This document shows positions 1 through 64,000 of a stretch of DNA of 64,000 bases, piece after piece. The stretch's first letter is position 1; each line of letters starts with the position of its first letter. The stretch lies in contig PABK01000004.1 of NCBI GenBank assembly GCA_002699145.1, forward strand, positions 1 to 64,000. Reading direction: 5' to 3'. The translations under genes were made by a program, and so were the position numbers. The DNA is from Halioglobus sp. Lineage in GTDB: Bacteria > Pseudomonadota > Gammaproteobacteria > Pseudomonadales > Halieaceae. The notes beneath the pieces were generated by a model. That model did not search any database, was not told where the DNA came from, and saw nothing but the letters and a program-made list of their open reading frames with translations.

Positions 1-98
1 ACCCCTGCTCATTATTTGTGCAGGGAGGGGTTATACGTGGGTCAAAATTCGATGCAAATCTGGGGGGTTAGTGGGTCAATTTTCGGTGCAAATCAACA
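1..98. mobile_element. Terminus of an IS21-family insertion sequence (partial)
   Basis: Two 24-bp direct repeats, at 37-60 and 71-94, match at 21 of 24 positions. Read on the minus strand, their shared core is TTTGCAnCGAAnnTTGACCC. IS21-family elements characteristically carry several such sub-terminal repeats and end in 5'-TG...CA-3'. The likely outer end is the CA at 97-98, so the rest of the element lies to the left of the window. The insertion sits inside the phage capsid gene and removed its 5' part. No istA or istB coding sequence is visible here. The family assignment rests on recalled repeat structure. Confidence 0.6.
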
Positions 99-99
99 C

Positions 100-759
100 G
101 TAGACCGTAGCCTAGCGCCTGATTACACGATGGGTGCGCAAATGACGGTAACCCGGAAGGCAATGAAGCAATCAGGCTCTGAGCTTGAACGCGCTATCCG
201 CCGTGATGCTAACTCTGCTATCAGTGTTGAACTGGACCGCGTGGCGTTCCTTGGCTCCGGCTCCAGTGGTGAGCCGCTGGGTATCGTCGCGGGACAAAGC
301 ACATACGGCATTGATCTAAACGTGGTGAATGCCGCTGCGGATTACGCTGCATTCCGCGCTAGTGCGGTGGAGTTTATGGGCCGCAATGCTGCCGCCTCCC
401 TGAAGGATGTGCGTGTACTGTTCAGGCATGAACTACTGAACACGCTGGACGGTGCCGTGATTGAAGTAGGCTCCGGTATTACAGAGTATGACTTCATCTC
501 TCGCCGTTTCGGCAGTGTGCTGTCCACAAGCAATGCACTGGAAGCGCCGAGCGGAAGCCCGCTTGAAAGCAAGGCGGTACTGACTACAACTACCGGTGGT
601 GTGCCGCCGTTTGTGATTGGCCTGTGGGGTGCGGTAGACGTTATACGTGACCCGTACTCTAGCGCCTCAAGCGGTGCCCTGAAGCTGACATTCCTTGTGA
701 CTACTGATGTCACAGTGATTCGTCCTGCACAGATTGGCATCCTGTCAGAGCTGCAATAA
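100..759 (+). pseudogene. HK97-family phage major capsid protein, 5'-truncated
   Basis: The reading frame encodes about 220 residues resembling the C-terminal part of HK97-fold major capsid proteins. It contains a vsR-type segment (MTVTRKAMKQSG), a GxGxxGEPLGI-like stretch near codon 55, and a C-terminal VIRP..IGIL segment. The frame is open back to a TTG at 16, but codons before about 100 lie in IS21-type terminal sequence, so the native N-terminus is lost. The stop overlaps the next gene's start (TAATG), as in an intact head-gene operon. A functional shell protein is unlikely from this fragment. Confidence 0.75.
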
Positions 760-1373
760 TGCTCTTCGGTGCTGTAGCTGGTGGTGACCTAGAGGTCCGC
801 CGCAAAGGGGGAAGTACCCGCTTGTCTGGGAGCTTCCCCTATAACTCTACCGCCACCCTGAGTGATGGTGGTAGACGTGGCAGACCGCGAAAGGAACGGT
901 TCGCTCCGGGTGCTTTCGAGTATTCGATTGAATCCGGGGAGCTGGACATTCACTTGCTGGTAGGCCATGACTTTGGGAAACCCTTAGCCAGTAAGAACGC
1001 AGGTAGCCTGCTGCTGCGTAGTACTGATGATGGCCTGTTCTTTACTGCGAAATTGTCTGACAGCGTTCTTGATACCAGTCATGGGCGTGACGCTATGTCG
1101 ATGCTGTCCGCTGGCCTGATCGGTGGAGTTTCACCCGGCTTCAGGATTCCGCCAGAACGCACAGTACCTAATGCTGAGACTGTCGAAGACGAAGACCCCA
1201 GCCAAGGTACAGCCATTATCAGGACGGTGAACGATGCCATTCTGTACGAGTTGTCATTGGTCACGAGGCCCGCGTATCCGGATACAACTGTCGAGGAGCG
1301 GAACTGGCAAGTACCCGCCGTGCAATCAGCTGCACATGTGCAATCAACTGCACGGTACCGGTGGAGGCTGTAA
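759..1373 (+). CDS. HK97-family phage prohead protease
   Basis: This 204-residue protein looks like a U35/HK97 prohead serine protease, which cleaves the capsid scaffold domain during head maturation. Family hallmarks are the His in LLVGHDFGKPLA (about residue 70) and the Ser in GLIGGVSPGFRI (about residue 125), followed by an ELSLVTRPAYP segment typical of these proteases. Its ATG overlaps the stop of the capsid frame by one base, and its own stop overlaps the connector start in the same way, so the three appear translationally coupled. The gene lies downstream of the capsid gene, the reverse of the usual phage order. The tail after residue 185 looks non-conserved. Confidence 0.85.
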   Translation: MLFGAVAGGDLEVRRKGGSTRLSGSFPYNSTATLSDGGRRGRPRKERFAPGAFEYSIESGELDIHLLVGHDFGKPLASKNAGSLLLRSTDDGLFFTAKLSDSVLDTSHGRDAMSMLSAGLIGGVSPGFRIPPERTVPNAETVEDEDPSQGTAIIRTVNDAILYELSLVTRPAYPDTTVEERNWQVPAVQSAAHVQSTARYRWRL

Positions 1374-1936
1374 TGGTAGACGTTATCAAGTTTGAGGAAG
1401 CGGAACCGGCTACGTGGCCGACCCTGACAGAAATCTATGATGATGCCAGCACGGAAAATACTCCCGTGATGCCGCATGTCTGGCAGCGTATCGAAGACCA
1501 TATTGCATACCGTTGGACTGCGCGTAGCTGCGTCTGGACGGTACAGGGTCCGGGAGACTGGCGTCCGCACCTATCACCAGTATCGGCAGTGACGGTAGAA
1601 GTCTGGGACGAAACAACCGGCACATGGTCTGCGGTGATCGCTGACCCTATCCCCGCTGATGGTTTCTATCTCCCAAGGGAAAAGACATACCGCATCAATG
1701 CGACTGCCGGTGACAATGCAGGTGCCGTTCCACAACCGGTAGTCGAAGCCTATAACAGGCTGTCCGATTATCTGGTGGAGGAAACTGTAACAGCGATTCC
1801 CGTGGGTTCGTCTGCCCATGCTCTGAAACTGGGTGACGGTATCGACGAAAGTATCACCCGGTCTCCTAACTACGTTGCGAAAGCACTCCAGTACAGCGGC
1901 GCTGCTGATCTGCTGCGTAAGTATCGGAGGGTTTAA
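1373..1936 (+). CDS. Phage head-tail connector (gp6/gp8-like)
   Basis: The 187-residue product resembles phage head-tail connector proteins of the gp6-like/phiE125 gp8 type, which form the ring below the portal. The start chosen is the ATG at 1373, which overlaps the protease stop (TAATG) and is preceded by GGAGG about seven bases upstream. An alternative ATG at 1361 lies inside the protease gene and lacks that spacing. Position between protease and portal supports the call; sequence similarity in this family is low, so the assignment rests on context and general composition (a C-terminal AAKALQYSG-like helical end). Confidence 0.6.
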   Translation: MVDVIKFEEAEPATWPTLTEIYDDASTENTPVMPHVWQRIEDHIAYRWTARSCVWTVQGPGDWRPHLSPVSAVTVEVWDETTGTWSAVIADPIPADGFYLPREKTYRINATAGDNAGAVPQPVVEAYNRLSDYLVEETVTAIPVGSSAHALKLGDGIDESITRSPNYVAKALQYSGAADLLRKYRRV

Positions 1937-1938
1937 CC

Positions 1939-2988
1939 GTGTGGCCGTTTACCAAAAAGGAAAAGATTGAAACACGGGCCACGGCTCAAGGCTTCACTGC
2001 TGACCTGATGGCAGCGAGAGAGAGTTACCTGTCTGGTAGCCGTGGTACGGGTGAATTGACCGGCACGGTACAAAGTTGCGTCTCTCTCTGGGAGCACGGC
2101 TTGTCCATTGCCGAGGTAAACGGCACTGACTACCTGACCCCGCACCTACTGGGCATTATTGCCCGGTCATTGGCATTGCGTGGTGAGGCTGTCTTGTATC
2201 TTGCCCCTGATCGCCTGCTACCTGCCAGCGACTGGGACCTGAGTACTAAGGGTGGGGTTCCCCGTGCGTACCGCCTGTCCATCTCTGAGGCCGGAGGCGG
2301 GACTACACAGACAGCCCTTGCCAGTGAGGTACTGCACTTCCGTATCGGGAGTGACGTTGCTGCCCCTTGGACAGGAACAAGCCCGTTGAGGCGAGCGAAC
2401 CTGACTGCCAGTATGCTATGTGCGATTGAATCTGCCTTGTCTGAGGTGTACGAGTACGCGCCATTGGGAACCAGCATTGTCCCGTTCCCTGAAAGCCCGG
2501 AGACTGATCTACAGAAGCTGGGTAACCAGTTCCGTGGCAAGCGTGGCCGTATGTTGCTGCGTGAATCCGTCAACGTAGCGAGTGGCGGCGGACCTGTACC
2601 CAATACCGATTGGAAACCCCAAGACCTGACCCCTGATCTATCAAAGAGCATGACGGCGGAGTCATTGGCGGCGGCACGTAACAGTATCTTGTCAGTGTAT
2701 GGCGTACTGCCTGCCCTGTTCGATCCGAGCTGCACTGGGCCAATGTGCCGCGAGAGCCAGAGACATCTTGCCCAGTGGATGCTACAGCCTCTTGTGAACA
2801 GCATGGCGCAAGAGGCGTCCGAGAAGCTGGCGACTCCGGTCAAGCTGGACGTGATGCAGCCGCTACAGGCATATGACAGCGGCAACCGTGCTCGGAGTGC
2901 CCTTGCGGTGGTAGAGATGCTGGCGCTAGCTAAGGAGAGTGGCGTTAATCCGGATCATGCTCTAAGTCTTGTGAATTGGGACCAGTAA
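1939..2988 (+). CDS. Phage portal protein
   Basis: The 349-residue product matches HK97/lambda-type portal proteins, which form the dodecameric DNA entry vertex. Recognisable features are the ALRGEAVLYL segment (about residue 75), the EVLHFRIG segment (about 130) and a late SILSVYGVLPALFD segment (about 250) typical of the family core. It starts with GTG at 1939, two bases after the connector stop, with a GGAGGG site at 1926-1931. It is slightly short for the family (380-420 residues is common), and its last 44 bases are antisense to the next gene. No terminase or tail gene follows before the attachment tRNA. Confidence 0.8.
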   Translation: MWPFTKKEKIETRATAQGFTADLMAARESYLSGSRGTGELTGTVQSCVSLWEHGLSIAEVNGTDYLTPHLLGIIARSLALRGEAVLYLAPDRLLPASDWDLSTKGGVPRAYRLSISEAGGGTTQTALASEVLHFRIGSDVAAPWTGTSPLRRANLTASMLCAIESALSEVYEYAPLGTSIVPFPESPETDLQKLGNQFRGKRGRMLLRESVNVASGGGPVPNTDWKPQDLTPDLSKSMTAESLAAARNSILSVYGVLPALFDPSCTGPMCRESQRHLAQWMLQPLVNSMAQEASEKLATPVKLDVMQPLQAYDSGNRARSALAVVEMLALAKESGVNPDHALSLVNWDQ

Positions 2989-3769
2989 GCTGCGGCGGTT
3001 TCCGTTCCAGATAACCGATTACTTGTGGCTTGTGCGGCAGGGCAGCCAGTCCACCGGGAAGTTTCTCGTTCAAACTCTCCGAAATGTGCCCGTATACCTC
3101 GTCTGTTTCGAGTCCCATATCCTCGACAGTTTTCTCAAAGGCTTTAGCCGTTTGCTTTATCCCCGGTAAATCGCGTGCGTACTCCCATGCCCAATTTTTC
3201 ATGAACTTGCCAATAAACTCTCTACTTGTTAGCAGTGAGTAAAGTCCACCATGTTGATTCGCTCTAACAAATCCCAGCAATTCCTCGATGCTTTGTCGAG
3301 CCGCTATGCTATCAATCTCCCCGCTGGCAAGAATCGCCTCTAGCATCTCAATGAGGGCTTTGAACAACTCCGGCAGGCGACTCTGATCGCGATACTGTTG
3401 ATAGATTTTGTCGAGGTTAAGATCATCCCGCCTGTCTTGGTCGGTCATCTCCCACGTGTGGTTGCGGAGAGCGTGCGACTGATGCATGAGTTTATTTAGT
3501 AGCTTAACGTTGTGTCTCGGGTCTTCGTGATTGGCGTTGTACGCGCCAGTAATGGCGATACAGTTCCTTAGCCACTCTGGATGGTCGGGTTCGGCTATCG
3601 ACTTAGCGAGTGTAAGACAGGCTTCGCGGAGTTTCGTGCTGGCCTTGAGCTTCTCGTCCAGATTACCGTTAGCGATTGTTTCGAATAGGTGGGTATACGC
3701 GGACCTCACCAGTTCGTGCTTTTCTTGCACGTTGCGGAGAAAGGCATTGTAGCTGTCCGTGTTGGCCAT
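2945..3769 (-). CDS. Unrecognised prophage-edge protein
   Basis: I do not recognise this 274-residue protein. It is hydrophilic, appears mostly alpha-helical, and has no membrane segment or signal peptide. A central stretch is rich in charged helices, with a Trp/Tyr-containing segment (NWAWEYARDLPG) near residue 190, and the C-terminus is Pro-rich. It faces the head genes and overlaps the portal 3' end by 44 bases. It lies between the structural module and the tRNA-Ser attachment site, where temperate phages and satellites often carry lysogenic cargo. Its 100-bp upstream region is AT-rich and could hold its own promoter (TTGTTT...TATTAA on the minus strand). A defence or superinfection-exclusion role is conceivable but unproven. 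Confidence 0.6.
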   Translation of the reverse strand: MANTDSYNAFLRNVQEKHELVRSAYTHLFETIANGNLDEKLKASTKLREACLTLAKSIAEPDHPEWLRNCIAITGAYNANHEDPRHNVKLLNKLMHQSHALRNHTWEMTDQDRRDDLNLDKIYQQYRDQSRLPELFKALIEMLEAILASGEIDSIAARQSIEELLGFVRANQHGGLYSLLTSREFIGKFMKNWAWEYARDLPGIKQTAKAFEKTVEDMGLETDEVYGHISESLNEKLPGGLAALPHKPQVIGYLERKPPQLTGPNSQDLEHDPD

Positions 3770-3870
3770 TCCGTGGTTGGTCTAACTAATTTCTATAGTG
3801 TGGGTCAGGGTGTGGGTTCATGTATTTAATAAATTAAAAACCTTTAAAAACAATTACTTATAAGTATAAA

Positions 3871-3958
3871 TGGCGGTGGGCCAGGGATTCGAACCCCGGG
3901 AGGCTCTCGCCTCAACGGTTTTCAAGACCGCCGCTTTCGACCACTCAGCCAGCCCACC
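3871..3958 (-). tRNA. tRNA-Ser(UGA)
   Basis: The minus strand folds as an 88-nt class II tRNA. The acceptor stem pairs GGTGGGC with GCCCACC, there is a long variable arm, the anticodon loop is CTTGAAA (anticodon TGA), the T-loop is GTTCGAATC, and the CCA end is encoded. The 3' end faces the phage-derived region, as expected when an integrase uses a tRNA 3' end as attB and rebuilds an intact tRNA. The 5' two-thirds of this gene and its upstream flank are repeated at 4132-4296. Confidence 0.95.
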
Positions 3959-4296
3959 ATAAACTTCATTGTCAGTTGCATCGGCCAATGCGCGATGCTG
4001 CAGGTTTTCTCACCTGCGATTCTTTCCAGTCCCTTGCCAGGGATGACTCACAACACCCTGTGGGGTGTTGTGACCCTGCGGGCTTCGGCGCTGCGCGCCT
4101 CGGTGCAAATTGCTCCTGAGGTCGCAATTTGTCGAACCCCGGGAGGCTCTCGCCTCAACGGTTTTCAAGACCGCCGCTTTCGACCACTCAGCCAGCCCAC
4201 CATAAACTTCATTTTCAGTTGCATCGGCCATTGCACGATGCTGCAGGGTTTTACCTGCAAATCTTTCTAGTCCCTTGCCAGGGATGACTCACAACA
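3889..4296. repeat. Imperfect tandem duplication of tRNA-Ser 5' part plus upstream flank
   Basis: Bases 3889-4055 recur at 4132-4296 with a 243-bp offset. The 70 bp of tRNA are identical in both copies. The roughly 95 bp upstream of the tRNA have diverged at scattered positions. Between the copies lies a unique segment, 4056-4131, containing the right arm of a 9-bp inverted repeat (4050-4058 with 4063-4071) and an 8-bp inverted repeat (4106-4113 with 4124-4131). The second repeat ends exactly where the truncated tRNA copy begins. Confidence 0.85.
4132..4201 (-). pseudogene. Truncated tRNA-Ser copy
   Basis: This is an exact copy of the 5' 70 nt of the tRNA-Ser(UGA) gene at 3871-3958, from the acceptor 5' strand through the anticodon and variable arms to TCGA in the T-loop. 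It lacks the 3' 18 nt, including the acceptor 3' strand and CCA, so it cannot mature. The break at the T-loop TCGAAC is a common crossover region for site-specific integration into tRNAs. Confidence 0.85.
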
Positions 4297-4349
4297 GCGT
4301 ACAACAGCGTAAGTACATCGCGGCGGGCGAGATTATAGCGCCTCGCAAT

Positions 4350-4383
4350 TCAGGCACAAGGGCCTTGTTGTCCTTGTGCCTGA
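4350..4383 (-). terminator. Hairpin at the 3' end of rne
   Basis: A perfect 12-bp inverted repeat (4350-4361 with 4372-4383, arm TCAGGCACAAGG) with a 10-nt loop lies 18 bp beyond the rne stop. The downstream sequence on the minus strand has only a weak T tract (AATTGCG), so it may act as a 3' stabilising stem rather than an efficient terminator. Confidence 0.5.
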
Positions 4384-4400
4384 GATTGTCGCGAAGTTTT

Positions 4401-7313
4401 TCAGTTGCCGGCTGCCTGCGCCTGCACGGGTTCCTCTGCGGGCTCGGCCAGCGCGTCGCCACGAGGGCCGCGCGGGTCGTTGCTGGCGCGCGGTGCGATT
4501 TTGCCGCTGGGTTGTACCGGCGGCGCCACGCGCTCGGAGAACAGCGCGGGGTGCGCGGTAGCGATCTCCACATCGGTGACGGGCCTGGCCGCCACACGGG
4601 GGTCGTTGGTAGCGCGCCCGTCCTCGGTGAGACCGGCGGTGGAGGCGGGAGCGCTGTCGGCGACCGGCGCCTTCGTCTGTGCAGGTGCCGGTTTGGCCGC
4701 GGGCTTCGTCCTGGCCGCGGGCTTCGGCGCCTTTGCTTGCGCCGGCTCCGCTGCCGGGGTTTCAGCCTTACCGGCTTCCGCTGCCGGTTGTTCGCTGGCC
4801 TGCGCCTCCGGCGCTACCACGGTTTCCAGCGCCGATTCGGGTGTTGCCACCACGGTGTCCACGGCGGATTCGGCCTGCGCGGTTGGCGCTTCGGCGGCGG
4901 TATCCGTGCGCGCCTTGTCGGCAGCGCTGTCGGCGGCCACGGGCGCCTCCGGCTTGCGCTCCTGCGCCGCGGGTGCCTGTTCCCGGCTGGGCGCGTCGAC
5001 TGCGGCTGCGTCGACTGCGGCTGCCTGGCTCTCTGCGGGCGCGTCGGCCCTGGGGCCGCGGTTGCGGCGACGGCGTTGCGGCTCGCCGCGCTTCATATCG
5101 CTGGGACGCTTGCGCGGCTTGTCCTGCTGCTCGCCGGTTGCGGCCTGCTCGCGCTCGTCGCTATTGCCCTCGGCCTGTGCCGGTGCTTTCTGCTGCTCGC
5201 GGCGGCGGTTTTCACCGTCAGCACCACCGCGGCGGCGGCCGCCGCGCCGGCGGCGCGAGCCTTCACGGCGCTCCTGGTTTGGCTTGTCCTGTTCGCCGTC
5301 GCGGGATTCGCTCTTGCCGCGCTCGCCTTGTTGCTGCCCGCGCTTGTTCGCCTTGTTTTCGGCTGCCTGCTCTTCCTGGCGCGCGCGTTGCTGTCCTTTC
5401 GCCGCGCCACTGCGCCGGCGACCACCGCGGCTGCGGCCGGAGCGTTTGCCCTCGCTGCTGTCGCTGCGTTGCTCCGGGCGCCTGGATTCGGCCGGCCGTT
5501 TTTTCTGCGCCGGCTGTTCCGTGGCCCTGGCCTCGGTCGTATCCTCGCCGAGCAGGAAGGCCACGACCTTGCCCAGAAGCCCCGTGCGCTTCTGCCGGCG
5601 CTTGCGCTTCATGCGCTGGCCGGTGGGGGTCTGTGCGGGCGAGCGCTGCGCCGGTGCGGGGGCGGCGGGCTGCGCGGCAGCCGTCGGGGCGGGTGCCGGT
5701 GCCGGCGCGGCGGCCGGCTGGATGCTCTTGACGGCCGCTTCCTGCACCGGGATGTCGGCGGAGTGGGTATCGCTGATGTTCTCCGTATCCGGGACCGCGA
5801 TGTCGACCTTGTAGCTGGTCTCGTGGTTGCCTTCCACCTCGTCGTCACGCAGGCGCTGCACCTCGAAGTGCGGCGTTTCCAGGTTCGGGTTGGGGATGAC
5901 CAACATGCGCGCCTTGGTCACCTGCTCGATCTCACCCAGGGCGTTGCGCTTCTCGTTCAGCAGGTAGGCGGCGACGTCCACGGGGACGATGGCGCGCACC
6001 TCGGCGCTGCGGTCCTTGATAGCCTCTTCCTCGATCAGGCGCAGGATAGACAGGGCCAGCGACTTGGTGTCGCGGATGGTGCCCTGGCCGTTACAGCGCG
6101 GGCAGACGATGTTGCTGGTCTCGCCCAGCGAGGGGCGCAGGCGCTGGCGCGACATCTCCAGCAGGCCGAAGCGGGAGATCCGTCCCACCTGCACGCGTGC
6201 GCGGTCGACACTGAGGGCGTCGCGCATGCGGTTTTCCACCGCGCGCTGGTTGCGCGAGGCGAGCATGTCGATGAAGTCGATGACCACCAGGCCGCCCATG
6301 TCGCGCAGGCGCAACTGGCGGGCGACCTCGTCCGCCGCCTCGAGGTTGGTGTTGAGCGCGGTTTCCTCGATATCGCTGCCGCGGGTGGCGCGCGCCGAGT
6401 TGATGTCGATAGACACCAGCGCCTCGGTGGGGTCGATGACGATGGAGCCGCCGGAGGGCAGACGCACCTCGCGCTGGAAAGCGGTCTCGATCTGGCTCTC
6501 GATCTGGAAGCGGTTGAACAGCGGAATGTTGTCTTCGTACAGCTGGATGCGGTTCTTGTACTTGGGCATCACCTGGCCGACGAAATCCAGGGCCTGCCGG
6601 TAGGCGTCCTCGGAATCGACCAGCACCTGGCCGATGTCTTCGCGCAGGTAGTCGCGGATGGCGCGCACGATGACGTTGCTCTCGCGGAACAGCAGCGTGC
6701 GCGGCTTGGATTCCTCAGCGGCCGTGGAGATGGCCTCCCACAGTTGCAGCAGGTAGTTCAGGTCCCACTGCAGTTCTTCCACGGAGTGGCCGACGCCGGC
6801 GGTGCGGATGATGACGCCCATGCCGTTGGGCATCTCCAGTGCGCTCAGCGCTTCCTTGAGATGGCTGCGGTCGTCGCCCTCGATGCGCCGCGACACGCCA
6901 CCGGCGCGCGGGTTGTTGGGCATCAGGACCATGTAGCGGCCCGCCAGGCTGATGTAGGTGGTCAGGGCGGCGCCCTTGTTGCCGCGCTCCTCCTTGTCCA
7001 CCTGGATGATGACTTCGGTGCCTTCCTTGACCACGTCGCGGATCTTGGTGCGGCCCTCGCCGCCGGAAGCCTTGCGGTAGTAGTACTCCGGCGCGATCTC
7101 TTTCAGCGGCAGGAAGCCGTGGCGCTCGGCGCCGAAGTCGACGAAGGCGGCCTCCAGGCTGGGTTCGACGCGGGTGATCTTGCCCTTGTAGATGTTCGCC
7201 TTCTTCTGCAGGCGGGTGCGGTTTTCGATATCCAGGTCGTACAGTCTCTGACCGTCGACCAGGGCCACGCGCAACTCTTCGGGTTGAGTTGCATTGATTA
7301 ACATTTTCTTCAT
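4401..7313 (-). CDS. rne: Ribonuclease E
   Basis: This essential endoribonuclease initiates mRNA decay and processes rRNA and tRNA at the inner membrane. The 970-residue product begins [10 protein letters not shown], as in E. coli. The catalytic half spans about 1-510, with an S1 domain ([19 protein letters not shown]), the two Mg-binding Asp regions [12 protein letters not shown] and VVIDFIDM, and the zinc-link CPRC. Residues after about 520 form a low-complexity scaffold with Arg-rich RNA-binding blocks and a long Ala/Pro/Glu tract. Two NDPR motifs lie near the C-terminus, at about 903-906 and 945-948. The rluC gene is divergent, as in E. coli, and the roughly 500-nt leader suggests autoregulation. 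Confidence 0.97.
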
Positions 7314-7813
7314 AGTGCCGTGCCTTGTGGCAGACGGCTGGCGGGAGTGGAATCAGCTACGGGGCCGGCGTGAGCCGGTGAACAGGTGACAGTGCCGGGT
7401 TTCTGGGGAAACCCTTGGCGCACGGCCATGGGCACGAGGCCACAACGGCGGTTGCTTGCCAATGTCGGCCGGGCGATAACACCCGGTCGGTACAGCGTCG
7501 CGCAGGAAGGGTTGGTGACGGACCTGCCTGTTTGCTAGTGTCGTGGCACCGGGGCCTGTAGCGACGCTGAGCGTTCTTCAGTATCTGATTCTGTGTCCCG
7601 GCAGGCCATGCTGCGCGGTTCAACAATCGCCGGCCGGGCTATCATCTGCTGAGCGGGGTATAGTATCCGCGCACTGCCGCGGGGCCGACATCCAATCGTG
7701 TCTGTTTGTGGCTGTGCTGGCGGGGCCGCGCATCTCTTCGGCGGGCCCAACTGTCGCCAGGGGTTGTCTGCCACCCGCGCCGTGCTTGTCGGGCCGGGTG
7801 CAGCCACGCGGGG
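7314..7813 (-). other. Long 5' leader region of rne
   Basis: No convincing gene occupies the 544 bp between rne and rluC. E. coli rne has a structured leader of about 360 nt through which RNase E cleaves its own message. A leader of similar or greater length here is consistent with the same logic, if the promoter at 7814-7822 is correct. I did not resolve a specific conserved stem-loop. Confidence 0.4.
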
Positions 7814-7822
7814 ACTATAGCA
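7814..7822 (-). promoter_or_regulatory. Candidate extended -10 promoter for rne
   Basis: On the minus strand the sequence reads TGCTATAGT, an extended -10 element. A consensus -35 is not obvious at normal spacing. Transcription would start near 7807, giving an rne leader of about 490 nt. Confidence 0.4.
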
Positions 7823-7857
7823 GCATATTAAGAAGAAAGACATGGCAAGTATGACAA

Positions 7858-8811
7858 ATGCATGACAGTGGTATGAGTGGCTCCCCGGCGGTACGACACG
7901 TGACGGTGGAGGCCGGGGACGCCGGACAGCGCCTGGACAACTTCCTCCTGCGCGAGCTCAAGGGGGTGCCGCGCACGCGCATCTACCGCGCGCTGCGCAA
8001 GGGCGAGGTGCGTGTGAACAAGGGCAGGGTGCAGGCGGATTACCGCCTGGTCGCCGGCGACGGCGTGCGCCTGCCCCCGCTGCGGCGGCCGGACCCGGCG
8101 GCGCCGCCGCAGGTGCCGGGCGGCCTGGCGCGGGAGCTGGCGCGGCGGGTGGTTTACGAGGACGAACAGCTGCTGGTGCTGGACAAGCCCTCGGGCCTGG
8201 CGGTGCACGGCGGCAGCGGCCTGAGCTTCGGCCTGATCGAGGTGTTGCGACAGTTGCGCCCCGACGACCGCTACCTGGAGCTGGTGCACCGCCTGGACCG
8301 CGACACCTCGGGCCTGGTGCTGGTCGCCCGCCGCCCGGCGGCGCTGCGGGAGCTGCACCGGCAGTTGCGCGAGAAACACGTGGAAAAACGCTACCTGGCG
8401 CTGGCCCAGGGTCGCTGGCCGCAGGCCTGCCGCCAGGTGGAGGCGCCGCTGGAGAAAAACGTCCTGCAGTCCGGCGAGCGCATGGTGCGTGTCAGCCGCG
8501 ACGGCAAGCGCGCGCTGACCGGGTTCAGTGTGCTGGAGCGCTTCGACGGCGCCACCCTGGTCGAGGCGCGACCGGTGACCGGGCGCACGCACCAGATCCG
8601 CGTGCACGCGCTGCACGCCGGCCATCCGCTGCTCGGCGACGACAAATACGCCAACAGTGCCGGGGAGGCGCTGGCCCGGCAGCTGGGTCTGAAGCGCCTG
8701 TTCCTGCACGCCAGCGCGCTGCGCTTCGAGCTGCCGGGCAGCGGCCTGCTGGAGCTGCAGGCGCCGCTGGACGCGGAGTTGGAAAGCGCCTTGCAAAAAC
8801 TGCGTAACTAG
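7858..8811 (+). CDS. rluC: 23S rRNA pseudouridine synthase, RluC type
   Basis: This enzyme isomerises uridines to pseudouridine in 23S rRNA (955, 2504 and 2580 in E. coli). The 317-residue product has an N-terminal S4 domain (about 16-75; DNFLLRELKGVPRTRIYRAL) and the RluA-family catalytic motif HRLDRDTSG, with the catalytic Asp at 147. RTHQIRVH follows near residue 240. The start used is the ATG at 7858; the ATG at 7842 runs into a stop after seven codons, and a later ATG at 7873 is also possible. Divergence from rne matches the E. coli arrangement and supports RluC over RluA or RluD. Confidence 0.9.
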   Translation: MHDSGMSGSPAVRHVTVEAGDAGQRLDNFLLRELKGVPRTRIYRALRKGEVRVNKGRVQADYRLVAGDGVRLPPLRRPDPAAPPQVPGGLARELARRVVYEDEQLLVLDKPSGLAVHGGSGLSFGLIEVLRQLRPDDRYLELVHRLDRDTSGLVLVARRPAALRELHRQLREKHVEKRYLALAQGRWPQACRQVEAPLEKNVLQSGERMVRVSRDGKRALTGFSVLERFDGATLVEARPVTGRTHQIRVHALHAGHPLLGDDKYANSAGEALARQLGLKRLFLHASALRFELPGSGLLELQAPLDAELESALQKLRN

Positions 8812-8870
8812 CTGTATTTAGTGTAAAAATAGATTTTTCTTTCGGCCTGCCGACCGCGCTCGTGACGTTG

Positions 8871-9491
8871 TCAGTGTCCCAGCGGATCCAGCCCCGCCGC
8901 GCGCAGCAGGCGGCACAGGGCGATCAGTGGCAGCCCCTCCAGCGCGGTCGGGTCCGCGCCCTCCAGCGCGCGGAACAGGCTGATGCCCAGCCCCTCTGCC
9001 TTGAAGCTGCCGGCGCAGTCGAAGGGCTGTTCGCGCGTCAGGTAGTTGTCTATCTCCGTATCCCGCAGCGTGCGGAAGTGCACGCAAAAAGGCTCGACAT
9101 GCTGCAACTGCAGCTCGCGCCCGGCACAAACCAGGGCCAGTCCCGTGTGAAAGTGCACGCTGCGGCCGGAGCAGGCGCGCAACTGCTTGCGCGCAGCCTC
9201 GAAGCCGCCGGGTTTGCCCAGCAGGCGGCTGCCCACCGCGGCGACCTGGTCGCTGCCAATGACCAGCGCGTCGGGGTGGCTGGCGGCCACCGCGCGCGCC
9301 TTGGCCAGGGCCAGGCGGGTCGCCAGGGCCTCGGGCGCCTCCTCGTCGCGCGGCGTCTCGTCCACACGCGGCGGCTGGCAGGTAAAGGGCAGGCCCAGGC
9401 GTTGCAGCAGTGCCTGGCGGTAGCTGGAAGTCGAGGCGAGGACAAGCTCCGGCGCCGCGCTTCCCGAACGGGTGTCTGTCTCAGTGTTCAC
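8871..9491 (-). CDS. Maf-family nucleotide pyrophosphatase (YceF-like)
   Basis: Maf/YceF proteins hydrolyse non-canonical nucleoside triphosphates; the YceF subgroup prefers m7GTP. The 206-residue product contains the Maf signature LVLASTSSYRQALLQRLGL, followed by the conserved VDE (RVDETPR), IGSDQV and later SFKAEGLGISLF segments. The start is assigned to the GTG at 9491 because the frame upstream overlaps ptsP and does not look like Maf. A GAGGAAA element lies about 12 bases before it. E. coli yceF neighbours rluC and yceD, so the location fits. It is convergent with rluC. Confidence 0.88.
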   Translation of the reverse strand: MNTETDTRSGSAAPELVLASTSSYRQALLQRLGLPFTCQPPRVDETPRDEEAPEALATRLALAKARAVAASHPDALVIGSDQVAAVGSRLLGKPGGFEAARKQLRACSGRSVHFHTGLALVCAGRELQLQHVEPFCVHFRTLRDTEIDNYLTREQPFDCAGSFKAEGLGISLFRALEGADPTALEGLPLIALCRLLRAAGLDPLGH

Positions 9492-9586
9492 GGTGTTGTT
9501 CGTTTCCTCGCGGAGTGACCCTGGCGGTGACAGTGCTGCGGCGCCCGCCGCCGGCCGCGGTTGCGCGCGCAGTGCGCCGCGTCTGC

Positions 9587-11839
9587 CTAGTGGTCCGCAC
9601 GCGATACACCCGGGAAGTCCAGTTGTTCGAGGTAGTCGTGCAGGTGCGCGCGCAGCGCCGCCGCAGTCGGCATGGCACGCGCCTGCTCCAGCAGTGCAGC
9701 GGCGCTGGCACAGTCGATGTGCCGGATCAGCCACTTGATGTGCGGCAGTTGCGCCGCGCTGACACTGAGGCTGCGAACGCCCATGCCCAGCAGCAGAATC
9801 GCAGCGGCGGGGTCGGAGGACATCTCGCCGCAGACACTCAGCGGCAGCGCGAGGTCGCGCGCGCACGCGGCGATGCGCTCGATTTCCAGCACCACCGCGG
9901 GGTTCAGGTGGTCGTAGGCGGCCGCGACGCGGGGGTTGTTGCGATCCACGGCGAGCAGGTACTGGCTGAGGTCGTTACTGCCCACCGAGACGAAGTCCAG
10001 CTGCCCGCGCCAGCGCGGCAACATGCTGATGGCCGCGGGCACCTCGATCATCACGCCGACCGGCGGGCGCTCTACGGCCACGCCCTCGGCGCGCAGTTGC
10101 GCCAGCGCGTCGGCGAGAATCTCGTGGAAGCGCTGCAGTTCGTCGGTGGCGCTGACCATCGGCAGCAGGATGCGCAGCTGCCCGGCCCCGGGGTCGGCGC
10201 GCAGTAATGCGCGCAGCTGGGTCATCAACAGCGGCGAATTGTCCAGGCAAAAGCGGATGCCGCGCCAGCCCAGGGCGGGGTTGTCCTCGCGTATGGGGAA
10301 GTAGGGCAGGGGCTTGTCGCCGCCGATATCCAGCACGCGCATGTGCACGGGTTTGCCCTGGTAGGCGCCGATGACGTGCCGGTAGATATCCAGTTGCTCT
10401 TCCTCGGAAGGAAAACCCTCACGCACCATGAACGGGATTTCCGTGCGGTACAGCCCGATCCCCTCGGCGCCGGCCTCTATGCCCGGGGACAGGTCCGCGA
10501 GCAGCCCGCTGTTGACCAGCAGGGTGACGCGCTCGCCGTCGGTGGTCACGGCCGGCTGGTCGCGCAGGTGCGCAAGGCGCCCACGCAGCACGCGCTCCTC
10601 GCGCGCCAGGCGCCGGTACTCCTGGCTCACCGCCGGCGCCGGGTTGACCAGCACCTGGCCGAGGTTGGCGTCGACGATGACCGCCGCGTTGTCCTCGATG
10701 GCGTGTCCACTGCCGATCCCCACGACGGCCGGCACACCCAGCGCGCTGGCCAGGATCGCGGTGTGGGACATGCTAGACCCCTGCAGGCAGACGATGCCGG
10801 CGAGTTGCTCGCGCGGTCGCGCCGCGATATCGGACACGCTCACCGCGCTGCCGACCAGCACCAGCGGGCCCTCGCCGGGCGCCCGTGTCGCGCCCGCCCC
10901 GTCGCGCCCGCGCCAGGCGCTGTAGAGACGGTTGCCCAGGTGGCGTATGTCCTCGTGCCGCGCGCGCAGGTAGGGGTCGTCCATCGCCATGAACAGGTCG
11001 GAGTAGTGTTGTATCACGTGGCGCAGGGCCGAGGGCAGGTCGCGGCCGGCCTCGATGGCGCGCTCCACTCCCGAGGACAGGGCGGGGTCGGCGAGCAGCA
11101 TCAGGTAGGCGTCGAAGATAGCCGCCACCTCCGCTGACAGGTCCTGGCCGAGCAGACGCTGCTCCTCGGCGACGTCGGCGCGCACCTGCCGCAGCAGTTC
11201 CCGCCACTGCGCGATATCGCCTTCGGGGTCTTGCCCAGGCGTGTCGATGACGGCCATCAGGTCCTGTTCCTCACACAGGCAGGCGCGGCCGATGCCGATG
11301 CCGGGCGCCCCGCGCAGTCCCTTGTAGATGCGCGGCGCGGCGTTGTCAGCGGCCTGCCAGTCGGCCCAGTTGGCCACCACCAGCGCCAGCTGCGCGCCGA
11401 GGGTGACCAGAAACGCCTGCTCCTCGAAAGACAGCAGGCGCGCCTGCAGGCACTGCACCGCCAGTACCCCGATGGACTCGCCGGCGCGCACCAGCGGCAC
11501 CGCGCTGAAACTGTGGAAGCGATCCTCGCCGATGCCGGGAAAGTGGTAATAGTCGGGATGGCTGGCGGGTTCGACCAGGTTCAGCGGGTGCCGCGTCTGC
11601 GCCACCCGCCCGACCAGCCCGCGCCCGGCGGGCAGCCGGGTGCCGCCCGCCGCGCCCATGCTCAGGCCGTGGCTGGCCACCAGCACCATGTCGCCGTTGT
11701 CACTGCGCAGGTATAGCGAACACACATCCACGGGCATCTCGCGCTGGATGGCGTCGACGATGTACTGCACCTGGGAAGCGGGTGATTCCGCCTCCGCGGC
11801 CGTTTGCACGATTCGGGGCAGTTCGAGTATCAGCGCCAT
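9587..11839 (-). CDS. ptsP: Phosphoenolpyruvate-protein phosphotransferase PtsP (EI-Ntr)
   Basis: This is the first phosphotransferase of the nitrogen-related PTS, passing phosphate from PEP to NPr. The 750-residue product has an N-terminal GAF domain (about 17-160) and an enzyme I module. The phospho-accepting His is in GSSMSHTAILA (about residue 359), and the PEP-binding barrel contains GLYRTEIPFM and the SVGSNDLSQYLLAVDR segment. Length fits EI-Ntr (about 750), not sugar-type EI (about 575). It lies 95 bp upstream of the Maf gene on the same strand. In many gammaproteobacteria rppH precedes ptsP; here an MFS gene occupies the neighbouring position. Confidence 0.95.
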   Translation of the reverse strand: MALILELPRIVQTAAEAESPASQVQYIVDAIQREMPVDVCSLYLRSDNGDMVLVASHGLSMGAAGGTRLPAGRGLVGRVAQTRHPLNLVEPASHPDYYHFPGIGEDRFHSFSAVPLVRAGESIGVLAVQCLQARLLSFEEQAFLVTLGAQLALVVANWADWQAADNAAPRIYKGLRGAPGIGIGRACLCEEQDLMAVIDTPGQDPEGDIAQWRELLRQVRADVAEEQRLLGQDLSAEVAAIFDAYLMLLADPALSSGVERAIEAGRDLPSALRHVIQHYSDLFMAMDDPYLRARHEDIRHLGNRLYSAWRGRDGAGATRAPGEGPLVLVGSAVSVSDIAARPREQLAGIVCLQGSSMSHTAILASALGVPAVVGIGSGHAIEDNAAVIVDANLGQVLVNPAPAVSQEYRRLAREERVLRGRLAHLRDQPAVTTDGERVTLLVNSGLLADLSPGIEAGAEGIGLYRTEIPFMVREGFPSEEEQLDIYRHVIGAYQGKPVHMRVLDIGGDKPLPYFPIREDNPALGWRGIRFCLDNSPLLMTQLRALLRADPGAGQLRILLPMVSATDELQRFHEILADALAQLRAEGVAVERPPVGVMIEVPAAISMLPRWRGQLDFVSVGSNDLSQYLLAVDRNNPRVAAAYDHLNPAVVLEIERIAACARDLALPLSVCGEMSSDPAAAILLLGMGVRSLSVSAAQLPHIKWLIRHIDCASAAALLEQARAMPTAAALRAHLHDYLEQLDFPGVSRADH

Positions 11840-11925
11840 AGTGATCGCAAATCAGGGCCTTGTGCCCACGCGAGCGAGTGTGCGGTGCCCGCGGGAAAAT
11901 TGATATAGGTGCGCGTTGGCAATTT

Positions 11926-13209
11926 TCAATGCTTTGCGGGAGGCTCGCCGGGTTCATCCGGCTGCGCCGAGCCCGCGTCCCCGCTGTCCTCATCGCTGGT
12001 GCGGGGGTCCATCTCGAAGGCGACGGGGGCCGTCTCGTTGGCGGCCGCCTCGAAGGGGGTCTGCTCCTCGATGGACACGGCGCGGGTGACGCGCAGTTGC
12101 GCCAGCAGGTAGCCGCCGAACAGCAGGCACAGGGCGGCGAATGACCAGAACAGCGCGCTGGCGGCCAGGTGCGTCATGAGCTGACCCAGCAACAGCGGTG
12201 CGAAGGCGGCGCCCAGGGCGTTGAGCAGCAGCACCGAGGTGCCGATGGTGACGAACTCGCTGCCCTCGCAGACATCGGCGGCGGTCGCCAGGGACATGGC
12301 ATACAGGGGCATGGCGCTGGCGCCGAACAGGCCCACTGTCAGCAGGAACCAGGGCTGGGCGCCGGACAGGGCCACCGCGGTGGAGCTGAGCATGCAGGCC
12401 AGGGCCAGCAACACCAGTACGCGGCGCCGGTCCACGCGGTCGGACAGCCAGCCCACCGGGTAGAGCACCAGCGCGCCGCCGGCAATGGCGACACTCATGA
12501 ACAGGGTGATGTCGAACTGGGTCTGTGCGTAGCTGCGCGCGAAGACCGCGCCCAGCGACCAGAAACTGCCCGCCACCAGGCCCGAGAGCAGGGCGCCGGC
12601 GAAGGCCGAGCGCGAGCGTTGCAGCAGCAGGCGGAAGCCTGTATGCGTGGCCTCCACCGGTTCCGGCGCCATGCGTCGCGTCAGGCCCACCGGGAGGATC
12701 GCCAGCGCCATGCACAGCACGGCCACGCTGAAGGGCAGGGAGCTGGATACGGGCCCTACGTTGATGAGGAACTGGCCGGCGGTCATTGAACTGAGCGTGA
12801 CGAAGGTATACATGGCCAGCACCATGCCGCGGGACTCCGTGCTGGCCTGTGTGTTGAGCCAGCTCTCGATGACCGTGTACAGCCCGCAGATGGCGACGCC
12901 GGTGAGAAAGCGCAGCAGCAGCCAGGCGCTCCAGTGCCCGAATATGTCGAGACACAGGATGGCGGAGATCATGCTCGCGGTCAGCACGGCGAAGGCGCGG
13001 ATGTGCCCGACCCGGGCGACCATGCGCGGGATACCCAGACAGCCGGCGACGAAGCCGAGAAAATAACCCGAGGCGCTGATGCCGATAAACAGTTCCGACA
13101 TGCCCGCCTCGGCCGCGCGCAGCGGCAGCAGTGTCAGTTGCATACCGTGACCGACCAGGAGCAGGGCGGTGGACATGAGCAGGGAGACGACGCCGAGCAG
13201 AACTTTCAT
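11926..13209 (-). CDS. MFS transporter (YcaD-like)
   Basis: The 427-residue product has about twelve hydrophobic segments, a polar central loop and an acidic C-terminal tail of about 50 residues. It resembles the YcaD-type branch of the major facilitator superfamily, with a motif-A-like stretch (RMVARVGHIRAF) after the second segment and LSDRVDRRRVLV in the second half. Substrate is unknown. The likely start is the ATG at 13209 (MKVLLGVVSLL); a longer frame begins at 13245. It is divergent from cbpA. Confidence 0.85.
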   Translation of the reverse strand: MKVLLGVVSLLMSTALLLVGHGMQLTLLPLRAAEAGMSELFIGISASGYFLGFVAGCLGIPRMVARVGHIRAFAVLTASMISAILCLDIFGHWSAWLLLRFLTGVAICGLYTVIESWLNTQASTESRGMVLAMYTFVTLSSMTAGQFLINVGPVSSSLPFSVAVLCMALAILPVGLTRRMAPEPVEATHTGFRLLLQRSRSAFAGALLSGLVAGSFWSLGAVFARSYAQTQFDITLFMSVAIAGGALVLYPVGWLSDRVDRRRVLVLLALACMLSSTAVALSGAQPWFLLTVGLFGASAMPLYAMSLATAADVCEGSEFVTIGTSVLLLNALGAAFAPLLLGQLMTHLAASALFWSFAALCLLFGGYLLAQLRVTRAVSIEEQTPFEAAANETAPVAFEMDPRTSDEDSGDAGSAQPDEPGEPPAKH

Positions 13210-13338
13210 CGCAGCGGGTTTCTGGGGCAGGGTTGAGAAAAACAAAATCTTGCTGCGGCACTGGCCACAACTACCGTCGCCGCCGATTCTACACTATGCT
13301 TTGTCGGCCCGGCCAATCGTTCAGTGGTTTTGTCTAAC

Positions 13339-14274
13339 GTGGAATTCAAGGATTACTACCGGATACTGGGGGTGGACCCCGAGGCCGACAAGGCCGACAT
13401 CAAGAAGGCCTACCGCCGCCTGGCGCGCAAGTACCACCCGGACCTGAACCCGGGAGAGGAAGCCGAGGAAAACTTCAAGGAAGTGGCCGAAGCCTGGGAG
13501 GTGCTGGGCGACGACACGCGTCGCGCGGAGTACGACGAATTGCGGCGCTTCGGTGGGCGCCGGCCCAGTGACTTCGAGCCGCCCCCCGGCTGGCAGTCCG
13601 GCGCGGACGCCGGGCAGCACCATTTCAGCGGCGATTTCTCCGAGTTCTTCAACTCGATCTTTGGCGGCGGCGGCTTCGGCGAGGCGCGGCGCGAGGCGCC
13701 GCTGCGCGGCAACGACATCGAGATCGAGATGCCGGTGTTCCTGGAAGAGACGCTCGCGGACTGCGAAAAACCCGTGGTCTACGAGATCCCGGTGCTCAGC
13801 GAGGGACGGATGCGCAGCCAGCGCAAGTCACTCAACGTCACTATCCCGGCAGGGGTGGCCGACGGTGAGCGTGTGCGCCTGAAGGGGCAGGGCACGCCGG
13901 GGGCCGCGGGCGGCGCGGCAGGTGACCTGTACCTGCATATCCGCCTGGTGCCCCACCCGCTGTTTGACGTCGAGGGCCGCAATCTCAGCATTACCCTGCC
14001 GGTGGCGCCCTGGGAGGCGGCCCTGGGGGCCAAGGTCGCGGTGCCGACACTGTCCGGGCAGATCAACCTGACGGTGGCGCCCAACAGCCAGAGCGGCCAG
14101 CGCTTGCGGGTGCGCGGCAAGGGACTGCCGGGCAGGGGTGGACAGGGCGACCTGATCGTGGTGCTCAAGGTGGTGATGCCGCCGGACAGCGGCGACAAGG
14201 CCCGGGCGCTGTGGCGCGAGCTGGCCGCCAGCGCCGCTTTTGATCCACGCAGTGAATGGGGGAAGCAGGCATGA
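13339..14274 (+). CDS. cbpA: DnaJ-class co-chaperone CbpA
   Basis: CbpA is a type II J-domain co-chaperone of DnaK that also binds curved DNA. The product has a J domain (about 1-70) with the HPD motif in KYHPDLNP, a Gly/Phe-rich linker (FGGGGFG), and two C-terminal beta domains without the DnaJ zinc finger. The GTG at 13339 gives a start ([12 protein letters not shown]) aligning with CbpA from E. coli; an in-frame GTG at 13324 would add five residues. The stop overlaps cbpM by four bases, so the two are translationally coupled. Confidence 0.93.
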
Positions 14275-14576
14275 CAGGCAGCCTGTTGCGCGTCAGTATC
14301 ACGGAATTCTGTGAACGCGAGGGCGTCGACAACCAGTTGGTGGCGACCCTGGTGGAACTGGAGGTTGCGCACCCGGTGGGGGGCGCGTCCGTCGAGGAGT
14401 GGGTGTTCGACGCCACCGGCGCACACTGGCTGGAAAAATCCCTGCGCCTGCGCCGGGATCTGCAACTGGAGTGGGAGGCCGTGGGCATGCTGGTGCAGGT
14501 GATGCGCCAGCGCGAGGAACTGCGGCGCGAAAACGAGGCCCTGCGACGGCGCCTGGCGCGCTTCCTGTCCGACTGA
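14271..14576 (+). CDS. cbpM: CbpA modulator CbpM
   Basis: CbpM binds the CbpA J domain and inhibits both its co-chaperone and DNA-binding activity. The 101-residue product has the MerR-like N-terminal region and a charged C-terminal helix ([19 protein letters not shown]). The ATG at 14271 overlaps the cbpA stop (ATGA). The cbpA-cbpM pair and the length are as in E. coli. Confidence 0.85.
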
Positions 14577-14637
14577 CCCGGGCCTGGCCCGCAGCTCCGG
14601 TCGGGGTGAGTGAACTAATTGTATTCTAAAGATTTTT

Positions 14638-14666
14638 TTGACAATGGCGGAAACCGTCCCTATGAT
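14638..14666 (+). promoter_or_regulatory. Strong sigma-70 promoter of yceD-rpmF
   Basis: A perfect -35 hexamer TTGACA (14638-14643), a 17-bp spacer and the -10 hexamer TATGAT (14661-14666) lie directly before yceD. The -10 ends only 8 bp before the ATG at 14675, so the transcript would be leaderless or nearly so. Confidence 0.8.
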
Positions 14667-14674
14667 GCGCGCCT

Positions 14675-15217
14675 ATGTTGGATGAGCCCCTCCCGCTTGC
14701 GCTGGATATACGCAAGGCGGCAACGCGTGGAACAGGGGTCAGCGGGGTCCTGAAACCCGCGCAGCTGCTGCGTTTCCGCGCCCTGTTGGCAGGTGACGAG
14801 GGCCGTGTCGAGGCCACCCTGTCCTGCGCCCGCGACGAGCAAGACCGCTACATTGTGTGTGTGGTGCTCGAGGCGGACGTGACGGTAACCTGCCAGCGCT
14901 GCCTGGAAGCCATGCCGCTGCACATCGCCAGCGACAACACCCTGGCGGTGGTGTGGACAGACGAGCAGGCGGCGGCATTGCCGCGGCACCTGGACCCGCT
15001 CATCGTAGAGGAGACGGCCTGCAAGCTGCACGAGGTGGTGGAGGACGAACTGATACTGGCCATGCCGCAGTTCAGTTACCACGACAGCGCGCACTGCAAG
15101 GAAAAAATTTCGGCGTACGCCGGGCCAGCGCCGGAGCAGGAAGCGGACGCGGGCAAGAGCAACCCATTTGATGTGCTGGCGCAGTTGAAGGCCGGCGACG
15201 AGCACCAGGAGTCATAG
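14675..15217 (+). CDS. yceD: DUF177 / YceD 23S rRNA accumulation protein
   Basis: YceD-family proteins are linked to 23S rRNA accumulation and are almost always next to rpmF. The 180-residue product has the conserved CQRCLEAM cysteine pair (about residues 73-76), the [10 protein letters not shown] segment and a C-terminal [10 protein letters not shown], all as in E. coli YceD. The start at 14675 aligns well with the family N-terminus, although it lies 8 bp after a promoter -10 box. It ends two bases before rpmF. Confidence 0.92.
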
Positions 15218-15219
15218 CC

Positions 15220-15402
15220 ATGGCAGTGCAAAAGAACAAGAAGACGCGTTCCCGTCGGGGTATGCGTCGCTCACACGACGCGCTGACGCGTTCCTCCCTG
15301 ACGGTCGACCCGACCTCCGGGGAGACCCACCGTCGTCATCACGTCTCCGCCGACGGTTTTTACCGCGGCAGGAAAGTCGTCGACACCGGCAACGACGACT
15401 AG
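15220..15402 (+). CDS. rpmF: 50S ribosomal protein L32
   Basis: The 60-residue basic protein begins [20 protein letters not shown], a typical L32 N-terminus, and is of normal length. It lies two bases after yceD, presumably cotranscribed. In most gammaproteobacteria plsX follows; here the next gene is fabD after 184 bp. Confidence 0.97.
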
Positions 15403-15586
15403 CGGGTTTGACGGCAGCACTTTCCAGGCTGTCCATACCCCTTGCGAAGTCCAGGCCTTCGCCCTCCCAGACAGGCCGCGCGGTGAGCGCTGTCAACACT
15501 AACCGGGATTCTTGCCACACCGCTGCGCTGACGCGCCGCGGTGCTGCGTCGTGCCCGGCATCCTGAACGCGCAGCAGGAGCAGTCA

Positions 15587-16552
15587 ATGCCAGACAACCC
15601 CATCGCATTCCTCTTTCCCGGCCAGGGCTCGCAGAAGGTCGGCATGCTCGCCGCCGCCCACGAGCGCTTTGCCGTGGTCGGCGAGACCTTTGCCGAGGCC
15701 TCCGACGCGCTCGGCTACGACATGTGGTCCCTGGTCTGCGACGGGCCGCAGGAATCCCTGAATCTCACCGCCACCACGCAGCCGGTGCTGCTCACCAGCA
15801 GCGTCGCCCTGTGGCGCGCCTGGCGCGACCAGTCCGGCCCGGCGCCGACGGTCATGGCCGGGCACAGCCTGGGTGAATTCTCGGCGCTGGTCTGCGCCGG
15901 TGTCCTCGACTTCGCCGACGCCGTGCGCCTGGTGCGCAAGCGCGGCGAGTTCATGCAGAGCGCCGTGCCGGTGGGCGAGGGCGCCATGGCGGCCATCATC
16001 GGTCTCGACGACGAGGGGATCAACGCGGTCTGCACGCAGGTGTCTGCCGGCGGCGCTGGTGTCGTCGCGGCGGTGAATTTCAACTCGCCGGGACAGGTGG
16101 TGATCGCCGGGCACAGCGGCGCCGTCGAGGCGGCGATCGCGGGGCTCAAGGAGGCGGGTGCGAAACGCGCCATGCCGCTGCCGGTCAGCGCCCCTTTCCA
16201 TACCGAATTGATGCGTCCCGCGGGAGAGCAACTGCGCGAGGCGCTGGCGGATATCGCGCTGTCCGCGCCGGCGATCCCGGTGGTGCACAACGTGCATGCG
16301 CAGACCGAGTCCGACCCGGCGCGTATTCGTGAACTGCTGGTCAGGCAGATCCACAGCCCGGTGCAGTGGACGCGCTGCGTCGAGGAAATCGTGCGCAGCG
16401 GTGCGCGACACGCGGTCGAGTGCGGCCCGGGCAAGGTGCTCAGCGGGCTGAACCGGCGCATCGACAAAAGCCTGGCCAGTTACGGCCTGGAGGAGCCCGA
16501 CGCGCTGCTGGAAAGTATCGCCGCGTGCGCCGGGACAGGAGACGAGGTATGA
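15587..16552 (+). CDS. fabD: Malonyl-CoA:ACP transacylase
   Basis: FabD loads malonyl groups onto ACP for fatty-acid elongation. The 321-residue product starts MPDNPIAFLFPGQGSQ. The catalytic Ser is at 94 in GHSLGE, and the His is in SAPFHTELM (about residue 206). The ATG at 15587 is chosen because the frame upstream is not conserved and a GCAGGAGCAG site precedes it. It overlaps fabG by four bases. In Pseudomonas plsX immediately precedes fabD; no plsX or fabH is seen here. Confidence 0.96.
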   Translation: MPDNPIAFLFPGQGSQKVGMLAAAHERFAVVGETFAEASDALGYDMWSLVCDGPQESLNLTATTQPVLLTSSVALWRAWRDQSGPAPTVMAGHSLGEFSALVCAGVLDFADAVRLVRKRGEFMQSAVPVGEGAMAAIIGLDDEGINAVCTQVSAGGAGVVAAVNFNSPGQVVIAGHSGAVEAAIAGLKEAGAKRAMPLPVSAPFHTELMRPAGEQLREALADIALSAPAIPVVHNVHAQTESDPARIRELLVRQIHSPVQWTRCVEEIVRSGARHAVECGPGKVLSGLNRRIDKSLASYGLEEPDALLESIAACAGTGDEV

Positions 16553-17292
16553 GTGAAGACGCCAGGGTTGCGCTGGTCACCGGCGCCAGTCGCGGGATCG
16601 GTCGCGCCATCGCCGTGGCGCTCGCCGCGGATGGCTACACAGTAGTAGGCACGGCCACCAGCGACGCCGGCGCCGAGGCGATTTCCGGGTATCTCCGGGA
16701 AGCGGGAAACGCCGGCTGCGGCATGCGCCTGGACGTCGCCGACGAGGACAGCGTGAGCGGTGTGGTCGCCGCTGTCACGGAACAGTTCGGCGCGCCGCTG
16801 GTGCTGGTCAATAACGCGGGCATCACCCGCGACAATATTCTCATGCGCATGAAACCCCAGGAGTGGCACGACGTCATCGAGACCAATCTCAACGCGCTCT
16901 ACCGCGTGAGCAAGGCCTGCACCCGGGGCATGACGAAGGCGCGCTGGGGCCGCATCGTCAATATCACCTCGGTGGTCGGCAGCATGGGCAACGCCGGGCA
17001 GAGCAACTACGCTGCCACCAAGGCCGGCGCCGAGGGATTTTCGCGCGCCCTGGCGCGTGAACTCGGCTCGCGCTGCATCACGGTCAACTGCGTTGCGCCC
17101 GGTTTTATCGATACCGATATGACCCGCGCACTGCCCGCTGCGCAGCGCGAATTGCTGCAGCAGCAAATCCCCCTGGGCAGGCTCGGCGCGGTGGAGGAAA
17201 TCGCCGCCCTGGTGAGCTTTTTGTGCAGCGACTCGGCGGCCTATATCACCGGCGAAACCGTGCACATCAACGGCGGCATGCACATGAGCTAA
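16549..17292 (+). CDS. fabG: 3-oxoacyl-[ACP] reductase
   Basis: FabG is the NADPH-dependent reductase of the elongation cycle. The 247-residue short-chain dehydrogenase has the TGASRGIG nucleotide-binding motif, NNAG near residue 88, and the catalytic Ser141, Tyr154 and Lys158 (YAATK). The ATG overlaps the fabD stop (ATGA). Location before acpP confirms the biosynthetic FabG among SDR paralogues. Confidence 0.96.
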   Translation: MSEDARVALVTGASRGIGRAIAVALAADGYTVVGTATSDAGAEAISGYLREAGNAGCGMRLDVADEDSVSGVVAAVTEQFGAPLVLVNNAGITRDNILMRMKPQEWHDVIETNLNALYRVSKACTRGMTKARWGRIVNITSVVGSMGNAGQSNYAATKAGAEGFSRALARELGSRCITVNCVAPGFIDTDMTRALPAAQRELLQQQIPLGRLGAVEEIAALVSFLCSDSAAYITGETVHINGGMHMS

Positions 17293-17345
17293 ACTTTTGA
17301 AATAGAAGCATTAATACAGGGTCGGCGGCGCGCGCCAAAAAAGGG

Positions 17346-17375
17346 TTATAACTCTCCGGAAAAAACGAGTAAACT
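17346..17375 (+). promoter_or_regulatory. Candidate promoter for acpP
   Basis: TTATAA (17346-17351) and TAAACT (17370-17375) are separated by 18 bp in the 147-bp fabG-acpP gap. acpP is usually transcribed more strongly than its neighbours and often has its own promoter. The -35 match is poor. Confidence 0.35.
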
Positions 17376-17439
17376 GCGCGCTCAAGACCGTTCAGTCGGC
17401 GTCGAATCAGCAGTTAAACCCTCAGGAGCAAAATACAAC

Positions 17440-17676
17440 ATGAGCAGCATTGAAGAACGCGTTAAGAAGATCGTGGCGGAGCAGCTTGGCGTTAAGGAAG
17501 AAGAAGTGCAGACCGAGGCTTCTTTCGTCGAGGACCTGGGTGCCGATTCTCTCGACACGGTTGAACTGGTAATGGCCCTCGAGGAGGAGTTCGAAACCGA
17601 AATTCCCGACGAGGAAGCGGAAAAGATTACCACGGTAAAACTGGCGATCGAGTACATCGAGACCAACCTCGCCTGA
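17440..17676 (+). CDS. acpP: Acyl carrier protein
   Basis: The 78-residue acidic protein carries the fatty-acyl chain on a phosphopantetheine attached to Ser37 of the DSL motif (LGADSLDT). Sequence and length are typical of AcpP. A strong AGGAG site (CTCAGGAGC) precedes the start, and a hairpin terminator follows, so it may be the most abundant message of the cluster. Confidence 0.98.
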
Positions 17677-17692
17677 ACCACTTTTTCGTAGC

Positions 17693-17736
17693 GCGAAAGC
17701 CGTTTCTATTGCCGATAGAGCGGCTTTTCGCATTTT
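17693..17736 (+). terminator. Hairpin terminator or attenuator after acpP
   Basis: GCGAAAGCCG (17693-17702) pairs with CGGCTTTTCGC (17721-17731) around a loop, followed by ATTTT. It lies between acpP and fabF and probably lets only part of the transcription continue into fabF. Confidence 0.65.
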
Positions 17737-17774
17737 AGCTCCGGGGAAAAATCCCCGGCACAGGAGTTACAGCG

Positions 17775-19016
17775 TTGATTGGCAGAAGAGTTGTCGTGAC
17801 GGGCCTGGGCATGGTGAGCCCGGTGGGTCACACGGTCGAGGAAACCTGGGAGAACATACTCGCGGGTAAAAGCGGGGCTGCCACCATCGACAGTTTCGAC
17901 GTGGCCGCCTTCGCCACCCAGTTCGCCGCCAGCGTCAAGGACTTCGATATCTCGCCGTACCTCAGCGCCAAGGAAGCGCGCAAGATGGATATCTTCGTGC
18001 AGCTGGGCATGGCGGCCGGCATCCAGGCGATGCAGGACAGCGGCCTGGAAGTCACCGAGGAATCCGCGCCGCGCATGGGCGCATCGATCGGCTCGGGTAT
18101 CGGGGGCATCGGCCAGATCGAGAAGAACGCGGAGATCATTCGCAACAGTGGCCCGCGCAAGATATCGCCGTTTTTCGTGCCCGGTTCGATCATCAACATG
18201 ATCGCCGGCAACCTGTCGGTGAAGTACAACCTGCAGGGGCCCAACCTGGCGATGGTCACCGCCTGCACCTCCGGCACACACAACATCGGCCTGGGCGCCC
18301 GCCTGATCGCGCAGGGCGATGTCGACGCCATGCTGGTGGGCGGTGCGGAGATGGCCACCACCCCGGTGGGCGTGGGCGGTTTTGCCGCGGCGCGCGCGCT
18401 GTCCACGCGCAACGACGATCCGCAGGCGGCCTCGCGTCCCTGGGACAGGGATCGCGACGGCTTCGTGCTCGGCGAGGGCGCAGGCGTCATGGTCGTCGAG
18501 GAGTACGAGCACGCCAGGGCGCGCGGCGCGAAAATCTACGCGGAGCTGGTCGGTTTCGGCATGAGCGGCGACGCCTACCACATGACCTCGCCGCCGGAGG
18601 ACGGGCGCGGCGCCGCCGCGTCCATGCGCAACGCGATCCGCGATGCGGGGCTCGCCCTGGACAAGATCAACCACATCAACGCCCACGGCACCTCCACCAT
18701 CGCCGGCGACCTGGCCGAGAGCCGCGCCATCGAGTCGGTGCTGGGCGACGCGGCCAGAGACGTGGCGGTCAGTTCCACCAAGTCCATGATCGGCCACCTG
18801 CTCGGCGCCGCGGGTGCGGTGGAAGCGATCTTTTCGGTGCTGGCCCTGCGCGACCAGGTGGCGCCGCCGACCATCAACCTGGACAACCCCGACGAAGGAT
18901 GCAAGCTGAATTACGTGCCCCACACGGCGCAACAGCGACCCATTCACAGCGTCCTGTCCAACTCCTTCGGTTTCGGCGGCACCAACGGTTCGCTCCTGTT
19001 CAGCAAACCCGACTGA
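17775..19016 (+). CDS. fabF: Beta-ketoacyl-ACP synthase II
   Basis: FabF condenses malonyl-ACP with acyl-ACP. The 413-residue product has the Cys-His-His triad: Cys164 in VTACTSGTH, His in NAHGTST (about 304) and His in [12 protein letters not shown] (about 341). The start is a TTG at 17775, with CAGGAG eight bases upstream, giving [12 protein letters not shown] as expected. The rare start codon may hold down its translation relative to acpP. Confidence 0.96.
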
Positions 19017-19027
19017 CGCGGCCCGCA

Positions 19028-19867
19028 GTGCCCGCCGCGACCCTGACCTGGCTGGACGGCGAAGCGACCCAGGTGTTGCCGCTGCCGGACCGGGGCCTGG
19101 CCTTCGGCGACGGCCTGTTCGAAACGCTGCTGCTGTGCGCCGGCCAGCCCCTCTACCTCGATGAACACCTGCAACGCCTGTGGCGCGGACTCGACGCGCT
19201 GTCACTGCCCGACTGCCTGCAGGCGGCGCGGGCGCAGGTGGAGAGCGCCGCCGCGGAGATCAGCGCCCAGGGCTGGCAGTGGTGCGCGCTGCGCCTGACC
19301 GTGACCCGCGGCGGCGGTCCGCGCGGTTACACGCCGCCCCCCGCGCAAGCGCCGCGCCTCCTGCTACAGGCCGCCCGGCTGTCCGCAGACCACGGCAGCC
19401 TGCCGGCGCCGGCGACCCTGGGCGAGGTCGACATCCGGCTCGCCGCGCAGCCGGCGCTGGCTGGCATCAAGCATCTCAATCGCCTGGAGCAGGTGCTGGC
19501 GGCGCGCCAGGCGGCGCAACTGGGCGTGGATGAAGCGCTGCTGCTCGACAGCCGCGGCGAGCTGGCCAGTGTGATCGCCGGCAACCTGTTCCTGCGTCGC
19601 GGGGATCAGCTGCTGACCCCGCGCCTGGAGGACTGCGGCGTGGCCGGCACGCGCCGCGCCCTGGTCATGGGCCGCTGGGCCGCCGCCGCGGGGCTGGGCG
19701 TGCGCGAGGCGCGACTCACACCGCAGGATCTGGAGGCGGCGGACGAGGCCTTCTACAGCAACAGCCTGCAGGGCCTGCGGCCGCTGGCGGGCTTTCGCGG
19801 GCGCCGCTGGCGCGAGCACGAGGCCTGCGCGGCGCTGTTCGCGCAGTACCGCGGCGAGCTGCCGTGA
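19028..19867 (+). CDS. pabC: Aminodeoxychorismate lyase
   Basis: PabC converts 4-amino-4-deoxychorismate to p-aminobenzoate in folate synthesis. The 279-residue fold-type IV PLP enzyme has DRGLAFGDGLFET near the N-terminus, the PLP Lys in AGIKHLNRLEQ (about residue 147), and a C-terminal EAFYSNSLQGLRPL segment. The GTG at 19028 lies 11 bases after fabF; the frame upstream overlaps fabF and is not conserved. The gene order fabF-pabC-mltG-tmk-holB matches E. coli. Confidence 0.92.
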   Translation: MPAATLTWLDGEATQVLPLPDRGLAFGDGLFETLLLCAGQPLYLDEHLQRLWRGLDALSLPDCLQAARAQVESAAAEISAQGWQWCALRLTVTRGGGPRGYTPPPAQAPRLLLQAARLSADHGSLPAPATLGEVDIRLAAQPALAGIKHLNRLEQVLAARQAAQLGVDEALLLDSRGELASVIAGNLFLRRGDQLLTPRLEDCGVAGTRRALVMGRWAAAAGLGVREARLTPQDLEAADEAFYSNSLQGLRPLAGFRGRRWREHEACAALFAQYRGELP

Positions 19868-20898
19868 TGCGGCGCTTTCTCAGCTACCTGCTACTGCTGG
19901 TAATCGCCGCCACACTGGCGGGGCTGGAGCTGTTGCGCCTGTGGGAGGAGCCGTTGCGCGTGCCGGAGCAGGGCTATCGTTTCAGCGTCGAGCGCGGCGC
20001 TTCGCTGCACAGCGTGGCGCAGCACCTGCACCACGACGGCGTGCTGCAACACCCCCATCTGTTGCGCCTGTACGGCAGGCTGAGCGGCCGCGACCAGCAG
20101 ATCCGCCAGGGCGAGTACCTGCTGCCCGAGTACGCGACCGCGCTGTCGCTGCTGTCCCTGCTCGAGCGTGGCGAGGTCATCCAGTACCAGGTCACCCTGC
20201 CCGAGGGCATCACCCTGGCCCGGGCCATCGACATTCTCGGCGCCAGGCGGGAACTGCGCGCGGTGCTGTCGGGTCCCCGGGACCCGCGCCTGCTGCAACT
20301 GGTCGCCCCGCGCGACAGCGCCGAGGGGCTGTTTTTCCCCGACAGCTACCGCTTCGAGCGCGGCGCCAGCGACTGGAGCATCCTGCGCCGCGCCCACGCC
20401 GCCATGGACGGGGAATTGCAGCGCGCCTGGCGGCAGCGCGCACAGGAACTGCCCTACGCGGACGCCTACCAGGCGCTGATCATGGCCTCCATCATCGAGC
20501 GCGAAACCGGCCTGGCGCAGGAGCGCAGCGAGATCGCCGGCGTGTTCGTGCGCCGCCTGGCCAGGGGCATGCGCCTGCAGACCGATCCCACCGTGATTTA
20601 CGGGCTGGGTGAGTCTTTCGATGGCAACCTGCGGCGCAGTCACCTGACCGACAGCGGCAACCCCTATAACACCTACCGTCACCACGGCCTGCCGCCCACT
20701 CCGATCGCACTGCCCGGGCGCGAGGCCATCCGCGCGGCGTTGCACCCGGCGCCGGGCAACGCGCTGTACTTTGTCGCCCGCGGCGACGGCGGCCACGTGT
20801 TCAGCGCGACCCTTGCCGAGCACGAGCGCGCCGTGCGTAAATACCAGTTGCGGCGCAGGCAGGACTACCGCTCCTCGCCGCCACAGGCGCAACCCTAG
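19867..20898 (+). CDS. mltG: Endolytic peptidoglycan transglycosylase MltG (YceG)
   Basis: MltG cleaves nascent glycan strands at the inner membrane and sets their length. The 343-residue product has one N-terminal membrane segment (about 5-22), a LysM-like region and the YceG catalytic domain, with the catalytic Glu in IIERETG. DPTVIYGLG and NPYNTYRHHGLPPTPI follow as in the family. The ATG at 19867 overlaps the pabC stop (TGATG); a GTG at 19864 is an alternative. Confidence 0.94.
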   Translation: MRRFLSYLLLLVIAATLAGLELLRLWEEPLRVPEQGYRFSVERGASLHSVAQHLHHDGVLQHPHLLRLYGRLSGRDQQIRQGEYLLPEYATALSLLSLLERGEVIQYQVTLPEGITLARAIDILGARRELRAVLSGPRDPRLLQLVAPRDSAEGLFFPDSYRFERGASDWSILRRAHAAMDGELQRAWRQRAQELPYADAYQALIMASIIERETGLAQERSEIAGVFVRRLARGMRLQTDPTVIYGLGESFDGNLRRSHLTDSGNPYNTYRHHGLPPTPIALPGREAIRAALHPAPGNALYFVARGDGGHVFSATLAEHERAVRKYQLRRRQDYRSSPPQAQP

Positions 20899-20919
20899 GG
20901 CCTGTTCACACTCAATTGC

Positions 20920-21588
20920 ATGGACCCAGGTATGGCCGCGAGAGGCTTGTTCATCACCGTTGAAGGCATCGAGGGCGTCGGCAAGTCCAGTAACCTGGCG
21001 TTCCTGGCGGCGCAGCTGCGCGAGTACGGCGTCGATGTGATGGTCACGCGCGAACCGGGCGGGACGCCGCTGGGAGAGGACATTCGCGCGCTGTTGCTGT
21101 CGCTGCGCGAACAGCCGGTGAGCCCGATGTCCGAGCTGCTGCTGATTTTCGCCGCGCGCGCGCAGCACCTGTGTGACGTCATCGAGCCGCACCTGGCGGC
21201 GGGGCGCTGGGTGCTGTGCGATCGCTTTACCGACGCCACCTACGCCTACCAGGGTGGCGGTCGTGGCATCGACGCCGCGGCGATCGCCGAGCTGGAGACG
21301 CTGGTGCAGGGCGAGCTGCGCCCGGACTACACCCTGCTGCTGGATGTGGATGTGGCCACCGGCCTGGAGCGCGCGCGCGGCAGGGGAGAACTGGACCGCA
21401 TCGAGCGCGAGGCGGTCGAGTTCTTCGAACAGGTCAGGGCGCGTTACCTGGCGCTGGCGCAGGCCAGCAGCGGGCGCTTCCGCGTGGTCGATGCGCGGCA
21501 GCCTCTGGACGCCGTGCAGCGGGAACTGGCGCAACTGGGGCGCGAGTTGCTCACCTGCTGGGGCGTGCGCCACCCGGAGGCGGGATGA
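20920..21588 (+). CDS. tmk: Thymidylate kinase
   Basis: Tmk phosphorylates dTMP to dTDP. The 222-residue product has the P-loop GIEGVGKSS, the DR(Y/F) motif in LCDRFTDATYAYQGGGRG and the LID segment with Arg residues. The first ATG (20920) is used; an ATG at 20932 (MAARGLFITVEG) is about as likely. The stop overlaps holB by four bases. Confidence 0.95.
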   Translation: MDPGMAARGLFITVEGIEGVGKSSNLAFLAAQLREYGVDVMVTREPGGTPLGEDIRALLLSLREQPVSPMSELLLIFAARAQHLCDVIEPHLAAGRWVLCDRFTDATYAYQGGGRGIDAAAIAELETLVQGELRPDYTLLLDVDVATGLERARGRGELDRIEREAVEFFEQVRARYLALAQASSGRFRVVDARQPLDAVQRELAQLGRELLTCWGVRHPEAG

Positions 21589-22601
21589 AACTGGACGAAC
21601 TGGATGCGGTCAGTATGCCGCTGCCCTGGCACGAGGCGGCTTTCGCGCGCGTGGCGGCGGAGCACGCCGCCGGGCAGTTGCCCCACGCGCTGCTGTTGCA
21701 GGGGGCGCCGGGCACCGGCAAGACGGCCTTCGCGCTGGCCCTGGCGCGGCTGTTGCTGTGCGCCGCACCGCGCGACGGGCGCAACTGCGGGGCCTGTCAC
21801 GGCTGTGAACTGGCCGCGGCGGGGAACAACGGCGACCTGTTGTGGGTGCAGCCCGACGCCCTGGCGCCGGCCTCGACGACGAAGAAGAAAGAGGAGCGTA
21901 AAAGCCGCGTCATCCGCATTGAACAGGTGCGCGCGGCCATCGCCTTCAGTCACGGCACCGCCGCGTTCGGCGCACGCCAGGTGGTGGTGTTTGCGCCCGC
22001 GGACAGTATGAACGTCAACGGCTACAACGCGCTGCTCAAGTCGCTGGAGGAACCCGCCGGGGACACGGTGTTGCTGCTGGTCTGCGACCACATGCACGGG
22101 GTGCCGGCGACGATCCGCTCGCGCTGCCGGCTGCTGCGCCTGCCCGCGCCGGACAGTGCGACGGCCCTGGCGTGGCTGCAGGCGCAGGCGGGTGTCGAGA
22201 CGGCGCAGGCGCAGCCGCTGCTGGAGGCGGCCGACGGCAGCCCGGTGCTGGCCGCGCGGCTGCTACAGGAGGGGCAGGCGCAGGATGTGGCCGGGCGGCG
22301 CCTGGCGCTGCGCGCCCTGCTGCAGGGCCAGGCGAGCACGACCCAGGTCTGGGACCTGTGGCGCGAGTGCGAGACCGCGGAATTCCTGCAGCAGTTGACC
22401 GGGGAGGTGCGCGCTATGCTGCGCGCCATGCCGGCGCAGCGTCTGGCGGGCGCGCAGGGCAGGGCGGCCTTCGCTATTCTGGATGAGGCCATGAACCTGC
22501 AGCGCGCGGTCAGCGCCGGCGCCAACCCGGGCAAGCAACTGCTGGTCGACGGCCTGCTGGCAAAATGTCACAGGCAGTTGGGGTCGACGACAGTTGGGTA
22601 G
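21585..22601 (+). CDS. holB: DNA polymerase III subunit delta'
   Basis: Delta' is the stator of the clamp-loader complex. The 338-residue product has a P-loop-like GAPGTGKTA, the zinc-binding cysteines CGACHGC (about 66-72) after a first Cys, and the sensor region LLKSLEEPAGDTVLLLV. The ATG overlaps tmk (ATGA). The large overlapping frame upstream belongs to tmk's shadow and is not part of the gene. Confidence 0.92.
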   Translation: MKLDELDAVSMPLPWHEAAFARVAAEHAAGQLPHALLLQGAPGTGKTAFALALARLLLCAAPRDGRNCGACHGCELAAAGNNGDLLWVQPDALAPASTTKKKEERKSRVIRIEQVRAAIAFSHGTAAFGARQVVVFAPADSMNVNGYNALLKSLEEPAGDTVLLLVCDHMHGVPATIRSRCRLLRLPAPDSATALAWLQAQAGVETAQAQPLLEAADGSPVLAARLLQEGQAQDVAGRRLALRALLQGQASTTQVWDLWRECETAEFLQQLTGEVRAMLRAMPAQRLAGAQGRAAFAILDEAMNLQRAVSAGANPGKQLLVDGLLAKCHRQLGSTTVG

Positions 22602-22648
22602 CGCCGCGCGCGGTGATACCATCTGGGCGAATACGGGGGATGGGGCGT

Positions 22649-23002
22649 ATGAACGACGCAAGACCTAACAGCCGCAACGGCATACTCTCGCTGACCATCA
22701 AGGACAAGGCCGTGTTGTACTCGGCGTACATGCCCTTCCTGGACAACGGCGGGTTGTTCGTGCCGACCAACAAGTCCTACGACATCGGCGACGAGGTGTT
22801 CATGTTGCTGACGCTCATGGACGAGGTGGAGAAAATACCGATTTCCGGGCGCGTCGTCTGGGTGACACCGCGCGGCGCGCAGGGCAACCGCACTGCCGGC
22901 ATCGGTGTGCAGTTCAGCGAGCAGGACGCCGCTGCCAACGCGAAGATCGAAAATCACCTGGCCGGTTCGCTGTCATCCGACCGCCCGACCCATACCATGT
23001 AG
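22649..23002 (+). CDS. pilZ: PilZ-domain type IV pilus assembly protein
   Basis: PilZ is needed for type IV pilus biogenesis through its interaction with PilB and FimX-type proteins. The 117-residue product begins MNDARPNSRNGILSLTIKDK and has NGGLFVPT and VVWVTPRG.QGNRTAGIGVQF, typical of true PilZ, which lacks the full c-di-GMP-binding RxxxR motif. The ATG at 22649 follows a GGGGGATGGGG stretch. It follows holB as in Pseudomonas, where tatD usually comes next; here a short RNA-like region follows. Pilin genes also lie at 62067-64000. Confidence 0.92.
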   Translation: MNDARPNSRNGILSLTIKDKAVLYSAYMPFLDNGGLFVPTNKSYDIGDEVFMLLTLMDEVEKIPISGRVVWVTPRGAQGNRTAGIGVQFSEQDAAANAKIENHLAGSLSSDRPTHTM

Positions 23003-23030
23003 CGGCGCTGCGCTGCCGCGCGCCGCACAG

Positions 23031-23165
23031 CCAAAAAAATGGGCCCCGAAAGGGACCCACCAAGACCATTAGGAGTGAAACATAAAGGAATTGCTTCCGT
23101 TGAGGAGCACAGCTATGCTCCCCTGCGACTACCCGTTAAATCTAGGGGATAGGTAGCCACGTCCT
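23031..23165 (-). ncRNA. Candidate small RNA with intrinsic terminator
   Basis: The 271-bp gap between pilZ and the next gene contains no ORF, but its minus strand ends in a classic terminator. Upstream of that, the minus strand can form a stem-loop with CTACC pairing GGTAG, and a second strong hairpin GGGGAGCA-TAGC-TGTGCTCC. Two ANGGA motifs (AAGGA, ACGGA) are present. A possible promoter is TGGAAA-16-GATACT, giving a transcript of about 130 nt. The promoter is weak, and no known sRNA family is recognised. Confidence 0.4.
23032..23059 (-). terminator. Orphan intrinsic terminator on the minus strand
   Basis: GGGTCCC-TTTC-GGGGCCC forms a 7-bp stem (one G-U pair) extended by a T-A pair, followed by ATTTTTTT on the minus strand. 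No minus-strand gene lies upstream before 23273, which is the main reason to suspect a small RNA. Confidence 0.7.
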
Positions 23166-23273
23166 TAGTATCGCTCAATATTGGTAATTTTCCACAGTTT
23201 ACCCGCCTGTTTTTAAAATATTTGACGATATAAATATTTTTTTTAATGCCTTAATAGAATATAAGGCGTCACC

Positions 23274-24332
23274 ATGACAGCCACCCAAACCTTTCTCTGC
23301 GGCGTCGTGGAAGGCTTCTACGGCCGCACGTGGCCCCACAGCCTGCGCCTGGACTACGCCGGCTACCTCGCCGACGCCGGGCTCAACGCCTGCCTGTACT
23401 GCCCCAAGGGCGACCCCTACCTGCGCCGCCAGTGGCAGAGCGAGTGGCCCGCTGCCGAGCGCGAGCAGATGGCCGAACTGGCCACCCGCTACGCCGCCCG
23501 GGGCGTCGCCTGGGGAGTGGGCCTGTCGCCCTTTGAACTGTATCGGGACTACGGCCCGCGCCAGCGCCGCGCGCTGCTGGCCAGGGTGGACAGCCTGGTG
23601 GGGCTGGGCGCGCCGCTGCTGGCGATCCTGTTTGACGACATGCCCGGCGACGTCGCCGACCTGGCCGCGCGGCAGGCGCAGATCGTCGCCGATGTCTGCG
23701 CCCGGGCGGGGGACGCCCGCGTGCTGGTCTGTCCCACCTACTATTCCTTCGACCCGCAACTGGAGCGCTATTTTGGCGCCATGCCCGCCGCTTACTGGGA
23801 GCAGCTGGGGCAGTGGCTGCCCGCCGCGGTCGACATCTTCTGGACCGGCAACGAGGTCTGCTCGCGGCGCATCGAGGCGGCCGATATCCGCTGTATCAAC
23901 GGGCGCCTGGGGCGCCCCGTGCTGTTGTGGGACAACTACCCGGTGAACGACGGCGCCGAGCGCAGCCGCTACCTGTACACGCGGCCGCTGGACGGGCGCG
24001 ACCCGGCGCTCGCGGCGCTGTTGCGCGGCCACCTGTGCAATCCCATGAACCAGGGGCTGCTGTCACTGCCGGCCCTGGCCGGCCTGGCCGCGCTGCACGG
24101 CCGTCGTGGCTTCTGCGCCGGGGACCTGCAGCGCATCCTCGGCGCGCCCGTGTGGCAGCGCCTGCAGCGCGACGGGGCGCTGTTCCAGGATGCCGGCCTG
24201 GACGGGATGGGGCGGGAACGCTGCGCGCAACTGGCGGCGGAATACGCCGCGCTACCGGGCGCCGCCGCGGCGGAAATCGCCGCCTGGCTGCGCGGTGAGT
24301 ACCGCTTCGACCCGGCCTGCCTGACCGATTGA
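23274..24332 (+). CDS. GH84-type beta-N-acetylglucosaminidase-like protein
   Basis: The 352-residue product matches the catalytic barrel of glycoside hydrolase family 84 (hyaluronidase/O-GlcNAcase type). It opens with GVVEGFYGRTWPHSLRLDY, followed by LNACLYCPKGDPYLRR. Tandem Asp residues at 121-122 (LFDDMPGD) match the catalytic pair that supports substrate-assisted cleavage. Later WTGNEVCS and LLWDNYPVND fit the family active site. There is no signal peptide and no accessory domain, so it may be cytosolic. The upstream 60 bp are AT-rich. It stands alone between pilZ and tRNA-Leu. Specificity is unknown. Confidence 0.75.
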   Translation: MTATQTFLCGVVEGFYGRTWPHSLRLDYAGYLADAGLNACLYCPKGDPYLRRQWQSEWPAAEREQMAELATRYAARGVAWGVGLSPFELYRDYGPRQRRALLARVDSLVGLGAPLLAILFDDMPGDVADLAARQAQIVADVCARAGDARVLVCPTYYSFDPQLERYFGAMPAAYWEQLGQWLPAAVDIFWTGNEVCSRRIEAADIRCINGRLGRPVLLWDNYPVNDGAERSRYLYTRPLDGRDPALAALLRGHLCNPMNQGLLSLPALAGLAALHGRRGFCAGDLQRILGAPVWQRLQRDGALFQDAGLDGMGRERCAQLAAEYAALPGAAAAEIAAWLRGEYRFDPACLTD

Positions 24333-24405
24333 GGCCCGCCCGCGCCGGCCCGGCACAATGCCGCTGAATCCCTTGTATTTACTGCGTTTGGCGCAGGTCG
24401 GGCAG

Positions 24406-24434
24406 TTGAAGCGGGCAGGGCTTTATGGCAGAAT
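24406..24434 (+). promoter_or_regulatory. Candidate promoter of tRNA-Leu / tig
   Basis: TTGAAG (24406-24411), a 17-bp spacer and CAGAAT (24429-24434) lie about 110 bp before the tRNA-Leu in an otherwise gene-free 214-bp interval. Confidence 0.5.
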
Positions 24435-24546
24435 CGCGGCCCTTGCGATGCGCCCCCGGATTCGTACTTCCCGCGCCACAGTGCCCATGGCCACACGCCC
24501 CGGGTGGAGCGATGCGCCGGTCCCGCGGCGCACGGAATAGTTTCAG

Positions 24547-24631
24547 GCGGAAGTGGCGAAATTGGTATACGCGCTGGATTTAGGTTCCAGTGCCGCAAGG
24601 CGTGAGAGTTCGAGTCTCTCCTTCCGCACCA
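24547..24631 (+). tRNA. tRNA-Leu(UAG)
   Basis: An 85-nt class II tRNA: acceptor GCGGAAG pairs with CTTCCGC, the anticodon loop is TTTAGGT (anticodon TAG) within the CTGGA/TCCAG stem, a variable arm is present, the T-loop is GTTCGAGTC, and CCA is encoded. tRNA-Leu upstream of tig is a conserved arrangement in Pseudomonas and relatives. Two GC-rich hairpins follow (24643-24670 and about 24676-24702). Confidence 0.95.
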
Positions 24632-24712
24632 TTTTACTTCGGCAGGGCGCCCCGTCGGCGGGGCTCCCTGTCACAGTTGGGCGCCAGGCGCCCCCAACAT
24701 AGAGGATTTACC

Positions 24713-26035
24713 ATGCAGGTTTCTATCGAGACGACTTCAGGCCTGGAACGGCGTCTGACAGTGGGCGTGCCCGCCGAACGCGTCGACGTGGAAGTGGACA
24801 ACCGCTTGCAGAAAGCGGCGCGCAACGTGCGCCTGCCGGGCTTCAGGCCGGGCAAGGTGCCGATGAAAGTCATGCGTCAGCGCTTCGGTGCCGGCGTGCG
24901 CCAGGAAGTCCTGGGCGAGGTGGTCAACCAGTCCTTCCAGGAGGCGGTGGTGCAGGAACAGCTGCGTCCCGCCGGCCAGCCCAGTATCGAGCCGCGCACC
25001 ATGGACCCGGGCAAGGACCTGGAGTACGTGGCGACTTTCGAGGTGTTCCCCGAAGTGGAGCTGGCGGAGCTCGCGGGGTTCGAGGTGGAACAGCTGGTGG
25101 CCGAGGTCAGCGACGAGGACGTCGACGGCATCATCGAGGTGTTCCGCAAGCAGCAGGGTGACTGGGAGACGGTCGAGCGCGCCGCCGCCGAGGGCGACAA
25201 GGTCAATATCGACTACGCCGGCACACGCGACGGCGAACCCTTCGAGGGCGGCAGTGCGCAGGGCAGTGATCTGGAGCTGGGCTCCGGCCGTATGATCCCC
25301 GGATTCGAGGACGGCATCATCGGCATGCAGGCCGGCGAGGAGAAAACGCTGCAGCTGAGTTTCCCCGAGGACTACCACAGCGAGGAACTGGCCGGCGCCG
25401 CGGTGGAGTTCAAGGTGACCCTGAACGCGGTGCAGGAAATGGTGCCTGCGGCCCTGGACGAGGAACTGTTCGCCAAGTACGGCGTGGAGGAGGGCGGCCT
25501 GGAGCAGTTTCGCCAGGAAGTCGCCGACAACATGCGCCGCGAGCTGAAAAACGCCATCGAGGCCAAGGTCAAGCAGCAGGTGATGGACGCCCTGCTGGCC
25601 GCGCACGATTCGCTGGAGGTGCCCCGCGCCCTGGTGCAGCAGGAAATCGGCGCCATGCGTAACCAGATGTTCCAGCAGTTCGGCGGCGCCGGCGGCCAGG
25701 ACCTGGACCTGCAGTCCCTGCTGCCCGACGACATGTTCCAGGACAACGCCGAGCGTCGCGTCAAGCTGGGGCTGGTGATGGCGGAGTTCATCGGCAAGCG
25801 GGAACTGAAGGCGGACGCCGAGCGGGTGCGCGCCGCGATCGAGGAGATGGCCGCTACCTACCAGGATCCGCAGGAGGTCATCGACTACTACTACGGCAAC
25901 CAGCAGCAGCTCGCCGCGGTGGAATCGAAAGTCCTTGAAGACCAGGTGGTTGAAAATCTGCTGCAGGACGCCAAGATTGCAGAGAGGAAGGTCAGTTACC
26001 AGGAGGCCATCGCCCAGGACCAGGCGGAGGCCTGA
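24713..26035 (+). CDS. tig: Trigger factor
   Basis: Trigger factor is the ribosome-bound chaperone and prolyl isomerase. The 440-residue product has the ribosome-binding signature GFRPGKVP (about residues 43-50), an FKBP-type domain (about 150-245; GDKVNIDYAG, IPGFEDGIIGM) and the C-terminal chaperone arms. The ATG at 24713 follows AGAGGA; the longer frame runs back through the tRNA and is not coding. Confidence 0.97.
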   Translation: MQVSIETTSGLERRLTVGVPAERVDVEVDNRLQKAARNVRLPGFRPGKVPMKVMRQRFGAGVRQEVLGEVVNQSFQEAVVQEQLRPAGQPSIEPRTMDPGKDLEYVATFEVFPEVELAELAGFEVEQLVAEVSDEDVDGIIEVFRKQQGDWETVERAAAEGDKVNIDYAGTRDGEPFEGGSAQGSDLELGSGRMIPGFEDGIIGMQAGEEKTLQLSFPEDYHSEELAGAAVEFKVTLNAVQEMVPAALDEELFAKYGVEEGGLEQFRQEVADNMRRELKNAIEAKVKQQVMDALLAAHDSLEVPRALVQQEIGAMRNQMFQQFGGAGGQDLDLQSLLPDDMFQDNAERRVKLGLVMAEFIGKRELKADAERVRAAIEEMAATYQDPQEVIDYYYGNQQQLAAVESKVLEDQVVENLLQDAKIAERKVSYQEAIAQDQAEA

Positions 26036-26081
26036 GCCGGCCGGCTTCCATTTAACATAATCCTAGACGGGGACGACAGCT

Positions 26082-26723
26082 ATGCCAGTGCAAACCGATG
26101 GCCGCAACAGCCAGACGATCAACAACCTCGGGCTGGTGCCCATGGTGGTGGAACAGACCGCACGCGGCGAGCGTTCCTACGACATCTACTCGCGGCTGCT
26201 CAAGGAGCGGGTCATCTTCGTGGTCGGCCCGGTCGAGGACCACATGGCCAACCTCGTGGTGGCGCAGCTACTGTTCCTCGAGTCGGAGAACCCGGACAAG
26301 GACATCCACCTGTACATCAACTCCCCGGGCGGCTCGGTGACGGCGGGGCTGTCGATCTACGACACCATGCAGTTCATCAAGCCCGATGTCAGCACCATGT
26401 GCATCGGCCAGGCCGCCTCGATGGGCGCTTTCCTGCTCTGCGGCGGCGCCGCCGGCAAGCGCTACTGCCTGCCCAACGCGCGCACCATGATCCACCAGCC
26501 CTCCGGTGGCGCCCAGGGCCAGGCCACGGACATCGATATCCAGGCCAGGGAGATTCTCATTATCCGCCAGCGACTTAACGAACTTATGGCGCAGCACACC
26601 GGCCAGCCGCTGGAGGTAATCGAGCGCGATACCGAGCGCGACCGTTTCATGAACGCGGAGCAGAGCCGCGAGTACGGCCTGGTCGACGAGGTGGTGCAGA
26701 GCCGTCACGCGGGGGCGGAATAG
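26082..26723 (+). CDS. clpP: ATP-dependent Clp protease proteolytic subunit
   Basis: ClpP forms the tetradecameric serine protease chamber. The 213-residue product has the Ser in [11 protein letters not shown] (about 113), the His in TMIHQPSGG (about 138) and the Asp in IERDTERD (about 187). It is 46 bp downstream of tig and followed by clpX, the standard arrangement. Confidence 0.98.
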
Positions 26724-26849
26724 GCGGTGCGGGAAATTGGCGTTTGCGTGAATTAGTTCCCGTAAATGCTTGCAAATACCGCTAAAAAACATCATCTTAG
26801 AAACACATGTTGAAGACTTCAGGCACTAACCGGAGCGCAGGACGGTTGC

Positions 26850-28133
26850 ATGAGTGATGAAACCACGAGTTCGGGCGATGACGGCGGCAAGCTGCTGTAC
26901 TGCTCCTTCTGTGGCAAGAGCCAGCACGAGGTACGCAAGCTGATAGCCGGGCCCTCCGTGTTCATCTGCGATGAATGCGTGGACCTGTGCAACGACATTA
27001 TCCGCGAGGAGGTCCAGGAGAGCGGCGGCAACGCCCAGCAGGACCACCTGCCCGTACCGCAGGAGATCAAGGCGATCCTCGACGAGTACGTGATCGGGCA
27101 GCAGCGCGCGAAAAAAGTGCTGTCGGTGGCGGTGTACAACCACTACAAGCGCCTGCGCCACGGCCAGGGCCGCGACGACGTGGAACTGGGCAAGAGCAAC
27201 ATCCTGCTGGTCGGCCCCACGGGCAGCGGCAAGACGCTGCTGGCGGAGACGCTGGCGCGCCTGCTGGATGTGCCGTTCACCATCGCCGACGCCACCACGC
27301 TGACCGAGGCGGGCTACGTCGGCGAGGATGTCGAGAACATCATCCAGAAGTTGCTGCAGAAGTGCGACTACGACGTGGACAAGGCCCAGGTCGGCATTGT
27401 CTATATCGACGAGATCGACAAGATCTCGCGCAAGTCGGACAACCCGTCGATCACCCGCGACGTATCCGGTGAGGGCGTGCAGCAGGCGCTGTTGAAACTG
27501 ATCGAGGGCACGGTGGCATCCGTTCCTCCCCAGGGCGGGCGCAAGCATCCGCAGCAGGAATTCCTGCAGGTCGACACCTCCAATATCCTGTTTATCTGTG
27601 GCGGCGCCTTCGCCGGCCTGGACAAGGTCATCCGCAACCGCTCCGAGAAAGGCGGCATCGGTTTCGGCGCAGAGGTCAAGAGCAAGGACGAGCGCGGCAA
27701 CGTCGGCGAGGTGCTCTCGCAGCTCGAGCCGGAAGACCTGGTGCAGTACGGCCTCATTCCCGAGTTCGTCGGCCGCCTGCCGGTGATCGCCACGCTCGAG
27801 GAGCTGGATATCAGCGCCCTGGTGCAGATTCTCACCGAGCCGAAAAACTCCCTCACCAAGCAGTACAGCAAGCTGTTTGACATGGAGGGGGTCGAAGTGG
27901 ATTTTCGCGAGGACGGCCTGCGCGCCATCGCCGAAAAGGCCATGGAACGCAAGACGGGCGCACGGGGACTGCGCTCCATCCTCGAGGGGGTACTCCTGGA
28001 CTCCATGTACAACATTCCCTCGCGCGATGACGTGAGCAAGGTTGTCATCGACGAGTCGGTCATTCGCGGCGACTCCGAGCCGCTCCTGGTCTACCAGAAC
28101 AGCGAGCCTGCCGCCAAGGCGGTCGACGAGTAG
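26850..28133 (+). CDS. clpX: ATP-dependent Clp protease ATP-binding subunit ClpX
   Basis: ClpX is the unfoldase partner of ClpP. The 427-residue product has an N-terminal zinc-binding domain (CSFCGKS...CDECVDLC), Walker [11 protein letters not shown], Walker B VYIDEIDK and the [10 protein letters not shown] sensor region. It lies 126 bp after clpP, a gap with room for an extra promoter. A GTCCGGC/GCCGGAC hairpin follows at 28145-28164 without a T-run. Confidence 0.98.
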
Positions 28134-28186
28134 TCGCCAGTCGCGTCCGGCCACAGCGCCGGACGAGCTCATCCGGGCGCTGTGCA

Positions 28187-28214
28187 CTTGTAATTTGCCG
28201 TCGCGCCCGCATAT
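28187..28214 (+). promoter_or_regulatory. Candidate sigma-32 (heat-shock) promoter of lon
   Basis: CTTGTAA (28187-28193), a 12-bp spacer and CCCGCATAT (28206-28214) resemble the sigma-32 consensus CTTGAAA/CCCCATNT. The same bases can also be read as TTGTAA-18-TATAGC for sigma-70. Heat induction of lon is known in E. coli. Confidence 0.45.
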
Positions 28215-28267
28215 AGCACAGTACGTAATGCGTACAGGGCCTAGCGCCTGCCAACCCGGAGAATCGT

Positions 28268-30679
28268 ATGGGTTCCTCATCCGTTATCGAACTGCCTCTC
28301 TTGCCGCTGCGCGACGTGGTGGTCTACCCGCACATGGTGCTGCCGCTGTTCGTCGGGCGCGAGAAGTCCATCGAGGCGCTGGAAGACGCCATGGCCAGCG
28401 ACAAGCAGGTCCTGCTAGTGGCGCAGCGCAATGCCGCGGACGACAATCCCGGTGCGGACGACGTCTACCAGGTCGGCACCGTGTCCAACATCCTGCAACT
28501 GCTGAAGCTGCCTGACGGTACGATCAAGGTGCTGGTGGAGGGCGGTTTCCGCTCTGCGTTGCTGAACATCGACGACAGTGGCCGCTTCGCCGTGGCCGAG
28601 GTGCGCGAGATTGTCAGCGACGATATCCCCGAGCAGGAAGTGGAAGCCCTGCTGCGCTCCACGGTGAGCCAGTTCGAGAAGTACGTGAACCTGAGCAAAA
28701 AGGTGCCGGCGGAAGTGCTGACATCGCTCACCGGCATCGACGAGCCGGGGCGCCTGGCGGACACCATCGCCGCGCACATGAGCGTCGACCTGGAGGAGAA
28801 ACAGCGCATTCTCGAGATCGCCGAGATCCGCCCGCGCCTGGAGCACCTGATGGGCCTCATGGAGGCGGAGATCGACCTGTTCCAGGTGGAGAAGCGTATC
28901 CGCGGCCGGGTCAAGAAACAGATGGAGAAGAGCCAGCGCGAGTACTACCTGAACGAGCAGATGAAGGCGATCCAGAAAGAACTGGGCGACATGGACGAGG
29001 CGCCGAACGAACTGGACGAACTGCAAACGCGCATCGACGAGGCGAAAATGCCCGACGAGGCGCGGGAAAAAGCCGAGGCGGAACTGGGCAAGCTGAAAAT
29101 GATGTCGCCGATGTCGGCGGAAGCCTCGGTGGTGCGCAGCTACATCGACTGGATGGTCAGTGTGCCCTGGTCCAGGCGTTCCAAGGTCAAGCACGACCTG
29201 AAGCGCGCCTCGCAGATTCTCGACGAGGATCACTACGGCCTGGAGGAGGTGAAAGACCGCATCCTGGAGTACCTGGCGGTGCAGAAGCGCGTGCGCAAGG
29301 TCAAGGGCCCGGTGCTGTGCCTGGTGGGCCCGCCCGGTGTCGGCAAGACCTCGCTGGGCGAGTCCATCGCCCGCTCGACCAATCGCAAGTTCGTGCGCAT
29401 GGCCCTGGGCGGTGTGCGCGACGAGGCGGAAATTCGCGGACATCGCCGCACCTATATCGGCTCAATGCCGGGCAAGCTGTTGCAGAAGATGTCCAAGGCC
29501 GGGGTGCGTAACCCGCTGTTCCTGCTCGACGAGATCGACAAGATGGGTATGGACCATCGCGGCGATCCCGCCTCGGCAATGCTCGAGGTGCTGGACCCGG
29601 AGCAGAACCACGCGTTCAATGACCACTACCTGGAAGTCGATTACGACCTGTCCGACGTCATGTTCGTGTGCACCTCCAACACCATGAACATTCCCGGCCC
29701 GCTGCTGGACCGGATGGAAGTCATCCGTATCCCGGGCTACACCGAGGACGAGAAGCTCAACATCGCGCAGCGCTACCTGATTCCCAAGCAGGTGAAACTG
29801 AACGGCCTGAAGAAAGACGAACTGGCCTTCACCGAAGAGATGATCATCGACATCATCCGCTACTACACGCGCGAGGCCGGGGTGCGTGCGCTGGAACGCG
29901 AGATCGCCAAGGTCTGCCGCAAGATGGTCAAGGCCATCACGCTGGGCGAGGCCGACGCCGGCACCACGGTCACCGCCGAGGCGCTGCCCGACCTGCTGGG
30001 CGTGCGCAAGTACAACTACGGTATCGCCGAGGAAGACAACAAGATCGGCCAGGTCACCGGCCTGGCCTGGACCTCGGTGGGCGGCGAACTGCTGACCATC
30101 GAGGCGGTCGCGGTGACCGGCAAGGGCCGGCATGTCAAAACCGGCTCGCTGGGCGATGTCATGCAGGAGTCCATCCAGGCGGCGACCACGGTGGTGCGCA
30201 GCCGCTCGCAGATGCTGGGCATCCCCGCCACTTACCACGAGAAGCACGACGTGCACATCCACGTGCCCGAGGGCGCGACGCCCAAGGATGGCCCCAGCGC
30301 CGGTGTGGCCATGTGCACCGCCCTGGTGTCGGTGCTCACCGGCATCCCGGCGCGCGCCGATGTCGCCATGACCGGTGAAATTACGCTGCGCGGCGAGGTG
30401 TTGCCCATCGGCGGCCTGAAGGAAAAACTGCTGGCCGCCCGCCGCGGCGGCATCAAGACGGTCATCATCCCGAAGGAAAATGAGCGCGACCTGAAGGAGG
30501 TTCCGGACAACATCAAGGAGCACCTGAACATCCGACCGGTAAAATGGATCGACGAGGTGCTCGCCATCGCCCTGGAGTCCATGCCCGAGCCCCTCAGCGA
30601 CGAGGAGTTCCTGGCGGGCACGATGGGCCAGTCCGCCGAGGCCGACGACGAGGAAAAAAACCGCATAAATACTCACTGA
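28268..30679 (+). CDS. lon: ATP-dependent protease La
   Basis: Lon degrades misfolded and regulatory proteins. The 803-residue product has the N-terminal substrate domain (LPLLPLRDVVVYPHMVLPLF), Walker A GPPGVGKTS (about 358), Walker B LFLLDEIDK, and the C-terminal Ser-Lys protease domain with the catalytic Ser in DGPSAGVAM (about 680) and the Lys about 43 residues later. It sits between clpX and hupB as in E. coli and Pseudomonas. Confidence 0.98.
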   Translation: MGSSSVIELPLLPLRDVVVYPHMVLPLFVGREKSIEALEDAMASDKQVLLVAQRNAADDNPGADDVYQVGTVSNILQLLKLPDGTIKVLVEGGFRSALLNIDDSGRFAVAEVREIVSDDIPEQEVEALLRSTVSQFEKYVNLSKKVPAEVLTSLTGIDEPGRLADTIAAHMSVDLEEKQRILEIAEIRPRLEHLMGLMEAEIDLFQVEKRIRGRVKKQMEKSQREYYLNEQMKAIQKELGDMDEAPNELDELQTRIDEAKMPDEAREKAEAELGKLKMMSPMSAEASVVRSYIDWMVSVPWSRRSKVKHDLKRASQILDEDHYGLEEVKDRILEYLAVQKRVRKVKGPVLCLVGPPGVGKTSLGESIARSTNRKFVRMALGGVRDEAEIRGHRRTYIGSMPGKLLQKMSKAGVRNPLFLLDEIDKMGMDHRGDPASAMLEVLDPEQNHAFNDHYLEVDYDLSDVMFVCTSNTMNIPGPLLDRMEVIRIPGYTEDEKLNIAQRYLIPKQVKLNGLKKDELAFTEEMIIDIIRYYTREAGVRALEREIAKVCRKMVKAITLGEADAGTTVTAEALPDLLGVRKYNYGIAEEDNKIGQVTGLAWTSVGGELLTIEAVAVTGKGRHVKTGSLGDVMQESIQAATTVVRSRSQMLGIPATYHEKHDVHIHVPEGATPKDGPSAGVAMCTALVSVLTGIPARADVAMTGEITLRGEVLPIGGLKEKLLAARRGGIKTVIIPKENERDLKEVPDNIKEHLNIRPVKWIDEVLAIALESMPEPLSDEEFLAGTMGQSAEADDEEKNRINTH

Positions 30680-30695
30680 GCGGGGCGCGTCAACA

Positions 30696-30723
30696 TTGAC
30701 CGGGCTTCACCCTGTGGTATAAA
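30696..30723 (+). promoter_or_regulatory. Promoter of hupB
   Basis: TTGACC (30696-30701), a 16-bp spacer and TATAAA (30718-30723) lie 17 bp after the lon stop. Transcription would start near 30730, leaving a leader of about 160 nt before hupB. Confidence 0.65.
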
Positions 30724-30890
30724 GTCGTGCGCATAAGCGTATGGCGAAGGGTGTGCGTCCAGCGGTAGTGGCGCCGGTCCGTACAGCTTGAAACTGGATT
30801 TCCGGTGCGCCGCCCCGATCTGCGCGAGGGGGAGGGCAGGCCGGAGAGAAAACCAGAAACTCCGCACACGACTACTTAAAGGGGATAAGT

Positions 30891-31166
30891 GTGAATAAAA
30901 CTGAACTGATTGACGCGATTGCAGCTGCAGCCGACCTGTCAAAAGCCGACGCCGGGCGTGCTCTGGACGCCGTGGTGGACGGCATTACGGATGCACTGAA
31001 AAAAGGCGACCAGGTGTCGCTGGTCGGTTTCGGCACGTTCTCGGTGAAGCACCGCAATGCGCGCACCGGCCGCAATCCGCAGACTGGCGCCACGATCCAG
31101 ATTGCGGCGTCCAACGTGCCCAGCTTCAAGGCAGGCAAGGCGTTGAAGGACTCAGTCAACTCCTGA
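30891..31166 (+). CDS. hupB: DNA-binding protein HU-beta
   Basis: The 91-residue nucleoid protein has the HU/IHF fold, with the DNA-binding arm [15 protein letters not shown] and the signature [18 protein letters not shown]. It starts with GTG (30891) after an AAAGGGGATAAGT ribosome site and is followed by an intrinsic terminator. Confidence 0.97.
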
Positions 31167-31242
31167 GCCCGTTGACAATGCCGCGTTGATTTTCCCGGGA
31201 TCGCTCCCGGGGCCGCGGTGAGGTAATATTCAGTCAGCCAGC

Positions 31243-31274
31243 AAAAGGCGCACAAGTTCGTGCGCTTTTTTTTT
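31243..31274 (+). terminator. Intrinsic terminator after hupB
   Basis: GCGCAC (31248-31253) pairs with GTGCGC (31260-31265), followed by nine T residues (31266-31274) and preceded by AAAA. It lies 77 bp after hupB and just before ppiD, so ppiD either depends on readthrough or has a promoter of its own that I did not find. Confidence 0.9.
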
Positions 31275-31293
31275 GTTGATTCGGGAAAAAATC

Positions 31294-33153
31294 ATGCTCC
31301 AGGACATTCGCAAAAGTACCCAGGGTACCGCCGCAAAAATCATCATTGGCCTGATCGTTATTTCCTTTGCCGCCTTCGGCATCGAGTCCATCCTTGTCGG
31401 TGGCGGGGACAGCAGCGTTGCCGAGGTCAACGGCGAGGAGATCAGCCCGCAGGAACTGCAGCAGGCTATCGTCACGCAACAGCGGCGCATCGCGTCCGCG
31501 ATGGGCGAAAACCTCGACCCGGCCATGCTCGCCGAGGATCGCCTGCGCGGGCCGGCCCTGGAAACGCTGGTATCGCGCAAGCTGCTGACCCAGTCCGCCC
31601 AGGACATGGGCCTGGCGATTTCCGAGGGCACCATCGGAAAGCTGGTGGGCAGCATGCAGCAGTTCCAGCTGGACGGTGAGTTTTCGCCGCAGTTGTACAA
31701 GCAGATTCTCTCGGACAACGGTTTCACCCCGGGCTATTTCAAGCGTAGCCTGCGCAACGACCTGATGCTGACGCAGGTGCGCGCCGGTCTCGCCGGCAGC
31801 GACTTCGCGACCCCGGCCGAACTTCAACTGACGGCGAAAATTACCAACGAGCAGCGCGACTTTCGCTACCTCACCGTTCCTGGCGAAACCTTTCGCGACG
31901 ACGCGGCGGTAACTGACGAGCAGGTCGAGGCCTGGTACAACGAGCGCCAGGAGCAGTACATGACCGAGGAGTCCGTCGATGTCACCCTGCTGGAGCTGAG
32001 CGCCGCGGATTTCCGCGAGGCGGTCGACGAGGCGGCCCTGCTCGAGGCTGTCGAGCAGGCGCAGGCTGCGTACCAGGCAACGACCGAGAACCGGGTGTCG
32101 CACATCCTGTTCGCCGACGGCGACAGCGAGCGCATCGCCGCCGCGCAGCGACAACTGGCGGACGGTGCGGATTTTGCCGCCGTGGCGGCCGAGTTCTCGG
32201 ACGACGCCGGTTCCGCCGGGCGCGGCGGCGACCTGGGCTATTCTTCCGGGGACGCCTTTCCCGAGGACATGGAGGCGGCCATCGCGGCGCTGCAACCCGG
32301 CGAGGTTTCCGCCCCGGTGGAAACGGACGCGGGCACGCACCTGCTGCTGCTCACCGAGCGGCGTGAGGGCAAGGCGCCGACGCTGGAGGAGCTGCGGCCG
32401 CAGCTGGAGCAAGACCTGCAGTCCGAGGAGGCGCAGGTCGCGCTGTTGCGCACGGTGGAGGCGCTGCGCGACCTGTCGTTCAACGCCGACGACCTCGACG
32501 GGCCCGCCGCGGAGCTGGACCTGGAGCCGCGCCAGGTGCAGGGTGTTACACGCCAGGCGGGAGAGGGCCTGTTCGCCAACCCGGTCCTGCGCGAGGTGGC
32601 GTTTTCCGCCGACGTTCTCGAGGGCGGCCACAACAGTGAGGTGATCGAACTGGCCGGCGACCATTTCGTGGTACTGCGCGTGGCGCAGCATCACATGCCG
32701 CAGGTGCGCCCCCTCGCCCAGGTGCGCGATAGCATCGTCGCCGCGATCAGCGAGCAGCGCGCTCGCGAGGCGGTCGCGGCGGTGGCGAATGAGTTGCTCA
32801 CCAGGCTGCGCGATGGCGCGGCCATCGACGAGCTGGCCGCGGAGGCGGGCTACGAGTGGCAGGTGGAACTCGCCGTGCAACGCGACAATTTCACGGTGGC
32901 GCCGGACGTGCTCGGGCGGGTCTTCGAACTGCCGCCGCCGGCCGCCGATCAGGCGGTAAGCGATTTCCTGCTCACCGCCGCCGGGGACGCTGTCCTGGTG
33001 GAGTTGACGCGCGTGCGCGCCGGCGACTTCGACACCCTGCCGGAGCAGGACCAGCAGCGCCTGCGGCAGCAGGTGAGCGGCGAGTTCGGCGGCCTGGTCG
33101 ACGTCGAGTATCGCCAGGCGCTGCGGCAGGCCGCCGAAATCAGCGTAATGTAA
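31294..33153 (+). CDS. ppiD: SurA N-terminal / PpiD-type periplasmic chaperone
   Basis: PpiD is an inner-membrane-anchored periplasmic chaperone near the Sec translocon. The 619-residue product starts MLQDIRKSTQG, has one membrane segment (about 15-35), a SurA-like N domain, a parvulin-type domain (about 255-350; ENRVSHILF and later GGDLGYSS) and a long C-terminal region. The ATG at 31294 is chosen; a TTG frame start at 31273 lies in the terminator T-run. Following hupB is the usual place. Confidence 0.93.
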   Translation: MLQDIRKSTQGTAAKIIIGLIVISFAAFGIESILVGGGDSSVAEVNGEEISPQELQQAIVTQQRRIASAMGENLDPAMLAEDRLRGPALETLVSRKLLTQSAQDMGLAISEGTIGKLVGSMQQFQLDGEFSPQLYKQILSDNGFTPGYFKRSLRNDLMLTQVRAGLAGSDFATPAELQLTAKITNEQRDFRYLTVPGETFRDDAAVTDEQVEAWYNERQEQYMTEESVDVTLLELSAADFREAVDEAALLEAVEQAQAAYQATTENRVSHILFADGDSERIAAAQRQLADGADFAAVAAEFSDDAGSAGRGGDLGYSSGDAFPEDMEAAIAALQPGEVSAPVETDAGTHLLLLTERREGKAPTLEELRPQLEQDLQSEEAQVALLRTVEALRDLSFNADDLDGPAAELDLEPRQVQGVTRQAGEGLFANPVLREVAFSADVLEGGHNSEVIELAGDHFVVLRVAQHHMPQVRPLAQVRDSIVAAISEQRAREAVAAVANELLTRLRDGAAIDELAAEAGYEWQVELAVQRDNFTVAPDVLGRVFELPPPAADQAVSDFLLTAAGDAVLVELTRVRAGDFDTLPEQDQQRLRQQVSGEFGGLVDVEYRQALRQAAEISVM

Positions 33154-33173
33154 CGCAACATCCAGAGGACGAT

Positions 33174-34358
33174 ATGGCAAGACAGGTACTGACACTCAAC
33201 CAGATTTCCGTCAAGGGACTGGACCGGCTGCCCCGGGAAAACTACGAGATCGCCAGCGAGTTCGCTGCTCCGGAGGCCATCCTGCTGCGCAGCCACAAGC
33301 TCGCCGCCGCGGACATTCCCGCATCGGTGCTGGCCATCGCGCGCGCCGGGGCCGGTGTAAACAACATCCCGGTCGACGAGTGCACCGTGCGCGGCATTCC
33401 CGTATTCAACTCTCCGGGGGCCAATGCCAACGCGGTAAAGGAGCTGGTCGCCACCGGCCTTTTGCTGGGCTCCCGCGGCATCATTGCCGGCATCGACTAC
33501 GTACACACGCTGGCGGACATCGACGATGCGGCCGAGCTGAACAAGGTGCTGGAGGCGAACAAGAAAAAGTTCAAGGGCAGTGAACTGGTGGGCAAGACGC
33601 TGGGAGTGGTGGGCCTTGGCGCCATCGGCTCCCTGGTGGCGGAAATGGCGCTGACCCTCGGCATGGACGTCATCGGCTACGACCCGGCGCTGTCGGTGGA
33701 GGCTGCCTGGCGCCTGTCCAGCCAGGTGCGCAAGGCCGATACGCTGTCGGCGCTGTTCGCACGCAGCGATTACGTCACCCTGCACCTGCCCGTGCTGGAC
33801 TCCACCCGCGGGCTGATCAACCACGAGCTGCTCGGCGCGATGCAGGAGGGCGCCTGCCTGCTCAATTTTGCGCGCCAGGAGATTATCGACCAGCCGTCGC
33901 TGATCGAGGCCCTGGACAGCGGCCGCCTGCGCAGCTACATCGCCGACTTCCCGACGCCGGAACTGATCGGGCGCAAGGACGTGATCCTCATGCCCCACAT
34001 CGGGGCCAGCACCGAGGAGGCGGAGGACAACTGCGCCATTATGGCCGCCGAGCAGTTGCGGGACTTCCTGGAGAACGGCAATATCCGCAATTCTGTGAAT
34101 TTCCCGACCCTGCAACTGGAGCGTGTCAGCGGCTGTCGCCTGTCCGTGACCAATGACAACGTGCCGAAAATTCTCGGCAACGTGCTGTCGATTCTCGCCG
34201 ACGAGGACATCAATGTCATCGACATGCTCAACAAGAGCCGCAATGAGGTCGCCTACAACCTCATCGATATCAGCTGTGGTGTCGGCGAGGAAGTGCTCGA
34301 CCGGATGCGCGCCATCGAGGGTGTGATCAACGTGCGCCTGATCGGCGACTGCGCCTGA
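33174..34358 (+). CDS. D-3-phosphoglycerate dehydrogenase (short form with ACT domain)
   Basis: This enzyme oxidises 3-phosphoglycerate in the first step of serine synthesis. The 394-residue product has a D-2-hydroxyacid dehydrogenase core with GLGAIGS (about 146-152), the Arg in LNFARQE, and the acid-His region MPHIGASTEEAEDN. A C-terminal ACT domain of about 75 residues follows (NILSILADEDINVIDM). It begins 20 bp after ppiD with an AGAGGA site and may share its transcript. I give no symbol because SerA paralogues of this length are common. Confidence 0.88.
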   Translation: MARQVLTLNQISVKGLDRLPRENYEIASEFAAPEAILLRSHKLAAADIPASVLAIARAGAGVNNIPVDECTVRGIPVFNSPGANANAVKELVATGLLLGSRGIIAGIDYVHTLADIDDAAELNKVLEANKKKFKGSELVGKTLGVVGLGAIGSLVAEMALTLGMDVIGYDPALSVEAAWRLSSQVRKADTLSALFARSDYVTLHLPVLDSTRGLINHELLGAMQEGACLLNFARQEIIDQPSLIEALDSGRLRSYIADFPTPELIGRKDVILMPHIGASTEEAEDNCAIMAAEQLRDFLENGNIRNSVNFPTLQLERVSGCRLSVTNDNVPKILGNVLSILADEDINVIDMLNKSRNEVAYNLIDISCGVGEEVLDRMRAIEGVINVRLIGDCA

Positions 34359-34390
34359 GGCGCGGGCGCTGCCCCGTAGCAAGCTACGCC

Positions 34391-35239
34391 TTACTGCGTA
34401 TCGTCGTAGAGTTTTTCCGCCTCGCCAGCGAGTGAGATGTACAGCCCGCGCTCGTCCTCGCTCAGGGTTTCCGAACCCTGCCAGGGCAGCAGGCGCTGTT
34501 CGGCGTAGTGGTGGAAATCCAGGAACGGGTACTTGATGATGTCGAAGTAGGGCGAGTAGTCGAAATCGCTGGGCGTGCACAACTTCGGGTTGCGCATGAA
34601 CAACTGCACCTTGTCCTTCTCCACGACCTTGACCAGCGGCAGAATCGGAAACTGGATGTGCCCGAAGGCCTCGGCGATCATGGTCGAGCACACCGTGTGC
34701 GTGCTTTTCCCGGGGTGCGCGCTGAACAGCGATGAACGCCAGCGGCGCGGCATGATCGGCCAGGGAAACAGGAAACGCAGCAGGTCGAAGATCTGCCGCT
34801 CGTCGTAGGCCGTGCCCAGGCGCCCGATAGCGTAGCGTATGACCTCCTGGCTGTCCGCGTAGCCCAGCCCCCGCGGGCGGCAGATCCGCAGGTGCTCGCC
34901 CTCGTAGGCGGTCAGCGCGCGCACCACGGTGCCCATTCCCAGTTCGCTCTCGATGATCAGTTGCCGGTCGGGGTTGCCGTGGTAGTGGCGCCCCAGGGTT
35001 TCGCGCAGCTGTGGGTCCTCGATGTCGTGCAGGCGGCCGATGTACAGCATGGCGTGGGACCAGCTGCTCTGCGTGACCAGCTTGATCACGTCGCTGACCC
35101 GCGAGCGCCCCTCCACCAGCAGGATATCGCAGGCCTTGAGTTCATGCCTGATACGCTCGAAATCGCTCAGCGGGGTGGCGGGCAGCGGTCTCTTGTGGGT
35201 GAGCCAGTTGACAACTGCGTTGCGTATCAAGTTAATCAT
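34391..35239 (-). CDS. YiiX-like permuted papain-fold hydrolase
   Basis: The 282-residue product resembles YiiX/NlpC-P60-like permuted papain enzymes. CDILLVEGRSRVSDVIK is followed by a His in SSWSHAMLYIG (about residue 60), and the Cys lies in STHTVCSTMIAEAFG (about 182), the permuted His-then-Cys order. There is no clear signal peptide; the N-terminal segment INLIRNAVVNWL is only mildly hydrophobic. The start at 35239 is preferred over a non-conserved 68-residue extension. Substrate is unknown (amide or lipid ester). It is convergent with the dehydrogenase, with a CGTAGC-AA-GCTACG hairpin at 34375-34388 between them. Confidence 0.7.
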   Translation of the reverse strand: MINLIRNAVVNWLTHKRPLPATPLSDFERIRHELKACDILLVEGRSRVSDVIKLVTQSSWSHAMLYIGRLHDIEDPQLRETLGRHYHGNPDRQLIIESELGMGTVVRALTAYEGEHLRICRPRGLGYADSQEVIRYAIGRLGTAYDERQIFDLLRFLFPWPIMPRRWRSSLFSAHPGKSTHTVCSTMIAEAFGHIQFPILPLVKVVEKDKVQLFMRNPKLCTPSDFDYSPYFDIIKYPFLDFHHYAEQRLLPWQGSETLSEDERGLYISLAGEAEKLYDDTQ

Positions 35240-35305
35240 AGTACCGGTTGCGGTTGCGCCGGGTACAGTTATAACGCAGGCGCATAGCGGACGCCAGGGG
35301 AACAC

Positions 35306-35848
35306 ATGGCTACAGGGCTCGATGACATAGAACGGCAGGCCAGGGGCGCGCGCGATTACGACAATCCGCCGCTGGAGCGCTGGCACCCACCGCTGTCCGG
35401 CGACATCCCCATCGTTATCGAGGCCGATGGCAGCTGGTACCACGACGGCGGGCGCATCGAGCGCGACGCTATCGTGCGACTCTTCGCCAGCATATTACGC
35501 CGCGAGGATGACGGCGATTACTACCTGGTCACTCCGGGAGAAAAATGGCGTATCGAGGTGGTGGCGCATGCGCTGGTGGTGACCGATATCGAGGCGCGAG
35601 GCGCCGCGCCGCCGCTGTTGTGGGCGACGCTGAACACCGGGCGGGAAGTGTGCATAGATGCCGACCATCCGCTGTTCCTGGACACGGACAGGGAGGGTGT
35701 GGCGGCGCTGCGCCTGCCACACGGGCTCAGCGCGCTGTTCACCCGCGCCGCCTGGTACCGGCTGGTGGACCTGGCCCGGGAGCGCGAGGGCAGGATGGTG
35801 GTGCAGTCCGGCGAGTTGCTCTTCGACCTGGGCGAGGTGGAGCGCTAG
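35306..35848 (+). CDS. DUF1285 family protein
   Basis: The 180-residue product matches the DUF1285 family: PPLERWHPPLSGDIPIVI, the GSWYHDGGRIERDAIVRLFASILRR region typical of the family, then YYLVTPGEKWRIEV. Function is unknown. It is divergent from the YiiX-like gene and convergent with etfD, with only seven bases between stops. Confidence 0.85.
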   Translation: MATGLDDIERQARGARDYDNPPLERWHPPLSGDIPIVIEADGSWYHDGGRIERDAIVRLFASILRREDDGDYYLVTPGEKWRIEVVAHALVVTDIEARGAAPPLLWATLNTGREVCIDADHPLFLDTDREGVAALRLPHGLSALFTRAAWYRLVDLAREREGRMVVQSGELLFDLGEVER

Positions 35849-35855
35849 GCGCTAC

Positions 35856-37505
35856 CTACATGTTCGGGTAGTTCGGCCCGCCGAAGCCCTCGGGGGTGAC
35901 CCAGACGATATTCTGTGCCGGGTCCTTGATGTCACAGGTCTTGCAGTGCACGCAGTTCTGCCCGTTGATCTGGAAGCGTTTCTCCCCGCCCTCGTCCTCG
36001 ACCACCTCGTAGACGCCCGCCGGGCAGTAGCGCTGCGCCGGCTCGTCGTACAGCGGGTAGTTCTGCGCCATCGGGATGTCCGGGTCCTTCAGTACCAGGT
36101 GACAGGGCTGGTCCTCCTCGTGGTTCGTGTTGGACAGGAACACCGAGGACAGCTTGTCGAAGCTGATCTTGCCGTCCGGTTTCGGATAGTCGATTTTGGG
36201 CATGTCCGCGGCGGGCTTGAGGCACGCGTGGTCCGGTTTCGGGTCCGCCAGGTTGATCGGCAGCTTGCCCTGGAAGATGCCCTGGTCGATAAAGGCCAGC
36301 GCCGGGCCGATGAAGGTGCCGAACTTGTGCAGGTAGGCGCCGAAATTACGCCACTTGTGCAGCTCCTCGTTCAGCCAGGAGGCGTTGAACCTGTCCGCGT
36401 AGGCGCTCAGGTCGGTACCGCCCGCGGCGCCCCCGGCCAACGCCTCGTACAGGGTCTCGCCAGCCAGTGTGCCGGACTTCAGCGCCGTGTGCGTGCCCTT
36501 GATGCGCGCGAAGTTCAGCGTGCCGGCGTCATCGCCCACCAGCAGGCCGCCGGGGAAGCTCATTTTCGGCCGCGACCTGGGCCCGCCCTTGATCAGCGCG
36601 CGGGCGCCGTAGGAAACACGGGTGCCGCCCTCGAGGTAGTGGCGGATTTTCGGGTGCTGCTTCCACTGCTGGAACTCGTCGAAGGGCGACAGGTGCGGGT
36701 TGTCGTAGCTCAGCGGCACCACGTAGCCGATGTATACCTGGTTGTTCTCGCCGTGGTAGAGGTAGGTACCGGACGCGGTGTTCTTCTGCGCGGGCCAGCC
36801 CGTGGTATGGATGACCAGGCCGGGCTTGTGTTTGTCCGGCTCGATGTCCCAGATTTCCTTGAAGCCGATGCCGTAGTGCTGCGGGTCGCAGCCGGCGTCC
36901 AGCTCGAACTTGCGGATCAGTTGCTTGCCCAGGTGGCCGCGACAGCCCTCGGCGAATACCGTGTACTTCGCGTGTAACTCCATGCCGGGCATGTAGGAGT
37001 CCTTGTGACTGCCGTCCTCGGCGATGCCCATGTCGCCGGTGGCGATACCCTTGACGCTGCCGTCGTCGTGGTACAGCACCTCGGCGGCGGCGAAGCCGGG
37101 ATAGATTTCCACGCCCATGCCCTCGGCCTGTTCCGCCATCCAGCGGCACACGTTGCCCAGGCTGATAACGTAGTTGCCGTGGTTCTTGAAACCCGGCGCG
37201 AACAGCAGCGGTACGCTCACCGCGCCGCTGTCGCCGGTCATGAACAGCACCTGGTCCTCGCTCACCTCGACGTTGAGCGGGGCGCCATTGTCCTTCCAGT
37301 CCGGGAACAGTTCGTTCATCGCCCGCGGGTCCATCACCGCGCCGGAGAGGATATGCGCACCCACCTCGGAGCCTTTCTCGACCACGCAGACGGTGATTTC
37401 TTTGTCGTTTTCCTGCGCCAGTTGCATCAGGCGGCAGGCAGTGCCGAGCCCCGCCGGGCCAGCGCCGACGATGACCACGTCATATTCCATAGATTCGCGT
37501 TCCAC
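35856..37505 (-). CDS. etfD: Electron transfer flavoprotein-ubiquinone oxidoreductase
   Basis: ETF-QO passes electrons from the ETF of acyl-CoA dehydrogenases to ubiquinone at the membrane. The 549-residue product starts MERESMEYDVVIVGAGPAGL (FAD motif), has a central quinone-binding region and a C-terminal 4Fe-4S cluster with Cys in CPAGVYE and CVHCKTCDI. Length is normal and all cysteines are present. In Pseudomonas it is directly divergent from etfBA; here four other genes separate them. Confidence 0.96.
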   Translation of the reverse strand: MERESMEYDVVIVGAGPAGLGTACRLMQLAQENDKEITVCVVEKGSEVGAHILSGAVMDPRAMNELFPDWKDNGAPLNVEVSEDQVLFMTGDSGAVSVPLLFAPGFKNHGNYVISLGNVCRWMAEQAEGMGVEIYPGFAAAEVLYHDDGSVKGIATGDMGIAEDGSHKDSYMPGMELHAKYTVFAEGCRGHLGKQLIRKFELDAGCDPQHYGIGFKEIWDIEPDKHKPGLVIHTTGWPAQKNTASGTYLYHGENNQVYIGYVVPLSYDNPHLSPFDEFQQWKQHPKIRHYLEGGTRVSYGARALIKGGPRSRPKMSFPGGLLVGDDAGTLNFARIKGTHTALKSGTLAGETLYEALAGGAAGGTDLSAYADRFNASWLNEELHKWRNFGAYLHKFGTFIGPALAFIDQGIFQGKLPINLADPKPDHACLKPAADMPKIDYPKPDGKISFDKLSSVFLSNTNHEEDQPCHLVLKDPDIPMAQNYPLYDEPAQRYCPAGVYEVVEDEGGEKRFQINGQNCVHCKTCDIKDPAQNIVWVTPEGFGGPNYPNM

Positions 37506-37657
37506 AGCGATGTCCTCTAAGTAAGCAGCGGGTGGAAAAGGGCCCTGGTGAGGCCTTCAAGGGAGCGCAAGTATATAATTATTAAAGAATAAATGCCAAC
37601 TGGCGCCACGCGCCCCGGAGCCTGCCGGGAGGCCGCAGGCTGCAGCGGCATAAGGGG

Positions 37658-39007
37658 CTAGTTACATGGCCAGGTGTCGGTGATCTCGCGTGTAATCGCG
37701 GGGTAGCGGCTACCTTCGGTGACATCGAACACACCGCGTTTGCCGTAGGGCTCGGCAATCCATTCCCACACGGTCCGACCCTGCGGGCTGATCTCGAACA
37801 CCCGACCGGCCTTCGCCTCGGTGATGAGGCGGTTGCCGTTCGCCAGCAGCTCGTGTTTACCTGCAGCGCGGGTGTAAAAGCGACGGCCGGGGGCACTGCG
37901 ATAGATGTCGCGGACCTCGTTGGTGGCCGGGTTGACCGCGCGAATGCGCGAGCCTCCGAGAAAATCGCCCTTGTGCCGGGTCCAGTCGTCGCGGTTGTCG
38001 AACACGGTGATCCACCCGCCAGCTTCGAAGTCAGGGTCATGCTGCAGCGTGAAGACGCCTGGCAGCAGCCACTTCACGCGGCCCTGCGGGGACAGGATGC
38101 CGATTGCGTTCAAAGATCGGGAGGAAAAGACGATGTCGCCGGCATCCAGGGTGGGGAAATCCTGGGCGAGCTCGGGCGACAGGCTCTCAACATCGTTGAG
38201 GTGCAGGATGTCCAGTTTTGCTGGGCCCTGTATCCGCTCATAGTGCCACAACAGGTGGCGCCAGGGGCTGTTGTAGAGGGATTTCAGCAGGCTGATCATG
38301 TGTACCATTCTGCCATCGGCAGACACCTGTATCAGCAGCTCCTCGGCAAACGGCGGTTTGATCGGCGGAAAGAGACCCGCCCGCGGATTGTCTTCCTTGA
38401 TCAGCCTGTACCCGGAAACCCAGAAGTGTCCGTTGTGATCTCGGAACACCGAATGGTGCGAAACGAAGGGTGATTTCCATACGACCTCTGAGCAGGCGTT
38501 CAGACGGACCAGGCCGGCGTACTCGATGTTGGCGATGATATCGCCGTTGGGAAGCAGGTAGGCGCCGTGCACGTAGGTGCCCAGCGGAAAATCGCGCAGC
38601 GGCCAGATGCTCCTCGCGGAGACATCCCAGCGATGCAGCGTGTTGCCGTCGATGTCCACCAGCTTGACGCCAGGCTTCCAGCCCGACTCCTTCCAGAAGG
38701 ACGTGAGCAGCGTGGCGCCGGGTGAGGTGTTTTGCCGATCGTGCAGTCTGACGCCGTACTCGTGATAGCGGATTTCATTGAGATTCGACTCGCCGAGGTC
38801 CCTGCTGATACGCTCGTCCTCGTCGAGCACGTGGCGCGGGAACCACTTTTCCAGCTCGCTCACCGCGTTGTTCACCAGCGCGTAGGGGAACGTCTGCGTG
38901 GCCCAGATCGCCATGCCGCCGGCAGCGGACAGGGTGCACAGGGAGAGCACGAACATCAACCGTGGCAGCACGTCGCTGCCTTTGCCGTTTTTCTTCCTAG
39001 TGGCCAT
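37658..39007 (-). CDS. Arylsulfotransferase-like beta-propeller protein, membrane-anchored
   Basis: The 449-residue product has an N-terminal membrane segment (about 15-37) and a repeated beta-propeller-like body resembling PAPS-independent aryl-sulfate sulfotransferases (ASST, PF05935/PF14269). Features are repeated D-x-x-G-x-x-x-W blades (DIDGNTLHRWDV, SPQGRTVWEWI), a GAYLLPNGDIIANIE blade, HHSVFRDHNGHFWVSG and QHDPDFEAGG. ASST enzymes transfer sulfate between phenols through a phospho-His-like sulfo-His; I cannot confirm which His would serve. It is the last gene of a four-gene minus-strand cassette. Confidence 0.6.
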   Translation of the reverse strand: MATRKKNGKGSDVLPRLMFVLSLCTLSAAGGMAIWATQTFPYALVNNAVSELEKWFPRHVLDEDERISRDLGESNLNEIRYHEYGVRLHDRQNTSPGATLLTSFWKESGWKPGVKLVDIDGNTLHRWDVSARSIWPLRDFPLGTYVHGAYLLPNGDIIANIEYAGLVRLNACSEVVWKSPFVSHHSVFRDHNGHFWVSGYRLIKEDNPRAGLFPPIKPPFAEELLIQVSADGRMVHMISLLKSLYNSPWRHLLWHYERIQGPAKLDILHLNDVESLSPELAQDFPTLDAGDIVFSSRSLNAIGILSPQGRVKWLLPGVFTLQHDPDFEAGGWITVFDNRDDWTRHKGDFLGGSRIRAVNPATNEVRDIYRSAPGRRFYTRAAGKHELLANGNRLITEAKAGRVFEISPQGRTVWEWIAEPYGKRGVFDVTEGSRYPAITREITDTWPCN

Positions 39008-39064
39008 GCCGTCCGCCTGTGCAGGATTTGATCACCCGTGTTGCCTGTCGCTGATCGGGGTTGA

Positions 39065-40150
39065 TTATTGCGGTGTCGACGCCGCCTGGCGCAATTCGCG
39101 CCACAGGTCGTACACCTGCCGGTGCAGGCTGGCGTCGATGGCGCCGGGTTCCGGGCCACCCCGAGCGGGAACGCTGATCCTGCCGGCCTGTTCGAGCAGC
39201 CGTGGCGGTTCGGCCAGATCTAGCCGCTGCGCCAGGGAGTCGAGCGCCGGATCGGGGTCCTCGCACATCGCCTCGAAGGAATAAAAATACGTCGCATCCC
39301 CCGCCTGCGCCAGGAGGTGAGCGTAGCAGGCGTGCCAGTAGCACAACCAGTACTCGATGGTGGTTGCGTCGCCGGCGTGGCGTGATTGCATCCAGTTGCC
39401 GAAATCGACCGGTTTCAGGTTTGCGCCGAAGTCGTAGTGCCCGATCCCCTCCATGTACCAGCGGCTGAACGCATCCGCGCGATGCTGCTCGAGGAAGTTC
39501 AGGTGTTGCCGCAGCAGTGAGGCGGCGTGCTCGTAGGGATCGCGAAAAAGCACGATCACGCTGCAGCCTGGCAGGGCGCGCTGCAGGTAGCGCACCCTGG
39601 CGATGTTCAAATTGTTCTTGGACAGGTACCTGCGCTGCATCCCGGGGGAAGAGTCACCCCCCATGGCGACGATCTTGCGCATGTGTGCCTGGAAAAAACG
39701 TTCAAATGCCTTGTGTCGCACCTTGCCCCAGGGCTCGATGTGGTCCTGCTGGTAGTAGCGCTTCCAGTAGTGGCGCCAGATAACCTCCTCGAAGGCCTCG
39801 GGGGAGTCCTCGCTGACCTGTACGCCATCGCCGTGGGCGCGCTCGCGCAGTTCGCCCGATTTGCGAAAGCGCCGAGAGAACCCCTCCCACAGCAGCGGGC
39901 AGAGCAGGAAGGGCATATGCCGGTAGGTGTGAGTGCTGAATTCGCCGGTATCGGCCAGCAGTTCCAGCAGCAGCGTGGTGCCCGCCCTGGGCAGCGCGGT
40001 GATGAACACCGGTCGTTCCGCCTCGACCTGTGACAGCCGTGAACGGAACAGGGAGTCCTCCATGTCGGACAGCGCCGCCTGCAGTCCCCACGAAGAGAAG
40101 GCGAGGCGATGCAGAGCCCGGTCTGTGCCGGAGTACTGCGACTTATACAT
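39065..40150 (-). CDS. PAPS-type sulfotransferase family protein
   Basis: The 361-residue product matches the sulfotransferase family (Sulfotransfer_3 type). The 5'-phosphosulfate loop is FITALPRAGTTLLLELL (about 49-65), and the 3'-phosphate motif is VIVLFRDPYEHAASLL, with Arg203 and Ser211. It overlaps the upstream membrane gene by eight bases. No signal peptide is seen, so it is probably cytosolic with PAPS as donor. The acceptor is unknown; the neighbours suggest a cell-surface or lipid-linked glycan. Confidence 0.82.
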   Translation of the reverse strand: MYKSQYSGTDRALHRLAFSSWGLQAALSDMEDSLFRSRLSQVEAERPVFITALPRAGTTLLLELLADTGEFSTHTYRHMPFLLCPLLWEGFSRRFRKSGELRERAHGDGVQVSEDSPEAFEEVIWRHYWKRYYQQDHIEPWGKVRHKAFERFFQAHMRKIVAMGGDSSPGMQRRYLSKNNLNIARVRYLQRALPGCSVIVLFRDPYEHAASLLRQHLNFLEQHRADAFSRWYMEGIGHYDFGANLKPVDFGNWMQSRHAGDATTIEYWLCYWHACYAHLLAQAGDATYFYSFEAMCEDPDPALDSLAQRLDLAEPPRLLEQAGRISVPARGGPEPGAIDASLHRQVYDLWRELRQAASTPQ

Positions 40151-40544
40151 CGCTGCCGTTGTGCGAGCCCTGGCGCATGAAGGCGAAGTAGACAGCGGTA
40201 CCGACGACGGAGCTGGCCAGGATAAACGGCCATGACAGCGTGGTGTCCAGGGTGTCGGCCCAGCTGCCCGGGCCGAACTGGTGGAACAGCCAGATGAGCC
40301 CGGCCGGTATTCCGACGGCCGCCACGGAGCCGACCATGATCAGCGCGAACAGGCGAAACAGCGCCAGGGTTACGCGCTGCAGTTCCCGTTCCTTTTGTCG
40401 GTCGCTGAGTTCGCCGTTGCCAAAGACGGCGACAGAATGGGAAGACAGCCGCAGGACTTCCAGGCTGTTGGCGATCACACCGAGAACCTTGAGGAGGATT
40501 AGCGACACGCCCACCAGGAACGCGGCCGCCGCCCAGGAGATCAT
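40143..40544 (-). CDS. Small integral membrane protein of the sulfotransferase cassette
   Basis: The 133-residue product has three likely membrane helices (about 3-28, 60-90 and 102-123), separated by a charged loop (SDRQKERELQRV). I recognise no family. It overlaps the preceding gene by four bases (ATGA) and the sulfotransferase by eight, so all three appear translationally coupled. Confidence 0.7.
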   Translation of the reverse strand: MISWAAAAFLVGVSLILLKVLGVIANSLEVLRLSSHSVAVFGNGELSDRQKERELQRVTLALFRLFALIMVGSVAAVGIPAGLIWLFHQFGPGSWADTLDTTLSWPFILASSVVGTAVYFAFMRQGSHNGSDV

Positions 40545-40819
40545 TGCTCCTTGATATCCCCGGGGACGGTTTCCTGGCTGGCGTTTTCCAGGATGTCTTC
40601 CTCGATCGCGTCCTCGTCACCACTGCCCTTGATGAGGCGTTTCAGCGGATACCAGAGGAAGCCGACGATGGCGACGACTACCGCGGCCAGCAGGGCCAGT
40701 AGCGAGCCGACGGCCGAGAGCCCGGACCCCGGGCCGATATACGCCGCGGCGCAGGGAGCCAACACCGTGGCGGCGGCGCCGACGCCGGCGGCCCATATGC
40801 TGGAGACAGGGTGTGACAT
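40541..40819 (-). CDS. Small YIGPG-type membrane protein
   Basis: The 92-residue product has an N-terminal signal-like helix ending in LAPCAAA, then YIGPGSGLS, a second membrane helix (about 34-56) ending WYPLKRLIKG, and an acidic tail of about 30 residues. Small proteins with a YIGPG segment between two helices occur beside surface-polysaccharide and phosphatase or sulfotransferase genes in other bacteria, by my recollection. It is the first gene of the cassette; no clear ribosome site precedes it. Confidence 0.65.
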   Translation of the reverse strand: MSHPVSSIWAAGVGAAATVLAPCAAAYIGPGSGLSAVGSLLALLAAVVVAIVGFLWYPLKRLIKGSGDEDAIEEDILENASQETVPGDIKEQ

Positions 40820-41179
40820 GACAGTAGTCCGTATTATCAGAAGAGTTAGCGAACAAACTTACAGTAAATCATAACCAAAAACCCATCCCATTTCGAGCGC
40901 GGGCCGGCCCCTGTGGGGGCTGCCGGCGAGCAAAACTTGCGCTGGCGCACACTTTCGTGCCCCGGGTTTCTTGCAGCAGGCGTTGCGCCGCCGCAAGTGC
41001 GCCCCCGGGGGCGGAAAACTGCGCCGGGCCGCTGCGGGGGCGTGCGGCCGAGTATTGACCCGGCGGCTGAATATGGGCAAGATACGTCGCCAGATTTACC
41101 GGATTGCTGCCTCCAAGCGCCTGCAACCATCTGAAACTCACCGAAATTACTGAATCCACCTGATATTACTGGAGAATCC
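40820..41179. other. Gene-free interval between the sulfotransferase cassette and etfB
   Basis: This 360-bp stretch separates divergent operons. It holds several GC-rich imperfect palindromes between about 40900 and 41060 and a possible plus-strand TTGACC at about 41065. I see no convincing -10 at standard spacing. Short frames crossing it are not gene-like. Confidence 0.5.
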
Positions 41180-41932
41180 ATGAAGGTTCTTGTAGCCGTG
41201 AAGCGTGTGGTTGACTACAACGTCAAGGTGCGCGCCAAGTCCGATGGCAGTGACGTCGATTTGAACAACGTCAAAATGGCCATCAACCCCTTTTGTGAGA
41301 TCGCCGTCGAGGAAGCGGTACGCCTGAAAGAGGCGGGCACCGCCAGCGAGGTCATCGCGGTCTCCATCGGCGACAAGAGCTGCCAGGAGCAGATTCGTAC
41401 CGCCCTGGCACTGGGCGCGGACCGCGGCATCCAGGTCGAAACCGAGGGCAGTGTCGAGCCGCTGGTCGTGGCCAAGCTGCTCAAGGGCGTGGTCGACAAG
41501 GAGCAGCCGCAGCTGGTTATTCTCGGCAAGCAGTCCATCGACGGCGACAACAACCAGACCGGACAAATGCTGGGCGCGCTGGCCAACATGGGCCAGGGCA
41601 CCTTCGCCTCGGAAGTGGTGGTGGAGGGCGACAAGGTCAATGTCACCCGCGAGGTGGACGGCGGCCTGCAAACCGTCAGCCTGAACCTGCCCGCGGTGGT
41701 CACCACCGACCTGCGCCTGAACGAGCCGCGCTACGCGTCGTTGCCCAACATCATGAAAGCCAAGAAGAAGCCCCTGGACGTCTACACGCCCGATGACCTG
41801 GGCGTTGCAGTCACCGCACACCTGACACAGATCAAGGTTCAGCCCCCCGCGGAGCGCCAGGCCGGTATCAAGGTCGAGGACGTGGACCAGCTGGTGGACA
41901 AACTGAAAAACGAGGCGAAAGTTATCTCATGA
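41180..41932 (+). CDS. etfB: Electron transfer flavoprotein subunit beta
   Basis: EtfB binds AMP and the recognition loop contacts acyl-CoA dehydrogenases. The 250-residue product starts [18 protein letters not shown] and contains the ETF-beta signature ([20 protein letters not shown] region, about 178-200). The etfA start overlaps its stop by four bases. Length is typical. Confidence 0.96.
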
Positions 41933-42858
41933 GTACTCTGGTAATCGCAGAACACGACAACGGCAGCCTCAAGGCCGCCACTCTCAACGCGGTGGCGGCG
42001 GCCCAGGGGCTGGGTGCGGACATCGACATCCTGGTTGCCGGCGCAGGCTGCGGCGGCGCTGCCGAGGCGGCCGCGGCCGTCCCCGGCGTGGGCAAGGTGC
42101 TGGTCGCCGACAACGCCGCCTACGAGCACCAGCTGGCGGAAAACATCAGCCTGCTGGTCGCCGAGGTCGGTGCGGCCTACGACAACATCGTCGCCCCGGC
42201 TACCGCCAACTGCAAGAACTTCATGCCGCGTGTGGCGGCGCTGCTGGATGTGGGCCAGATCTCCGACATCACCGCGGTGGAGTCGGCGGACACTTTCCAG
42301 CGCCCCATCTACGCCGGCAACGTCATCGCCACGGTGCAGAGCGCCGACGCGAAAAAAGTCATCACCGTGCGCACCACCGCCTTTGACGCGGTGGCCGCCG
42401 AGGGCGGCAGCGCCTCCGTCGAGGCCGTCGACGCGGTGCACGACGCGGGCATCTCCGCGTTCGTGGGCGAGGAAGTCGCCGAGTCCGACCGTCCTGAACT
42501 GACCTCTGCCGATATCGTCATCTCCGGCGGGCGCGGTATGCAGAACGGCGAGAACTTCAAGCTGCTCGAGGGTATCGCCGACAAGCTGGGGGCAGCCATC
42601 GGCGCGTCCCGCGCGGCGGTGGACGCGGGCTTTGTTCCCAACGATATGTAGGTAGGGCAGACGGGCAAGATCGTCGCCCCGGACCTGTATATCGCCGTGG
42701 GCATCTCGGGCGCCATTCAGCACCTGGCGGGCATGAAGGACTCCAAGGTCATCGTTGCCATCAACAAGGACGAGGACGCGCCGATCTTCCAGGTCGCCGA
42801 CTACGGCCTGGTGGCCGACCTGTTCGACGCCCTGCCGGAGCTTGAATCCAAGCTCTGA
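41929..42858 (+). pseudogene. etfA: Electron transfer flavoprotein subunit alpha, interrupted by an in-frame amber codon
   Basis: The frame from 41929 encodes 240 residues of EtfA, ends at TAG (42649-42651), and then continues without frameshift for 68 more codons to TGA at 42858. The continuation reads [20 protein letters not shown], the FAD-binding part of every EtfA. Joined, the product would be 309 residues, the normal length. EtfA proteins carry PND(Y/M)QVGQTGK here, so TAG most simply replaces a CAG Gln codon by one C-to-T change. The truncated product would lack the FAD site. EtfB and ETF-QO are intact. Sequencing error, amber suppression, or real recent loss are all possible. Confidence 0.85.
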
Positions 42859-42879
42859 TAGGCAGCAAGCGTTACGCGA

Positions 42880-42906
42880 AACCGGCCCTTGAGGCCGGTT
42901 TTTTTT
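42880..42906 (+). terminator. Intrinsic terminator of etfBA
   Basis: AACCGGCC (42880-42887) pairs with GGCCGGTT (42893-42900) around a five-base loop and is followed by six T residues. It sits 21 bp after the etfA stop. Confidence 0.92.
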
Positions 42907-42920
42907 GGCTGTACCAGCTC

Positions 42921-43055
42921 GGTTCTCTGGCCCAGGGCGCAGACGCTGACCCTGGGTAGAACCTGTTACGGGCAGGTTCTCTGGCCCGGGGCGGAAACGC
43001 TTTCTGGCCTCGGAAGGCTGAGATGCTCGGCCTGAAAGCGTTTCCGCCCCGGGCC
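42921..43055. repeat. Two adjacent long inverted repeats
   Basis: The first hairpin (42921-42963) has outer arms GGTTCT/AGAACC and inner arms CCCAGGG/CCCTGGG. The second has a perfect 22-bp stem, 42983-43004 with 43034-43055 (5' arm GGCCCGGGGCGGAAACGCTT plus two bases), with a 29-nt loop containing further GGCC/GGCC complementarity. Both are preceded by GGTTCTCTGGCCC, so they look like diverged copies of one unit. They fill most of the 322-bp gap between etfA and the antiporter. Confidence 0.85.
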
Positions 43056-43181
43056 TTTGCGGCACCGTGATTGCTGCATGGAAGTCTGCGCAAAGAGCCT
43101 CCCCGCCCACCGACTCTGCCCACTCTTGAGCTGCCATTCCGCCGCTTGGCGAGATGGCCCCGCCAGGAGCAGTGCCGCAGC

Positions 43182-44357
43182 CTAATCCCGGCGCAGACGG
43201 TCCGAAATGGCGATCGGGTTGGGGTAGTTGAGCACCACGATGTAGGAGGACACCAGCAGGGTGATGATCGTGGTGGCCTGGATGAGCAGGGAGGCCTGCT
43301 CGCTGATCAGGGCCGCGCCCGCCGCCACGTAGGCGATCAGCAGGGAGAACTCGCTCGCCTGGCCCAGGCGAAAGCCCAGGTCCCAGGACAGGGAGCGGGT
43401 TTCGCTGACTCCCTTGAGCAGGAAGCGGTAGGTGACCGGCTTGACGCTGAGCACCAGCGCGGACAGCAGCAGGGCCGGCGCCAGCACCTGGCCCAGTACG
43501 CCGAAGTCGAAGCGCGCGCCTACGGAGAAGAAGAACAGAATGAGGAAGAAATCGCGCAGCGGTTTCAGGCTGACCGCGATGTACTGGGAAATCGGGCTGG
43601 TGGCGATGGTGATGCCGCCGATGAACGCGCCGATCTCTTCCGACAAGCCCACCGCAGCGGCCGCCTCGGCCATGCCCAGGCACCAGCCGATGGCGACCAG
43701 GAAGATGTACTCGTGGAAGCGGTCGAAGCGCGCCAGCAGGGGGAGCAGGGCGTGGCGCACGGCCAGCAGGGCGGCGCCCACCAGCAGGGGCAGGGCGAGC
43801 AGGGAGAAGGCCAGGTCGATTCCCACCGCGCCGGTGTCGCCGGCGGCGGCGCTGTACAGCGCCATGAGCACGATGATGGCCAACAGGTCCTGCAGCAGCA
43901 ACAGGCCGATCATCAGTTCGCCGATGTGCCGGTGGTGCAGCACCGTGGTGGGCAGCAGCTTGATGCCGATGATGGTGGAGGAGAACATCATCGCCGCGCC
44001 CACCACCAGGCTGTCGCGCGTGGAAAAACCGAACCACCAGGCCACCGCGAAGCCGGTGCCGATGAACAGGGCGGAACTGAACAGGGCGACCACCACCGAT
44101 TTACGCAGCGTCGCCCACAGCGCCTGGGGTTGCATGTCCAGGCCGAGCAGGAAGAGCAGGAAGATGATGCCGATGTGGCCGATATCCGAGAGCAGCTTCA
44201 GGTCGGTGACCTGGGACAGGCCGTAGGGGCCGATGCAGGCGCCCAAAGCGATGTAGGCGATGATCAGCGGCTGCCGGGTATACAGCGCGAACGAGGCGAA
44301 AATCGCCGCGCCACTGAAAATCAGGAAGAACTCGAAGGTGACGGAATTGGGATCCAT
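43182..44357 (-). CDS. Cation:proton antiporter, CPA2 (KefB-like) family
   Basis: The 391-residue product has about 11-13 hydrophobic helices and the CPA2 pattern: an N-terminal GPYGLSQV region, FLLFLLGLDMQP, LLLLQDLLAI (the conserved QD of the ion-binding helix), and GLSEEIGAFIGGI. It ends soon after the membrane domain, lacking the C-terminal RCK/TrkA-N domain of KefB and KefC, so regulation by NAD(H) or glutathione through that domain is not expected. Substrate (Na or K) is undetermined. Confidence 0.88.
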   Translation of the reverse strand: MDPNSVTFEFFLIFSGAAIFASFALYTRQPLIIAYIALGACIGPYGLSQVTDLKLLSDIGHIGIIFLLFLLGLDMQPQALWATLRKSVVVALFSSALFIGTGFAVAWWFGFSTRDSLVVGAAMMFSSTIIGIKLLPTTVLHHRHIGELMIGLLLLQDLLAIIVLMALYSAAAGDTGAVGIDLAFSLLALPLLVGAALLAVRHALLPLLARFDRFHEYIFLVAIGWCLGMAEAAAAVGLSEEIGAFIGGITIATSPISQYIAVSLKPLRDFFLILFFFSVGARFDFGVLGQVLAPALLLSALVLSVKPVTYRFLLKGVSETRSLSWDLGFRLGQASEFSLLIAYVAAGAALISEQASLLIQATTIITLLVSSYIVVLNYPNPIAISDRLRRD

Positions 44358-44436
44358 GACTCGGGGGGCGCCTCAGCCACGACTGGCCAGCACCCGAGTG
44401 TAAACAAGGCGGGCGCGTATAGGAAATCGCGGGGCT

Positions 44437-44898
44437 TCAGCGACGGCGAAACAGCGGCAGCGGCTGGTCGATGGACGCCTGGTAGCACTGGCTGAAGTCG
44501 TGCAGGCTGTCCAGGGCGTCCTCCAGCGCGGATTCATCCGTCATCTGGAAGGCGTTGAAGCCGACCCTGGCCAGGTAGGTCATCTGGTCCCTGATAAACG
44601 CACCGGTCGCCCGCAGCTCTCCCTCGTAGCCGCGCTGGCGCAGCTCGCGGGCGTAGGAAAAGCCGCGCCCGTCGGTGAAGACGGGAAAATTCACCGCGAC
44701 CAGGGCGATGGCGTCCAGGTGCTCGAGCAGGTCCTGCACACCCTCGCCCGGTTCCAGCTGGACCGCGCTGCCGGACTTGTCCTGTAGTTGCAGCCACTGC
44801 TGCAGGGTGCAGATGTGCCCGGCGGGCGCCGTGTCCCCGCTGGCCGGCGCCTGCCAGTCATCGTGGACGATAGCGCCGTTCTTAATTAACTTCGGCAT
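44437..44898 (-). CDS. DUF934 protein of the sulfite reductase operon
   Basis: The 153-residue product is a DUF934 protein, typically encoded right after cysI in Pseudomonas and relatives and linked to sulfite reduction. It has LQLEPGEGVQDL-type and FTDGRGFSYARELRQRGYEGELRA segments, the family core. The ATG at 44898 overlaps the cysI end by 17 bases. The longer upstream frame is the cysI antisense shift and is not coding. Confidence 0.85.
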   Translation of the reverse strand: MPKLIKNGAIVHDDWQAPASGDTAPAGHICTLQQWLQLQDKSGSAVQLEPGEGVQDLLEHLDAIALVAVNFPVFTDGRGFSYARELRQRGYEGELRATGAFIRDQMTYLARVGFNAFQMTDESALEDALDSLHDFSQCYQASIDQPLPLFRRR

Positions 44899-46546
44899 AT
44901 GCGCGCTCCTTGAACGGTTCGATGCCGACACGGCGGTAGGTGTCCAGGAAAGTCTCTTCCTCTGCTCGCAGGGACAGGTAGGTGGACAGGATGCGTTCGA
45001 CGACATCCGGCATGTCCTCCTGCTTGAAGGACGGCCCGAGTATCTTGCCGAGCGAGGCGTCCTTGCCCTGGTTGCCGCCCAGGCTGACCTGGTAAAACTC
45101 CTGTCCCTTCTTGTCCACGCCGAGAATGCCGATGTGGCCGACGTGGTGGTGCCCGCAGGCGTTCATGCACCCGCTGATATTCAGATCCAGCGGGCCCAGG
45201 TCGTAGACGTAGTCGAGGTCGTCGAAGCGCGCCTGTATGGCTTCCGCCACGGGGATGGACTTGGCATTGGCCAGGGAGCAGTAGTCGCCGCCGGGGCAGC
45301 AGATAATATCCGTGAGATAGCCGATGTTCGGCGTGGCCAGGCGTGCGCCCTGTAGTTCGCGCCACAGTGTGTGCAGGTCCGCCATGCGCACGTCGGCCAG
45401 CACCATGTTCTGCTGATGCGTGTTGCGTACCTCGCCCATTGAATAGCGGTCCGCCAGGTCGGCCAGCAGTTCCAGTTGTTCAGCGGTAATGTCGCCCGGC
45501 GGGAAGCCGGTGGCTTTCAGCGACAGGGTGACGCTGCGGTAGCCGTCCGCCTTGTGTGCGCGGGTATTGCGCAATACCCAGTTGGCGAAAATGGAGTCGG
45601 CGTCGCACTGCGCCTGCAGCACCTGTTGCGCGGCGTCCTGCTCCAGGGCCTCGTAATCCGGCGTGGTGAAAAAGCTGCGCGCACGCTCGAATTCCTCGTC
45701 GGTGAGGGTGGTCGGGCCGTCCTTGAGCGACTGCCATTGTTCCTCCACCGCGGCGCGAAAGGCGTCCACACCCATGGCCTTGACGAGGATCTTGATGCGC
45801 GCCTTGAACTTGTTGTCGCGCCGGCCGTGCTGGTTGTAGACGCGCAGTATGGCCTCCAGGTAGGAGAGCATGTGTCGCGGCTCCAGCCATTCGCAGATGA
45901 CCGAGCCAATCACCGGTGTGCGGCCGAGGCCACCGCCAACCATGACCTGCAGGCCGATGTCGCCGGCGTCGTTCGCCACCAGTTCGATACCTATATCGTG
46001 GACGTGGATAGCGGCGCGGTCTTTTTGCGAGGCGCACACGGCGATCTTGAACTTGCGCGGCAGGAAGGCGAATTCCGGGTGCAGCGTGGACCATTGGCGA
46101 ATGATCTCACAGTAGGGCCGCGGATCGACCAGTTCATCCGGGGATACGCCCGCGTACTCGTCGGTCGTCGTATTGCGGATGCAGTTGCCGCTGGTTTGTA
46201 TGGCGTGCATCTGCACGCTGGCCAGTTCGGCCAGGATGTCGGGCACCTCTTCCAGGCGCGGCCAGTTCATCTGTATGTTCTGGCGCGTGCTGACATGCAC
46301 GTAACCCTTGTCGTAGTCGCGGGAAATGCTCGCCAGTTTGCGCAGTTGACGGGTGTTGAGCAGGCCGTAGGGCACCGCGATGCGCAGCATGGGCGCCAGG
46401 CGCTGCACATAAAGGCCGTTCTGCAGGCGCAGGGGCAGGAACTGCTCCTCGCTGATTTCACCCGCGAGATAGCGCCGCGTCTGGTCGCGGTACTGGGCGA
46501 CGCGCTCGTCAATGATTTGCTGGTCGTATTTGTCGTAGACGTACAT
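44882..46546 (-). CDS. cysI: Sulfite/nitrite reductase hemoprotein (CysI-type)
   Basis: The product reduces sulfite to sulfide for cysteine synthesis. The 554-residue protein starts MYVYDKYDQQII, as in Pseudomonas CysI. It has two siroheme/ferredoxin-like repeats, and the 4Fe-4S-siroheme cysteines are in CCPGGDYC (about 436-443) and CMNAC (about 475-479). The upstream ATG at 46570 would add eight residues. With DUF934 next door, an assimilatory ferredoxin-linked sulfite reductase is more likely than a nitrite reductase. Confidence 0.9.
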   Translation of the reverse strand: MYVYDKYDQQIIDERVAQYRDQTRRYLAGEISEEQFLPLRLQNGLYVQRLAPMLRIAVPYGLLNTRQLRKLASISRDYDKGYVHVSTRQNIQMNWPRLEEVPDILAELASVQMHAIQTSGNCIRNTTTDEYAGVSPDELVDPRPYCEIIRQWSTLHPEFAFLPRKFKIAVCASQKDRAAIHVHDIGIELVANDAGDIGLQVMVGGGLGRTPVIGSVICEWLEPRHMLSYLEAILRVYNQHGRRDNKFKARIKILVKAMGVDAFRAAVEEQWQSLKDGPTTLTDEEFERARSFFTTPDYEALEQDAAQQVLQAQCDADSIFANWVLRNTRAHKADGYRSVTLSLKATGFPPGDITAEQLELLADLADRYSMGEVRNTHQQNMVLADVRMADLHTLWRELQGARLATPNIGYLTDIICCPGGDYCSLANAKSIPVAEAIQARFDDLDYVYDLGPLDLNISGCMNACGHHHVGHIGILGVDKKGQEFYQVSLGGNQGKDASLGKILGPSFKQEDMPDVVERILSTYLSLRAEEETFLDTYRRVGIEPFKERAYAEVN

Positions 46547-46685
46547 CGGTGTTTCCGGCGGGGCGATCATGGGCCCGGTAAAATAAAGGGCGCTACCTTA
46601 CCAGAAAACTACCCCGCACAAATAGTCTGAATATTCATAAGGTTAGAACGCTCCAGCGCATGGCCGCCGGGGACGGTTCGCGGCC

Positions 46686-46714
46686 TTGGGCCGGGGCCCC
46701 GGTGCGGGTATAAT
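46686..46714 (+). promoter_or_regulatory. Sigma-70 promoter of the small membrane gene
   Basis: TTGGGC (46686-46691), a 17-bp spacer and a consensus TATAAT (46709-46714) lie 37 bp before the ATG of the 40-residue gene. Confidence 0.7.
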
Positions 46715-46751
46715 GCCGCCCGCCAGGACCTTTTTACCAGTGGAGTAAACC

Positions 46752-46874
46752 ATGTCTGATCAAGTCAACAGCGAGCGCGAGGCGGACGGCGCCGCGGATT
46801 CCATCGCCGCCACCGCCATCATCGGCATCGTCGTGCTGGGTATGTATATCTGGCTGTCGGGTATGCCGACCTGA
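46752..46874 (+). CDS. 40-residue single-pass membrane protein
   Basis: The frame encodes a 40-residue protein: an acidic hydrophilic N-terminus (MSDQVNSEREADGAAD) and one membrane helix (about 17-37, SIAATAIIGIVVLGMYIWLS). It has a consensus promoter 37 bp upstream and a GTGGAGTAA ribosome site, so it is very likely a real gene despite its size. It sits between cysI (divergent) and the DUF2970 gene (convergent). Function unknown; no family recognised. Confidence 0.7.
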   Translation: MSDQVNSEREADGAADSIAATAIIGIVVLGMYIWLSGMPT

Positions 46875-46911
46875 TGTGCCCGGGGCCCCCGGCCGGGGCC
46901 CCGCCTGCCCG

Positions 46912-47169
46912 CTACTGCCCGGTCCCGCTCAGCACCAGCTGCACCACGGTGAACACCGTGCCGATGAACAGCCCGGTGAATATGATGCCGGCGGCGATGA
47001 ACACCCCGATCCTGCCCTGTTTGAAATCGCGCTCGCGATTTTTGCTGCTCTGCACGCCCAGTCCGGCCGCCATCACACTGCCGACGACCTGCAGGGGGTT
47101 GAGACTGCCGCTGGCTTTCTCATCTTTGCCGGGGGCGGTGCCGCCGGGCTGTGGCTCTGTTTCGCTCAT
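46912..47169 (-). CDS. DUF2970 family membrane protein
   Basis: The 85-residue product has a disordered N-terminus and a DUF2970-like core (NPLQVVGSVMAAGLGVQSSKNRERDF) followed by one membrane helix (about 55-80). Function is unknown. Its start lies three bases after the metH stop, so it probably shares the metH transcript. Confidence 0.8.
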   Translation of the reverse strand: MSETEPQPGGTAPGKDEKASGSLNPLQVVGSVMAAGLGVQSSKNRERDFKQGRIGVFIAAGIIFTGLFIGTVFTVVQLVLSGTGQ

Positions 47170-47172
47170 GTT

Positions 47173-50865
<3,693 letters not shown>

Positions 50866-50992
50866 TGTTATGCCCTATTGCCACTACTTGCGGAGGGGAT
50901 TTGAAGCCCCCGAAAAAGCCCGATATGTTACCAGATTGTGGCCGCCAGTTGCCGGGGATTGCGGGGCGGCCTCACACTTTTGCCAACAAGTT

Positions 50993-51023
50993 TGCTAGAA
51001 TACCTGAGTAAATTACTCGGAAT
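50993..51023 (+). promoter_or_regulatory. Extended -10 promoter with candidate IscR operator for nfuA
   Basis: An extended -10, TGCTAGAAT (50993-51001), overlaps a palindromic site, 51000-51023, with halves ATACCTGAGT and TTACTCGGAAT around AAA. This resembles the type 1 IscR site found before isc and other Fe-S genes. IscR bound here would cover the transcription start, which suggests repression when Fe-S supply is adequate. Confidence 0.6.
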
Positions 51024-51033
51024 GGGGCAAGTC

Positions 51034-51609
51034 ATGGTTACCATCACGGAATCGGCACAGGATTACCTGGCGGAGCTGCTGTCGAAGCAGGAAGACGCAC
51101 TGGGCGTCAGGGTATTTATCAACCAGCCCGGCACGCCCAGGGCCGAGACCTGCATTGCCTATTGCCGCGAAGGCGATGTGCAGGAGGGCGACGAGAAGCA
51201 CGAGCTGGACAAGTTCGCCGTCTGGTACGAGGGCCGCAGCCTGCCCTTCCTCGAGGACGCCCTGGTGGACTACGCCAAGGACCGTATGGGCGGGCAGCTC
51301 ACCATCAAGGCGCCCAATGCCAAGATGCCCCGGGTGGGCGATGACAGCCCGCTGGAGGACCGCATCAACTACGTCCTGTACAACGAGGTCAACCCAGCCC
51401 TGGCCGCCCACGGCGGCGAGGTCAGCCTGGTGGAAGTGACCGGGGAAAGTGTCGCGGTGCTGCAGTTCGGCGGCGGCTGCCAGGGCTGCAGCGCGGTGGA
51501 CATGACGCTCAAGGGCGGTGTCGAGAAGACCTTGATGGAGCAGATTCCGCAACTGTCCGGCGTGCGTGACATCACCGACCACACGGATACCTCGCAGGCG
51601 TACTACTAG
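51034..51609 (+). CDS. nfuA: Fe-S biogenesis scaffold/carrier NfuA
   Basis: NfuA delivers 4Fe-4S clusters to targets, especially under stress. The 191-residue product has an N-terminal degenerate A-type domain (about 1-95, [16 protein letters not shown]) and a C-terminal Nfu domain with the cluster-binding CxxC in [15 protein letters not shown]. The ATG at 51034 is used; the earlier frame lies across the promoter. The IscR-like site upstream supports the role. Confidence 0.95.
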
Positions 51610-51654
51610 CGCCGCCTGGCCCGGGCCGGGAGGCCCGGGGCTATCTCTGCCCGC

Positions 51655-52725
51655 TCAGACCCTGCCCGGCAGGACGTCCCTGAGCATATCGCGCATCTGC
51701 CGCAGGCAGGCCTCGGTGGAGTCCCAGCCGATGCAGCCGTCAGTCACCGACACACCGTACTCCAGTTCGTCGAGGTTCGCCGGGATGGACTGGTTGCCGG
51801 CCTTGAGGTTGCTCTCGATCATCAGCGCCACGATCGAGCGGTTGCCCTCGATAATCTGGTTGCACACGTTCTCCGCGACCAGCGGCTGCAGTTCCGGCTG
51901 CTTGTTCGAATTCGCGTGGCTGCAGTCGACCATGATGCGCGCGGGAATGCCGGCTTCGGCCAGGGCGGCCTCCGCCAGTTTGACGTGCACCGAATCGTAG
52001 TTCGGGCCCTGGCTGCCTCCGCGCAGGACGATGTGCGCGTAGCGGTTGCCGCGTGTGGTGAACACCGCGACCTGGCCCTGCCGATTGATGCCGAGAAAGC
52101 GGTGTGGCTTGGCCGCGGACTTGAGCGCGTTGGTGGCCACCGTCAGGCCGCCGTCGGTACCGTTCTTGAACCCGACCGCCGAGGACAGGCCGCTGGCCAT
52201 CTCGCGGTGGGTCTGCGATTCCGTGGTGCGCGCACCGATGGCGCTCCAGCTGATCAGGTCCTGCAGGTACTGGGGTGAAATCGGGTCCAGCGCCTCGGTG
52301 GAGGTGGGCAGCCCCAGTTCGAGGATGTCCAGCAGCAGCTTGCGCGCGATGTGCAGGCCCTCCTGGATCTTGAACGAGTCATCCAGGTGGGGGTCGTTGA
52401 CCAGTCCCTTCCAGCCGACCGTGGTGCGCGGCTTCTCGAAATAGACACGCATGACGATGTACAGGGTGTCGGAGAGTTCGTCGGCCAGTGCCTTCAGGCG
52501 CCTGGCGTAATCCATGGCCGCGGCGGGGTCGTGGATGGAGCAGGGACCGACGACGACGAACAGCCGGTGGTCCTTGCCGTCCAGGATGTCCTGGATGGTC
52601 TGGCGGCTGCCGACCACGGTGTCGTGCACTGTCTCGGACATCGGCAGCGCCTGCTTCAGGGCTTCCGGCGTGATCAGCACGTCCTGCGCGTCGACATTGA
52701 CGTTGTGTACTTCGATGTTGCTCAT
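51655..52725 (-). CDS. 3-deoxy-7-phosphoheptulonate synthase
   Basis: DAHP synthase condenses PEP and erythrose-4-phosphate, the first shikimate step. The 356-residue product is the type I (AroF/G/H) form: VVGPCSIHD, MRVYFEKPRTTVGWKG, GTDGG, VMVDCSHAN-type (IMVDCSHANSNK) and the C-terminal SVTDGCIGWDST segments. Which feedback class (Phe, Tyr, Trp) applies cannot be told from sequence here. It is convergent with nfuA. Confidence 0.95.
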   Translation of the reverse strand: MSNIEVHNVNVDAQDVLITPEALKQALPMSETVHDTVVGSRQTIQDILDGKDHRLFVVVGPCSIHDPAAAMDYARRLKALADELSDTLYIVMRVYFEKPRTTVGWKGLVNDPHLDDSFKIQEGLHIARKLLLDILELGLPTSTEALDPISPQYLQDLISWSAIGARTTESQTHREMASGLSSAVGFKNGTDGGLTVATNALKSAAKPHRFLGINRQGQVAVFTTRGNRYAHIVLRGGSQGPNYDSVHVKLAEAALAEAGIPARIMVDCSHANSNKQPELQPLVAENVCNQIIEGNRSIVALMIESNLKAGNQSIPANLDELEYGVSVTDGCIGWDSTEACLRQMRDMLRDVLPGRV

Positions 52726-52874
52726 CGGTGTCTACCTGATAAAGTGAATCCGGTTTTCTCGTCCGGTGTGAGGTCGGTCCGAAAGGGCCGGAAGCGCGCC
52801 GGGCGCGCATTTTATAGCAGTCGGGGCGCTTTGTGTAGGCGCGCCGGCCAGGTGCACCTCCGCGGGAGCCAAGA

Positions 52875-55562
52875 TTGGCGCACAGCCTGTACGACATCGC
52901 GAGCCTGCAACCCTGGATCGAGCAGGGCTGCGCCATCCTCACCCCCAACCTGCGCCTGTCGCGGCGCATCGCCAGCGAGTGGAACGCGGCCATGGCCGCA
53001 GGCGGCGCGCGCGTCTGGGAGCCTCTCGCGGTGTCGCCGCTGGAGGAGTGGCTGCTGCGACGCTGGGAAGAGTGCCAGCGCGATGGCCTGCTGCCCCCCG
53101 CCGTGCTGCTCTCGCGACAGCAGGAGTTGTGGTTGTGGCGCCAGGCCATCGACGCCCACGCGCGCGAAGCGCAGGTCCCGGCCCTGCTGCATCCCGCGGG
53201 GGCCGCCGAGTGGGCCAGCGAGGCGCGCGAACTGCTGTTGCGCCATGATGTCGACCCCGCCGCGGCGCGGCAGCGACAGTTGTTCGGGATGGAGCCAGAC
53301 TGCGCGGTTTTTCTCGCCTGGCTGGAGCGTTTCCAGCGTTCCCTGGAGCGCGCGGGCGCCTGTACCCGGGGCGACGCATTCGCGGCGCTGGCCGGGTTGT
53401 CCGGGCATGCCCCGGCAGCGGCGGTGGCGCTGGTGGCGTGCAGCGACCTGGAGCCGGTGCTGCAGGCTGCGCTGCAGACGTCCGCCGCCGCGGTGCACAC
53501 GGTGCCGTCGCCGGCCCGCGACGCGACCTGCGCCGCGTATGCGTTTGCCGATGCGCGCGGTGAACTGGAAGCGGTGGCTGGCTGGGCATCGCGGCTGGTG
53601 CGCGGGTCGCCGGGCACTACCGTCGGTATCGTGCTGTCCAGCGAGAATACCGAGCGGGTCGCGCTGGAGTATTTCCTGCGCCGCGAATTCGACTGCCTGG
53701 GCGAGAACTACAACAGCCTGCCGGTGAACTTTTCCGCCGGCATGAGCCTGGCGCGCACGCCGCTGGTGCGCGATGCGCTGGCGGTGCTCTCCCTGGGCCT
53801 GGACAAGGTCGCCGTGGCGAGCGTTATCGCCCTGCTGCGCTCGCGCTTTCTCGACCTGCGCGACGGCGGCGGGGAACTGGCCGTGGAGCTCGTGCAGCGC
53901 CTCCACGCCGCGGGCGTGGAGGAGGTCAGCCAGGGCGCGCTGCGCAACCTCGCCGGCGCGCTGGGCTCCCCGGAGGGCGCCGGGCTGCGCCTGGGGGAAC
54001 TGCTGCTGGCCATGTCGGGTATGCGCGAGTTGCGCGACAGGGCGCCGCCCTCGACCTGGCTACAACGCTTCAACGCCCTACTGGACCTCTGGGGCTGGCC
54101 CGGCACGGGCACCCTGGACTCGCTGGAGTACCAGCAGGTCTCCCACTGGCAGCAGACCCAGGACGAGTTTCGCGCGCTGGACCTGGTCGCCGCGGCTCTG
54201 GACTACCCGCAGGCGCTGCAACTGTTGCGCGAGGCCTGCGAGGCCCGGGTCTCGCACCCACAGACAGCGGACAGTCCGGTGCAGGTACTCGGGCCGCTGG
54301 AGGCAGTGGGGCTGGCGTTCGATCACCTGTGGGTCTGTGGCATGCAGGCCTCGCGCTGGCCTTCGCCACCGCGCCCCAATCCCTTCATCCCGGTCGCCCT
54401 GCAGGCCGCGCACGCCATGCCCCACGCCACCCCGGAGCGGGAGCGCGCCTTCAGCCAGCGCCTGCTCGACCAGTACCGCGGCGCCTGCGGGCATGTGCAC
54501 GCCAGCTACAGCCGTCAGATCGACGGCGTGCAAGACCTGCCCAGTACCTTGCTCGAGTCCTTCGAGGACGCGGCGGCGCCCGCGCTGGCGCCACTTTATC
54601 CGCCCTGGCGCGAGCAGCAGGAGACCGCGCGGTGGCAGAGCCTGGACGACCGTCGGGGGCCGTCGGTGGCAGAGGTTGAACTGGCGCAACTGCGCGGCGG
54701 TTCGGCGATTATCGCCGACCAGTCCAACTGCGCGTTCCGCGCTTTCGCCAGGCGTCGCCTGCGGGTCGAGCCCTTGCCCGACTTCGTCAGCGGTATTGCG
54801 CCGCAGGAACGCGGCAATATCGTACACCGCGCGCTGGAAGTCCTGTGGCAGGAAGTGGGCGCGCGGGACCGCCTGCCGCGGCCGGGAGAGCCACTGCGCG
54901 AACTGGTGACGCGCGCCGTGGAGCGCGGCCTGGAGCGGTTGCCGGACCACCGCAGGATCGCCCTGGGGGTGTCCTGTGTCGACCTCGAGCGGCGCTGTCT
55001 GCAGCAACTGCTGGAGGAATGGCTGGAAGTCGAGCGCGAACGCGGCGAGGCGTTCACCGTCGCGGCCACGGAAGACAAGCTCGAGGTCAGCCTGGGTACG
55101 CTGCCCCTGAGCCTGCGCGTCGACCGGGTGGATGAACTGTCCGGCGGCGGCCGCATGATCATCGACTACAAGACCGGCAAGTGCGCTGTCGGCGACTGGG
55201 TCGGCGAGCGGCCGAAGGAACCCCAGTTGTTGCTGTACCTGCTGGCCTCCGGGCAGGCCCCCACGGCGCTGGCCTTCGCCCAGGTGCGACCCGGCGATTG
55301 CGCCTATGTCGGGCTGGGCGAGTCCGGCTCTGTCCCCGGGGTGCGCACCGACGTGGCCAGGGTCGTCGGCGAAAAGATGGCGGCGCAGGACTGGCCGGCG
55401 CTGCGCGACGAGTGGCGGCGCGTGCTGGAGCGCCTGGCCGAGGACTTCCTCGATGGCGAGGCGGCGGTGGACCCGCTGCGCGGCGCCTGCACCTTCTGCG
55501 GCCTGCAGGCGCTGTGTCGCGTCGGTTATACGACGGCGGACACGGCGGGGGAGAGCGCATGA
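52875..55562 (+). CDS. AddB-like PD-(D/E)XK nuclease family protein
   Basis: The 895-residue product resembles the AddB/RexB-type partner of AddA found in proteobacteria (the 'probable DNA repair protein' family). The C-terminal RecB-like nuclease has IIDYKTGK (about 757-764), with IVHRALEVLW upstream. A C-terminal cysteine cluster (CTFCGLQALCR), with an upstream Cys, could bind an Fe-S cluster as in AddB. The helicase-like N part has no clear Walker A. It starts with TTG (52875) after GGGAG and overlaps addA by four bases. Confidence 0.82.
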   Translation: MAHSLYDIASLQPWIEQGCAILTPNLRLSRRIASEWNAAMAAGGARVWEPLAVSPLEEWLLRRWEECQRDGLLPPAVLLSRQQELWLWRQAIDAHAREAQVPALLHPAGAAEWASEARELLLRHDVDPAAARQRQLFGMEPDCAVFLAWLERFQRSLERAGACTRGDAFAALAGLSGHAPAAAVALVACSDLEPVLQAALQTSAAAVHTVPSPARDATCAAYAFADARGELEAVAGWASRLVRGSPGTTVGIVLSSENTERVALEYFLRREFDCLGENYNSLPVNFSAGMSLARTPLVRDALAVLSLGLDKVAVASVIALLRSRFLDLRDGGGELAVELVQRLHAAGVEEVSQGALRNLAGALGSPEGAGLRLGELLLAMSGMRELRDRAPPSTWLQRFNALLDLWGWPGTGTLDSLEYQQVSHWQQTQDEFRALDLVAAALDYPQALQLLREACEARVSHPQTADSPVQVLGPLEAVGLAFDHLWVCGMQASRWPSPPRPNPFIPVALQAAHAMPHATPERERAFSQRLLDQYRGACGHVHASYSRQIDGVQDLPSTLLESFEDAAAPALAPLYPPWREQQETARWQSLDDRRGPSVAEVELAQLRGGSAIIADQSNCAFRAFARRRLRVEPLPDFVSGIAPQERGNIVHRALEVLWQEVGARDRLPRPGEPLRELVTRAVERGLERLPDHRRIALGVSCVDLERRCLQQLLEEWLEVERERGEAFTVAATEDKLEVSLGTLPLSLRVDRVDELSGGGRMIIDYKTGKCAVGDWVGERPKEPQLLLYLLASGQAPTALAFAQVRPGDCAYVGLGESGSVPGVRTDVARVVGEKMAAQDWPALRDEWRRVLERLAEDFLDGEAAVDPLRGACTFCGLQALCRVGYTTADTAGESA

Positions 55563-58500
55563 GCGGGGTGGTCGACAGTGCCCAGCGGCGCGACGCCACG
55601 GACCCCCTGCGCAGTGTTTGCGTCACCGCGCCGGCCGGTTCGGGCAAGACCGAGCTGCTTATCCAGCGCTACCTGGGCCTGTTGGCGCGGGTGGCGCGGC
55701 CCGAGCAGGTGCTGGCCATCACTTTTACCCGCAAGGCCGCCGCGGAAATGCGTGAACGCGTGTTGCAGGCGCTGGATGGGGCCCGGCGCGAGCTGCCCTG
55801 CGACAGTGACCACCAGCGCCATACCCGCGCGCTGGCGCAGGCGGCGCTGGACGCGGATGCGCGCGGTGAGTGGCACCTGCTGCAGAATGTCGCCCGCCTG
55901 AATATCAAGACCATCGACAGCTTCTGCGCGGGCCTGACCCGGCAGATGCCCGTGCTCAGCCACTGCGGCGGGCAGGCCAGTCCGGCGGAGGACGCGACGC
56001 CGTTGTACGAAGAGGCGGTGAACGAACTGTTCGCGCTGCTCGACAGCGGCCATCGCGTCGCCGCGGACCTGCGCGCCCTGCTGGCGCATTTCGACAATCG
56101 CTGGCAGAGCGTGCGCGAACTGCTGGTCGGCATGCTGGATCGCCGCGACCAGTGGGGCGCGTACATCGGGGTGCACGAGTCGCCCGCGGAATCGGAGGCC
56201 TACCTGGTGCAGGTCGTCGAACAGCTGGTGGCGGCGCAGTTGCGCGAGACTGAACGCCTGCTGCTGCCCTACCGCGAGCAGATCGTCGAATTGCAACAGT
56301 TCGCGGCGCGCAATCTCGGTGCGCAGCCGCTCGCCGACTTCCCGGCGAGCGAGCCGGGAGAACTGGCGCGCTGGCGACAGGTGGCCGACCTGTTCCTGAC
56401 CGGCAAGAGCGAATGGCGCAGCCCCCGCGGCATCAGCAAGCAGTGCGGATTTCCCGCGGACAAGACCGGGGAGCCGAAACTGCGCAAGGAACAGATGATC
56501 GAACTGCTGGGGGAACTGGGAACGATCCCGGAGCTGTCTGGCCTGCTGGCGGGCCTGCGCATCCTGCCCGAGGTGGAAGTCGGTTCACAGGCCTGGCAGC
56601 TTGCGCTCGCCCTGTCGCGCCTGCTGCCCGTGCTGCAGGCCCAGCTGTTGCTGGTGTTCAGCCGTCACGGCGCCGTCGACTACAGCCAGTTGTCGCAGTC
56701 CGCGCTGCAGGCCCTGGGCCCGGACGACGCGCCTACCGACCTGGCGCTGCGGCTCGACTACCGTATCGAACATATCCTCGTCGACGAATTCCAGGACACC
56801 TCGAGCAACCAGTACAACCTGCTGCACCGGCTCACGCGCGGCTGGGGCGAGCACAATGCCGCCAACCCCGGCGCGCCGCGCACCCTGTTGGTGGTGGGCG
56901 ACGCCATGCAGTCCATCTACGGCTTTCGCGACGCCAACGTCGGCCTGTTCTACCAGGCCAGGGACCACGGTTTCAACGGCGTCGCACTGGAGCACCTGCA
57001 ACTGCGCTGCAATTTCCGCTCCGCGGCCGGCGTGGTGCAGTGGGTCAACGACACCTTCGCACGCCACTTCCCGGACGCCGCGGATATCGATCGGGGGCAG
57101 GTTCCCTACAGCAGCGCCGAGGCGGTATCTGCACACAGCGGTGCACAGCCGGTCACGCTCGACGGCTTCAGGGGCGACGGCGGGCAGGACGCGGAGGTCG
57201 AGTTCATCAGCACGCAGATCCAGCGGTATGTGGCTGCGGGTGAAAACGATATCGCGGTGCTCGGCCGACAGCGCAATCACCTGCGGCCCATACTGCGACG
57301 GCTCAAGGAACTCGGCGTGGCCTGCCAGGCGGCGGAACTGGACCGCCTGGACAGCTCGCCGGTGGCCGGCGACCTGCTCAGCCTGTGTCGCGCGCTGGCC
57401 AACGATGCGGACCGCGTCGCCTGGATGGCGCTGCTGCGCGCACCCTGGTGCGGCCTGTCGCTGCAGGACCTGCTGCGCGTGTCGCGCTGGCAGGGAGCAT
57501 CGCCGCGACAACCCCTGCGTACCCTGATTGCCGACACCGAGCTGCACGAGCACCTCGGCGCTGAGGCCGGCACGAGGCTCGCCCGTTTGCACGCGGTGCT
57601 CCAGCGCGCCTGGGCGCAGCGCGACAGGCTCGGCCTGCGCGTGTGGATCGAGCAGGCCTGGCTCGCGCTCGGCGGGCCGGGCTGTGCGGCCGATGCGCTG
57701 GCGCTGGAAGATGCGCAGAGCTTTTTTATCCTGCTGGAGCAGGCTGAGAACACGGGTCTGGGCCTGGATGTCGACTGGCTGCAACAGCAGGTCGAGAAGA
57801 CCTTCATGAGCGGCGGCGACGGCGATGCCCCGGTGCAGTTGCTGACCCTGCACAAGGCCAAGGGCCTGGAGTTCGGGCGCGTCTTCATGCCGCGACTGGA
57901 CGGGGGCTCGCGTTCCGCCAAGGCCGAACTGCTGCGCTGGGACGAGCAGGTGGGCGAGGGCGGCGAGCCCGTTTTCCTGCTCGCCGCGAACGACCGCAGC
58001 GCGCCCGGCGAAGCGACGCTGTACCGCTACCTGGGCGAACGGCGCAAGGAAAAGGAGCGCAACGAGGCCATCCGCCTGTTGTATGTCGGCGCCACCCGCG
58101 CCGCGCGACAGCTGCACCTGAGCGCCTCGGTAAGCTGGGACGAGCAAAAGGATCGGCCGAAAAAACCTTCCGGTTGCCTGCTCGAAACCATCTGGGACAC
58201 CTTTGTGGAACAGGCCTGCTGGCACGAGGCGGCATCCGCCGCGACGGACGTGGACAGTGGGCCGCCGTTGCTGCAGCGCCTGGCAGCGGACAGCCTGCCC
58301 GCAGCGCCGCCGCTGCCGGCAGAACAACAGGCAGACCCCTCGCAGAACAGTGCGCGACGCGCCGACAACCACCTGGAACGGGTCGTGGGCACGGTGGTGC
58401 ACCTGGCGCTGGAGGAGTTGTCCCTGGGGGGCGAGCCGCCGCAGGACTGCCGCCCCGACGACAGGGAGCGCTGGCGCCGCGCGCTGCGCATGCAGGGGCT

Positions 58501-58918
58501 GGCCGGTGCCGCGCTGGAACACGCCCTGCAACAGGTGCTGGAAAACATTGCCGCCAGCCTGTGCGCGGACGGCCCCGGCCGCTGGATACTGTCGCCTGCG
58601 CATGCCCAGGCGCGCAGCGAGTGGCCACTGGTGATGCTGGACGGCGAGGGCAGGCCGCGCACCCTGGTGATCGATCGCAGCTTCGTCGATGTCGCCACGG
58701 GGGAACGCTGGATCGTCGACTACAAGACCAGTCGGCCGCTGGCCGGGGAGTCGCTGACCGTCTTTTGCGCGCGCGAGGCGGAGGCCTACCGCGAGCAGCT
58801 CGCGGGCTACCGCGACGCCCTGGCGGCACTGGGGCCTGAACCGGTGCGCTGTGCGCTGTTCTTCACCGCGCTGGGCGAGCTGCACGAACTGGGGGACCTC
58901 GCCCTGGCGGCGCGGTGA
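55559..58918 (+). CDS. AddA-like UvrD-family helicase/nuclease
   Basis: The 1119-residue product has all UvrD-type motifs: TAPAGSGKTELL (Walker A, about 23-34), AITFTRKAAAEMRERV (Ia), LVDEFQDTSSNQ (II), VVGDAMQSIYGFRDA (III), LLTLHKAKGLEF (V) and LLYVGATRAAR (VI). A C-terminal RecB-like nuclease motif IVDYKTSR is near 1056. With the AddB-like protein it would process double-strand breaks for RecA. The ATG at 55559 overlaps the addB stop (ATGA). The longer frame upstream is a shadow of addB. Its stop overlaps the sirtuin start. Confidence 0.88.
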   Translation: MSGVVDSAQRRDATDPLRSVCVTAPAGSGKTELLIQRYLGLLARVARPEQVLAITFTRKAAAEMRERVLQALDGARRELPCDSDHQRHTRALAQAALDADARGEWHLLQNVARLNIKTIDSFCAGLTRQMPVLSHCGGQASPAEDATPLYEEAVNELFALLDSGHRVAADLRALLAHFDNRWQSVRELLVGMLDRRDQWGAYIGVHESPAESEAYLVQVVEQLVAAQLRETERLLLPYREQIVELQQFAARNLGAQPLADFPASEPGELARWRQVADLFLTGKSEWRSPRGISKQCGFPADKTGEPKLRKEQMIELLGELGTIPELSGLLAGLRILPEVEVGSQAWQLALALSRLLPVLQAQLLLVFSRHGAVDYSQLSQSALQALGPDDAPTDLALRLDYRIEHILVDEFQDTSSNQYNLLHRLTRGWGEHNAANPGAPRTLLVVGDAMQSIYGFRDANVGLFYQARDHGFNGVALEHLQLRCNFRSAAGVVQWVNDTFARHFPDAADIDRGQVPYSSAEAVSAHSGAQPVTLDGFRGDGGQDAEVEFISTQIQRYVAAGENDIAVLGRQRNHLRPILRRLKELGVACQAAELDRLDSSPVAGDLLSLCRALANDADRVAWMALLRAPWCGLSLQDLLRVSRWQGASPRQPLRTLIADTELHEHLGAEAGTRLARLHAVLQRAWAQRDRLGLRVWIEQAWLALGGPGCAADALALEDAQSFFILLEQAENTGLGLDVDWLQQQVEKTFMSGGDGDAPVQLLTLHKAKGLEFGRVFMPRLDGGSRSAKAELLRWDEQVGEGGEPVFLLAANDRSAPGEATLYRYLGERRKEKERNEAIRLLYVGATRAARQLHLSASVSWDEQKDRPKKPSGCLLETIWDTFVEQACWHEAASAATDVDSGPPLLQRLAADSLPAAPPLPAEQQADPSQNSARRADNHLERVVGTVVHLALEELSLGGEPPQDCRPDDRERWRRALRMQGLAGAALEHALQQVLENIAASLCADGPGRWILSPAHAQARSEWPLVMLDGEGRPRTLVIDRSFVDVATGERWIVDYKTSRPLAGESLTVFCAREAEAYREQLAGYRDALAALGPEPVRCALFFTALGELHELGDLALAAR

Positions 58919-59643
58919 AGCCGATGAGCCTGGTTACCGGCGCGCGTATCGAACGCATCGTTATTCTTACCGGGGCGGGGGTCTCCGCGGAGTCCGGCCT
59001 GAATACATTTCGCGACGCCGGGGGCCTGTGGGAAGGCCTGGACCCGATGGACATTGCCACGCCGCAGGCCTTCGCCCGCGACCCGGCGCTGGTCTACCGT
59101 TTTTACAACGCGCGGCGCAACCAGCTCGCGCAGGTGCAGCCCAATGCGGCGCACCGCGCGCTGGCGCGCCTGCAGGCGCAATTCCCCGGTGAGGTCTTCC
59201 TGGTCACGCAGAACGTCGACGACCTGCACGAGCGTGGCGGCAGCCCCCAGGTCTGCCACATGCACGGCGAGCTGCGGCGCGTGCTGTGCGGCGTGTGTCG
59301 CGCTGGCGCAGCGGCGCGCGAGGATTACGACGCGCGGTCGCGCTGTGCGCAGTGCGGGGAGAGCGGCGGCCTGCGCCCGGATGTCGTGTGGTTTGGTGAA
59401 ATTCCTTACCACATGCAGGTGATCGGTGCGCAACTGGCGCGCTGTGACCTGTTCGTCGCGGTGGGCACCTCGGGGGTCGTCTATCCAGCCGCGGGTTTCG
59501 TGCGCGAGGCGCGCGCGGCCGGCGCATTGACCGTGGAGGTCAATCCCGAGTTGAGTGAAGTGACAGGCTGCTTCCACCAGCAGCGCCGGGGCCCGGCGAC
59601 CCGCGAGGTCGCCGTGCTGGTGGAAGAGCTGTTAGGCAGTTGA
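58915..59643 (+). CDS. cobB: Sirtuin-type NAD-dependent protein deacylase (class III, CobB-like)
   Basis: The 242-residue product has GAGVSAESGLNTFR, the NAD-binding QNVDDLHERGG, the catalytic His117 in HMHGEL, and a zinc knuckle with Cys125, 128, 144 and 147. Tyr64 and Arg67 form the YxxR motif that marks class III sirtuins with desuccinylase and demalonylase preference. The GTG at 58915 overlaps the addA stop; the ATG at 58924 is an alternative and would remove three residues. Cotranscription with addAB is likely. Confidence 0.9.
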   Translation: MKPMSLVTGARIERIVILTGAGVSAESGLNTFRDAGGLWEGLDPMDIATPQAFARDPALVYRFYNARRNQLAQVQPNAAHRALARLQAQFPGEVFLVTQNVDDLHERGGSPQVCHMHGELRRVLCGVCRAGAAAREDYDARSRCAQCGESGGLRPDVVWFGEIPYHMQVIGAQLARCDLFVAVGTSGVVYPAAGFVREARAAGALTVEVNPELSEVTGCFHQQRRGPATREVAVLVEELLGS

Positions 59644-59656
59644 TACGTCGCCGGGC

Positions 59657-60250
59657 TTACTCGGCGTGCTTTTGCTCCAGGGACAGGGCGACGGCCTCGG
59701 CGTAGACGATGACCAGTGTTTGCCCGAGGGTGACACCTTCCATCTTTTCCGGCTCGACATCGGTGATCAGGTGCAGATTGCCACGGGTGTCCTCCACCGT
59801 GACGGTGCCCAGCACCCGGTTCATACCCTCGATCGTGCACACGGCGCGAATCATGCGTGCGGCGCCGATGCCCGGGTCCTCGCCCTCGCCGGATACCACG
59901 CCGTCCTCCAGGACGACCCAGGGCTCAGCCAGTTCCTCGGCGGTGGGCTCGCGCAGCTCGCCTTCCAGGGCGGCCATGTAGGTCGCCACCAGCACGTCGC
60001 CGACGTGTACGTCCTCGAGCTTGACCACCTGTTCGCGTGCGTTCACCGTGACGATTTCACCGCCCGGGCCCTGCAGGCTGACCTGGCGCGTTTCCAGGTC
60101 GACAGCGGTGACCACCGCTTCCATCTGCATGGCCATGGCGCGACCGCCGCTGGTGGCATCGTCGGCGTCCTCTGCCGTGGCGCCAGCGGCCGCCAGCGCG
60201 AGGAGAGAGAAAAGGGCGGATTTGAGCAGTGTGCTAAGGCGATCCTTCAT
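59657..60250 (-). CDS. Secreted protein of unknown function
   Basis: I do not recognise this 197-residue protein. It has a Sec-type signal peptide (MKDRLSTLLKSALFSLLALA, cleavage after about residue 26 at ATA) and a beta-rich body with two similar segments (VVTAVDLETRQVSLQGPGG and LGTVTVEDTRGNLHLITDV) that look like small OB- or bacterial-copper-domain-like strands. There is an acidic composition and one Cys. It is probably periplasmic. Its start lies 110 bp beyond the mltD stop, on the same strand. Confidence 0.75.
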   Translation of the reverse strand: MKDRLSTLLKSALFSLLALAAAGATAEDADDATSGGRAMAMQMEAVVTAVDLETRQVSLQGPGGEIVTVNAREQVVKLEDVHVGDVLVATYMAALEGELREPTAEELAEPWVVLEDGVVSGEGEDPGIGAARMIRAVCTIEGMNRVLGTVTVEDTRGNLHLITDVEPEKMEGVTLGQTLVIVYAEAVALSLEQKHAE

Positions 60251-60360
60251 GGAAAGCTCCTTGTGGCATCATATTCGGGATGGGCCGCGCCGCTACCGTG
60301 GCGACGGGTGGCCTAACATAACGCCCGGGACATTGGCGCGCAAGCGCGCCGCCGTGAAGA

Positions 60361-61704
60361 TTAGCCGCCGCTGACGTAAAGGGTGAGCTGCTGGCCTGGC
60401 TGCAGGTAGGCGTCCGGGTCCAGCGAGTTCCAGGCGATGATGTCATTGATGGAGACGTTGAACCTGCCGGCGATACGGTACAGGGAATCGCCGCGGCGCA
60501 CCCGGTAGCCGCGCCGCGCTTTGGTCGGTTCCTCGCGGGCGAAGGCCAGGCTGGATTCCCAGGCGCCGCCGCGCGGGATCATCATCGTGTCGCCGGCGCG
60601 GATACGGCTGCCGCGGATGCCATTGACCTCGCGCAGCAGCCCGATCTCGGTGTCGAAACGCCGGGCGATGTGGCCGAGGGTGTCGCCGCGTTCGATGCGG
60701 TAGAACTGCCACTGCACGCGCTCGTCCGGGTCCAGGGTCGCCAGGCCCTGTTCAAACCGCGCCACGCTGTCCACCGGCAACAGCAGTTCCGGCGGCATGT
60801 CCGGTGAGGTCGCCCAGCGCAACTGGCCGGGATTAAAGGCGCGCAGGGTGCCGATATCGATTCCCGCCAACTCCGCCGCGCGGACGATCTCAAGCTGCCC
60901 GCCGGTGTTGACGATCGCGAATGAGGGCCGGTTGGGCACGCTGGGGATGCTTACGCCGTAGCGCTGTGGTGCCGCCACGATCTGTGCCAGGGCGATCAGC
61001 CTGGGCACGTAGTGCCGGGTTTCCCGCGGCAGGCGCAGGGACCAGTAGTCGGTAGGCAGGCCGTTGCGGGCATTGTTTTTCATGGCGCGGCCGACCCGGC
61101 CCTTGCCGGAATTGTAGGCGGCCAGGGCCAGCAACCAGTCACCGTCGAATTCGGCGTGCAGGTGCTCCAGGTAATCGAGCGCCACGCGGGTGGAGTCGCG
61201 CAGGTCGCGACGACCGTCGTACCACCAGTCCTGCTCCAGGCCCAGGTGCCTGCCGGTGGCGGGCATGATCTGCCACAGGCCGGCGGCGTGCGAGGGCGAG
61301 GAGGCGAAGGGGTTCAGCGTGCTTTCCACCAGCGGCAGCAGCGCCAGTTCCATGGGCAGCTCGCGCCGCTCGACTTCCTCGACAATATGGTAGAGGTAGT
61401 AGTTGGCGCGGTTGGACACCACGGACAGGTAGTCGCGCTGGCCAAGGAAGCGCTCGCGCGCCCGGGACACCTGCTCGTTGTCCAGTTCCTGCCAGCTCAG
61501 TTGCGCGGCCATGCGTTGCCACAAATCCTCCGCTGGCGCCGCCGGCGCCTCGGGCCCGGGGGCCGCAAAGAGCTGCGGTTGTTCGTCCGACAGCTCGGCG
61601 GAATCGTCCTGCGGCGCGCTGGCCGGCGGCTCCTCAACGGGTAGGGACTGGCAGCCGGCGAGCAATACAAAACAAGAAATAACAGTAATAAATAATCGTA
61701 ACAT
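60361..61704 (-). CDS. mltD: Membrane-bound lytic murein transglycosylase D
   Basis: MltD cleaves peptidoglycan glycan strands at the outer membrane. The 447-residue product is a lipoprotein (LLAGC lipobox at about 15-19) with an SLT domain (about 100-260; ALLPLVESTLNPFASSPSHA with the catalytic Glu, GLWQIMPATG) and two C-terminal LysM domains (about 340-385 and 400-446; YRIERGDTLGHIARRF, YRVRRGDSLYRIAGRF). The ATG at 61704 is used; the longer frame lacks a lipobox in the right place. Confidence 0.95.
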   Translation of the reverse strand: MLRLFITVISCFVLLAGCQSLPVEEPPASAPQDDSAELSDEQPQLFAAPGPEAPAAPAEDLWQRMAAQLSWQELDNEQVSRARERFLGQRDYLSVVSNRANYYLYHIVEEVERRELPMELALLPLVESTLNPFASSPSHAAGLWQIMPATGRHLGLEQDWWYDGRRDLRDSTRVALDYLEHLHAEFDGDWLLALAAYNSGKGRVGRAMKNNARNGLPTDYWSLRLPRETRHYVPRLIALAQIVAAPQRYGVSIPSVPNRPSFAIVNTGGQLEIVRAAELAGIDIGTLRAFNPGQLRWATSPDMPPELLLPVDSVARFEQGLATLDPDERVQWQFYRIERGDTLGHIARRFDTEIGLLREVNGIRGSRIRAGDTMMIPRGGAWESSLAFAREEPTKARRGYRVRRGDSLYRIAGRFNVSINDIIAWNSLDPDAYLQPGQQLTLYVSGG

Positions 61705-62066
61705 ATTGTTTTTGTTGATCTTGTTTCTCTCCTTTTCTAGCTCGCGCCAGGTCTGTCGGGGCGCAGTAGCGATTATTCTGCAGGCGCCGCGGGAATTCGA
61801 CTTTTTATCTGCGCTTTTCTCGACTTTTCGCCGGAAAGTCTGCCTGAGCCTGTTTACAACCGTGCTAGACTCGATCGAAACGGTGCACCTGAACATGGAG
61901 ATTTAAACACGAACGGCACCGACGCCGCAGGATTATAGCCCTTACAGAGGCAGACCGCGGCGCAGGCAACAGGACATAAATGACGGGCGCGCGTGGCTGG
62001 GGCAGCCGTAGACGCAGGACCCGGGACACAACAAACCAGTAAAAACGAGACAGGGGCAACAGGGGC
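61705..62066. other. Gene-free interval upstream of the pilin genes
   Basis: The 362 bp between divergent mltD and fimT carry a plus-strand extended -10, TGCTAGACT (61863-61871), that could drive the pilin operon with a leader of about 190 nt. No -35 consensus is clear. No RNA gene or ORF of note. Confidence 0.4.
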
Positions 62067-62660
62067 ATGAAAATCTTGGGACGTGTAGGCGGGTTCTCCC
62101 TGATTGAACTCATGGTGGTCATGGCGCTGATGGCCGTGGTGCTGGGCATCGGCGCGCCTGCCTTTGTCAATACGATCAAGAACAATCGCCAGCTCACCGA
62201 GGTGTACGCCCTGCGTGCGACGCTGTCGACCGCGCGCAGTGAAGCGCTGTCCCAGCGCATGCCGGTGATCGTGTGTGAAAGCACCGACGCCAGCAACTGC
62301 GCCACCGACACCAACTCCTGGAGTTCCGGCTACCTGGCCTTCGCCGATGCCGATGCGGACGGTGTACCCGATCCCAACGAGATCCTGCTCAGCCGCCAGC
62401 TCGACGCGGCCGGCCTGGAGATCAGCTTTTTCGACGCCGCGGGCAGCGCGCGCAGCAGCACCCAGTTCTCGGTGCGCGGCGACAGCCGCGGGCAGACCGG
62501 CACCTTTGTGCTCTGCGATGACCGCCGCGACGCCACCCAGGCGCGCGTCCTGCACCTGGTGCCCTCGGGCGAGGTGCGCGCGGCCAAGGATACCGACGAT
62601 CCTGCGGACGAGATCCTCAACGACCTGGGAGGCAACAATGTCGCATGCCCTGAGTCCTAG
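62067..62660 (+). CDS. Minor type IV pilin FimT/FimU (GspH family)
   Basis: The 197-residue product has a type IV prepilin leader ending in Gly before FSLIELMVV (cleavage at GG-F), with the conserved Glu at +5, then a GspH-like body with disulfide-capable Cys. FimT-type minor pilins prime pilus assembly. It is the first gene of a fimT-pilV-pilW run that matches the Pseudomonas minor pilin operon. Confidence 0.88.
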   Translation: MKILGRVGGFSLIELMVVMALMAVVLGIGAPAFVNTIKNNRQLTEVYALRATLSTARSEALSQRMPVIVCESTDASNCATDTNSWSSGYLAFADADADGVPDPNEILLSRQLDAAGLEISFFDAAGSARSSTQFSVRGDSRGQTGTFVLCDDRRDATQARVLHLVPSGEVRAAKDTDDPADEILNDLGGNNVACPES

Positions 62661-62673
62661 GAAAGCTCGCCGT

Positions 62674-63288
62674 ATGGCGGTCACGCGGCAGCGTGGATTT
62701 ACCATGATCGAGGCCCTGGTGACCTTCGCCATTCTGGCGGTCGGCGTGCTGGGCATCGTCACCCTGCTGGTCACCTCGAAAACATCGCAGTTCGAGGCGG
62801 TTCAGCGCGCGCGCGCGGTGACGCTCGCCGACGGCCTGCTCGAACGGGTGCGCGAAAATCCCGGTGCGCTGGCCAACTACGTCACCGGGCTGAGCCCGAT
62901 GGGCGGCGGCAGCCTCGGCAGCGAACCGAGCCCGAACTGTGCGGACAGCGCCTGTGATCCCAACGAGGCCGCGGTACACGACCTGTGGGCCTGGGAGCAG
63001 GAACTGGACGGTGCGGCGGTCACCTTCACCGATGCCGATGACAACACCACGTCCACCGGTGGCCTGCGCAACCCGCGCGGCTGCGTGCTCTTTACCCCCT
63101 TCAACGGCCGTGACCGCACCGGCCAGATCACGGTACTGGTGCAGTGGGACGGTTTGCTCGAGAGCAACGACGGGGTGCGCCCGGCGCTGGAAGGTGGGCA
63201 GGCCTGTGGTGGCGCGACGGCGGGCGGCGATCCGCGCCGTCGCCAGGTACTGGTGAGCAGCTTTGTCATGGATGGGGACGAGTTATGA
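62674..63288 (+). CDS. pilV: Minor type IV pilin PilV
   Basis: The product of about 204 residues has a short leader MAVTRQRG, then the prepilin helix FTMIEALVTFAILAVGVLGI. The start at 62674 has a good AGGAAAG ribosome site; an ATG at 62638 with GGGAGG would add 12 residues and overlap fimT. PilV is a minor pilin at the pilus tip. Its stop overlaps pilW (ATGA). Confidence 0.86.
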   Translation: MAVTRQRGFTMIEALVTFAILAVGVLGIVTLLVTSKTSQFEAVQRARAVTLADGLLERVRENPGALANYVTGLSPMGGGSLGSEPSPNCADSACDPNEAAVHDLWAWEQELDGAAVTFTDADDNTTSTGGLRNPRGCVLFTPFNGRDRTGQITVLVQWDGLLESNDGVRPALEGGQACGGATAGGDPRRRQVLVSSFVMDGDEL

Positions 63289-64000
63289 ACACCTGTCACC
63301 AGCAGCGGGGCGGCACACAGCGCCAGCGCGGCTTCACCCTGGTGGAGTTCATGGTCGCGATGCTGCTGGGCACGATACTGATTGGCGGCGCTGTCGCCAT
63401 TTACCTGGCCTCGAATCGCAGCTACCAGGAGACCGAACGCTCTATCGCCATGCTCGACAGCGGGCGTTTCTCGCTGCAGTTGATTACCGACTCCCTGCGC
63501 CACGCGGGTTTCTTCGGCGGTGTGCCCGCCGGCGCCATCACCCAGGATACCGCGCTGGGGGCACTGGCCGACGACTGCAGCGGCAGCGCGGCGGCCTATG
63601 ATATCAACAATTATCTGTTTGCCGTGGTGGCCGACGGCAGCGGCAACGCTGTCGCCTGCATCGATGACGCGCGGCCGGGCACCGACGTGCTGGTCATCAA
63701 GTACATGCTGCCCGACCCGCTGAGCGATACCGAGGACCCGAACGCGCCCGGCGACGGCGTGATTTCCTGGCCCACTGGGCTGGACGCGGGCCAGACCTAT
63801 ATCGTCGCCAATGCGAACGCCGGCCTGCTCATGGACGGCGCCGATACGCCGCCCAACGTCGGCGACGGGCAGGAGTACGCGCGCGGCATGGCCTGGCCCT
63901 ACATGTTCCAGGCGTTCTATGTGCGCCAGCCGGACAACGCGGTGGAAGAGTTTCGCCTGGCGAGCAAGACGCTGCGTCTGGACGGCGCCTCGATGAACGT
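63285..64000 (+). CDS. pilW: Minor type IV pilin PilW (partial, runs off the window)
   Basis: The frame opens at ATG 63285, overlapping the pilV stop, and stays open to the window edge (238 codons seen). The leader ends RQRG before FTLVEFMVAMLLGTILIGG, a PilW-type prepilin helix, followed by SYQETERSIAMLDSGRFSLQ typical of PilW. The 3' end is outside the window. Confidence 0.88.
   Translation, partial: MNTCHQQRGGTQRQRGFTLVEFMVAMLLGTILIGGAVAIYLASNRSYQETERSIAMLDSGRFSLQLITDSLRHAGFFGGVPAGAITQDTALGALADDCSGSAAAYDINNYLFAVVADGSGNAVACIDDARPGTDVLVIKYMLPDPLSDTEDPNAPGDGVISWPTGLDAGQTYIVANANAGLLMDGADTPPNVGDGQEYARGMAWPYMFQAFYVRQPDNAVEEFRLASKTLRLDGASMN

Follow-up and report, generated by a model that had tools for sequence, protein, structure and literature searches.

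An in-frame TAG codon in the only etfA gene found in a Halioglobus sp. genome record

The genome record of Halioglobus sp. (Halieaceae) contains an ETF alpha gene, etfA, that is interrupted by an in-frame TAG codon. The premature stop is a real feature of the record and is ordinary in kind; the etfA that carries it is otherwise intact and is the only one found. It is very probable that a glutamine codon became TAG through a single-base change that is private and very recent, or through a consensus error, and that this TAG is read as a stop. Taken separately, a consensus error is put just short of an even chance, and a real allele appreciably short of one.

The window, i.e. the whole stretch of DNA analysed, comprises positions 1–64,000 (64,000 nucleotides) of contig PABK01000004.1 of assembly GCA_002699145.1. 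It sits in contig 20 of the genome studied (G000), which has 5,201,423 bases in 61 contigs and is rated 99.5% complete with 2.17% contamination. Halieaceae relatives are marine bacteria and are not known to be pathogens; the named loci nearest to the etfA region, within the best 80 of 510 confirmed loci, come from records of Haliea, Halioglobus and Seongchinamella and from Halieaceae MAGs. Features are listed in Table 1.

Table 1. Coordinates of the etf genes and of other split genes in the same genome (window positions unless a locus is given)
Feature	Position	Strand	Remarks
etfB	41180-41932	+	250 aa, ends with TGA, intact; Pfam ETF E 1.3e-38; terminal stop only
etfA frame	41929-42858	+	309 codons + TGA, single internal stop
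Internal TAG, codon 241 of etfA	42649-42651	+	
etfA codons after the stop (n = 68), end of FAD-binding domain	42652-42855	+	Pfam ETF_alpha 53-81; 1efp_A 240-307
ETF-QO	35856-37505	-	intact, own terminator TAG; Pfam Fer4_ETF_QO E 3.2e-50
Terminator-like hairpin, 3' of the original etfA TGA	42878-42902	+	
HerA-like helicase split by TAG	L184:18034-19509 (G000 C51)	-	HerA_C 9-429 and 455-497
ThuA-GSDH-cytochrome c gene split by TAG	L203:1187-4603 (G000 C57)	-	GSDH 1-64 and 66-223
TonB-dependent receptor split by TAA	L191:15727-18417 (G000 C3)	-	Plug + barrel pieces

The gene is broken by one substitution-type stop without insertion or deletion, and the frame is continuous across the TAG. The Pfam ETF_alpha family is matched in the same frame on both sides (profile positions 1-50 upstream and 53-81 downstream), and a six-frame profile search returned the domain complete (1-81, E 3e-36), enclosing '1 TAG'. 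Both domains of ETF alpha (EtfA/FixB) proteins are present, PF01012 (E 4.7e-39) and, in two pieces, PF00766; the uninterrupted full-length frame of such proteins is lacking, with the TAG at codon 241. Frame, Pfam and six-frame search thus confirm the initial annotation, in which the TAG was said to split a continuous etfA frame. The span given there began at 42646, one codon ahead of the stop, and is corrected here; its other coordinates are accurate.

The pieces before and after the stop both align to the solved EtfA chains 1efp and 1efv, the latter piece to residues 240-307 of 1efp_A with E 2.1e-33. This alignment and the downstream ETF_alpha match bear out the proposal that the remaining 68 codons encode the FAD-binding end. 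The locus is also similar to a typical ETF system in that etfB adjoins and ETF-QO lies in the window, but it differs from the EtfA of the solved chains in having the in-frame TAG. The genes for EtfB and ETF-QO, described earlier as intact, have a terminal stop only, and each has a family match.

A real change would end translation after residue 240 and so remove the second half of the FAD-binding domain, a segment that is presumably the carrier of much of the FAD site in solved ETFs; ETF would thus be predicted to be unable to hold FAD, and ETF-QO would not receive electrons from ETF-dependent acyl-CoA dehydrogenases. The use of ETF is not obligatory for every acyl-CoA dehydrogenase. With a consensus or sample-variant error instead, the etfA gene would be intact. 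The seriousness of a real stop, which had been expected to abolish fatty-acid beta-oxidation through ETF, is underlined by the search for a second etfA. None was found in the assembly, which has a single PF00766 match and two PF01012 matches only, these being etfA and etfB of this locus.

Matches to acyl-CoA dehydrogenase domains number 45 in the genome, and none has a stop inside the domain. The ETF-alpha domain (PF00766) is matched in 121 of 140 genomes of the family. With etfA so widely kept and so many acyl-CoA dehydrogenase domains present, a true null allele would be expected to carry a high cost. In Pseudomonas aeruginosa, etfA and etfB appear to be essential, and a role in electron transfer is predicted, not proven, according to the accessible part of the source (PMC11890623). 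This apparent essentiality, together with the likely cost, speaks for error or suppression rather than for real loss. A tolerated etfA null allele would be surprising, and the odds of error are raised. Were the stop real, the strain would be a natural ETF-null test of whether an acyl-CoA-dehydrogenase-rich bacterium can survive without ETF. Were it an error, automatic annotation would miscall etfA as a pseudogene and ETF-dependent beta-oxidation as lost.

The stop is private to this genome. Codon 241 was compared in the best 80 of 510 confirmed related loci, where it is CAG in 60, CAA in 19 and CAC in one, with no stop in any. The homologues had been said to carry glutamine, and they do so at 79 of these 80 loci; the sole histidine codon is that of HTCC2148, where the end of etfA is itself broken by frame changes. 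A survey of PF00766, which covers the 81-position domain only, gave a full-length match with an internal stop in G000 alone among the 121 genomes. One other stop was seen there, in a fragment in G028, which is taken as HTCC2148. A stop conserved among relatives, as in programmed readthrough, is thus found neither in the 80 loci nor in any other full-length match of the 121 genomes.

The gene of the marine gammaproteobacterium HTCC2148 (DS999223.1) resembles the one described here in being a Halieaceae etfA record that is broken in the same domain. It displays several frame changes in the last quarter (loci L014 and L122), however, in contrast to the single stop in G000. Recurrent breakage at the same place was considered and rejected, as these frame changes are several and probably reflect low-quality sequence. 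Odd codons flanking the TAG were likewise dismissed as a sign of error, since a related locus (L037) has the same two codons after the site.

The codons after the stop are under strong constraint. Compared with 19 relatives, the 68 post-stop codons show pN of 0.0065-0.036 and pS of 0.38-0.98, and the 240 pre-stop codons show pN of 0.041-0.102. Across the whole of EtfA, only the stop and Gly 27 are private to G000. Neither the relaxed constraint nor the further disabling changes of a long-standing pseudogene are found. Strong constraint downstream and the small number of private residues leave no time for decay since the change. Selection on the post-stop frame as protein lasted until very recently or continues today, and this purifying selection means that the stop is recent, or an error, or suppressed.

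In-frame stops in bacteria are described as widespread, mostly short-lived and with constrained flanks, and a substantial fraction of raw candidates is expected to be artefacts, in the sections of the paper that were available (Belinky et al., 2021, PMC7918605). The etfA stop resembles the cases treated in those sections, being a young TAG at a glutamine codon with constrained flanks, and an example printed there likewise alternates TAG and CAG. The stops in the sections available are, however, common to two or more genomes, which limits artefacts, whereas the G000 stop is in one genome. No account of this etfA stop appeared among the papers listed on etfA nonsense mutations, Halieaceae premature stop codons or related subjects.

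An alternative is that the TAG is read as an amino acid, by an amber suppressor tRNA or through leaky termination, often enough to give a working EtfA. This is thought unlikely, although several observations are in accord with it: the strong constraint after the stop, the retention of many acyl-CoA dehydrogenase domains with no second etfA found, and the possibility of readthrough raised for constrained in-frame stops in the available text of Belinky et al. (PMC7918605). A search for a suppressor tRNA with a CUA (CTA) anticodon, as had been proposed at the outset, was negative. The genome has 37 tRNA matches; ARAGORN assigned anticodons to 36, none of them CTA, and the 37th is a truncated tRNA-Gly. 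A pattern for CTA tRNAs, the general form of which recovers 36 of the 36 typed tRNAs, gave two hits in G000, and ARAGORN called neither a tRNA.

The tRNA set of the assembly is incomplete, so that a suppressor gene could be unseen. Absent among the typed tRNAs are tRNA-His, tRNA-Ile(GAT) and tRNA-Pro(TGG), and a tRNA-His pattern gave 11 matches, ARAGORN finding no tRNA in the 10 that were examined as loci. Despite the completeness of 99.5%, the missing tRNAs probably sit in assembly gaps, and the negative result for CTA is incomplete for this reason. The truncated tRNA-Gly(GCC) copy (L128:219-293; G000 C49:66518-66592) lies between a tRNA-Glu gene and an intact tRNA-Gly gene.

The use of TAG elsewhere in the genome argues against suppression. 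In the G000 sample, 216 of 736 coding segments (29%) end in TAG, compared with 128 of 422 (30%) in the relative G115, and ETF-QO itself has this terminator. RF1 is intact (556 bits, no internal stop). Neither the depletion of TAG nor the loss of RF1 that would mark a reassigned stop codon is thus seen. The RNA after the etfA TAG also has no unusual structure, as it folds no better than shuffled sequences (z 0.54). Of the three explanations offered initially, the suppressor tRNA is weakened by the evidence on tRNAs, RF1 and TAG usage; base-call error and recent loss stand.

Other split genes were found in this genome. The scan, based on codon usage, sampled 1,264,000 of the 5,201,423 bases (the window and 60 further stretches) and gave 77 same-frame neighbours. 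Of these, 27 have a distant start and were examined with Pfam (L208 in its second half alone). In the other 50, an ATG lies within 8 codons, and family checks were centred on the 27. Four of the 27 proved to be split genes, etfA included, three by TAG and one by TAA. The rest (23) are neighbouring genes that are different or complete, with L175 and L186 unsettled in one half. The pair at L172:9411 has no family match on either side.

Alignments of the HerA-like helicase and of the GSDH gene to relatives continue through both stops. At the helicase stop, eight relatives have glutamine in five cases and histidine, arginine or alanine in the others; the C-terminal tail after the stop scores 21.7 against a Pfam cut-off of 22 bits. 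The residue at the GSDH stop is tryptophan in five of seven other matches, one of which is a G000 paralogue, and phenylalanine or tyrosine in the rest; here the first piece scores 23.1 against a cut-off of 25. The split of the TonB-dependent receptor rests also on relatives with a single open frame of 836-864 residues, and seven relatives have aspartate (six) or glutamate (one) at the stop site. Flagged stops in relatives, three in helicase rows and one in a TonB row of G117, were rejected, as each lies shortly upstream of where the gene itself starts; the same holds for a flagged stop in a match on G000 C12. As the TonB check in relatives consists of the one G117 row among the flagged matches listed, relatives may have split TonB genes as well.

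A true change of the genetic code, or a pyrrolysine-type recoding of TAG, is hardly credible. A TAG codon does occur inside three conserved frames, but the homologous residues differ at these sites (glutamine at 79 of 80 loci in etfA, at five of eight in the helicase, and mostly tryptophan in GSDH), so that no single amino acid would fit a reassignment; TAG is a common terminator with RF1 intact, and no relative has the etfA stop. Splitting by TAG only, which could have been a sign of recoding, was dropped as an argument since the fourth split is a TAA, and the residues at the four stops, aspartate or glutamate at the last, argue against recoding.

TAG accounts for three of the four splits, which also accords with suppression. 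Yet three TAG to one TAA is close to the expectation from transitions in a G+C-rich genome: when counted, sites that one transition would turn into TAG are more numerous than the corresponding sites for TAA and TGA, and the stops in etfA, helicase and GSDH each fit one C-to-T or G-to-A change. A particular form of suppression, in which the tRNA gene is missing from the assembly, TAG is read in the etfA, HerA-like and GSDH genes, and the organism is a natural amber-suppressor strain with low-level ETF, is considered quite improbable.

The detection power of the scan in G000 is 0.66-0.70, and extrapolation from the four splits at this power suggests ∼16-25 such genes genome-wide. In-frame stops are a background in this genome record, and they need read support before biology is built on them. 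A looser scan of G000 added the far-start candidates L169, L180:13493 and L211. In L180:13493, the second half forms a complete AlgH-like domain; L169 and L211 were not borne out as splits, L169 having no match in its first half.

As a control for the rate of splitting, the relative G115 is weak, with a G+C content of 54.7%, a power of 0.24 with strict and 0.51-0.55 with relaxed settings, and a sample of 800,000 bases. It gave three far-start candidates; two are different adjacent genes, and L288 (43 + 50 residues) matched nothing. There are no confirmed splits in G115 versus four in G000, with ∼1.6 expected in G115 at an equal rate. Given the low power and the sample, no excess of splits is claimed for G000.

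It was also considered that EtfA might be made in two pieces, with the C-terminal codons translated separately by a restart. An in-frame GTG (42697) and an ATG (42733) are present downstream of the stop, but the GTG is 16 codons past the stop and within the conserved FAD-binding segment, and no obvious ribosome-binding site was seen by eye in the 20 bases ahead of either codon. Among the 34 same-frame neighbours from the first 464,000 bases of the sample, 32 have a start within 11 codons. The N-terminal piece, moreover, ends midway through one Pfam domain. Two-piece translation is accordingly regarded as very improbable, and a recent change or an error that ends the frame at codon 241 is preferred.

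The survey does not support ETF loss as a trait typical of the family. Of the 19 genomes that lack an etfA match, nine were examined for etfB and ETF-QO. In G134, G044, G070 and G047, the neighbour gene was found close to a contig end, and for this reason the missing etfA match is probably a gap. Five genomes (G117, G119, G121, G075 and G082) have no match to the etfA, etfB or ETF-QO families, which may represent either a gap or a true loss.

Downstream of the etfA frame, the terminator-like hairpin is a weak feature, as the region has two such sites compared with 1.8 by chance. Further downstream is an inverted repeat of 27 bases (42983-43055) that is 96% complementary with a spacer of 19 bases. 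A 22-base core of this repeat recurs at two other places among the stretches of G000 examined (L115 and L225) and is REP-like.
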